Shown here in pieces: positions 1 through 36,707 of a DNA stretch of 36,707 bases. This DNA is from Actinomycetota bacterium (GTDB taxonomy: Bacteria > Actinomycetota > Actinomycetes > Mycobacteriales > JACQDL01): positions 1 through 36,707 of the forward strand of contig JACQDL010000001.1 in NCBI GenBank assembly GCA_016201065.1, in the 5' to 3' direction. Each line of letters starts with the position of its first letter. Position 1 is the stretch's first letter. The notes beneath the pieces were generated by a model, which was not told where the DNA came from, did not search any database, and worked only from the letters and a program-made list of their open reading frames with translations. The position numbers and the translations under genes are program-made.

Positions 1-76
1 CCAACACAAAAGAATCAGACCGCTTCTTCCACCGCAGCAGCGAATCCCACTCGGCAGGCTCAACCTCGATGACCAT
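1..76 (-). CDS. N-terminal fragment of an unidentified protein, cut by the left edge
   Basis: An ATG on the minus strand at 76 opens a frame that runs off the window after 25 codons (MVIEVEPAEWDSLLRWKKRS and on). I do not recognise the family. There is no Shine-Dalgarno sequence. A TAGCAT hexamer at 88-83 ends only 6 nt before the ATG, which is the arrangement of a leaderless actinobacterial mRNA. The fragment is Glu/Trp/Lys-rich and unlike a random GC-rich frame. With so few codons visible, it could still be a chance frame. Confidence 0.35.
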   Translation of the reverse strand, partial: MVIEVEPAEWDSLLRWKKRSDSFVL

Positions 77-82
77 ATGACA

Positions 83-113
83 ATGCTACGCCAACCCGAG
101 AATATTCGAGAAT
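83..113 (-). promoter_or_regulatory. Candidate leaderless promoter with paired direct repeats
   Basis: TAGCAT (minus strand, 88-83) would be a -10 box for the gene starting at 76. Just upstream, CGAGAAT occurs twice on the plus strand, at 97-103 and 107-113. The start-to-start spacing of 10 bp is one helical turn and falls where a -35 box or a bound regulator would sit. No good -35 hexamer is visible. Confidence 0.3.
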
Positions 114-154
114 CCGGTTTTGTTTAATGTTCGCCATACCTGCACGATGAGCAT

Positions 155-395
155 GACGACCACCTACACTGTGGAGCGCACGAGTGACGTATCCCGTTGA
201 TCTGGACCGCTGCCAACCACCCCTGGCCACGTCGTGGGCCGCTGCGGGGCTTGCCGAGAGGGTCCACCGACCAGCCGGCCAGCGGCGACACGCCAGCCGG
301 GGATGCTGGGTGATGCCGGCACCCGGACGATCCCGTCTCTGGTCACCACCGGTGCGGCCACCAGAGGCCGTGTGGGAGGCACCCACGATGCGGGT
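155..395 (+). repeat. Segmental duplication, copy 1 (deleted)
   Basis: This segment is colinear with 2805-3281. Copy 2 spans 477 bp and copy 1 spans 241 bp. The 236-bp difference equals the distance between the two GCTGCGG heptamers at 2891 and 3127 in copy 2. Copy 1 is therefore the product of a single slippage or recombination deletion with no other net indel. Point differences are scattered throughout, so the duplication is not very recent. Confidence 0.85.
184..313 (+). pseudogene. Remnant of the small Cys-motif (CxGCD/WPCRT) protein gene, copy 1
   Basis: The first 21 or so codons from GTG 184 match the start of the intact gene at 2837 (shared SWAAA around residues 17-21). A 236-bp deletion then removes the helical middle and the whole CCGCD...WPCRT cysteine region. 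Since 236 is not a multiple of three, the remaining 3' end is out of frame. The original stop is still recognisable as the TGA at 311-313, overlapping the next start as in copy 2. The gene is not expected to be functional. Confidence 0.7.
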
Positions 396-510
396 GGCCC
401 TGGCCCGTCAGGACATCAGCACCGTCTACCGGCTGCCCTTGATACAGATCTTCCAGCGCGGCGTGAGCGACATCCTTCCGGCAACCCACGTCAGGCCCAT
501 GGGCAGCGGC
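313..510 (+). pseudogene. Degenerate XRE-type HTH gene, copy 1 (N-terminal part)
   Basis: From ATG 313 the frame encodes a stretch parallel to copy 2 (PPEAVWEAPTMRV), followed by ALARQDISTVYRL. From memory, the latter resembles the opening of actinobacterial HTH regulators that continue with a Gln/Ser-rich recognition helix. That helix is absent. After STVYRL the sequence becomes unrelated, apart from a possible trace (GVSDIL), and the frame has no proper stop before the HAD gene. I read it as a decayed regulator. The right-hand end is approximate. Confidence 0.5.
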
Positions 511-556
511 CGCGCTAGGCTCAGCAGCGGCCACCTCACCAGACAGGAGCCCGCCT

Positions 557-1261
557 GTGTACGTCCAGCCGACGCGGCGCCTGGTGCTCTGGGACATCGA
601 CAAGACGTTGGTGGACATCGGTGGCATGAGCCGCGAGATTTATGCTGCCGCCTTCAAGATCGTGACCGGCCTTGAACTCGAACACATGCCGAATATGGCC
701 GGAAAGGCGGACCACGACCTCATCATCGCTTCACTACGCTTGCACGGGATCCCTGAGCCGGCGAGTCATCTGGTCGAATTCTATGGTGCATTGGCCGCCG
801 CGACCGAAGTTCGGAAGGCTGAGATCAAGCAGCACGGACGCTGCCTGCCGGGCGCTCGCGAGGCCATAGAACGGCTCGCCAAGACACCTGGCGTTATGCA
901 GTCAGTCGTGACTGGCAACATCCGACCAATTGCCGAGGCGAAGCTCGCAGCCTTCGACCTGACCGGCCCGATCGACTTCGACATTGGCGGCTACGGCTCG
1001 GATGATGGTGAACGCGCCATGTTGGTACGGCTGGCGCTGCAACGGACGCAGCAGAAGTATGGGGTGTCCTACCTGCCCGAGCAGGTATTCGTCATCGGGG
1101 ATACGCCGTATGACGTCGCCAGCGCCAAGGCAAACAATGTCAGGGCAATCGGTGTGGCGTCGGGCAGCAGCACAGCTGGCGAGTTGCACGCCGCAGGCGC
1201 AGACGCGGCGCTGAACTCTCTGAGAGATACACGGGCGCTCGTACAAGTCTTGCTCGGCTAG
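557..1261 (+). CDS. HAD-superfamily phosphatase (phosphoglycolate-phosphatase-like)
   Basis: This is a 234-aa hydrolase with the complete HAD motif set. The nucleophile motif DIDKT (D13, D15) follows a hydrophobic strand. Motif II is VVTGN (T119), K129 is a plausible motif III lysine, and motif IV is GDTPYD (D182, D186). A helical cap lies at about residues 20-90. Such enzymes hydrolyse small phosphate esters; the substrate cannot be read from sequence. The GTG start at 557 is supported by CAGGAG at 543-548. Its TAG overlaps the stop of the convergent XRE/TPR gene by 4 bp. It sits inside the accessory cassette between two damaged HTH genes, so a link to that regulatory module is possible but inferred. 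Confidence 0.88.
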   Translation: MYVQPTRRLVLWDIDKTLVDIGGMSREIYAAAFKIVTGLELEHMPNMAGKADHDLIIASLRLHGIPEPASHLVEFYGALAAATEVRKAEIKQHGRCLPGAREAIERLAKTPGVMQSVVTGNIRPIAEAKLAAFDLTGPIDFDIGGYGSDDGERAMLVRLALQRTQQKYGVSYLPEQVFVIGDTPYDVASAKANNVRAIGVASGSSTAGELHAAGADAALNSLRDTRALVQVLLG

Positions 1262-2547
1262 CGCGACCGCGCAAAGACGGCGAACCGCTCCCGGAAGTCT
1301 CGTGCGGCGTTTGTGTTGACCGACGCAAGTGCGGCGTCGAACTCGCCGATCCGTTCAACAACTCGGGAGGGGCCGATCGTCAACGCCAGATCAAGGGCTT
1401 CCATACCGGTCTGACAGGCGTGCTCGACCTCTCCGGCCAGCAGTCGGCATTTTGCCAGTCTTGACAGGTAGTGAACATGGTCGCGGACACGCTCCGGCCG
1501 CCGCGCCTTGAGCAGTGCAATGGCCCGAGCAAGTGCCGCACCGGCTTGCGTGTGCAGTCCCAGATCGAGATAGCAGGCGCCAGCTTGGGCGTTGACCTCG
1601 ATCTCGTCAACGTAGGAAATCCACAGCGGCTCGTCGGCCGCACCGGCCCTGCCGTACGCCTCTTGGGCCTCACCCAGCGCGGCCAGGCTCTCTGGGCGGT
1701 TGCCCAACTTGGCGTGTGCCCGAGCCAGACGAGTTTCCAGCATGGTTCGGACGAGTGGCGTCGGGGCCTTCGCAGCGGCTTGCACGGCGGTCGCCGCCAA
1801 TGCTTGTGCTCGCTTCGGGTGGTCGCGGTACGTCGCTTGCAAACTCAGGTAAGCCAGCGCGCTGGCGGCCAACGACCCGTCGTCTGTCTCGTGAGCGACA
1901 TAGACAGCCGTGGTGAAGTTACGGCGGGCAGCGCCATGCCGGTTGCCGTCGAGCGCAAGCCAGCCGGTCATTTGGCTGAGCTGACCTAGGCTGTGCAGGG
2001 TGGCCGGCCGGGGACTAGCGTCAACGGCTCGCGCCAGACGCCCGACGTGCCGTGTCATGGGTTCGTACAGGTCGTCGCCGCCAACCTCTGCATCGAGCTG
2101 CAAGAAGAGTTGCAGGAGCCGGTCAGCACCTGCTGTGACAGTAGTATTCACGACTTCTTCATGCAGCGCGGCTGTTGCCTGGCGACCCTGATCCACCGTG
2201 GCAAGGCTGTGACCCAGCAGGCCAGAGAGCACACCGCTGTCGTCATGGGGGGCTTCCCGTCGGGCAACGCTGGCCTGGGCGATCTCCCGCCGCTGCCGCT
2301 GCACGAGTGACGCCAGCTCGTCGTACTTCGCGGTCAGTGCGCCGCCAGCGTCCAGGACGGCGTCCGCTCTCTCCCAAAAGCGGCGCGGCACGTTCTGCCG
2401 CCCGACCTCGACGTTGGCGATGGTGCTGCGGCCGTAGTGGGTGTAGGGGGCGAGCTGGTGCTGGTTGAGGCCCGCCGCCTGACGGTACTTGGCAAGCTGG
2501 CGACCGAGGACTCGCCGAGCTGCAACGACCTCGTGCGGATCGATCAC
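1258..2547 (-). CDS. XRE-family regulator with C-terminal TPR-like helical repeats
   Basis: The N-terminal HTH lies at residues 15-65. LGRQLAKYRQAAGLNQHQLA precedes a recognition helix reading RSTIANVEVGRQ, followed by the FWERADAVL segment typical of abundant Streptomyces/Micromonospora XRE regulators. The remaining ~350 residues are Ala/Leu-rich helix pairs resembling TPRs, which in relatives sense a peptide or a partner protein. The open frame extends to 2646. I start at GTG 2547 because GGGGAGGTG lies about 5 nt upstream and the HTH alignment begins there, giving 429 aa. It converges on the HAD gene with a 4-bp stop overlap and is divergent from the small gene at 2837. It may regulate that cassette (inference). 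Confidence 0.85.
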   Translation of the reverse strand: MIDPHEVVAARRVLGRQLAKYRQAAGLNQHQLAPYTHYGRSTIANVEVGRQNVPRRFWERADAVLDAGGALTAKYDELASLVQRQRREIAQASVARREAPHDDSGVLSGLLGHSLATVDQGRQATAALHEEVVNTTVTAGADRLLQLFLQLDAEVGGDDLYEPMTRHVGRLARAVDASPRPATLHSLGQLSQMTGWLALDGNRHGAARRNFTTAVYVAHETDDGSLAASALAYLSLQATYRDHPKRAQALAATAVQAAAKAPTPLVRTMLETRLARAHAKLGNRPESLAALGEAQEAYGRAGAADEPLWISYVDEIEVNAQAGACYLDLGLHTQAGAALARAIALLKARRPERVRDHVHYLSRLAKCRLLAGEVEHACQTGMEALDLALTIGPSRVVERIGEFDAALASVNTNAARDFRERFAVFARSR

Positions 2548-2767
2548 GGCGCACCTCCCCGTCTCGTCGCGCTGTGTCAATGGAATGTCGCGGACCGGCG
2601 AACGATCTGTCCGACCTTGGTGCCGGCTGGCTTGGCTTGCAGTCAAGCAACGAAGCAGAACACTACGGAGCCTGGCAGATGACCATCAATCCCAGCTACC
2701 CCAGCCGGTCACGACCTCCGGTGCGCCAGGGAGCGCCCCTTGGCGGTCTGTCCAGCAATTCTGTCGT

Positions 2768-2803
2768 CGTTCGCGAATCACCACGGTACCGGCACGGCGA
2801 ACG
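2768..2803. promoter_or_regulatory. Inverted repeat upstream of the Cys-motif gene
   Basis: CGTTCGC (2768-2774) and GCGAACG (2797-2803) are perfect 7-bp inverted arms around a 22-bp centre that itself contains the palindrome GGTACC. The repeat lies between the divergent XRE/TPR gene and the gene at 2837, a typical operator position. At the corresponding place upstream of copy 1 only the left arm survives. Confidence 0.35.
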
Positions 2804-2804
2804 A

Positions 2805-3281
2805 GACGACCACCTACACCGTGGAGCGAACGAGTGATGTCCCCCGCTGACCTCAACGCCGGCCGCCAACCGATCTTCATGTCGTGGGCCGCTGCGGCGG
2901 TTGCCTTGCATGAGCGGGTGCTGACCGTTGCCCTCGACCGGGCAACGGCCGATCTGGTCGAGCTGCACGCCCCCGTGGACCAGAGCGGGGAACAGCCGGT
3001 GTGCTGCGGCTGTGACCAGGCAAGCCGCACCGACCCGCCCGCGATGTGGCCGTGCCGTACCTACACCCTGCTCGCGGCGAGCGTGCTGAACCTGGGTCCA
3101 GGTGGGGTGGAGGAGGAGCTGAGCAGGCTGCGGGGCTTGCCGAGAGGGTCCACCGACCAGCCGGCCAGCGGCGACACGCCAGCCGGGGATGCTGAGTGAT
3201 GCCGGCACCCGGACGAACCCGTCTCAGGTCGCCACCGATGCGGCCACCAGAGGCTGTGTGGGAGGCACCCACGATGCGGGT
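2805..3281 (+). repeat. Segmental duplication, copy 2 (longer copy)
   Basis: This is the partner of 155-395. Homology starts at GACGACCACC upstream of the small gene and ends just after the internal ATGCGGGT of the HTH gene, where the two copies diverge completely. It still contains the 236 bp missing from copy 1, flanked by GCTGCGG at 2891-2897 and 3127-3133. Confidence 0.85.
2837..3199 (+). CDS. Small Cys-motif protein (CxGCD...WPCRT type), copy 2
   Basis: This is a 120-aa protein. Residues 15-45 are predicted helical (SWAAAAVALHERVLTVALDR). C56, C57, C59 and C73 then lie in CCGCDQ and MWPCRT, a pattern I associate with small actinobacterial proteins often encoded beside HTH genes; it may bind a metal. 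The C-terminal ~30 residues are Gly/Pro/Asp-rich and probably disordered. ATG 2837 is used; a GTG at 2834 is in frame. The TGA overlaps the start of the following HTH remnant, as in copy 1, so the two were translationally coupled. The molecular function is unknown. It is the only intact gene of the duplicated pair. Confidence 0.65.
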   Translation: MSPADLNAGRQPIFMSWAAAAVALHERVLTVALDRATADLVELHAPVDQSGEQPVCCGCDQASRTDPPAMWPCRTYTLLAASVLNLGPGGVEEELSRLRGLPRGSTDQPASGDTPAGDAE

Positions 3282-3489
3282 AGAGGTGAGCGGGATCGTC
3301 CACGGCCGCCAGGTGCGCACCTACGACCTGCTGGTCCGCATCGCCCTCGGGTTGGGCATTCCACCCGGGTACATGGGGTTGGCGTGGTGCACACACACCG
3401 ACTGCCAGCTGCCACCACTCCGTGACGGTGAGCGGAGGACTCCCCGGCCGGCCGCGCCCCCCGCGGGTAGACCCGTCCGGACCGGGTGA
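3199..3489 (+). pseudogene. Internally deleted XRE-type HTH gene, copy 2 (C-terminal part)
   Basis: The frame from ATG 3199 (or GTG 3196) encodes a leader shared with copy 1 up to MRV (residues ~26-28). It then jumps directly to EVSGIVHGRQVRTYDLLVRI and GLGIPPGYMGLAW, the recognition-helix end and C-terminal helices of the regulator. The helices ALARQDISTVYRL, still present in copy 1, are missing. The frame stays open, so a 96-aa product could be made, but it lacks the first half of the HTH and is unlikely to bind DNA normally. Copies 1 and 2 keep complementary halves. It might instead have been co-opted as a truncated partner protein. Confidence 0.5.
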
Positions 3490-3534
3490 ATGGGGCGTGG
3501 CGGTGGTTCCCCAGCCACCGGCCGGCCCGAACCC

Positions 3535-3563
3535 TTGCACGACGAGATCCCGCTCGCTACGGT
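3535..3563 (+). promoter_or_regulatory. Candidate housekeeping promoter for the ABC exporter
   Basis: TTGCAC (3535-3540) and TACGGT (3558-3563) are separated by exactly 17 bp, a good match to an actinobacterial principal-sigma promoter. Transcription would start near 3570, about 65 nt before the ATPase ATG. Confidence 0.4.
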
Positions 3564-3635
3564 CCAAATTCCGTCACGATGGCTTACGCCACCCGACGCC
3601 TGGCGTCGTCGATCACCTCGGCCTTGGGAGCAGGG

Positions 3636-4409
3636 ATGCCGGAACCCGCAGTGGAGGTGCGCGGTCTGACGGTGGTCCGTGGTGGTCGTCCCGTGCTGGC
3701 CGGGCTCGACTGCACGGTCACCGCCGGCACGGTCACCGGGCTGCTCGGCCCCAGTGGCAGTGGAAAGACCACGCTCATGCGCTGCGTGGTCGGCGTACAA
3801 CGGATCTCGGCCGGTGCGGTGATCGTGCTCGGGCAGCCGGCGGGGACCGCCAGCCTGCGCGCACGCGTCGGGTACGTGACCCAGGCGCCGAGCGTGTACG
3901 CCGACCTGTCGGTGCGGGACAACCTGCGCTACCTCAGCGCCCTGGTCGGGGCGGCGCGGAACCGGATCGACCAGGTGCTGGAGCAGGTGGGGCTGACCGC
4001 TCACGCCGGCACGCTGGTGCGCAACCTCTCCGGTGGAGAGTGTTCCCGCGCGTCGCTGGCCGGCGCCCTGGTCGGCGATCCGACGTTGCTCGTGCTCGAC
4101 GAGCCCACGGTCGGCCTCGACCCGGTGCTGCGGCGCGACCTGTGGGCCCTCTTCACCGACCTGGCCGAGCAGGGCACCACGCTGCTGGTCTCCAGCCACG
4201 TCATGGACGAGGCCCGGCGCTGCCATCGGCTGCTGCTGCTGCGCGAGGGGCGGCTCATCGCCGATGACACCCCGGATGCGATCCGGGTCCGCGCCGGCAC
4301 CGACGACCTTGACGAGGCGTTCCTCCGCCTCATCGAGGCAACCCCGACCGAGCCCGCGGTGGCCGCACCCGCCAGCCCGGGACCCGACCCGGAGGTGACC
4401 CGCCGATGA
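3636..4409 (+). CDS. ABC transporter ATP-binding protein (drug/ABC-2 exporter type)
   Basis: This 257-aa ATPase energises the permease encoded next to it. Walker A is GPSGSGKT (38-45), the Q-loop is YVTQ (80-83), the signature is LSGGE (131-135, here followed by CSR rather than the usual QR), Walker B is LLVLDEP (151-157), and the switch His is H188 in SSHVMDEA. The C-terminal Pro/Ala-rich tail matches DrrA/NodI-like exporters. ATG 3636 is chosen because GGAG lies 5 nt upstream; an ATG at 3579 in the same frame has no ribosome site and adds a non-conserved extension. The stop overlaps the permease ATG (ATGA). Confidence 0.9.
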   Translation: MPEPAVEVRGLTVVRGGRPVLAGLDCTVTAGTVTGLLGPSGSGKTTLMRCVVGVQRISAGAVIVLGQPAGTASLRARVGYVTQAPSVYADLSVRDNLRYLSALVGAARNRIDQVLEQVGLTAHAGTLVRNLSGGECSRASLAGALVGDPTLLVLDEPTVGLDPVLRRDLWALFTDLAEQGTTLLVSSHVMDEARRCHRLLLLREGRLIADDTPDAIRVRAGTDDLDEAFLRLIEATPTEPAVAAPASPGPDPEVTRR

Positions 4410-5143
4410 ACCCCCGCCGTACCCTCGCCACCGCCGGCCGGGTGCTCGGCCAGCTCCGGCACGACCACCGCACGGTGGCCCTGCTGCTGGTCGTGCCGTG
4501 CGTGTTGCAGGCCCTGTTCAAGTACGTCTTCGAACGCTCCCCCGGTGTCTTCGACCGGGTCGGGCTGCCGATGCTCGGCGTGTTCCCGGTGATCGCCATG
4601 TTCCTGGTCACCGTCGTGGCGATGGTCCGGGAGCGCACCAGCGGCACCCTGGAGCGGCTGCTCACCACCCCGCTGGCCAAGCTCGACCTGCTGCTCGGCT
4701 ACGCACTGGCCTTCGGCCTGCTCGCGCTGGTCCAGTCGGCGCTGGTCTCCGCGGTGGCACTCGGTCTGCTCGGACTTACCGTGCAGGCCGGTGTCGGCAT
4801 CGTGCTTCTGGTCGCTGTGATCAACGCGCTGCTGGGTATGGCTCTGGGGCTGCTGCTGTCGGCGTTCGCGCAGACCGAGTTCCAGGCGGTGCAGTTCATG
4901 CCGGCGGCGCTGCTGCCGCAGTTGCTGCTGTGCGGCCTGCTCACCCCGCGCGACCGGATGGCGTCGTGGCTGCACGCGATCTCCAACTGGATGCCGCTGA
5001 GCTACGCGGTGGACGCGCTGGTCCGGGCCGGCCACACCAGTGCGATCACCGCCAGCCTCGTCTTCGACGTCGTCGTGGTCCTGGCCTCCGTGCTCGCGGC
5101 GCTGGCGCTCGGCGCCGCGACGCTGCGCCGCCGGACCGCGTGA
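4406..5143 (+). CDS. ABC-2 type membrane permease
   Basis: This is a 245-aa integral membrane protein with about six hydrophobic segments (roughly residues 23-40, 53-75, 98-120, 128-152, 168-185 and 213-240). The MVRERTSGTLERLLTTPL loop after TM2 is a hallmark of ABC-2 exporters (DrrB/YadH/NodJ type). With the ATPase translated just before it, it should form a homodimeric exporter of a hydrophobic compound; the substrate is unknown. Its stop overlaps the GTG of a TetR-like remnant (GTGA), indicating that a local repressor was once encoded in the same operon. Confidence 0.9.
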   Translation: MNPRRTLATAGRVLGQLRHDHRTVALLLVVPCVLQALFKYVFERSPGVFDRVGLPMLGVFPVIAMFLVTVVAMVRERTSGTLERLLTTPLAKLDLLLGYALAFGLLALVQSALVSAVALGLLGLTVQAGVGIVLLVAVINALLGMALGLLLSAFAQTEFQAVQFMPAALLPQLLLCGLLTPRDRMASWLHAISNWMPLSYAVDALVRAGHTSAITASLVFDVVVVLASVLAALALGAATLRRRTA

Positions 5144-5302
5144 ACCCGGCCCACCAGGTACCCGACAACGTTCCAGCACGCCGCAGGGGCCGGCCGCCCG
5201 GTCCGGGCAACACCCGCGACGATCTCCTCCGCTCCCGCGGAGCGGCTCGTCCGGATCTACGGCCGCACCGTGCAGCGCTACCTCACCGGCGTGCCGGAGT
5301 GA
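5140..5302 (+). pseudogene. TetR-family regulator, gutted by an internal deletion
   Basis: A GTG at 5140 overlaps the permease stop (GTGA). It encodes a tail followed by RRRGRPPGPGNTRDDLL, the standard lead-in to the first helix of a TetR HTH. The frame then breaks at about 5230. In another frame the DNA up to TGA 5300-5302 encodes AERLVRIYGRTVQRYLTGVPE, the classic C-terminal end of such regulators (TVQRYLTG). A normal gene would be ~600 bp and only 163 bp remain, so ~400-450 bp including the DNA-binding and ligand domains have been lost. The exporter has probably lost its cognate repressor. Confidence 0.72.
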
Positions 5303-5329
5303 TCCCTGCCGAGGCCGGACTGCCGGGCG

Positions 5330-5977
5330 TCACCCCGGCCCGGGCGACGGCCGGTAGCCGGCCAGCCGACGTGCCGCGGCGGCCAGCTCCACCTCCGTGA
5401 GCAGCCTCGGTGGCCGGCCCGCTGAGATCACCCGCAGCGCCACGTCACACAGCCACTCCAGATGGGTGGCCCGGTCCAGCGCGGTCGCCAGGTCCACGGC
5501 CGTGACCAGGGCGCCGTGGTTGGCCAGCAGGCAGCCGGAGCGGCCCCGCATCGCCCGGGCCATCGCCTCGGCCAGCTCCACCGTGCCGTACGTCGCGTAG
5601 GCCGCCACCCGCGGCGGCCCACCGAACATCGCGGCGTAGTAGTGCACCAGCGGCACCTCGTCCACCAGGCAGGACAGCGCGGCTGCCGCCGGGGAGTGGG
5701 TGTGCACCACGGCACCGGCCCCGGTGATCTCGTACGCCGACAGGTGCATCGGCAGCTCGGTGGTCGGCGCCAGCGGCGCCTCCACCGGCGTGCCGTCGAG
5801 CTGATGCACGCCGACCTGCGCGCCGGTCAGCTCGGCGTACCCCACCGCGGACGGGGTCACCGCGACCAGGTCACCCACCCGCACGCTCACGTTGCCGGCG
5901 GTGCCGGCGACCAGCCGATCCGCGAGCATCCGCCGCCCGGCCTCGGCGACGGCGTGCCGCTCCGTGTCCAGGATCAT
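5330..5977 (-). CDS. Class II aldolase/adducin-family protein (fuculose-phosphate-aldolase-like)
   Basis: The product is 215 aa, the usual size for L-fuculose- or L-ribulose-phosphate aldolase/epimerase relatives. Substrate-loop motif GNVSVR (29-33), catalytic E74 in TTELPMH, and zinc ligands H92 and H94 (VVHTHS) plus H154 (ANHGALV) are all present, so it should be an active Zn-dependent enzyme that cleaves or isomerises a sugar phosphate. The exact substrate is not determinable. The ATG at 5977 is chosen over the longer frame to 6061, because the upstream residues are Arg/Gly-rich and non-conserved. It is a monocistronic minus-strand gene between plus-strand units. Confidence 0.87.
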   Translation of the reverse strand: MILDTERHAVAEAGRRMLADRLVAGTAGNVSVRVGDLVAVTPSAVGYAELTGAQVGVHQLDGTPVEAPLAPTTELPMHLSAYEITGAGAVVHTHSPAAAALSCLVDEVPLVHYYAAMFGGPPRVAAYATYGTVELAEAMARAMRGRSGCLLANHGALVTAVDLATALDRATHLEWLCDVALRVISAGRPPRLLTEVELAAAARRLAGYRPSPGPG

Positions 5978-6127
5978 CCTCGCATCATCCCCTGCCGGCA
6001 CCCGATCCCGCCGCCCCGGGGCGGCCCGGTCACCAGCCCGCCGGTGGTGTGATCCGATCATGCGACGTTGGCGCGGTCACGGGTCGGTGGAGCACCACCG
6101 GCCGGACGGCCACGACAGGGAGGCGCC

Positions 6128-6394
6128 ATGAACGACAACCCCGCCCACAGCCCGGCGGACACCAGCGGGTGGGACCCGTGGCTGGCCGACCGGCACGGGC
6201 GGGCGCGGGTGTCGCTGACCGCCGAGGCGGCCGCGCCGGACGACGACGTCGTCCGGGAGCTCGCCGACATCTACGAGCACGTCAGCGGTGCGGCACACCC
6301 GGATTGGGCCGAGTTCGGTGCGGCGATGGTCCGGGACCACCGCCTCGTCCTGCGGCTGTCGCCGCTGGCACTGCGTCCGCGCTCCGACGGGTAG
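6128..6394 (+). CDS. Small acidic protein of unknown function (88 aa)
   Basis: ATG 6128 follows GGGAGG (6118-6123) at ideal spacing. The protein is acidic in its first two thirds (DDDVVRELADIYEHVSG) with one clear amphipathic helix, and has no cysteines, signal peptide or membrane segment. I recognise no family. It lies 70 bp upstream of the lipoyl-carrier-like gene in the same orientation and could share its transcript. A TAGGCT at 6420-6425 could, however, give the next gene its own promoter. Confidence 0.55.
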   Translation: MNDNPAHSPADTSGWDPWLADRHGRARVSLTAEAAAPDDDVVRELADIYEHVSGAAHPDWAEFGAAMVRDHRLVLRLSPLALRPRSDG

Positions 6395-6464
6395 CCGAGC
6401 ACGGCGCGGCCCACGCGGCTAGGCTCACGGCCAGCAAGCCATTTCGGGCTGTTTGGTGGTCGAC

Positions 6465-6944
6465 ATGGCGGTCATTCGTAACTGCATCCTTCCGGACGAT
6501 CTGGCCTACGACATCCCGCAGGACCAGTGGGCCAGGTTCCTCCCCAATGGCCTGCTCGAGTTCGGCGTCACTGACGTCGGCCAGACCCTGGCGGGCAAGT
6601 TCCAGACGATCTCCTTCCGCCGCACGCCGCCCCAGCATGTCGGCTCGGGTAGGGCCATCGCGCTGCTGGAGAGCGCCAAGTGGCTCTCCCCATTCAGGGC
6701 GGCGGTGCCCGGCACGGTGGTCGCCGTCAACAAGGAGTTGCTGGGGCGGCCCGCCCTGGTGAACTTCGATCCGTACGGCGACGGTTGGGTGCTCCGGCTC
6801 CGGCCGGACGAGCCGCTGCCTTGGATCCGGGGGGACGCCGCGCGGGAGGAATACTCCCTCCGCCTCCAGCAGACCTTCCGGTCGGTCGCGGGGGTCAACG
6901 ACGACTTCTGGTGCGTCCACTGCTCCGACTGGGACGCGACATGA
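6465..6944 (+). CDS. Glycine-cleavage-H-like lipoyl carrier with C-terminal CxxC
   Basis: Residues 12-113 follow GcvH throughout. LAYDIPQDQWAR corresponds to the KYSKEHEW region and FGVTDVGQTLAGKF to the G-I-T-x-x-A-Q strand. LLESAKW contains K72 at the lipoylation site, and GTVVAVNKELLGRPALVNFDPYGDGWVLRL is the conserved second half. The ~45-residue C-terminal extension ends in FWCVHCSDWD, a CxxC (C150, C153) not found in ordinary GcvH. No gcvT or gcvP is nearby. The product (159 aa from ATG 6465; TTG 6453 and GTG 6456 are in-frame alternatives) overlaps a thioredoxin-like gene by ATGA. This suggests a lipoate-based redox or acyl carrier outside glycine cleavage (inference). Confidence 0.82.
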   Translation: MAVIRNCILPDDLAYDIPQDQWARFLPNGLLEFGVTDVGQTLAGKFQTISFRRTPPQHVGSGRAIALLESAKWLSPFRAAVPGTVVAVNKELLGRPALVNFDPYGDGWVLRLRPDEPLPWIRGDAAREEYSLRLQQTFRSVAGVNDDFWCVHCSDWDAT

Positions 6945-7240
6945 CCGCGACCACCGTCGAGCTGTTCACCCACCCGATGTGCAGCGGTTGCCAGCAGGCG
7001 TTGACGGCGCTGCGGAACCTGGAGCGCGCGGGGCGCCTGACGCTGGTGGTGACCAGCCTCGGCTCACCGCTCGGCCGCAAACGCGCCACCGAGGTCGGGG
7101 TCAGCGTGGTACCCACCGTCCGACTCGGCACCGAGCTGCGGCTGCTCGACGGACCGAGCGACCTCCGCACGCTGCTCGCCGAGCTCAACGACACGAGCAG
7201 CGACGACGCGAGAAGCAAGGCCGCCCCGCGCGGTCCCTGA
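6941..7240 (+). CDS. Thioredoxin/glutaredoxin-fold protein with CSGC motif
   Basis: This is a 99-aa single-domain protein. A beta strand VELFTHP precedes the redox motif CSGC (C14, C17). A helix with QQALTALRNLERAG follows, and a strand-turn VSVVPTV contains the cis-proline (P58) that defines the thioredoxin fold. The last ~15 residues are polar and probably disordered. There is no signal peptide, so it should be cytoplasmic. Its ATG overlaps the stop of the lipoyl-carrier-like gene, implying coupled synthesis and perhaps a physical redox pair. Relatives of this size act as disulfide reductases or as mercury- or arsenate-type small redox carriers; nothing here selects between those. Confidence 0.8.
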   Translation: MTATTVELFTHPMCSGCQQALTALRNLERAGRLTLVVTSLGSPLGRKRATEVGVSVVPTVRLGTELRLLDGPSDLRTLLAELNDTSSDDARSKAAPRGP

Positions 7241-7273
7241 CGCACCAGATCGTCGGGCGGCCGTCAGCGGACC
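7232..7273. terminator. Hairpin between convergent thioredoxin-like gene and hisF
   Basis: GGTCCCTGACG (7232-7242) pairs with CGTCAGCGGACC (7262-7273): 11 bp with a single bulged C and a 19-nt loop. It spans both stop codons and could terminate transcription in both directions. There is no U-tract, as is usual in high-GC actinobacteria. Confidence 0.5.
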
Positions 7274-8037
7274 GGGTAGCCGGCCTCGCGGAGCGCGGCC
7301 TTCGCCTCGCCGATCCGCACCGCGCCGAAGTGGAACACCCCGGCGGCCAGCACCGCGTCCGCGCCGGCCGTCACGGCCGGCGGGAAGTCCGCGGCGCGCC
7401 CCGCCCCACCGCTGGCGATCACCGGCACACCCGACACCGCGCGTACGGCGGCGATCAGCTCCAGGTCGAAGCCGGCCATCGTGCCGTCGGCGTCCATCGA
7501 GTTCAGCAGGATCTCCCCGGCGCCGAGCTCCTGCGCCCGGACCGCCCAGGCCAACGCGTCGAGCCCGGTGCCGCGCCGGCCGCCGTGCGTGGTCACCTCG
7601 AACCCGCTCGGCGTGGCCGGGTCACCGGGGCGGACCCGCCGCACGTCCAGCGACAGGACGAGCACCTGCCGGCCGAAGCGGTGCGCGATCTCGGCGATCA
7701 GCTCCGGCCGCCGCACCGCGGCGGTGTTCACGCTGATCTTGTCCGCACCCGCGCGCAGCAGCGCGTCCACGTCCGCCACCGCCCGCACCCCACCCCCCAC
7801 CGTCAGCGGGATGAACACCTGCTCCGCGGTCCGGCGCACCACCTCGAAGGTCGTCTCCCGGCCCTGCACCGAGGCGGTCACATCGAGGAAGGTCAGCTCG
7901 TCGGCGCCCTCCGCGTCGTAGCGGGTGGCCAGCTCCACCGGGTCGCCGGCGTCCCGCAGGTCGGCGAAGTTGACCCCCTTGACGACCCGGCCCGCGGCCA
8001 CGTCCAGGCAGGGGATGACCCGGACCGCGAGGCTCAC
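7264..8037 (-). CDS. hisF: Imidazole glycerol phosphate synthase, cyclase subunit
   Basis: This 257-aa TIM barrel uses ammonia delivered from HisH to convert PRFAR into imidazole glycerol phosphate and AICAR. Catalytic D12 (VIPCLD) and D131 (LSLDVRR), the phosphate-binding TVGGGVR (79-85), and a second phosphate loop around ASGGAG are all present. The GTG start at 8037 overlaps the RidA-like stop (GTGA). It is the last gene of the his operon in this window. hisI, which often follows, is not here; a plus-strand gene and a hairpin come next. Confidence 0.97.
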
Positions 8038-8438
8038 CGGCTCTCCCGGTAGGCGGTCAGGTCGATCTCCACCCGCATCCGAGGATCGATCAACGCCGAG
8101 ACCTCGACCATGGTGGCCGCCGGCCGCACCGCCCCGAAGAACTCGGCGTGCACCCGCCCCACCGCGTCACCGTCGGCGGCGATGTCGGTGACGTACATCC
8201 GGGTCCGCACCACGTCCGCCGCGTCCAGCCCGGCCCGCCGGAGCGCGTCCAGCGCTGTCCGCAACGCGGTACGGGCCTGGGCCGCCGTGTCGTCGCCGTC
8301 CACCACCGACGTGCAGCCGGAGACCAGCACCCACGGGCCGGCGACCACCGCCCGGGAGTACCCGAAGATCTCCTCGTACGGGCCGCCGGAGGAGATCCGT
8401 CCCGGCCGATCAGCGCCGGTCATCGCGGCGCCGGTCAT
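8034..8438 (-). CDS. RidA/YjgF-family protein lacking the catalytic arginine
   Basis: The product is 134 aa. The family core is clear ([69 protein letters not shown]). In canonical RidA enamine/imine deaminases, the PARSTVEV strand carries the substrate-binding Arg. Here that position reads PAATMVEV, so the Arg is Ala. This is typical of Rid subgroups without demonstrated deaminase activity. The ATG 8438 start overlaps the priA stop (ATGA). A second start at 8423 lies in a near-repeat (ATGACCGGCGC twice). Tight coupling within the his operon suggests a role tied to histidine intermediates (inference). Confidence 0.88.
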
Positions 8439-9190
8439 CGCACCGCCGCCAGCGCCTCGGGCAGCGTGAACGCCCCCGCGTACAGCGCCTTGCCCACGAT
8501 CGCTCCCTCCACTCCCAGCGGGACCAGCCCGCCGATCGCCCGCAGGTCCGCCAGCGAGGACACCCCGCCGCTGGCCACCACGGGCGCCGTGGTGTGCGCG
8601 CACACCTCCCGCAGCAGCTCCAGGTTCGGGCCGGTCAGCGTACCGTCCCGGCGCACGTCGGTGACCACGTACCGGGCGCATCCCTCCCGGTTCAACCGGT
8701 CCAGCACCGCCAGCAGCTGTCCACCGTCCCGGGTCCAGCCCCGGGCGGCGAGGGTGTGGCCGCGCACGTCCAGCCCCACCGCGACCCGGTCGCCGTGCTC
8801 GGCGATCGCCTTGGCGCACCACGCCGGGTCCTCCAACGCGGCGGTGCCGACGTTCACCCGGGCGCAGCCGGTGGCGAGCGCGGCGGCCAGCGACGCGTCG
8901 TCGCGGATGCCGCCGGAGAGCTCCACGGCGACGTCCACCGCGTGCACCACCTCGGCGATCAGCGTGGCGTTCGACCCGCGGCCGAACGCAGCGTCGAGGT
9001 CGACCAGGTGTATCCACTCGGCGCCGCCCTCCTGCCAGGCGACCGCGGCCTGCACCGGGTCGCCATAGGAGGTCTCCGTGCCGGCCTCGCCCCGGACCAG
9101 ACGGACCGCCCGGCCGTCCGCGACGTCGACCGCGGGAAGGAGCAGCAGGGAGGCGGTGGAGGCCGGACCGGGATGGGTGGGGTCGGTCAT
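8435..9190 (-). CDS. priA: Phosphoribosyl isomerase A (HisA, probably also TrpF)
   Basis: This 251-aa barrel isomerises ProFAR to PRFAR. Catalytic aspartates D22 (PAVDV) and D141 (GLDVRG) and the phosphate motifs ELSGGIRD and ASGGVSS are present, and the loop RGWTRDGG carries the Arg/Trp pair (R150, W152) used by actinobacterial PriA to accept phosphoribosyl anthranilate as well. I infer dual function in histidine and tryptophan synthesis; the sequence alone cannot prove it. ATG 9190 begins 2 bp after the stop of the small membrane protein gene. The next gene, the ridA-like one, starts inside its stop codon. Confidence 0.95.
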
Positions 9191-9192
9191 GG

Positions 9193-9531
9193 CTAGCGGG
9201 AGCTCCGATCGAGAAACAGCGTGACAACGGCGGGGGTGACGACGGTGGCGGCGAGCAGGACGGCAATCCGGGGCCCCCAGGAGTCGGTGGCGGACCACAC
9301 CAGCACGGCGACGGCGGCGAGCACTGCGGCGATCATGCCGCGCTGGCCGCGGGTCCGCCGGCTCCACCGCTGGCCAGGCGCGACGGGCGCGGCACCGCGC
9401 AGCCGGCGGCGCAGCCGGTCCCGCCGCCGGCGGCGGGCGGTCAGCCGGTCAGACCGGACCCGCGCCTCCTCGGCCCGCCGGGCTCCCTCGGCGAGCCGGA
9501 CGGCCCGGCGGCGGGCCCGCTCCTTGCTCAC
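9193..9531 (-). CDS. Small basic membrane protein inside the his operon
   Basis: This is a 112-aa protein. Residues 1-65 are extremely Arg/Ala-rich and helical, probably cytoplasmic. Two hydrophobic segments follow (about 66-82 and 87-106), separated by a short DSWGPR turn. GTG 9531 has a GAGG about 5 nt upstream. It lies between hisH and priA, 38 bp after the former and 2 bp before the latter, so it is co-transcribed with his genes. I know no function; the position may simply be a conserved hitchhiker in this family. The gap to hisH contains an 11-bp direct repeat (GGCCTCACGGC). Confidence 0.75.
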
Positions 9532-9569
9532 CGCGGCCTCACGGCGCTCACCACGGCCTCACGGCCGGC

Positions 9570-10175
9570 TCACCGGAGCGTCTCCAGCCAGTTGGCGAGC
9601 AGTGCGGCCCCCGGACCGCCCGACTTCTCCGGGTGGAACTGGGTGGCCGAGACGGTGCCCCGCTCCACCGCCGCGACGAACGGCTCGCCGTGCTCGGCGG
9701 TGGTCACCACGCCCTCGGTGCGGGTCGCGGCGTAGGAGTGCACGAAGTAGAACCGCTCGCTGCCGACACCGCGGAAGAGCACCGACTCCGGCGGTGGTGC
9801 CACCGTGTTCCACCCCATGTGCGGCAACACCGGCGCGGTGAGCCGGTGGACCGTGCCCGGCAGTACCGCCAGCCCGGCGGTGGCGACGCCGTGCTCCTCG
9901 CCGCGCTCGAAGAGCACCTGCATGCCGACACAGATGCCGAGCAGCGGCGCGCCGGTGGCGACCCGCTTCCGGACCACGACGTCACCGCCGACGCCCAGCA
10001 GGCCGGCCATGCATGCGGCGTACGCACCGACGCCGGGCACCACCAAACCGTCGGCGGCGAGCGCGGACGCCGCGTCCGCGGTCACCGTCACCTCGGCGCC
10101 GGCCCGGGCCAGCGCCCGTTCGGCGGAGCGCAGGTTCCCCGAGCCGTAGTCGAGCACCACGACCCGCGGCCTCAC
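9570..10175 (-). CDS. hisH: Imidazole glycerol phosphate synthase, glutaminase subunit
   Basis: This 201-aa class I glutamine amidotransferase supplies ammonia to HisF. The triad is visible: C82 in GICVGMQ, and H181 and E183 in FHPEKS. The oxyanion strand PGVGA and the N-terminal VVLDYGSGN are canonical. The GTG at 10175 overlaps the hisB stop (GTGA); the frame is open to 10226, but upstream residues lie inside hisB and are not conserved. Confidence 0.97.
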
Positions 10176-10765
10176 AGCACGCCCTTCGTGCTGGGCACGC
10201 CCCGGGTGCGCGGGTCGACCGCACACGCCTCGCGCAGCGCCCGGGCCACCGCCTTGAACTGCGCCTCCACGATGTGGTGGTCGTCCCGGCCGGCGAGCAC
10301 CCGCACGTGCAGCGTGATCCGGGCGTGGTGGGCGAAGGACTCCCAGACGTGCCGGGTCAGGGCCGTGGCGTACACCGGGCCGATCATGGGCGCCATCGCC
10401 TCCGGCTCAACGTGCACGACGTACGGCCGGCCGGAGAGGTCCACGGCGGCCTGGACCAGGCACTCGTCCAGCGGCACCAGCGCGTCACCGAACCGGCGCA
10501 CGCCCGCCTTGTCCCCCAGCGCCTGCGCGAACGCCTCGCCGAGCGCGATCGCGGTGTCCTCCACGGTGTGGTGGGCGTCCACCTCCAGGTCGCCCTTGGT
10601 CCGCGCGACCAGGTCGAACCCGCCGTGCTTGGCGAGCTGCGCCAGCATGTGGTCGTAGAACCCGATCCCGGTGTCGATCTCCGCGACGCCGGTGCCGTCC
10701 AGGTCGACCTCGACCAGCACCGTGCTCTCGCCGGTCTCCCGCTGTACCCGACCGGTCCGACTCAT
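10172..10765 (-). CDS. hisB: Imidazoleglycerol-phosphate dehydratase
   Basis: This is a 197-aa monofunctional dehydratase of histidine biosynthesis, without the phosphatase domain found in enterobacteria. The manganese-binding motifs DAHHTVED (63-70) and DDHHIVEA (near residue 166) are intact. The ATG at 10765 overlaps the hisC stop (ATGA), and its own stop overlaps hisH. Confidence 0.97.
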
Positions 10766-11880
10766 GCCCGCTCCCCCTCCGCAACCCGGTCACCCGACAC
10801 CTCGCCGGGTGCGATCTCGCCCAGCGCGGCGAGGAACCCGCTCACCTCGTCAGGCGTGCCGGCGGTCACCCGCAGCCACCCCGCCAGCCCGACGTCACGC
10901 ACGAGCACGCCCCGCTCCAGCAGTGCCCGCCAGGCCCGCGCCGAGTCGGCGAACCGGCCGAAAAGGACGAAGTTGGCATCGCTGGGCACGCACGTCAGCC
11001 CGATGCCCGGCAACGCGGCGACGATCCGGTCACGTTGCTGGGTGATGGCGTCGACGGTGGACAGCAGTGCCCCGGTGTGCCGGAGCGCGGCCCGGGCGAC
11101 CGCCTGGGTCAGCGTCGACAGGTGGTAGGGCAGCCGGACGAGCTGCAACGCCTCCACCACCGCCGGGTCGGCCGCCAGGTACCCCAGCCGCAGCCCGGCC
11201 ATCGCGAACGCCTTCGACATCGTCCGGGTCACGACCAGCCGGGGGTTGCCGGGGAGCAGGGACAGTGCGCTGGCCGTGCCCGGGCGGGCGAACTCGGCGT
11301 ACGCCTCGTCGACCACGACCAGGCCGGGCGCCACCGCGAGCACCGCCTCGATGACGTCCAGCCCCAGCGCCGTGCCGGTGGGGTTGTTCGGCGAGCAGAG
11401 GAACACCACGTCGGGAGCGTGCGCGAGGACCTGCGCCGCGGCCCGATCGGGGGTCAGGGTGAAGTCACCCTGCCGCCGCCCGTCCACCCAGCCGGTGCTG
11501 GTGCCGGTCGCGATGAGCGGGTGCATCGAGTACGACGGGGTGAAGCCGAGCACCCGCCGGCCGGCACCGCCGAAGGCCTGGAGGATCTGCTGCAGGATCT
11601 CGTTCGACCCGTTGGCGGCCCACACCTGCCCGGCCCGCAGGCCGTGCCCCAGGTAACCGGCCAGCTCGGCCCGCAGGTCGAGGGCGTCCCGGTCCGGGTA
11701 GCGGTTCAGGCCGGCCGCCCCGGCCCGCACCGCGGCCACCAGCTCCTCGACCAGCTCGGCCGGGACGGGGTGGGCGTTCTCGTTGGTGTTCAGCCGGATC
11801 GCGACGTCGAGCTGCGGCGCGCCGTACGGCGTCCTCCCGCGCAGGTCGTCGCGGATCGGCAGGTCGTCCACCCGGGTCAC
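10762..11880 (-). CDS. hisC: Histidinol-phosphate aminotransferase
   Basis: This is a 372-aa fold-type I PLP enzyme converting imidazole acetol phosphate to histidinol phosphate. Substrate-phosphate and PLP-anchoring elements are [18 protein letters not shown] (88-95), SPNNPTG (163-169), DEAYAEF (191-197) and the Schiff-base K223 in [16 protein letters not shown]. The GTG at 11880 overlaps the hisD stop (GTGA). The same frame stays open far into hisD on this strand, which is only GC-rich read-through. Confidence 0.96.
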
Positions 11881-13208
11881 CGGCCGGTCCCCGGTGTGCC
11901 GGGCACCGGTGCGCCCGGGGCGGCACCGACCCGGATCTGCACGGCGGCGACGTGCGCGGCCAGCTCCTCCGCCGCACCCAGCGCGCTCAGCTGCGGCTCG
12001 ACCGCGGCCAGCGCCTCCCGGCTGCACTCCACGACGTGGATGCCGCGCAGGAACGACTGCACCGACAGCCCGCCGGTGTGCCGGGCGGTGCCCCCGGTCG
12101 GCAGCACGTGGTTGGAGCCGGCGAGGTAGTCGCCGAGCGACACCGGGGCGTACCCGCCGACGAAGATCGCCCCCGCGTTGCGGACCCGCGCCGCCACCGC
12201 CGCCGCGTCGGCGGTCTGCACCTCCAGGTGCTCGGGTGCCCACGCGTCGATGACCGCGATGCCCGCGGCGAGGTCGTCGACGAGCACGTGCGCGGACTGG
12301 CCGGTCAGCGCGGCCTCCACCCGCGTCCGGTGCCGGGTGGCCGGCACCTGCCGGGCCAGCTCGGCGTCGACCGCGTCGAGCAGCGGCGCGTCGGCGGTGA
12401 CCAGCAGGCAGCCGGCAAGCTCGTCGTGCTCGGCCTGGGCGATCAGGTCGGCGGCGAGGTACGCCGGCTCGGCGGTGCCGTCGGCGAGGATGGCGATCTC
12501 GGTGGGGCCGGCCTCGGAGTCGATCCCGACGACCCCCCGGACGAGCCGCTTCGCGGCCGCCACGTAGACGTTGCCGGGTCCGGTGACGAGATCCACCCGC
12601 GGGCAACCGGCCACGCCGTAGGCGAACATCGCCACCGCCTGCGCGCCGCCGACGGCGTACACCTCGTCGACGCCGAGCAGGGCGCAGGCGGCGAGCACGG
12701 CCGGGTGCGGCCATCCGCCGTACCCGGCCTGTGGTGGGCTGGCCAGCGCCACCGACTCGACCCCGGCGACCTGCGCCGGCACGACGTTCATGACGACGCT
12801 GGACGGATAGGCGACCCGCCCGCCGGGCACGTACAGCCCGACCCGGCGCACCGGCAGCCACCGCTCGGTGACCCGGGTACCGGGCGCCACCTCGACGGTC
12901 TCGTCGGTGCGGCGCTGCGCGGTGTGGACCAGCCGGGCCCGCCTGGCCGCCTCCTCCAGCGCGGCCCGCACCGCCGGGTCCAGGCCGGCCAGGGCCGTGG
13001 CGAGAACCTCGGCCGGCACCCGCAGGTCGGTCAGCCGGACCCCGTCGAACCGCTCGGTGAGCTCCCGCACCGCCTCGGCGCCCCGCTCCCGCACCGCCAC
13101 GCAGATCGGCCGGACCGCATGCTCGGCGGCCGCGACGTCCAGCGCGGCCCGCGGCAGCAGGTCACGGGGGTCGGCGGTGGAGCCACGCAGGTCGATGCGG
13201 CGAAGCAC
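11877..13208 (-). CDS. hisD: Histidinol dehydrogenase
   Basis: This 443-aa zinc enzyme oxidises histidinol to histidine in two NAD-dependent steps. Conserved stretches are [34 protein letters not shown], the zinc-site [14 protein letters not shown] and the catalytic-region [15 protein letters not shown] 13208 is preceded by GAGGAAGG at good spacing. It is the first gene of the his operon, which then runs hisC-hisB-hisH-membrane protein-priA-ridA-hisF. Confidence 0.97.
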
Positions 13209-13257
13209 GGCGGACCTTCCTCGATGGGCGCTCGGGCGGGCGTCGGGATGAGTGTCC

Positions 13258-13263
13258 AGGGTA
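13258..13263 (-). promoter_or_regulatory. Candidate -10 box of the his operon
   Basis: TACCCT on the minus strand lies about 50 bp before the hisD GTG and gives a ~43-nt leader with a strong ribosome site. No convincing -35 is visible. No His-rich leader peptide or attenuator was seen in the short leader. Confidence 0.35.
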
Positions 13264-13306
13264 GAAGACCTGGGTACGGGGACCGGCAGGCGGGCGGCGG
13301 GACAAC

Positions 13307-13312
13307 TAGGCT
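13307..13312 (+). promoter_or_regulatory. -10 box for a leaderless transcript
   Basis: TAGGCT ends 6 nt before the GTG at 13319, so transcription should begin at or next to the start codon. The gene has no Shine-Dalgarno sequence, which fits leaderless translation. Confidence 0.45.
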
Positions 13313-13318
13313 TGGCCG

Positions 13319-14026
13319 GTGGCCGAGAGCATCCCCCTGTTCCCGCTCGGCACGGTCCTGTTCCCCGGTGTGGTGCTGCCGTTGCACGTCTTCGAGAACC
13401 GCTACCGCGAGCTGGTGAGCACGCTCATCGAGTACCGCGACGGCACGCCGCGGGAGTTCGGGGTGGTCGCGATCCGGCAGGGCTGGGAGGTCGGGCCGAA
13501 GGCCGCCGAGGCACTGTTCGAGATCGGCACCGTCGCGTCGCTGCGTCAGGTCACCCGGCACCCCGACGGGCGGTTCGACATCATCGCGATCGGCACCCGG
13601 CGGTTCCGGCTGCGTTCGGTCGACGCCGTCAGCCGGCCCTACCTGGTCGGCGCGGTGGATCGGCTGCCGGAGGCGGGCGAGCTGGCGCCGCGGTTCGCCG
13701 GATCGGCGGCCGGCAACGCCCTGCGGGAGCTCGCCACGCAGGTCGGTACGGCGTTCCTGGACTACGTCGCGGCGCTGGCAGCGGCCCGTGGCGTCCGCCC
13801 CGACGGCGACGAGCTGCCCGAGGAACCGTCCGCGCTGTCATATCTGGTCGCCTCGGTGATGCTGCTTCCGCTGGAGGAGCGGCAGGCACTGCTGGCGGAG
13901 TCCTCGCCGGTGGCCCGGCTGCGCGCCGAGCTGAGTCAGCTCGGCCGGGAGGCGGCGCTGCTGCGGCTGCTCCGGGCCGTGCCGGTGCCGCTCACCGACC
14001 TGCCGACGTCCAGCGGCCCGAACTGA
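13319..14026 (+). CDS. Lon substrate-binding-domain (LON/PUA-like) protein
   Basis: The product is 235 aa. Residues 3-195 match the N-terminal domain of Lon protease ([30 protein letters not shown] at the start; [15 protein letters not shown] in the middle). No ATPase or protease domain follows. Stand-alone copies are common in actinobacteria; they are presumed to bind protein substrates or act as adaptors, without firm function. The GTG at 13319 is the plausible start because the family begins right there and a -10 box sits 6 nt upstream. It is divergent from hisD and convergent with DUF2567. Confidence 0.9.
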
Positions 14027-14027
14027 C

Positions 14028-14045
14028 ACCCGCCCGACCGCGGGT
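14028..14045. terminator. Short hairpin between convergent genes
   Basis: ACCCGC (14028-14033) and GCGGGT (14040-14045) form a 6-bp stem with a 6-nt loop exactly between the LON-domain gene stop and the DUF2567 gene stop. It is weak and lacks a U-tract, but the position suits a bidirectional terminator. Confidence 0.3.
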
Positions 14046-14644
14046 CACTGTCCGCCTGGCTGGCCGAGATCGTCGCGTGCGGCGAAGCCGACCACGATCA
14101 GGTAGACGACGACGGCGGCGGACGCCTCGATGACCACCGCGGCCCCGGTGCGGAGCCGGACCGGGGCGAACACGATCGCGCCGACCTGGGCCAGCGCCTG
14201 GCTGCTGGGGCGGCCGGTGAGCGACTGGCCGACGAGCCTGGTCAGCGTGGCACCGGCGAGCCCGCCGACGGTCAACGCGATCGGCATCAGCCAGCCCCGA
14301 CTCGCCCGCGGCAACCACGCAGTCACGCCGGCCAGCACCCCGACGACGAGGGTGATCAGGATGTACCGGCCGTCATCCGCGATCGCCACCTCCGCCTCTG
14401 GCTGCGTCGCGAGCAGCTGCCCAGCCTGGACGACCCGGAAGGACAGCCGTGGCGCGAGGTGGACCCAGACCGGCCCGGCCGCCAGACCCGCGGCGAGCAG
14501 GGCCAGCACGACGGCGACCGCCCACCGCAGCTCGGCCCTGCCGGGGCGGTGCTGACCCGGTGGTCGCAGCGGTGCGGGCGCCTGCCATACCGGGTCGGCC
14601 GGGGCCAGCCCGGGCTGCCCCGGGCCGCCGTCTCCTGTGCTCAC
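14045..14644 (-). CDS. DUF2567 membrane protein
   Basis: This is a 199-aa protein with a Pro/Gly-rich cytoplasmic N-terminus (residues 1-40) and four hydrophobic segments: near 42-62, after the SFRVVQAGQ loop at about 90-110, around 115-135, and the C-terminal ASAAVVVYLIVVGFAA. The layout matches actinobacterial DUF2567 proteins; the function is unknown. GTG 14644 has GGAG 6 nt upstream. It follows the amidohydrolase gene by 35 bp and ends the lspA-side minus-strand run. Confidence 0.8.
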   Translation of the reverse strand: MSTGDGGPGQPGLAPADPVWQAPAPLRPPGQHRPGRAELRWAVAVVLALLAAGLAAGPVWVHLAPRLSFRVVQAGQLLATQPEAEVAIADDGRYILITLVVGVLAGVTAWLPRASRGWLMPIALTVGGLAGATLTRLVGQSLTGRPSSQALAQVGAIVFAPVRLRTGAAVVIEASAAVVVYLIVVGFAARDDLGQPGGQ

Positions 14645-14679
14645 TCCCGCTCCTTCCGACCAGCGCTGGCACCAGTCTG

Positions 14680-15789
14680 TCAGGTGACCACGCGGCCATC
14701 GCAGACCACGACCCGCGGGCACCACCAGACCCCGGGCTCGACCAACGGGTCACCGGAGAGCACGACCAGGACCGCCGGCCCGCCGGCCTCGATCCGCCCC
14801 GTCCGGCCGTGCCGGCCGGCGACCCCGGCCACCCGGGCCGCTCCCTCGGTCGCGGCCCGCAACGCTCCGAGCCGCCCGAGCCCGGAGGCCGCCAGCCGAT
14901 CCAGCTCGCGCGGGTCCACCCCCGGCCGGGTACCCACGTTTCCCAGGTCGGTGCCGTACACCAGCCGGACTCCCGCGCGGACGAGCTCGGCGGCGTTGGC
15001 CGCCGCGGTCGGCCCCTCACCGCAGGCGAAAAACGTCTGGAGGGTGGACACGACCACGATGCCGGCGGCGGCGAGACGGTCCACCATCGACGGCGGCAGC
15101 CGCTCGACCGGTACATGGGCCAGCTCGTCCACGCCCGCGTCCAGGGCCCGACCCACCAGGTCGACGGTGAGCGCGTGGGCGACCACCGGCAGTCCCCGCG
15201 CGTGTGCCGCCTCGACGACGGCGCGGACCACCCGCGGCGACGGCACCGGCCACCCCGGTCCTGGTTCGAGCGCGATCTTGATCAGATCGACGCCGTCGGC
15301 GGCGAGCCCGGCCACGATCTGCTCGGCCCGTTCCGGGGTGTCGACGAACTCGGCGAACCCCGCGGCCCCCCACGACCGTGACGGGTAACCGCCCGGAGCG
15401 GTGAGCACCGGACCGGCGACGGCCACCACCGGTCGCGCCGGCGGCGGGCCGTCCGGTCCGGTGCGGTAGGCCCGGGCGAGCGGGCGCGGCGCACCGAGGT
15501 CACGGACCCCGACCACACCGCCAACCAGCAGCTGCTCCGGCTCGGCCAGGGCCAGATGCGCGTGCGCGTCGATCACCCCGGGCCCGATCCACCACCCGCG
15601 GTCGCCCAGGACCGGCAGGTCGGCCGGCACCCCGACCGCGTCGACGGGTCCGACCGCGGCGACGGTTCCATCCCCCGCGACCACGACGACGCCGTCGATC
15701 GGCGTGGCCGCGCCGCCGGTCCAGACGGTGCCACGCAGCGCGAGACCGCGGCCCGGCAACGGCCCGGCAACGGCCCTACCCGGCAGCAC
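14680..15789 (-). CDS. Amidohydrolase-family metal-dependent hydrolase
   Basis: This is a 369-aa TIM-barrel hydrolase of the imidazolonepropionase/prolidase-like group. Metal ligands are H76 and H78 (IDAHAHL), K171 (LIKIALEPG, likely carboxylated), H205 (VVAHAL), H225 (ELAHVPV) and D281 (YGTDLG). The N-terminal ~65 and C-terminal ~45 residues form the usual beta sandwich. The substrate is unknown, but this group often cleaves N-acyl dipeptides or cyclic amides. GTG 15789 lies 14 bp inside the upstream GNAT gene, indicating coupling. No better start is present in the frame. Confidence 0.88.
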   Translation of the reverse strand: MLPGRAVAGPLPGRGLALRGTVWTGGAATPIDGVVVVAGDGTVAAVGPVDAVGVPADLPVLGDRGWWIGPGVIDAHAHLALAEPEQLLVGGVVGVRDLGAPRPLARAYRTGPDGPPPARPVVAVAGPVLTAPGGYPSRSWGAAGFAEFVDTPERAEQIVAGLAADGVDLIKIALEPGPGWPVPSPRVVRAVVEAAHARGLPVVAHALTVDLVGRALDAGVDELAHVPVERLPPSMVDRLAAAGIVVVSTLQTFFACGEGPTAAANAAELVRAGVRLVYGTDLGNVGTRPGVDPRELDRLAASGLGRLGALRAATEGAARVAGVAGRHGRTGRIEAGGPAVLVVLSGDPLVEPGVWWCPRVVVCDGRVVT

Positions 15790-16342
15790 TCGGGTCGCCG
15801 CGCCGCCCCGCCCCGACCGGCAGCGGCTTGGCGAACTCGTACTCCGTCGTCCGGGAGAGGTCGTGCAGGTCGCGGGAGCGCCCGGTGCGCTGGTAGCCGC
15901 ACCGCAGGTACAGCTGGTGCGCGTCGCGGAACCGGCTGTCCGACCACGCCACGACCACCGTGGCCCCGCCCCGGGCCGCCTCGGCCTCGACCACGCCGAC
16001 CAGCTCCGCGCCCAGGCCGCGCCGGCGGGCCGGGCGCGCGACGTACAGCGACTTGAGCTCCACCTCGGTCGCGCCGTGCGGCCGCAACCCCACCGAGGCG
16101 ACGACCTCGCCCGCGAGCTCGACCACCCACAACCGGCCACCCCGGGCGGCAACGGCGGTCGCTGGCGCGCGCAGCCATGGCTCCTCGCCATCGATGTCGA
16201 GCACACACCCCGGGTACTCGGCCCAGCACCCGCCGATCAGAGCGATCAGAGCGGCGGAGTCCGCATCCCGGACCACCCGCCGTCCCGGCGCGGGCACGGG
16301 CCGTCCACCGCGTCCGGTCCGGTCACCGACGACGTCGCGCAC
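15776..16342 (-). CDS. GNAT-family N-acetyltransferase
   Basis: The product is 188 aa. The acetyl-CoA site is recognisable in LKSLYVARPARRRGLGAELV (motif A, R/Q-x-x-G-x-G/A type). WSDSRFRDAHQLYLRCGYQRTG is the C-terminal motif B, and an acidic entry segment EYPGCVLDIDGEEPWL precedes them. It should acetylate a small amine or a protein N-terminus. GTG 16342 is preferred over GTG 16348 because GGGAGG stands 5 nt upstream of it. It overlaps the CPBP gene by 20 bp and the amidohydrolase gene by 14 bp. Confidence 0.85.
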   Translation of the reverse strand: MRDVVGDRTGRGGRPVPAPGRRVVRDADSAALIALIGGCWAEYPGCVLDIDGEEPWLRAPATAVAARGGRLWVVELAGEVVASVGLRPHGATEVELKSLYVARPARRRGLGAELVGVVEAEAARGGATVVVAWSDSRFRDAHQLYLRCGYQRTGRSRDLHDLSRTTEYEFAKPLPVGAGRRGDPSAAG

Positions 16343-17129
16343 GACCACCTCCCGGGGGGTCCCGACGGACGTGCCGCCCCGCTGCCGGCGGACCGCCCGG
16401 CACCGGGAGCAGAAGCACCCGCAGGTCCAGCAGCACGTGATAGAAGACCGGCAGCAGCAGGCTGCCGGTGCCGAGGTACAGCACGGCGAGGCAGCCGCCG
16501 AGCAGGCTGGTCAGGACGATCCCGAGCAGGCCCTGGTAGGCGTGCGCCAACCCGAAGCCGACGGCCGAGGCGAGGACCAGCTGGGATGACCCCCACCCCG
16601 GTGCCAGCGCGGTGACCACCGCGATGAGGAACCCCCGGTAGCACAGCTCCTCGCAGGTCCCGGCGGTGACCGCGAGCCCGGTGAACGCTCGGCGTTCCCG
16701 GAAGGTCCGGGGTAACAGCGCGACCACCGCCTCCGGCCCGACCGGCCGCTGGGGTTCGGGATGCCGGTCCAGCCGGTGTCGCACCGCGACCAGCGCGCCG
16801 GCCGTGGCGACCAGCCCCAGCCCACCGACCACGGTCACCGGCGCGGCCGATCCGGTCAGCCGCGGCAGCGCGACACCAACATGCCCGAGCCGCAGTCCGT
16901 CGGCGCCGAGGACGACGCCCACGCAGGCGACCAGCAGGACCCACTCGGTGGCCACCGTGCGCCGGTACCGGTAGAGGCGGGCATCGGGGTCGCGCCGGAC
17001 GGTCCGGAGGAACCGCCGATGACTCCACCGTCCGGTCACCGGTATCACGGCCACCAGGACCAGCAGCAGCCCGACCGACAGCACCAGCGACGGACCACTG
17101 AGGACCATGCCCGACGCGGGATTGCTCAC
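16323..17129 (-). CDS. CPBP-family intramembrane metalloprotease
   Basis: This is a 268-aa multi-pass protein with the three CPBP (Abi/Rce1-like) motifs: EELCYRG (the EExxxR active site), FGLAHAYQG (FxxxH) and PVFYHVLLD (HxxxD). About seven hydrophobic segments are visible. Relatives cleave membrane or prenylated peptides, or protect against self-made bacteriocins; the target here is unknown. GTG 17129 has GGGAG about 7 nt upstream. It follows the pseudouridine synthase gene by only 13 bp. Confidence 0.9.
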   Translation of the reverse strand: MSNPASGMVLSGPSLVLSVGLLLVLVAVIPVTGRWSHRRFLRTVRRDPDARLYRYRRTVATEWVLLVACVGVVLGADGLRLGHVGVALPRLTGSAAPVTVVGGLGLVATAGALVAVRHRLDRHPEPQRPVGPEAVVALLPRTFRERRAFTGLAVTAGTCEELCYRGFLIAVVTALAPGWGSSQLVLASAVGFGLAHAYQGLLGIVLTSLLGGCLAVLYLGTGSLLLPVFYHVLLDLRVLLLPVPGGPPAAGRHVRRDPPGGGRARRRR

Positions 17130-17142
17130 CCGCCGCTCCCAT

Positions 17143-18093
17143 TCACGACTCGGCCCGGACGCGCTCCAGAGCGGTCTCCAGGTCCTGCGGATAGGGGCTG
17201 ACGAACTCTACCCGCTGACCGTCAGCGGGGTGCCGGAAGGCGAGTCGCCGCGCGTGCAGCCACTGCCGGGTCAGCCCGAGGCGGGTGGCCAGCACCGGGT
17301 CGGCGCCGTAGGTCAGGTCGCCGACGCACGGGTGGCGCACGGCGGCCATGTGGACCCGGATCTGGTGGGTGCGGCCGGTTTCCAGCGTCACGTCCAGCAG
17401 GCTCGCCGCGCGGAAGACCTCGATCGTGTCGTAGTGCGTCACGCTGGGCCGGCCCCCGGCCACCACGGCGAACTTCCAGTCGTGCCGGGGGTGCCGGTCG
17501 ATCGGGGCGTCGATCGTCCCCCGGGTCGGGTCCGGACGGCCCTGCACGAGCGCGTGGTACTGCTTGTCGACGGTCCGCGACCGGAACTGGTCCTTCAGGT
17601 CGGTGTAGGCCCGCTCGCTGGCGGCGAGGACCATCACCCCGGTCGTGCCGGCATCCAGCCGATGCACGACGCCCTGCCGCTCGGCCGCTCCGGAGGTGGA
17701 GATCCGGTACCCCATCGCGGCGACCCCACCGATCACGGTCGGCCCGTCCCAGCCCGGGCTGGGGTGCGCGGCAACGCCGACCGGCTTGTCGATGACCACG
17801 ATGTCGTCGTCGTGATGGAGCACGACCAGGCCGGCCACCGGCTGCGGTGGCGCCACCGGCAGCCCGCGCGGAGCGGGCAGGGTCACCTCCAGCCAGCACC
17901 CCGCGCGCAGCCGGGTCGACTTGTCGGCCGGGTGCCCGTCGACCGACACGTCACCGGCGGCGACCAGCTCCGCCGCGGCGGTGCGGGAGAGCCCGAAAAG
18001 GCGGGAGAGTGCCGAGTCCAGCCGGAGGCCATCCAGGCCGTCCGGAACGGGCATCAGTCGCGTGTCTCGACCCGGCCGGGCGGAGGCGCTCAT
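17143..18093 (-). CDS. RluA/RluD-family rRNA pseudouridine synthase
   Basis: This is a 316-aa enzyme that isomerises uridines in 23S rRNA. An S4 RNA-binding domain occupies about residues 21-80 ([21 protein letters not shown]). The catalytic aspartate is D147 in [12 protein letters not shown], with downstream [12 protein letters not shown] and [13 protein letters not shown]. The ATG overlaps the lspA stop (ATGA), the standard actinobacterial lspA-rluD pair. Which uridines it modifies is inferred only by family. Confidence 0.94.
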
Positions 18094-18692
18094 TCCTGAC
18101 CGGCGGCGGCGGGTCCGACCCGACCCCGACCCCGGCTCCGGACTCCCGACGGCTCGACGCCGAGGAAGGCGAGGAGCACGGTCAGCACGCCACCGACCAC
18201 GATGCCCGAGTCCGCCAGGTTGAAGACGGGAAAGAACCGACCGGCCGGATCGAGCACGCTGATCCAGTCCACCACCCAGCCGCGCATCGGTCCGGGGCTG
18301 CGGAAGAGCCGATCGACGAGGTTACCGGCGGCGCCACCGAGGATCAGCCCCAGCGCCACCGCCCACGGCCGGGAGCGCAGCCGCGGGGCGGTGCGCAGGA
18401 TGAGCACGACCGCGGCGGCGGCAATGGCCGTGAAGAGCACGGTCGCACCCTGCGCGAACGAGAAGGCTGCGCCCGGGTTGCGGGCCTCGATGAGGTAGGC
18501 AAGCCCGCCGGGCAGGCGGACCGGCGGCCGGTCACCCAGCGCCGCGACGACGATCGTCTTGGTCGCGATGTCGACGACCAGCACCGCCAGCGCGACCCCG
18601 ATGAGCAACCTCGTCCGGGTGAGGGCACGACCGGCCGGCACGCCGTCCTCCGGTGCGGTACCGGCATCCGCCAGGTCTGTGGTGTCTGTCAC
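18090..18692 (-). CDS. lspA: Lipoprotein signal peptidase (signal peptidase II)
   Basis: This is a 200-aa, four-TM aspartic protease that removes signal peptides from diacylglyceryl-modified prolipoproteins. The two catalytic aspartates are in GNLVDRLF and FNLADSGI, and the conserved NPGAAFSF segment is also present. GTG 18692 is used; GTG 18695 is one codon earlier, and neither has a strong ribosome site. A longer frame (to 18833) runs through the neighbouring gene and is rejected. It lies 50 bp after the TraR/DksA-type gene. Confidence 0.95.
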
Positions 18693-18742
18693 CACCCCAG
18701 TGTCCCGCCTGGTGGGTGATCGGTCAGCGGCGCACCCCTGGA

Positions 18743-19222
18743 TCAGCGCCGCTCCTCTCGCTGTTTGCACTCCACGCACAGGGTCGCGCTGGGGAACGCC
18801 TGCAACCGGGCCTTCGCGATCGCCTTTCCGCACCCCTCGCAGATGCCGTAGGTGCCGCCGTCGATCCGCTCGATCGCTCGCTCGATCTGGGTCAGCAGGT
18901 CGAGCCGGTTGTGCGCGATCGACAGCTCCTGCTCCCGCTCCAGCGTCTTGGTGCCGGTATCGGCCTGGTCGTCCCCTGCCCCATCGCGCACGAAGTGCTG
19001 CACGTCGTTGAGGTCGGCCATGGTGCGCTCGTACTCGGCGCGGAGCTCGACGAGCTGGGCCTGCAGCTCGCTGCGGACCTCAGCCAGCTCGGTGACGCTC
19101 CACCCGGTTGCCGCCTGCGCCTGTGTGTTGGTCGTCTTGGTCACGGCAGTGGCCTTTCTCACCGAGGTGTTGGATGCGGCCGGCGGTGTCATGGCGGGCG
19201 CGCTACGGGCTGGGGTGCTCAC
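18743..19222 (-). CDS. TraR/DksA-type C4 zinc finger protein
   Basis: The product is up to 159 aa. The N-terminal ~35 residues are Ala/Thr/Lys-rich and low-complexity. A coiled-coil hairpin follows (ELAEVRSELQAQLVELRAEYERTM and NRLDLLTQIERAIERI), then the C4 finger CEGC-x17-CVEC. DksA relatives bind RNA polymerase through the secondary channel; the acidic tip residues GDDQAD lie between the helices. The start is uncertain: GTG 19222 gives the family-like basic tail, whereas GTG 19144 has a GAAAGG upstream and would give 133 aa. It is probably the first gene of the lspA transcript. Confidence 0.87.
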   Translation of the reverse strand: MSTPARSAPAMTPPAASNTSVRKATAVTKTTNTQAQAATGWSVTELAEVRSELQAQLVELRAEYERTMADLNDVQHFVRDGAGDDQADTGTKTLEREQELSIAHNRLDLLTQIERAIERIDGGTYGICEGCGKAIAKARLQAFPSATLCVECKQREERR

Positions 19223-19345
19223 GGCCGGGCCGGACCGCAAGGACCGACCCACCCTGAGGGACACGATCACGAGATGAGCGCACAGGATACGTTCCGACCA
19301 AGTGTCGTGGCCACCGTAACGCGCGGCAACTGGCAAAGGTGCCGG

Positions 19346-20878
19346 CTAGGCCGAACGGCCGCGCGTGCCATCACCTGTTCCACCCAGCCACGCGGCCAAC
19401 CGCCCGTGGGTGCTGATCGACCGGAGCCGCCGTTCGGCGGCGTCCCGGCTCCGCGCCGTGGCCACGACCAGCAGCTGGTCCCCACGGACCAGCCTGGTCT
19501 GCAGTTCCGGCACGATGCTGCGGCCGGCGCGGACCACCAGCGACAGCGCAGCGCCGGGCGGCAGTTGCAGCTCGTCGACGTACACCCCGTGCAGGCGGGA
19601 CCGCGCGGTGATCCTGAGCTGGAGCAGATCGGCATCGAGCTCGGCCAGCGGCGCGGACTCGACGTCGACGTCCCTGGTCTGGTCGTCGTCGACGACCTGG
19701 AGCAGCCGGGCCACCACGGGCAGCGACGCACCCTGCGCCAGGGTGAACACCGCGACCAGCACGAGGACCACATCGAAGACCCGCGACCCGCCGGGCAACC
19801 GGATCGTGTCCGGGATCGTCGCCAGCACGATCGGCACGGCGCCCCGCAGCCCCGCCCAGGACAGGAACGCCTGCTCCCGCCACGGGATCCGGAACCACAC
19901 CGTCGAGACGATCACCGACGCGGGCCGCGCGAGCAGCAGCAGCCCACCGCCGATCACCACCGCCGGGAACACCGCGGCCGCCAGCCGGTGTGGCGTGGCG
20001 AGCAGGCCAAGGAGCACGAACAACCCGATCTGGGCCAGCCACGCCACCCCCTCGGCGAACCCCAGGGTGGCGTGCCGGTGCGGGAGCCGCGCATTGCCCA
20101 GGATCAGCCCGGCCAGGTACACGGCGAGGAAGCCCGAGCCGTGGGCCAGCGCCGCCACCGCGTACCCGATCACCGCGAGCGCCACCGTCGCGAGCGGGTA
20201 CAGCCCCGCCAGCGGCAACGCGACCCGGCGCAGCAGCACCGAGCCGAGCCAGCCGATCGCGGTACCGATCGCGGCACCTACCACGAACTCGTAGCCCACC
20301 AGACCCACCGCACCGAGCACCGACCCGGGCCGGTCAAGGGCCGCGTCGCTGGCCAGCAACGCGACCAGCAGGACCGCTGGCGCGTCGTTGAAGCCGGACT
20401 CCAGCTCCAACACCGCCATCAGCCGGCGCCGCAATGTCAACCGACGCAACGTGGCGAAGACCGCCGCCGCGTCCGTGGAGGACACCACCGCGCCGAGCAG
20501 CAGGCCGGTCCGCCAGTCCACGTCCAGCAGGGCGACCGTGAGCGCGCCGGTGACGGCCGTCGACACGGCCACCCCGACGGTGGAGATCACCAGCGCCAGC
20601 GGGACCGAGCCGCGCACCGTGGACCAGCGGGTGGTCAGCCCGCCCTCGGCGAGGATGAGCGCCAGCGCCCACATCGCCAGCAACCGGGCGAGCTCGGGGT
20701 TGTCGAACCGGACCCCGGCGACATCCTCGCCGATGAGTACGCCGAACCCGAGGTAGATCAACAGGCTGGGTAGGCCGACCCGGGTGGCCAGCCGCATCGC
20801 GAGCACACCCACCAGCACCACGACGGCACCGACCAGCAACGCCAGATCGGGGCCACCCGCCAGGCCGGCACCGGTCAT
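19346..20878 (-). CDS. CvrA/NhaP2-type cation/proton antiporter with TrkA-C domain
   Basis: This is a 510-aa protein with 12-13 membrane segments spanning about residues 10-400 (GLPSLLIYLGFGVLIGED; SSTDAAAVFATLR, which contains the ion-binding Asp; ELESGFNDAPAVLLV; SWAGLRGAVPIVLA). A cytoplasmic RCK-C/TrkA-C domain follows (about 440-500, SRLHGVYVDELQLPPG). Family members export K+ or Na+ in exchange for protons and are gated by a ligand at the C-domain. The ATG overlaps the DUF167 stop (ATGA). Confidence 0.92.
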   Translation of the reverse strand: MTGAGLAGGPDLALLVGAVVVLVGVLAMRLATRVGLPSLLIYLGFGVLIGEDVAGVRFDNPELARLLAMWALALILAEGGLTTRWSTVRGSVPLALVISTVGVAVSTAVTGALTVALLDVDWRTGLLLGAVVSSTDAAAVFATLRRLTLRRRLMAVLELESGFNDAPAVLLVALLASDAALDRPGSVLGAVGLVGYEFVVGAAIGTAIGWLGSVLLRRVALPLAGLYPLATVALAVIGYAVAALAHGSGFLAVYLAGLILGNARLPHRHATLGFAEGVAWLAQIGLFVLLGLLATPHRLAAAVFPAVVIGGGLLLLARPASVIVSTVWFRIPWREQAFLSWAGLRGAVPIVLATIPDTIRLPGGSRVFDVVLVLVAVFTLAQGASLPVVARLLQVVDDDQTRDVDVESAPLAELDADLLQLRITARSRLHGVYVDELQLPPGAALSLVVRAGRSIVPELQTRLVRGDQLLVVATARSRDAAERRLRSISTHGRLAAWLGGTGDGTRGRSA

Positions 20879-21183
20879 CTGGGACCGAGCAGCTCAGCCA
20901 GCCGGTCAGCGGCGTACGCAGCGGACTCGACAGTGCTGGTCTCGAGATCGACCGCGACAAGCTTGTCTCGGCTGCCCGCTCCGAGGACCAGCCGGAGGCA
21001 CCGCCGGGGCACGCCAAGCGCGGCCGCGAGAGCCCGCAGGGCGGCCTCGGTCGCCCGCCCGTCCACCGCGGGCGCGGCCACCGCCACCACCAGGGCGCGC
21101 CCGCGGGGGCCGTCGTAGGCACCACCCACGGCCGGCCGGGACGCTGCCGGGCGGACCCGGATCGGCACTCTCAGCTCACGCAC
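20875..21183 (-). CDS. DUF167 (YggU-family) protein
   Basis: This is a 102-aa protein with the DUF167 core: RVPIRVRPAASRPAVGG, LVVAVAAPAVDGRATEAALRALA, a variable turn, then LGAGSRDKLVAVD. The function is unknown in the family. GTG 21183 begins the conserved region; it lacks a clear ribosome site. The frame stays open to 21621 through the ileS leader, but that part is not protein-like. Its stop overlaps the antiporter start. Confidence 0.82.
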   Translation of the reverse strand: MRELRVPIRVRPAASRPAVGGAYDGPRGRALVVAVAAPAVDGRATEAALRALAAALGVPRRCLRLVLGAGSRDKLVAVDLETSTVESAAYAADRLAELLGPR

Positions 21184-21244
21184 CGTGCCATTGTCCGGGA
21201 CGCGCGTCGCGCGCCCTCCACAGCGGGCTCGGCGGTTCCTGATT

Positions 21245-21288
21245 TTCGCGGCGCCGCCACGGCATGATATTCGCGGCGCCGCCACGGC
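21245..21288. repeat. Tandem 25-bp repeat between DUF167 gene and ileS
   Basis: A 19-bp unit beginning TTCGCGGCGCCGCCACGGC occurs at 21245-21263 and again, identical, at 21270-21288, with a 6-bp spacer (period 25 bp). Each unit contains the palindrome GGCGCC. It lies just upstream of the ileS leader promoter region. Confidence 0.85.
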
Positions 21289-21317
21289 GTGGCTCGCGGA
21301 ATCCGCGACGACACGGC

Positions 21318-21323
21318 TACCAT
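21318..21323 (+). promoter_or_regulatory. Candidate -10 box of the ileS leader transcript
   Basis: TACCAT would start transcription near 21330, immediately before the T-box Stem I (GACGAGTAGCG at about 21341). The -35 region is GC-rich and not convincing. Confidence 0.35.
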
Positions 21324-21330
21324 CGGTTCC

Positions 21331-21570
21331 GCGTCGACGGGGACGAGTAGCGCCGGACGCAGCCCGCAGCGACCCGGGGACGGTGTGAGCCCGGGGGCTG
21401 CCCGGCGCGAAGATCACCCCCGAGCCCCGGAAGAACGGACCGGTGACGGTCCCAGTAGAACCGGACCACGAACGAGAGGGCAGCCGGCAGCGGCAGCCAA
21501 GGAGGGTGGTACCGCGGCGGTCACCGTCGTCCCTCCGCGCAAGGTGGCACCGACTTGCCGGAGGAGAACA
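21331..21570 (+). promoter_or_regulatory. Translational T-box riboswitch (isoleucine) in the ileS leader
   Basis: The leader opens with the Stem I signature GACGAGTAG. The specifier is ATC (Ile) at 21413-21415, in a GAAGATCACC context like other actinobacterial ileS T-boxes. The T-box bulge sequence AGGGTGGTACCGCGG is at 21503-21517. CCCTCCG (21531-21537) can pair either with GGAGGG at 21501-21506 (antisequestrator, uncharged tRNA-Ile bound) or with the ribosome site GGAGGAG at 21560-21566 (sequestrator). Uncharged tRNA-Ile should therefore expose the ribosome site and raise IleS translation. No terminator hairpin with a U-tract is present, which fits translational control. Confidence 0.93.
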
Positions 21571-21576
21571 GTCACG

Positions 21577-24500
21577 ATGGCCGACGACACCCGCCCGACC
21601 TTCACGCCGCTGCCCAGCCACGTCGACCTACCGCGGCTGGACCGCGAGGTCCTGGATCGGTGGGCCGAGCGGAAGGTCTTCGCCCGCAGCCTGGAGCAGA
21701 CGGCCACCGGGCCGCGCTGGGTCTTCTACGAGGGCCCACCGACGGCCAACGGGACGCCCGGCACGCATCACGTGGAGGCGCGGGTCTTCAAGGACGTCTT
21801 CCCGCGGTTCAAGACGATGAAGGGGTTCCACGTGCCGCGCCGGGCCGGCTGGGACTGCCACGGCCTGCCGGTGGAGCTCGCGGTGGAGAAGGAGCTCGGC
21901 TTCACCGGCAAGCCCGACATCGAGCGGTACGGGATCGCCGAGTTCAACACCCGGTGCCGGGAGTCGGTGGCCCGGCACGTCGACGAGTTCACCGCGATGA
22001 CCGAGCGGATGGGGTACTGGGTCGACTTCTCCCAGGCGTACTGGACGATGTCGACGGAGTACGTCGAGAGCGTGTGGTGGTCGCTGAAGCGCATCTTCGA
22101 GGCGGGTCTGCTGGTCGCCGACCACCGGGTCGCGCCGTACTGCCCGCGCTGCGGCACCGGGCTGTCCGACCACGAGGTCGCGCAGGGGTACGAGACCGTG
22201 GTGGACCCCTCGGTCTTCGTCCGGTTCCCGGTGACGGGCTGGGGTCCGGCGGTCGACCTCCCGCCGGGCGTCGCCGGCGGGCCGGTGGAGCTCCTGGTGT
22301 GGACCACGACGCCATGGACCCTGGTCTCGAACACCGCGGTCGCGGTCCATCCGGACGTGAGCTACGCCGTGGTCCGCACGCCGACCGGAACCTTCGTGGT
22401 GGCCGAACCACTGTTGGCCGGCCTGCTCGGCGACGGCGCCAGCGCCGAGGTGCTGGCCCTGGTGCCCGGCCGGACGCTGGAGGGCACCACCTACGCGCCG
22501 CCGTTCGACCTGGTGGAGATCCCCCAGGCGCACCGGGTCGTGCTCGCTGGCTACGTCACCACCGCCGACGGCACCGGGCTGGTGCACCAGGCGCCCGCCT
22601 TCGGCGCCGACGACCTCGCCGTCTGCCGGGCCTACGGACTGCCCGTGGTCAACCCGATCGAGGCCGACGGCACGTTCGCCGCGACGGTCCCGCTGGTCGG
22701 CGGCATCTTCTTCAAGGACGCGGATCGGACCCTGGTCGCCGACCTGGAGCGGCGTGGCCGGCTCTTCCGGCAGGCGCCGTACGAGCACAGCTACCCGCAC
22801 TGCTGGCGCTGTCACACCCCGTTGATGTACTACGCGCAGCCGTCCTGGTACATCCGCACGAGCGCGGTCAAGGACCAGCTGCTGGCCGAGAACGAGCGCA
22901 CCACCTGGTATCCGGCCCACATCAAGCACGGCCGCTACGGCGACTGGTTGAACAACAACGTCGACTGGGCACTGTCCCGCAACCGGTACTGGGGCACCCC
23001 GCTACCACTGTGGCGGTGCCCCGCCGGACACCTCACCGCGGTCGGTTCGCTGGCCGAGCTCGGCACCCTCGCCGGGCGGGACACCAGCGGGCTGGACCCG
23101 CACCGGCCGTACGTCGACGAGGTCACCCTGGCATGCCCGGAGTGCGGCGAGCGGTCCAGCAGGGTGCCGGAGGTGATCGACGCCTGGTACGACTCGGGCT
23201 CGATGCCATTCGCCCAGGTTGGCTACCCGCACCGGCCCGGTTCGGCCGAGGAGCTGGAGGCGATGTACCCGGCGCAGTTCATCTGCGAGGCCATCGATCA
23301 GACCCGCGGCTGGTTCTACACCCTGATGGCGGTCGGCACGCTGGTCTTCGAGCGGTCGTCGTACCAGAACGTGCTCTGCCTCGGTCACATCCTCGCCGAG
23401 GACGGCCGGAAGATGAGCAAGCACCTGGGCAACATCCTGGAGCCGATCCCGCTGATGGACGCGCACGGTGCCGACGCGCTGCGCTGGTTCATGCTCGCCT
23501 CCGGCTCGCCGTGGACACCACGCCGGGTCGGTCCCGCGGCGCTGGAGGAGATCGTCCGCAAGGTCTTGCTGACGTACTGGAGCACGGCGTCGTTCCTGAC
23601 CCTCTACGGGCACGCGGCCGGGTGGCGGCCGGGAGACCGCCCGGCCCCGGCGGTGGCCGACCGGCCCGCGCTGGACCGGTGGGCGATCTCCGAGGCCCAC
23701 CGGCTGGCCCGGGATGTCGACGCGGCGCTGGAGGAGTTCGACACCACCCGCGCCGGCCGGCTGCTCGGCCAGTACGTCGAGGAGCTGTCGAACTGGTACG
23801 TCCGCCGGTCCCGCCGCCGGTTCTGGGGCGGCGACCCGGCGGCACTGGCCACCCTGTACGAGTGCCTGCGGACCCTCACCCTGCTCATGGCGCCGTTCGC
23901 GCCGTTCCTCACCGACGCGGTGTGGGAGCGGGTCTTCCACGCCACCGCCGAGGAGCTCCCGGACTCGGTCCACCTCGCCCGGTGGCCGGACGTCGATGCG
24001 GCACTGATCGACGACCGCCTCGCCGGCCAGGTCGCGATGGCCCGGCGGCTGGTGGAGGCCGGCCGGGCGGCTCGGGCCGCCTCCGGGGTGCGCACCCGGC
24101 AACCGCTGTCCCGGGCGCTGGTCGGTGCCGCCGGCTGGGGCGACCTGCCAGCGGAGCTGCGCGCCGAGATCGCCGAGGAGCTCAACGTCGGCGAGGTGAG
24201 TGCGCTCCGGTCTACCGACGGTGAGCTGGTGGATGTCGCGGTCAAGCCGAACTTCCGCGCGCTCGGCAAAAGGTTCGGCTCCGGCACCAAGGCCGTCGCG
24301 GCGGCCGTCGCGCAGTCCGCTCCCGCGGCGCTGGCGACGGCGGTGCGCGAGGGTGGTCGGGCCACCGTGCTGGTGGATGGCACCCCGGTGGAGCTGTCCG
24401 CCGACGAGCTGCTGGTCACCGAGACGCCCCGAACGGGCTGGTCGGTCGCGACCGAGGGCGGCGAGACCGTCGCCCTGGACCTGACGATCACCCCGGAGCT

Positions 24501-24771
24501 GCGCCGGGCCGGGCTGGCCCGGGAGGTCGTCCGGCTGGTGCAGGAGGCCCGCAAGTCCGCCGGCTTCGACATCTCCGACCGGATCGCCCTGTGGTGGTCG
24601 GCGACCGGCGAGACCGGCGAGGCGCTGGCGGAGCACGGTGCGGCGATCGCCGAGGAGGTGTTGGCCAGCACGGTGACCGCGGGTGGGCCGGCAGAGCTGT
24701 CCGGGCTGGCAGAGCTGGTCTCACGTGACGACCCGGAGCTGGGGCTGTCCTTCTGGCTGCGCCGGGCCTGA
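21577..24771 (+). CDS. ileS: Isoleucyl-tRNA synthetase (type 2-like, altered HIGH motif)
   Basis: This is a 1064-aa class I synthetase charging tRNA-Ile. The catalytic entry FYEGPPTANGTPGTHHVEAR contains GTHH at residues 62-65, where most enzymes have H-x-G-H. The CP1 editing domain spans about 180-400 (WTTTPWTL near 247). KMSKH is at 612-616. The anticodon-binding helical domain and a C-terminal extension (RRAGLAREVVRLVQEARKSAGF) resemble the eukaryote-like type 2 enzymes. ATG 21577 has GGAGGAG 10 nt upstream. It is controlled by the T-box leader. The stop abuts the convergent minus-strand gene. Confidence 0.97.
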   Translation: MADDTRPTFTPLPSHVDLPRLDREVLDRWAERKVFARSLEQTATGPRWVFYEGPPTANGTPGTHHVEARVFKDVFPRFKTMKGFHVPRRAGWDCHGLPVELAVEKELGFTGKPDIERYGIAEFNTRCRESVARHVDEFTAMTERMGYWVDFSQAYWTMSTEYVESVWWSLKRIFEAGLLVADHRVAPYCPRCGTGLSDHEVAQGYETVVDPSVFVRFPVTGWGPAVDLPPGVAGGPVELLVWTTTPWTLVSNTAVAVHPDVSYAVVRTPTGTFVVAEPLLAGLLGDGASAEVLALVPGRTLEGTTYAPPFDLVEIPQAHRVVLAGYVTTADGTGLVHQAPAFGADDLAVCRAYGLPVVNPIEADGTFAATVPLVGGIFFKDADRTLVADLERRGRLFRQAPYEHSYPHCWRCHTPLMYYAQPSWYIRTSAVKDQLLAENERTTWYPAHIKHGRYGDWLNNNVDWALSRNRYWGTPLPLWRCPAGHLTAVGSLAELGTLAGRDTSGLDPHRPYVDEVTLACPECGERSSRVPEVIDAWYDSGSMPFAQVGYPHRPGSAEELEAMYPAQFICEAIDQTRGWFYTLMAVGTLVFERSSYQNVLCLGHILAEDGRKMSKHLGNILEPIPLMDAHGADALRWFMLASGSPWTPRRVGPAALEEIVRKVLLTYWSTASFLTLYGHAAGWRPGDRPAPAVADRPALDRWAISEAHRLARDVDAALEEFDTTRAGRLLGQYVEELSNWYVRRSRRRFWGGDPAALATLYECLRTLTLLMAPFAPFLTDAVWERVFHATAEELPDSVHLARWPDVDAALIDDRLAGQVAMARRLVEAGRAARAASGVRTRQPLSRALVGAAGWGDLPAELRAEIAEELNVGEVSALRSTDGELVDVAVKPNFRALGKRFGSGTKAVAAAVAQSAPAALATAVREGGRATVLVDGTPVELSADELLVTETPRTGWSVATEGGETVALDLTITPELRRAGLAREVVRLVQEARKSAGFDISDRIALWWSATGETGEALAEHGAAIAEEVLASTVTAGGPAELSGLAELVSRDDPELGLSFWLRRA

Positions 24772-25257
24772 TCATTGATCCGGGCCGGCTCCCGTTGCGG
24801 TGCCGGCCCGGGCCCGGGAGGCGAGCAGGCCCGCCGGCCGGCAGGTGGCACACGCCGTGAACCCGGACCGCGCGGCCTCGGCCACCGGTAGCGGCACGGT
24901 TTCGCGGCCGGCCAGGTGAGGGCAGCCCGGCAGGTGAAAGCGGGGATGCCCGTCGACCACCAGGACCTCGGCGGCCAGCCCGTCAACCAGCGTCCGGTCG
25001 GCCGCCGACACGTCCTCCGCAGCCGGCTCGGCAGCCGCCGAGGTGTCCCCGGCGGGGACCGAGCCTGCCGTGCCCGGTCCCTGCCGATCCGACTGCCCGC
25101 CGGCCCTGCGGCGCTGGCGGACCGACCACACCTGCACCCCACCGGCGAGCAGGCTCGCCCCGATCGCGGCCCAGACCAACCCCAGGCTCGCCGCGAACAG
25201 GTTCGTGCCGAGCAACGCCGCCGAGAGCAGTACGAGCAGCAGGCTGAGCGGGATCAC
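24772..25257 (-). CDS. Small membrane protein with C-terminal His/Cys motif
   Basis: This is a 161-aa protein. Two hydrophobic segments at residues 2-17 and 20-40 are followed by a basic, then Ala/Gly/Asp-rich, linker and a compact ~50-residue domain: VVDGHPRFHLPGCPHL..GFTACATCRP. The His/Cys spacing recalls the small Cys-rich metal-binding fold seen at the start of Ada; metal binding is only inferred. GTG 25257 begins at the first hydrophobic segment and has only a weak ribosome site. It lies 64 bp downstream of wag31 in the same orientation, at the end of the division cluster. Confidence 0.72.
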   Translation of the reverse strand: MIPLSLLLVLLSAALLGTNLFAASLGLVWAAIGASLLAGGVQVWSVRQRRRAGGQSDRQGPGTAGSVPAGDTSAAAEPAAEDVSAADRTLVDGLAAEVLVVDGHPRFHLPGCPHLAGRETVPLPVAEAARSGFTACATCRPAGLLASRARAGTATGAGPDQ

Positions 25258-25321
25258 TGACCGACCCCATGCCGCCGTACCGGTCCAGCCACCGCACCGG
25301 CGACCTCCGGAAGGCAACCGC

Positions 25322-26065
25322 TCAGCGAGTGCTCTCCTGGGCGGTCCTGCCGTAGGGCGAGCCGTAACCGGCACCGGCGCCAACGGCGTTCTGGGCCGCC
25401 TGGGCCGGCTCGGCGGAGGCCCTGCTGTCCAGATCCCGGAGCTGGGTCTCCAGGTAGGACTTCAGTCGCGTCCGGTACTCCCGCTCGAAGGTACGGAGCT
25501 CCTCGATCCGCTTCTCCAGGATGGTCTTCTTGTGCTCCAGCCCGCTGATCAGCTCAGCGTGCTTGCGCTCGGCGTCGGCGACCATGGCCTGGGCCTTGGC
25601 CCTGGCGTCCCGCTCCATCGCGTCCGAGCGGGTCCGGGCGTCCACGAGCACCGAGTCGGCCTTGACCCGGGACTCCGACACCAGCTGTTCGGACCTCGTC
25701 CGCGCCTCACCGACGAGCCGGTCAGCCTCGGTCTTGGCGTCCGCGACGTACTTCTCCGCCGTCTCCTGGGCGAGGGCCAGCATCTTCACCGCCTGGCCGT
25801 GATCCGGTCCGGAGTCCGGTCCGGCCATCGACGGCGGAGCGTTCATCGACAGCGGCGGTGGACCGCCCATGGACATCGGCTGGCCGGGTTTGGACTGCAG
25901 GTCGTCGACCTGGGCCTTGAGGTCGTTGTTCTCCTCGATCAACCGAGCAAGCTCGGCCTCGATGAGGTCGAGGAACGCGTCCACCTCGTCCTCGTCGTAC
26001 CCGCGCTTGCCAATGGGTGGCTTCTTGAACGCCACGTTGTGCACGTCAGCGGGGGTCAGCGGCAT
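25322..26065 (-). CDS. wag31: Polar growth determinant DivIVA/Wag31
   Basis: This is a 247-aa coiled-coil protein that binds curved membrane at cell poles and recruits wall-synthesis machinery. The N-terminal lipid-binding domain MPLTPADVHNVAFKKPPIGK is followed by the first coil (EDEVDAFLDLIEAELARLIEENNDLKAQV). A Pro/Met/Gly-rich linker (about 58-85) and a long second coil (90-215) come next. The tail has QNAVGAGAGYG. ATG 26065 has GAGGTGATC 5 nt upstream. It probably has its own promoter in the 79-bp gap after yggT (TTGGCA-N18-TACCGA is a possible match). Confidence 0.96.
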   Translation of the reverse strand: MPLTPADVHNVAFKKPPIGKRGYDEDEVDAFLDLIEAELARLIEENNDLKAQVDDLQSKPGQPMSMGGPPPLSMNAPPSMAGPDSGPDHGQAVKMLALAQETAEKYVADAKTEADRLVGEARTRSEQLVSESRVKADSVLVDARTRSDAMERDARAKAQAMVADAERKHAELISGLEHKKTILEKRIEELRTFEREYRTRLKSYLETQLRDLDSRASAEPAQAAQNAVGAGAGYGSPYGRTAQESTR

Positions 26066-26144
26066 CTGATCACCTCGAGAGGAGTGTGGACATGGTCGGT
26101 ACCGGTCTGCTGCTCATACTGCCAACCTTCCGGCCGTCGCTCTA

Positions 26145-26429
26145 TCAAGATGCTGGGATCACACCCATCAAGATGTAGAGCGCGACCAGGAGCACCATGA
26201 ACCCCAGATCGATGTTCAAGTTTCCCAGACGCAGCGGCGGGATCACCCGCCGCAGTGCCTTGAGGGGTGGGTCGGTCATTGAGTAGACCACCTCGAGGCC
26301 CACCGCGACGACTCCGGAGGGGCGCCAGCTCCGTGCGAAGACCCTGACCCACTCGACCACGAGGCGCGCAAAGAGCAGCAACACATACGCGAAGAGAACA
26401 AAATGGATCAAACTCCACAAACTAGCCAC
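26145..26429 (-). CDS. YggT-family membrane protein
   Basis: This is a 94-aa protein with two membrane segments (about 5-25 and 70-90) joined by the family loop, which includes YSMTDPPLKALRRVIPPLRLGNLNIDLGF. YggT proteins occur between sepF and divIVA in Gram-positive division clusters and are implicated in osmotic tolerance or septum function, without a defined activity. GTG 26429 has GAGGAT about 6 nt upstream and lies 13 bp after sepF. Confidence 0.92.
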   Translation of the reverse strand: MASLWSLIHFVLFAYVLLLFARLVVEWVRVFARSWRPSGVVAVGLEVVYSMTDPPLKALRRVIPPLRLGNLNIDLGFMVLLVALYILMGVIPAS

Positions 26430-26442
26430 AAGTATCCTCGGG

Positions 26443-26922
26443 TCAACTCTGGTTGAAGAACCCGCCCTCGGCGATGCGGGCCTTGTCCTCGGCGGTGACG
26501 TCGATGTTCTGCGGAGACAGCAGGAACACCTTGTTCGTCACGCGCTCGATGGTGCCACGAAGTCCGAAGGTCAGCCCCACCGCGAAGTCAACCAGCCGCT
26601 TTGCGTCGTTGTTGTCCATCTCCGTGAGGTTCATGATCACTGGCACGCCCTCGCGGAAATGCTCCCCCACCGTCCGGGCCTCGTTGTAGGTGCGCGGGTG
26701 CAGCGTCGTGATCCGGTAGGGGTGCGGGGCGTCGTCGTACCCGATGTCGTGCGCCGCCGGGGTCTCCTCCCATGCGCGGACCGACCGCTCGCGGCGAACC
26801 GGCATGACGGGCGCCTCCGCCGGGTAGTCGTCGTAGTCGTCGTAGTCCCCGGCGTCGTGAGGCCGCTCATCATCCTCGACGAGGCCGAGATAGATCCCCA
26901 TCTTGCGCATCGCGCCGGCCAT
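26443..26922 (-). CDS. sepF: Cell division protein SepF
   Basis: The product is 159 aa. The N-terminal [17 protein letters not shown] is the membrane-targeting amphipathic helix. An acidic linker with repeated DYDDYDDYP (about 28-36) follows, then the SepF core from about 75 ([45 protein letters not shown]). It anchors FtsZ to the membrane. ATG 26922 has GAGGAGG upstream; ATG 26910 would still keep the helix. It follows yggS by 41 bp. Confidence 0.95.
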
Positions 26923-26963
26923 CGAGGCGCCCTCCTCGGTTCTCCCGATCCCTCCTGCCGACA

Positions 26964-27731
26964 TTACCGGACCAAGCTCGGCCGGCCGCCCAACAACGCG
27001 GTTCCGACACGCAGGTGTGTCGCTCCGAACCGGACGGCCAGCTCCAGGTCGCCGCTCATGCCGGCCGACACCATGGTCGCCGCGGGATGCTCGGCGCGCA
27101 ACCGGGCCGCCACCTCGGCCAGTCGCGCGAACGCCGGCTCCGGGTCGACGCCGAGCGGTGCGACCGCCATCAGCCCAGCCAGCCGCAGGTGCGTCGAGCG
27201 CACGACGGCCTCCGCAAGCGCCAGTATCCACCGCGGCGCCGCGCCGCCGCGGCCAGGCAACGACCCCGCCGCGGGCCCGGACACCTCGACCCCGGACGCC
27301 TCAGCCTCGGACAGGTCGACCTGCAGCAACACCGGCAGTGGCCGGTCCCGGACCCGCCCCGCGGCCGCGTCCAGCGCGTCGACCAGCTCGGGCCGGTCGA
27401 CGGTGTGCACGAAATCCGCGTACCGCACGACGCTGCGCGCCTTGTTCCGCTGGAGCTGGCCGATGAAGTGCCACGCCAGACCGGTCAGGTCGGTCAGCTC
27501 CGCGGCCTTGACGCGGGCCTCCTGGTCGCGGTTCTCGCCGACATCTGCGATCCCCAGGCTCGCCAGCCGGCGCAGGTCCGGCGCCGGAAAATGCTTCGTG
27601 ACCGCGATGAGCGTCACCGAGTCCGGCTCGCGCCCCGCGGCGGTGCAGGCCCGGGTGACCCGGTCGCGGACGGCCGCGAGGTTGGCCGACAGCTCGGCCA
27701 GGCGCTGGTCGCCGGTCAGCTCCGCAGCCAC
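26964..27731 (-). CDS. YggS/PLPBP-family pyridoxal phosphate homeostasis protein
   Basis: This is a 255-aa TIM-barrel PLP carrier without known catalysis, which buffers vitamin B6 and amino acid pools. The PLP lysine is K46 in [10 protein letters not shown]. The conserved [31 protein letters not shown] and [22 protein letters not shown] follow. GTG 27731 overlaps the pgeF gene by 16 bp, so the two are coupled. The frame upstream lies within pgeF and is not real. Confidence 0.94.
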
Positions 27732-28423
27732 ACCAGCCCCGCCTGCCTGCCGGTGACGCCGTCGCGCCGGTAGCTGAACAGCTCCCCGTCCTCGGCGGTA
27801 CACCGGGAATCGCGATGGACCTCGGTGACCCCATGATCGACAAGCTGACGCGCCAGACCGGCCCGCAGGTCGAGCCCGGCGGTGCCCTGCCCGGTCCGGC
27901 ACGCCGATCCCGGCAGCTGGCTGTCCACCTCGTCGCGCAGCTCGGGGGGGACCTCGTAGCACCCACCGCAGATGGCCGGGCCGAGCACCACCCGCAGCCT
28001 CGCCGGCTCCGCGCCGAGCCGGACCATCGCGGCGAGGACCAGCGGCACGATCCCCGCCGCGGCACCCACCCGCCCGACGTGGGAAGCGCCGACGACCCCG
28101 GCGACCGGGTCGGCGAACAGCACCGGGACGCAGTCCGCCACCAGCACGGCCAGGGCCAGCTCGGGCACCGCGGTGATCACCGCATCGGTGTCCGGCACGG
28201 CGCCGGCCGCGGCCTGGTCCATCAGGGCGATCCTGGTGCCGTGGACCTGGTTGAGCCACACCACCCGATCCACCGGGAGCCCGACCTCGCGGGCCAGCTC
28301 AGCCCGGTTGGCCGCGACCGCGCCCGGATCGTCGCCGACCTGATGCCCGACGTTGCGCTCGTGGTACGGCGGCCGGCTCAGGCCGCCTCGGCGCGTCGTG
28401 AACGCCGTGGCCACCTCGAACAC
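27716..28423 (-). CDS. pgeF: Peptidoglycan editing factor PgeF (YfiH/laccase-domain)
   Basis: This is a 235-aa multicopper-oxidase-like (laccase-domain) protein. Family members remove L-Ser-containing muropeptide errors or act as purine nucleoside phosphorylases. The metal-site residues are visible: the His in NQVHG, the Cys in VADCVPV and the His in GASHVGRVG. The last motif usually reads AHAGWRG, so W-R is replaced here while the ligand His is kept. GTG 28423 is the start; it lies 45 bp downstream of ftsZ and belongs to the same run. Confidence 0.9.
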   Translation of the reverse strand: MFEVATAFTTRRGGLSRPPYHERNVGHQVGDDPGAVAANRAELAREVGLPVDRVVWLNQVHGTRIALMDQAAAGAVPDTDAVITAVPELALAVLVADCVPVLFADPVAGVVGASHVGRVGAAAGIVPLVLAAMVRLGAEPARLRVVLGPAICGGCYEVPPELRDEVDSQLPGSACRTGQGTAGLDLRAGLARQLVDHGVTEVHRDSRCTAEDGELFSYRRDGVTGRQAGLVWLRS

Positions 28424-28468
28424 GAAGATCCCTCACCTGAGAACGTCGACGGGACGGCGCGCGGCCGC

Positions 28469-29602
28469 CTACGGCTTGAGGAAGTCCGGCACATCCAGGT
28501 CGTCGTCGTACTCCATCGCCCGGCGCGCCTGTCCCGGTACCGGCGCGCCCGCGGTACCGGGCCGACCGGCCTGCCGGGCCGGCGGAGTGATCGGCCCGAG
28601 CGGCTGGCCGGTCGACTGCTCGGCACGGCGGGGCACGTCGACCCGCTTCTTCGGCTGACCACCGTCGAACCCCGCCGCGATCACGGTGACCCGCACCTCG
28701 TCACCGAGCGCGTCGTCGATCACGGCGCCGAAGATGATGTTGGCGTCCGGATGCGCCGAGTCCGCGACCAGCGAGGCCGCCTCGTTGATCTCGAACAGGC
28801 CGAGGTCGGACCCGCCGGAGATGGACAGCAGCACGCCGTGCGCACCCTCCATGCTCGCCTCCAGCAACGGGCTGGCCACGGCAATCTCGGCCGCGGCCAG
28901 CGCCCGGTTGTCGCCACGCGCCGATCCGATCCCCATCAGCGCACTGCCCGCGCCACTCATCACGGACTTCACGTCGGCGAAGTCCAGGTTGATCAAACCC
29001 GGGGTGGTGATCAGGTCGGTGATGCCCTGCACACCGGAGAGCAGCACCTGGTCGGCCGACTTGAACGCCTCCATGACGCTGACGTTGCGGTCGGAGATCT
29101 GGAGCAGCCGATCGTTGGGGATGACGATCAGGGTGTCGCACTCGTTCCGGAGCTCCTCGATGCCCTGCTCGGCCTGCTGCGCCCGCCGCTTGCCCTCGAA
29201 CGAGAACGGCCGGGTCACCACGCCGATGGTGAGCGCGCCGAGCTTGCGGGAGATCGCGGCGACGACGGGTGCACCACCGGTGCCCGTGCCACCGCCCTCC
29301 CCCGCCGTCACGAACACCATGTCGGCGCCCTTGATGACCTCTTCGATCTCGTCCTTGTGGTCCTCGGCGGCCTTGCGGCCGACCTCGGGGTTGGCGCCGG
29401 CGCCGAGGCCACGGGTGAGCTCCCGGCCCACGTCCAGCTTGACATCGGCGTCGCTCATCAGCAGCGCCTGCGCGTCGGTGTTGATCGCGATGAACTCAAC
29501 GCCCTTGAGCCCGACCTCGATCATCCGGTTGACGGCGTTGACGCCACCACCGCCGACGCCAACGACCTTGATGACCGCGAGGTAGTTGTGCGGGGGTGTC
29601 AC
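28469..29602 (-). CDS. ftsZ: Cell division GTPase FtsZ
   Basis: This is a 377-aa tubulin-like protein forming the Z-ring. The GTP site includes [15 protein letters not shown] (13-27) and the signature GGGTGTGG (103-110), with the T7 loop NLDFADVK for GTP hydrolysis. The C-terminal peptide [11 protein letters not shown] is the docking tail for SepF and other partners. GTG 29602 has AGGGAA upstream. The frame upstream of it is not conserved. A 272-bp gap to ftsQ carries its promoter. Confidence 0.97.
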
Positions 29603-29713
29603 GGCTGGTTTCCCTCTCGGCGGGCGGTTCGACGCTGCGGTAACGCTATGACCGGCTGGCCACGGCGGCGAGACCACCGGTCGACGGACGAAACCGTCGG
29701 CCCGGCACCCTCA

Positions 29714-29747
29714 CCCTCAGGTAGACCCTTATCGTTATGTCAACCTG
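29714..29747 (-). promoter_or_regulatory. ftsZ promoter region with 30-bp imperfect palindrome
   Basis: A perfect -35 TTGACA lies on the minus strand at 29743-29738, with TGAGGG (29719-29714) as a poor -10 candidate at 18-bp spacing. The -35 is embedded in an inverted repeat with arms CAGGTTGAC and GTCTACCTG (29747-29718, 8 of 9 pairs). The rest of the 272-bp ftsQ-ftsZ gap shows no gene. Division clusters of actinobacteria often boost ftsZ from a promoter here. Confidence 0.5.
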
Positions 29748-29874
29748 AGCACCAGCCGGACACTAGGTGCGACACTGGCATCGAGCAAGGACGCGCTCGG
29801 CGTGTCGGTGAAGTTGGGCACGTCCCGACGTTCCGCCATCCGGTGCCACCGTGCGTGGCCCACCCCGCCACCAC

Positions 29875-30543
29875 TCAACGCACCACCGCGACCGACGGGG
29901 TGCTCACGTCATACATCGAGCCGGGCCTGGCAAGCAGCACGGCGAGCACCCGCGCCTTGAGCGCGCTGTCATCCGCACCACCCCAGACGACCGTCCGGCC
30001 GTCTCGCAGACCGAGGGTCACCGAATACCCCGTTGGCGCCTCGACCACGCTCACCTTCGCCCTGATCGCCGACGGTAGCGCACCGAGCACGGTCAGGGCA
30101 GCCCGGCCCGCCAGCCCGATCTGGTGCGGATGCACGAGCACCAACCGGGGAAGCGTGGCCGGCACCACCTTGACCCGCTCGAACAGCACTCCGTCGACAT
30201 CGACCAACCACAGGGCCGGGCCGTCCGGCACGACCGCGACCGGCGAGCGCTCCACGACGTCGATGCGGGCCGTCGCGGGCCAAGCCCGGCTGACCCGAAC
30301 GTGCGCGACACCGGGGAGCCGGCCGACCCGGCCGGCGATGCCGGACACATCGAGCCGTGCCAGCGGGTCACCCAGCGGCACGGCGGCGGCCCGCTGCACG
30401 GTCTCGACGGTCACCGTCCCGGTCACACCGTTGACCACCACGTGCCGGACGCCGAACACGCCGGTGAAGCCAACCACCCAGCCGGCGGCCACGAGCAGCA
30501 CCGCGCCCGCGGTCAGCGGCACCAACGGCCGCCTTCCGGTCAC
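29875..30543 (-). CDS. ftsQ: Cell division protein FtsQ/DivIB
   Basis: This is a 222-aa bitopic membrane protein with a very short cytoplasmic tail (about 8 residues), one membrane helix (about 10-30), then the extracytoplasmic POTRA domain (VFGVRHVVVNGVTGTVTVETV) and beta domain (RIDVVERSPVAVVPDGPALWLVDVDGVLF). It links the Z-ring to septal synthases. GTG 30543 overlaps the murC stop (GTGA). Most actinobacterial FtsQ have longer N-terminal tails; no alternative start is evident. Confidence 0.93.
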   Translation of the reverse strand: MTGRRPLVPLTAGAVLLVAAGWVVGFTGVFGVRHVVVNGVTGTVTVETVQRAAAVPLGDPLARLDVSGIAGRVGRLPGVAHVRVSRAWPATARIDVVERSPVAVVPDGPALWLVDVDGVLFERVKVVPATLPRLVLVHPHQIGLAGRAALTVLGALPSAIRAKVSVVEAPTGYSVTLGLRDGRTVVWGGADDSALKARVLAVLLARPGSMYDVSTPSVAVVR

Positions 30544-31955
30544 GGGTCCACCTCCGCCAGCAGGCTCAGCACCTCCGGGCCGATCATCGTCACGTCACCC
30601 GCGCCCATGGTGATCACGAGATCGCCGGGCCGGGCCCGCCGGGCCAGCTCCCCGGCGACCGCCGACCACGATGGCTCGAACCGCACCCGATCGGCCGGAA
30701 GCGGCACCGCGGCGGCGACCGTTCCACCGGTGACCCCGGGAATGGGGTCCTCGCGAGCCCCGTAGACCTCCATCACGACGACCTCGTCGGCCAGCCCCAG
30801 GGCCAGCCCGAAGTCCTGGGCGAACGCCTGTGTCCGGCTGTACAGGTGGGGCTGGAACGCCACCACGAGCCGTCCGTCGCCCGCCACCACCCGGGCGGCC
30901 GCGAGCTGCGCCGCGATCTCGGTCGGGTGGTGGGCGTAGTCGTCATAGACCCGGACCCCGGCCAGCTGGCCGCGCAGCTCGAACCTGCGGTGCACACCGC
31001 GGAAGCCGGCGAGGCCGGCCACCAGCCTGTCGAACGGAAGGCCGAGCTCAAGGCCGGTCAGCAACGCGGCCGCCGAGTTCGCGGCCATGTGTCGTCCGGT
31101 CACCGGGATCAGCACCTCACCCAGCGGGCGGCCGCCGAGAGCCGCGGTGTAGCTGGTGCCGGTCGCCTCCACGGTCACGTCGATCAGCCGGAGGTCGGCT
31201 CCCTCGGACTCGCCGTAGCTGCGCACCCGGCAGGGGGCCAGCCGAGCCAGCGCGGCCGCGCCCGGGTCGTCGGCGCAGACGATGAGGAACCCCTCCGCCG
31301 CGATCAGCTGGACGAACCGTTCGAACGCCGCCGTCACCGCCTCCGCCGTGCCGTGCTGGTCGAGGTGGTCGGCCTCGACGTTGGTGACCACGGCCGCGTG
31401 CGGCGAGAGCAGGAGGAAGGACCCGTCGGACTCGTCCGCCTCCGCGATGAACAGCTCCCCGGTTCCGTGGTGGGCGTTCGAACCGGACTCGTTGAGATCG
31501 CCACCAATGGCGAACGACGGGTCCACCCCGGCGGCCTGCGCGCCGACGGTCAGCATCGACGTGGTCGTGGACTTGCCGTGCGTCCCGGCGATCGCCACAC
31601 CGAGCCGGCCGGACATGAGTGCGGCGAGCGCGGCCGCCCGGGGCAGCACCCGGATGCCCTGCTCCCGGGCCCGCACCAGCTCCGGGTTGTCCGCCCGGAT
31701 GGCGGTGGAGACCACCACGGTGTCGACGCCGTCGAGGTGCTGCGCGTCGTGCCCCACGTGCACGGTCGCTCCGAGTGCGCGCAGCGCCACCAGCGTCCGG
31801 GACTCCTTCGCGTCGCTACCGGACACCGGGATACCCCGGGCCAGCATGATCCGCGCGATGCCACTCATCCCGACCCCACCGACCCCGACGAAGTGCACCC
31901 GACCGAGCCCGGCCACCCCGCCCGGGATCAGGACCTCGTTCGGGTGCAGCGTCAT
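30540..31955 (-). CDS. murC: UDP-N-acetylmuramate-L-alanine ligase
   Basis: This 471-aa ATP-dependent ligase adds L-Ala to UDP-MurNAc. Landmarks are HFVGVGGVGMSGIA for UDP binding, GTHGKSTTT for ATP, EADESDGSF, NVEADHLDQHG, and the C-terminal-domain motif YDDYAHHPTE. ATG 31955 has GAGGAGG 7 nt upstream. The longer frame to 32171 lies inside murG and is rejected. It begins 19 bp after murG. Confidence 0.97.
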   Translation of the reverse strand: MTLHPNEVLIPGGVAGLGRVHFVGVGGVGMSGIARIMLARGIPVSGSDAKESRTLVALRALGATVHVGHDAQHLDGVDTVVVSTAIRADNPELVRAREQGIRVLPRAAALAALMSGRLGVAIAGTHGKSTTTSMLTVGAQAAGVDPSFAIGGDLNESGSNAHHGTGELFIAEADESDGSFLLLSPHAAVVTNVEADHLDQHGTAEAVTAAFERFVQLIAAEGFLIVCADDPGAAALARLAPCRVRSYGESEGADLRLIDVTVEATGTSYTAALGGRPLGEVLIPVTGRHMAANSAAALLTGLELGLPFDRLVAGLAGFRGVHRRFELRGQLAGVRVYDDYAHHPTEIAAQLAAARVVAGDGRLVVAFQPHLYSRTQAFAQDFGLALGLADEVVVMEVYGAREDPIPGVTGGTVAAAVPLPADRVRFEPSWSAVAGELARRARPGDLVITMGAGDVTMIGPEVLSLLAEVDP

Positions 31956-31974
31956 CGATGGCCTCCTCGCGGCG

Positions 31975-33102
31975 TCAGCGGTCGGGGTCGTCGGCGAGCG
32001 CCGAGCCGCCGGCCCGTTCGGCGGCGGCCAGCACCAGCTTGGCCAGGGTGACGTCCGCGTCCCGGCGTCCGTGACTGGCTGCGCCTCGCGACATCTCGGC
32101 GAGCCGAGCCGGGTCGGCAAGGACCGGGACCAGCGTCGTCGTGATCCATTCCGAGGACAGGATCGCATCATCGACCAGCAGGCCGCCGCCTGAGTCCACG
32201 ATGGGCTGCGCGTTCAGCCGCTGTTCGCCGTTGCCGTGCGGCAGCGGGACGTACGCCGCCGGGAGACCGACCGCGGCCAGCTCCGCGCAGGTCACCGCCC
32301 CGGACCGGCACAGCACCAGGTCGGCGGCCGCGTACGCGAGATCCATCCGCTCCAGGTAGGGCAACACCACATAGGGTGGCCCCCCGGCGGACTCCTGTAC
32401 CGCGATGGCGTTCTTCTTCCCGATCGCGTGCAGCACCTGCACCCCGGCCCGGGCGAGCTCCGGGGCAGCGGCGGACACCGCGGCGTTCAGCGAGCGGGCG
32501 CCCTGCGATCCGCCGGTGACCAGCAAGGTTGGCCGCTCCGGATCGAGCCCGAAGTGCTCGCGGGCCGCGCGCCGGGTGCCGGCCCGGTCCAGCTCGGCGA
32601 TCGCCGGGCGCAGTGGCATGCCCACCACCTCGGCGCCGGGCAGCGGCGTGCCCGGCATGGTGACCGCGACCGCGACCGCGAACCGGGCACCGATCTTGTT
32701 CGCCACACCCGGCAGCGGGTTCTGCTCGTGCACCACCAGCGGAATCCGCTGCCGCCGGGCCGCGAGGTAGGCGGGGAGCGCGACGTACCCGCCGAAGCCG
32801 ACCACGACGTCGGCGCCGACGCTCCGGAGCAGCTCCCCGGTGCGGGCAACCGCCGCCCGCACCCGAAACGGCAGCCGGAGCAGGTCGCCCGACGGCTTGC
32901 GGGGCAACGGCACGGCGGGGATGAGCGCCAGGTCGTAGCCGCGGGCCGGCACGAGGATCGTTTCCAGCCCACGCTCGGTGCCCAGCGCGGTGATCTGCAC
33001 GGACGGGTCCAGCCTGCGCAGCGCGTCCGCGGTAGCCAGCGCCGGTTCGATGTGGCCGGCGCTGCCACCCCCCGCCAGCACGACGTGCGGCGATCGCGTC
33101 AT
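31975..33102 (-). CDS. murG: UDP-GlcNAc:lipid I transferase MurG
   Basis: This is a 375-aa GT-B glycosyltransferase converting lipid I to lipid II at the inner membrane face. The N-terminal [13 protein letters not shown] loop, [40 protein letters not shown] and the nucleotide-binding [17 protein letters not shown] are all present. The ATG at 33102 overlaps the ftsW stop (ATGA). Confidence 0.97.
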
Positions 33103-34562
33103 GGTCTCCTAGCTTTCCGATTGGTCCCGTACGTGCCGGTTGGCGCCAACCGCCCGCTTCCACCCGGTGCGTTCGGCGCGGTCGGGCCAACAGAACGTAC
33201 CGGACGCGGACCGGACCGGACCGGGACGGTGGCCCCCGCCGACCTGGCCTGCCGCGGCGGCCCCGCCGCACGGCCGGGCTGGCGCGGCGCCGGGCGGGGT
33301 CGCGGTGACCGAAGGGGCGGCGGGGACGGTGCCCGCGGCACGTACGGGCTCGGCGCCGGCAGGCCGAGCCAGCGTGCCGTCCGGGAGGCGCGGCGTGCGG
33401 TCAGGTGCGCGATGGCGGCCGGCTCGTGCCGGGCGAACGAGGCGAGCATGCCGAGCACGAACAGGGTGACCACCAGCGACGTGCCGCCGAAGGAGATCAG
33501 CGGCAGCGGGATACCGGTCACCGGGAGCAGCCCTGTGACGTACCCCATGTTGATCACAGCCTGGCCGGACAACCACACGGTGCTCGCCCCGGCGACGAGC
33601 TGACAGAACGGGTCCACGCTGCGGCGCGCGATCCGCATCCCGGTGTAGGCCAGCGTGGCGAACAACGCGAGGACGATCAGGCAGCCGACCAGCCCGAGCT
33701 CCTCGCCGAGGATCGCGAAGATGTAGTCGGTGTGGGCGTTGGGCAGCGGCCCCCACTTCTGCCGGCTCTGCCCGAGCCCGACGCCGAACCACCCCCCCGA
33801 GGCGAGCGAGTACAGGCCCTGGACCGCCTGGTAACCCTCGTCACTGGCGTGCGCGAACGGGTCCAGAAAGCCGGTCAGCCGGTCCGCCCGGTACGGCGAG
33901 ACCACGATCAGCAGCAGGACGGCCAGCACCGCGCCGGCGCCCATCGTGCCGAACAGCCGGAGCGGCGCACCGACCGTCCACAGCAGGCCGAAGAGCCCGA
34001 CCACGAAGCAGAGCGTGGTGCCCAGGTCGGGCTCGAGCATGACCAGGCCACAGAGCACGGCCACCACGGGGACCAGCGGCACCAGCAGATGCCGCCACTC
34101 GCCCAGCATCCGTTCCTTGCGCACGAGCAGGGCGGCCCCCCAGAGCACGAAGGCCAGCTTCGCCGGCTCGGAGGGCTGGATCTGGACCGGGCCCAGGTCG
34201 ATCCACCGCCGCGAGCCGCCGACCAGCACGCCGAGCCCGGGCACCAGCACGACGGTCAGCGCCACGACCGACGCCAGCAGGGCCGGGTAGGCGACCGCAT
34301 GATAGGCCCGGGGCGGCAGCCGTACCCCCAGCCAGAACACCGGGACGCCGATGGCAACCCACATGAGCTGCTTCTTGAACACGCCGTAGGTGGAACCCAG
34401 GGTCAGGTAGGAGTCGACCATCGACGCCGAGGCGACCATGACCAGGCCGATCAGCAGCAGCAGAGCGCCGGTGACCAGCACCAGGTGCAGGGAGGTCATC
34501 GGGCGGTCGAGGACCGCGCCGGCACGCTGTGTGCTGCGCCGCCGCCGGGACGGCCCGGTCAT
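33099..34562 (-). CDS. ftsW: Septal peptidoglycan polymerase FtsW (SEDS)
   Basis: This is a 487-aa SEDS glycosyltransferase with ten membrane segments, which polymerises lipid II at the septum with a class B PBP partner. Family motifs are [71 protein letters not shown] (with the catalytic Asp after the FLDPF turn), and [18 protein letters not shown]. The ~90-residue C-terminal tail is Pro/Arg/Ser-rich and cytoplasmic. The ATG overlaps the murD stop. Confidence 0.96.
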
Positions 34563-35941
34563 GCCGTCCCGCGGCCGGGGAGGTCCCGCACGCCGGCCGC
34601 GAACGCGTCACCGCGCGCGCCGTAGCTGGCGAACATGTCGAGCGAGGCGGCGGCGGGCGCGAGCAGCACCACATCGCCCGGCCGGGCCAGGCCGGCCGCG
34701 GCACGCACCACCTCGATCATGGCCCCATCGTCGGTGCTCGCCACCCGGTGGACGGGGAGGTCGGGGGCGTGTCGCGTGATTGCCCCGGCGATGGTCGCCT
34801 GGTCGGTGCCGAGGAGCACGGCACCGACCAGGCGGTGGCCGTGCTCGGCGAGGAGTCCGTCGACGTGGGCACCCTTGAGCTGGCCTCCGGCGATCCAGAC
34901 CACCCGGTGGTAGCCGGCCAGGGACGCCGCGGCGGCGTGCGGGTTGGTGGCCTTGCTGTCGTCGACGTAGGTCACCCCGCCGACCTCGGCGACGACCTCG
35001 TTGCGGTGCCGGTCGGGCACGAAGGTGCGCAGCCCCTCCGCCACGGCGCCGGCCGGCACCTCGTAGGCCCGGGCCAACGCCGCGGCGGCCAGCGCGTTGG
35101 CCACGTTGTGCGGGCCGGCGGGGCGTACCTCGGCCACCGCGGCGAGCACGGTCGACGGCCCGAAGGCGCGGTCCACGAGCCGGCCACCGCGGACACCGAG
35201 CTGCCCGGGCCCCGGCTCGCCGAGGGTGAACCCGATGACGTCCGGCAGGCCGTCGGCGAGCCGCCGGGCGGCCGGGTCGTCGGCGTTGACGACGTTGACG
35301 GCGTCGGGGTGGAAGATCCGCCGCTTCGCCGCGCCGTACCCGGCCATCGAACCGTGCCAGTCCAGATGGTCCTCCGCGACGTTGAGCAGCGCGGCGGCCC
35401 GTGGCGCGAGGGTGCCGGACCAGTACAGCTGGTAGCTGGACAACTCCACGGCGAGCACCTGGTACGGCGGGTCCTCGCGCACCGCGTCGATGACCGGCAG
35501 CCCCACGTTGCCGGTCGCCACCGCCCGGTGGCCGGCGGCGCGCAGAATCGACTCCAACATCCGGACCGTCGTGGTCTTCCCGTTCGTCCCGGTCAGGCAG
35601 AGCCAGGCCGGGACGGCCCGGTCCGCCTGGAGCCGCCAGGCGAGCTCGACCTCGCCGATCACCTCGATCCCCGCCGCCAGCGCCGCGCGCAGCAGCGGGC
35701 TGTCCGGGCGCCAGCCCGGCGAGGTCACGACCAGTGCGGTACCGGCCGGCGGGGCCGCCAGCCCCGGCCGGACGTCCGCACCGGCCGCGGCGAGGCGCTC
35801 GGTGCGGGCCGAGGCGACCCGGTCGGCGACCGTGACCAGCGCGCCCAGCGCGAGCAGGGCCCGCACCGCCGCCTCGCCGGACGCACCAGCGCCGGCGACG
35901 AGCACCCGCCGGCCGCCGAGCGCCGGCCGGCCGGCGCTCAC
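34559..35941 (-). CDS. murD: UDP-N-acetylmuramoyl-L-alanine-D-glutamate ligase
   Basis: This is a 460-aa ATP-dependent ligase adding D-Glu to UDP-MurNAc-L-Ala. [11 protein letters not shown] is the UDP-binding loop, GTNGKTTT the P-loop, and [13 protein letters not shown] the magnesium/ATP site. [25 protein letters not shown] and [19 protein letters not shown] complete the C-terminal domain. GTG 35941 overlaps the mraY stop (GTGA). Confidence 0.97.
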
Positions 35942-36707
35942 CCCGGCAGCCCGTAGGAGAGGTACTCGGCGTAGAACAGGCCGAGCCCGAAGGCCGCCGC
36001 GAGACCCGCGATGATCCAGAACCGGATGATCACCGTCGTCTCCGCCCAGCCGGCCAGCTCGAAGTGGTGGTGGATGGGTGCCATGTTGAAGACCCGCCGC
36101 CGCTTCCACTTGAACACGGCGACCTGGATCATCACCGACAGGGTCTCCACCACGAAGAGGCCGCCGAGCACAACGAGCAGCAGTTCGGTGCGGGTCAGGA
36201 TGGCCAGCCCCGCCATCAGGCCACCCAACGCCAACGAACCGGTGTCACCCATGATGATCCGGGCCGGGTGCGCGTTCCACCACAGGAAGCCGAAGCACGC
36301 GGCCATTGCGGCCGCGGCGAGCAGGGCGAGGTCCAGCGGGTCGCGGACCTGGTAGCAGCCTGCCTTCGCGGCCGGAACGCAGGCGTTGCGGAACTGGTAG
36401 AAGCTGATCACGACGTAGGTGCCGAACACCATCGCCGCGCTACCGGCGGCGAGGCCGTCCAGACCGTCGGTGAGGTTGACCGCGTGCGACGTCCCGCTCA
36501 CCACCAGGTAGGCGAAGAGCACGAACCCGGCCGCGCCGAAGCTGATCTGGGGGATGTCCCGGACGAATGACAGGTGCACCGACGCCGGCGTCAGCGAACG
36601 GCCGTTGGCGTAGTGCAGCGCGAGGATCGCGAAGGTGACCGCGACGAAGAGCTGCCCGGCGAACTTCTGCCTGCCGTTGAGCCCCAGGCTGCGCTGCTTG
36701 CGGATCT
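35938..36707 (-). CDS. mraY: Phospho-MurNAc-pentapeptide transferase MraY (5' end outside window)
   Basis: This multi-pass enzyme joins phospho-MurNAc-pentapeptide to undecaprenyl phosphate, making lipid I. About 256 C-terminal codons are visible and ~100 N-terminal ones lie off the right edge; the frame stays open from the edge ([19 protein letters not shown]) through the whole gene. Catalytic landmarks are [12 protein letters not shown] (Asp pair), the [15 protein letters not shown] loop, and the HHH motif in [13 protein letters not shown]. No internal start should be used. Confidence 0.96.

Follow-up and report, generated by a model that had tools for sequence, protein, structure and literature searches.

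Two similar stretches of DNA of unequal length lie on either side of a HAD-family hydrolase gene and an XRE/TPR regulator gene near the start of contig JACQDL010000001.1, and the locus raises the question of what was duplicated to produce them and how many events separate them today. The window, by which we mean the whole 36,707-nt stretch of DNA analyzed, carries the following features in this region:

1 to 138, minus strand (probable transposase N-terminus): end of a multicopy insertion sequence (IS), resembling IS630/Tc1-mariner elements in its TA target and inverted ends
137 to 240, plus strand: left half of copy 1, with the upstream region and first part of the Cys-protein gene; identity to 2787 to 2890 is 74%
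241 to 247, plus strand: GCTGCGG deletion/recombination junction of copy 1, matching copy 2 at 2891 and 3127
248 to 395, plus strand: right half of copy 1, containing the out-of-frame 3′ end of the Cys gene and the first part of a short helix-turn-helix (HTH) gene; identity to 3134 to 3281 is 96%
396 to 436, plus strand: further HTH-gene sequence of copy 1, absent from copy 2 in the alignment; HTH homology ends here
557 to 1261, plus strand: HAD-family hydrolase gene, convergent with the regulator gene (Pfam HAD PF12710, E = 3.7e-13)
1258 to 2646 (listed ORF), minus strand: NsdA-family XRE/TPR regulator gene (NCBIfam NF053720, 230.2 bits against a cut-off of 75)
2268 to 2788, no strand assigned: part of the duplicated unit, regulator N-terminus and divergent promoter region, paralogous to contig C33 138 to 649
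2787 to 2836, plus strand: copy 2 promoter-side region, the uninterrupted counterpart of the IS target site; the joined IS flanks match across it without gaps (69/94)
2837 to 3199, plus strand: copy 2 Cys-protein gene, open, 120 aa, with C56, C59, and C73 invariant in five aligned sequences
3196 to 3489, plus strand: short HTH gene of copy 2, missing 99 bp in frame at 3281/3282 in the alignment
3434 to 3530, no strand assigned: dispersed short repeat, found at 7 places in the genome

Alignment within the window bore out the colinearity of the two copies, which the first-pass annotation had described, but moved their borders: homology spans 137 to 395 in copy 1 and 2787 to 3281 in copy 2, starting at 137/2787 rather than at 155/2805. 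Searches of the genome with the two copy parts gave E-values of 1.3e-67 and 4.5e-17, far beyond chance. The offset from copy 1 to copy 2 is 2650 in the left half and 2886 in the right half, so the proposed 236-bp length difference at the GCTGCGG heptamers is real. The copy 1 heptamer (241 to 247) has two counterparts in copy 2, at 2891 and at 3127, and the breakpoint is ambiguous over the length of the heptamer. Across all deletions of 30 to 439 bp inside copy 2 (2805 to 3281), junction identity of at least 7 bases occurs with a frequency of 0.00175.

The 236 bp are ancestral, having been kept in four other paralogues in the same genome (on contigs C36, C52, C44, and C12), which shows that copy 1 lost the segment and not that copy 2 gained it. 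Removed with it was the region that holds the invariant cysteines (copy 2 residues 56, 59, and 73), and because 236 is not a multiple of 3, the reading frame of the copy 1 Cys gene was lost as well, as had been claimed from the heptamer junction. A Ku domain (PF02735) had no match in the whole genome, in a search that found Ku in Bacillus subtilis among 14 control genomes; Ku-dependent end joining is therefore not indicated. Microhomology deletion does not need Ku.

What did not hold was the claim that the copies differ by this one deletion. The first-pass annotation had itself named additional indels in an alignment as evidence against its account, and such indels are present, together with an IS insertion and uneven divergence. 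The right-hand end of the homology (395/3281) reflects a 99-bp in-frame deletion of copy 2 itself: in an alignment with seven paralogous HTH sequences, the 99 bp directly after 3281, which on our reading would hold helices 1 and 2, are missing from it, while copy 1 keeps that stretch to about 436, where its HTH gene is cut (copy 1 314 to 436 is 83% identical to C12 2464 to 2589). The left-hand end (137/2787) is set by the IS, since window positions 1 to 138 are an IS end inserted at TA. We conclude that several separate events set the pair apart: the insertion of a mobile element, deletions (more than one), and divergence that is uneven along the copies. We rejected an origin in which the HAD-TPR block inserted into the copy 1 HTH gene, because no 3′ remainder of that gene turned up ahead of copy 2; HTH matches in the window were confined to 334 to 435 and 3229 to 3417.

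The uneven divergence was pronounced. A recent duplicate with one deletion is expected to be equally diverged on either side of the deletion, but the left half (137 to 240) carries 27 mismatches in 104 positions (26%) and the right half (248 to 395) only 6 in 148 (4%; Fisher P = 5.6e-7). The regulator side of the cassette, compared between window 2268 to 2788 and contig C33, has 83 mismatches in 511 positions; this segment differs from the right half (P = 5.4e-5), and its difference from the left half is less clear (P = 0.024). Since the right half differs from both other segments, it is the outlier, and would have been homogenized or copied recently. The last left-hand mismatch lies at 230 and the first right-hand mismatch at 309, placing the change point within 231 to 308; the deletion junction falls inside that interval, but the two may lie at different positions.

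IS630-Tc1-mariner elements target TA dinucleotides, and the element at the start of the window appears to have done the same. Its right end was found at eight contig ends, the window's own included, where the contigs break off; 138 to 141 bases are shared with the window, and TA stands at the position of 137 to 138 in all eight. The left end, found on contig C33, recurs at 11 places in the genome, C33 included, and its tip forms an imperfect inverted repeat with the right tip (18/24 bases). From translation of the minus strand, window positions 1 to 138 probably encode a transposase N-terminus. Searches of plasmid records gave no match by which to identify the element. The TA target and inverted ends are shared with IS630-Tc1-mariner elements as described in the available portion of PMC8533490, a putative family likeness drawn from the two ends.

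What, then, was duplicated? The counterpart site in copy 2 has TA at 2787 to 2788, and it is exactly there that a second alignment ends: window 2268 to 2788 matches C33 138 to 649 at 82% over 522 columns with 11 gap positions (79% for window 2571 to 2788 against C33 138 to 347). The C33 ORF (361 to 1653, 430 aa) would also belong to a regulator; the window regulator's N-terminal reading is 70.5% identical to C33 268 to 648 over 129 columns, starting upstream of the ATG of the C33 ORF, whereas the C-terminal part of the C33 regulator does not align with the window regulator. We read the start of the window regulator as a putative GTG at 2547. The duplicated unit, as judged from these alignments, would comprise the regulator N-terminus, the divergent promoter region, the Cys-protein gene, and the short HTH gene. 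The suggestion that the whole block arose by duplication thus stood for the copies themselves, as parts of a larger unit that includes the regulator N-terminus and promoter side (2268 to 2788 against C33). No second HAD gene was found in the eleven other stretches of the genome compared with it. The HAD and TPR regulator genes are convergent, and their stop codons overlap at 1258 to 1261 (CTAG).

C33 is probably the other flank of the IS, carrying the regulator side of the first unit and joined to the window through one copy of the element. Beyond the regulator ORF, translations of C33 read as a YdcF-like gene followed by hisI, trpE, trpC, and trpB, and we read a candidate hisF in the window at 7264 to 8037. 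The window hisF has matches in 29 of 30 other genomes. In 9 of these 29 relatives, hisF and hisI share a strand and are no more than 1.5 kb apart, and among 13 examined over a longer distance the two genes are on the same strand 3.2 to 9.9 kb apart in 8, with hisI not shown in the other 5. Altogether, 17 of the 29 have the two as same-strand neighbors; the remaining 12 are those 5 and 7 that were not extended. Homology of C33 up to the same TA, together with the hisI-hisF order in relatives, supports the join. As the two are separate contigs, and the genome has 8 right-end and 11 left-end places for the element, the pairing is one that homology and gene order suggest.

Both genes of the Cys/HTH side belong to families with many copies in this genome. 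The Cys protein has seven matches there, five covering most of its length and two (copy 1 and contig C2) that are remnants without the Cys residues, and the short HTH protein has 27, some in long open frames. Among the HTH genes following the seven Cys loci, C12 alone keeps a nearly whole gene, with a TGA in it; copy 2 has the 99-bp gap, C2 has two pieces, copy 1, C36, and C44 have one end each, and none was shown after the C52 Cys gene. Over an 84-codon core, the ten pairs among five Cys genes gave dN/dS values of 0.18 to 0.34, calculated without a significance test. The window Cys protein had no match in Pfam (E up to 0.1), NCBIfam, or PHROGs, and its four paralogues matched no Pfam family (E up to 0.5). 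A single-sequence model of its fold was too poor to use (mean pLDDT, 59.9). No match to the gene was found in phage or plasmid records that would point to such an origin, and none of 32 stretches from viral contigs that matched a pattern encodes a relative. Several places of the 3434 to 3530 repeat lie near cassettes. No Rfam family matched at gathering score anywhere in the window.

Contig C12 carries two tandem units (the second tandem cassette pair, at 857 to 5752, near an IS66 transposase gene), with alike stretches of 96.2% identity on the regulator side (368 bp) and 92.7% in the HTH gene (301 bp) and differing middles of 104 and 486 bp. We rejected it as a clean second case of one deletion, the 104 bp being mostly unlike the sequence opposite in the 486 bp. 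Its neighbors are an MBL-fold-like gene, with matches below the cut-off, and the IS66 transposase gene. Matches below the cut-off to the 2′-5′ RNA ligase family adjoin NsdA-family regulators on two contigs (L059, the C12 locus, 160 to 882, and L060, 7215 to 7925). Against the NF053720 cut-off of 75, the C36 regulator scored 151.7 and the first C12 regulator 84.3, with the second C12 regulator below it at 66.1. The enzyme genes beside the cassettes differ from place to place: HAD in the window, YdcF-like on C33, and MBL-like and 2H-phosphoesterase-like on C12.

Comparison with the same locus in related strains, which had been proposed as a check, was possible only at a distance, as none of the 60 relatives available belongs to the source organism's family. 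The distant relative G011 has hisI, an ABC ATPase gene, an ABC permease gene, and hisF in the window's order, the ABC pair being 63 to 64% identical, with 421 bp between the hisI and ABC pair matches; that stretch has no match to the two regulators, the HAD protein, or the YdcF-like protein, and G011 has none to the Cys family. At 24 public-genome loci with a relative of the HAD protein, the retrieved DNA matched none of the window's regulator, Cys, and short HTH proteins. Of 397 genomes sampled from the order, 2 carried the Cys family, this genome included. A class-wide search found it in 1 of 394 genomes, again this one; the 20 relatives listed in that search all belong to the same order, so the result says little about other orders. 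In genome G012, a regulator with HTH matches below the cut-off lies divergent to the Cys gene side, with a listed ORF (2977 to 3369) between them; it had no NsdA-family match.

The nearest described layouts that we found, by analogy, are the XRE-DUF397 pairs and the bldB/whiJ/abaA clusters. In the available portions of PMC6262351 and PMC10364602, the former are XRE-type regulators beside a small uncharacterized protein in Streptomyces, with many paralogous pairs per genome, and the window likewise has a small-protein gene next to an XRE regulator gene (2837 to 3199 and 1258 to 2646). However, the Cys protein is not DUF397 and has no Pfam match, and its gene, with a short HTH gene after it, is transcribed away from that of an NsdA-family regulator, unlike the XRE-DUF397 arrangement. 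As described in part in PMC10294661, bldB/whiJ/abaA paralogue clusters also comprise multiple small-protein/regulator clusters per genome, a likeness of layout. The window regulator is not NsdA itself (64.8 bits against an equivalog cut-off of 830), and we found nothing in the literature joining NsdA with tetratricopeptide in Streptomyces.

Could one recent duplication of the cassette, followed by a single 236-bp microhomology deletion in copy 1, still account for the pair, as first proposed? The colinearity, the 7-bp junction, and the ancestral state of the 236 bp all fit, but the 26% and 4% divergence of the two halves contradicts it, both copies bear further lesions, and the regulator side is only 82% alike; we regard this account as improbable. 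We consider it very unlikely that the HAD and TPR regulator genes belong to a mobile unit whose ends or scars are the direct repeats: the repeats bracket both genes and copy 1 begins at an IS end, but they are what is left of coding sequences from a gene family, the HAD and regulator genes are the two large genes between them, and C12 has a similar layout with other neighboring genes.

Two other readings give recombination a larger part. The pair may be a live substrate on which direct repeats would allow deletion of the HAD-TPR block or exchange of cassette parts, which the 96% identity over 155 bp, the near-identical right halves, and the mosaic pairs in the window and on C12 would favor; since copy 1 looks pseudogenic and the mosaic could reflect one past event, this seems quite unlikely. 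It is doubtful, too, that the cassettes form a recombination-driven system in which a conserved core (the DNA-binding end of the regulator, the divergent promoter, and the short HTH gene) is copied and recombined while the sensor end of the regulator, the middle small-protein slot, and the neighboring enzyme gene are swapped; if they did, the window pair would show this shuffling at a single moment.

We consider it probable instead that the copies are decayed paralogous regulator cassettes that recombination, deletion at microhomologies, and IS insertion have altered. In such a cassette, an XRE/TPR regulator gene is transcribed away from a small Cys gene, and a short XRE-type HTH gene comes after the latter. 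One unit of this kind lies in the window (1258 to 3489) and, before it, the Cys/HTH side of another (137 to 436). In the first unit, the Cys gene is broken and frameshifted at the 7-bp microhomology junction and the HTH gene ends at 436; the IS would sit in the divergent promoter region of this unit, with C33 as its regulator side. The second unit keeps its Cys gene and has lost 99 bp in frame from its HTH gene. We infer that the right halves owe their similarity to recent homogenization or to copying between them, the rest keeping the old divergence. Copy 1 would be a pseudogene, and copy 2 may still yield the whole Cys protein. By its layout, the original unit would have been a small regulatory operon in which the Cys protein, which may bind metal, was partnered with the short HTH protein; layout and regulator family suggest that the TPR protein likely controls the divergent Cys/HTH promoter with the Cys protein as its partner.

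The pair looks like ordinary decay within a many-copy, uncharacterized gene family, with a history more complex than had been stated. It records several events, which corrects the single-event story, and its uneven divergence points to recombination between paralogues. The Cys proteins themselves emerge as an uncharacterized family of small proteins, rare in the genomes searched and encoded beside XRE/TPR regulators, with dN/dS well below 1 and decayed at some loci of this genome.
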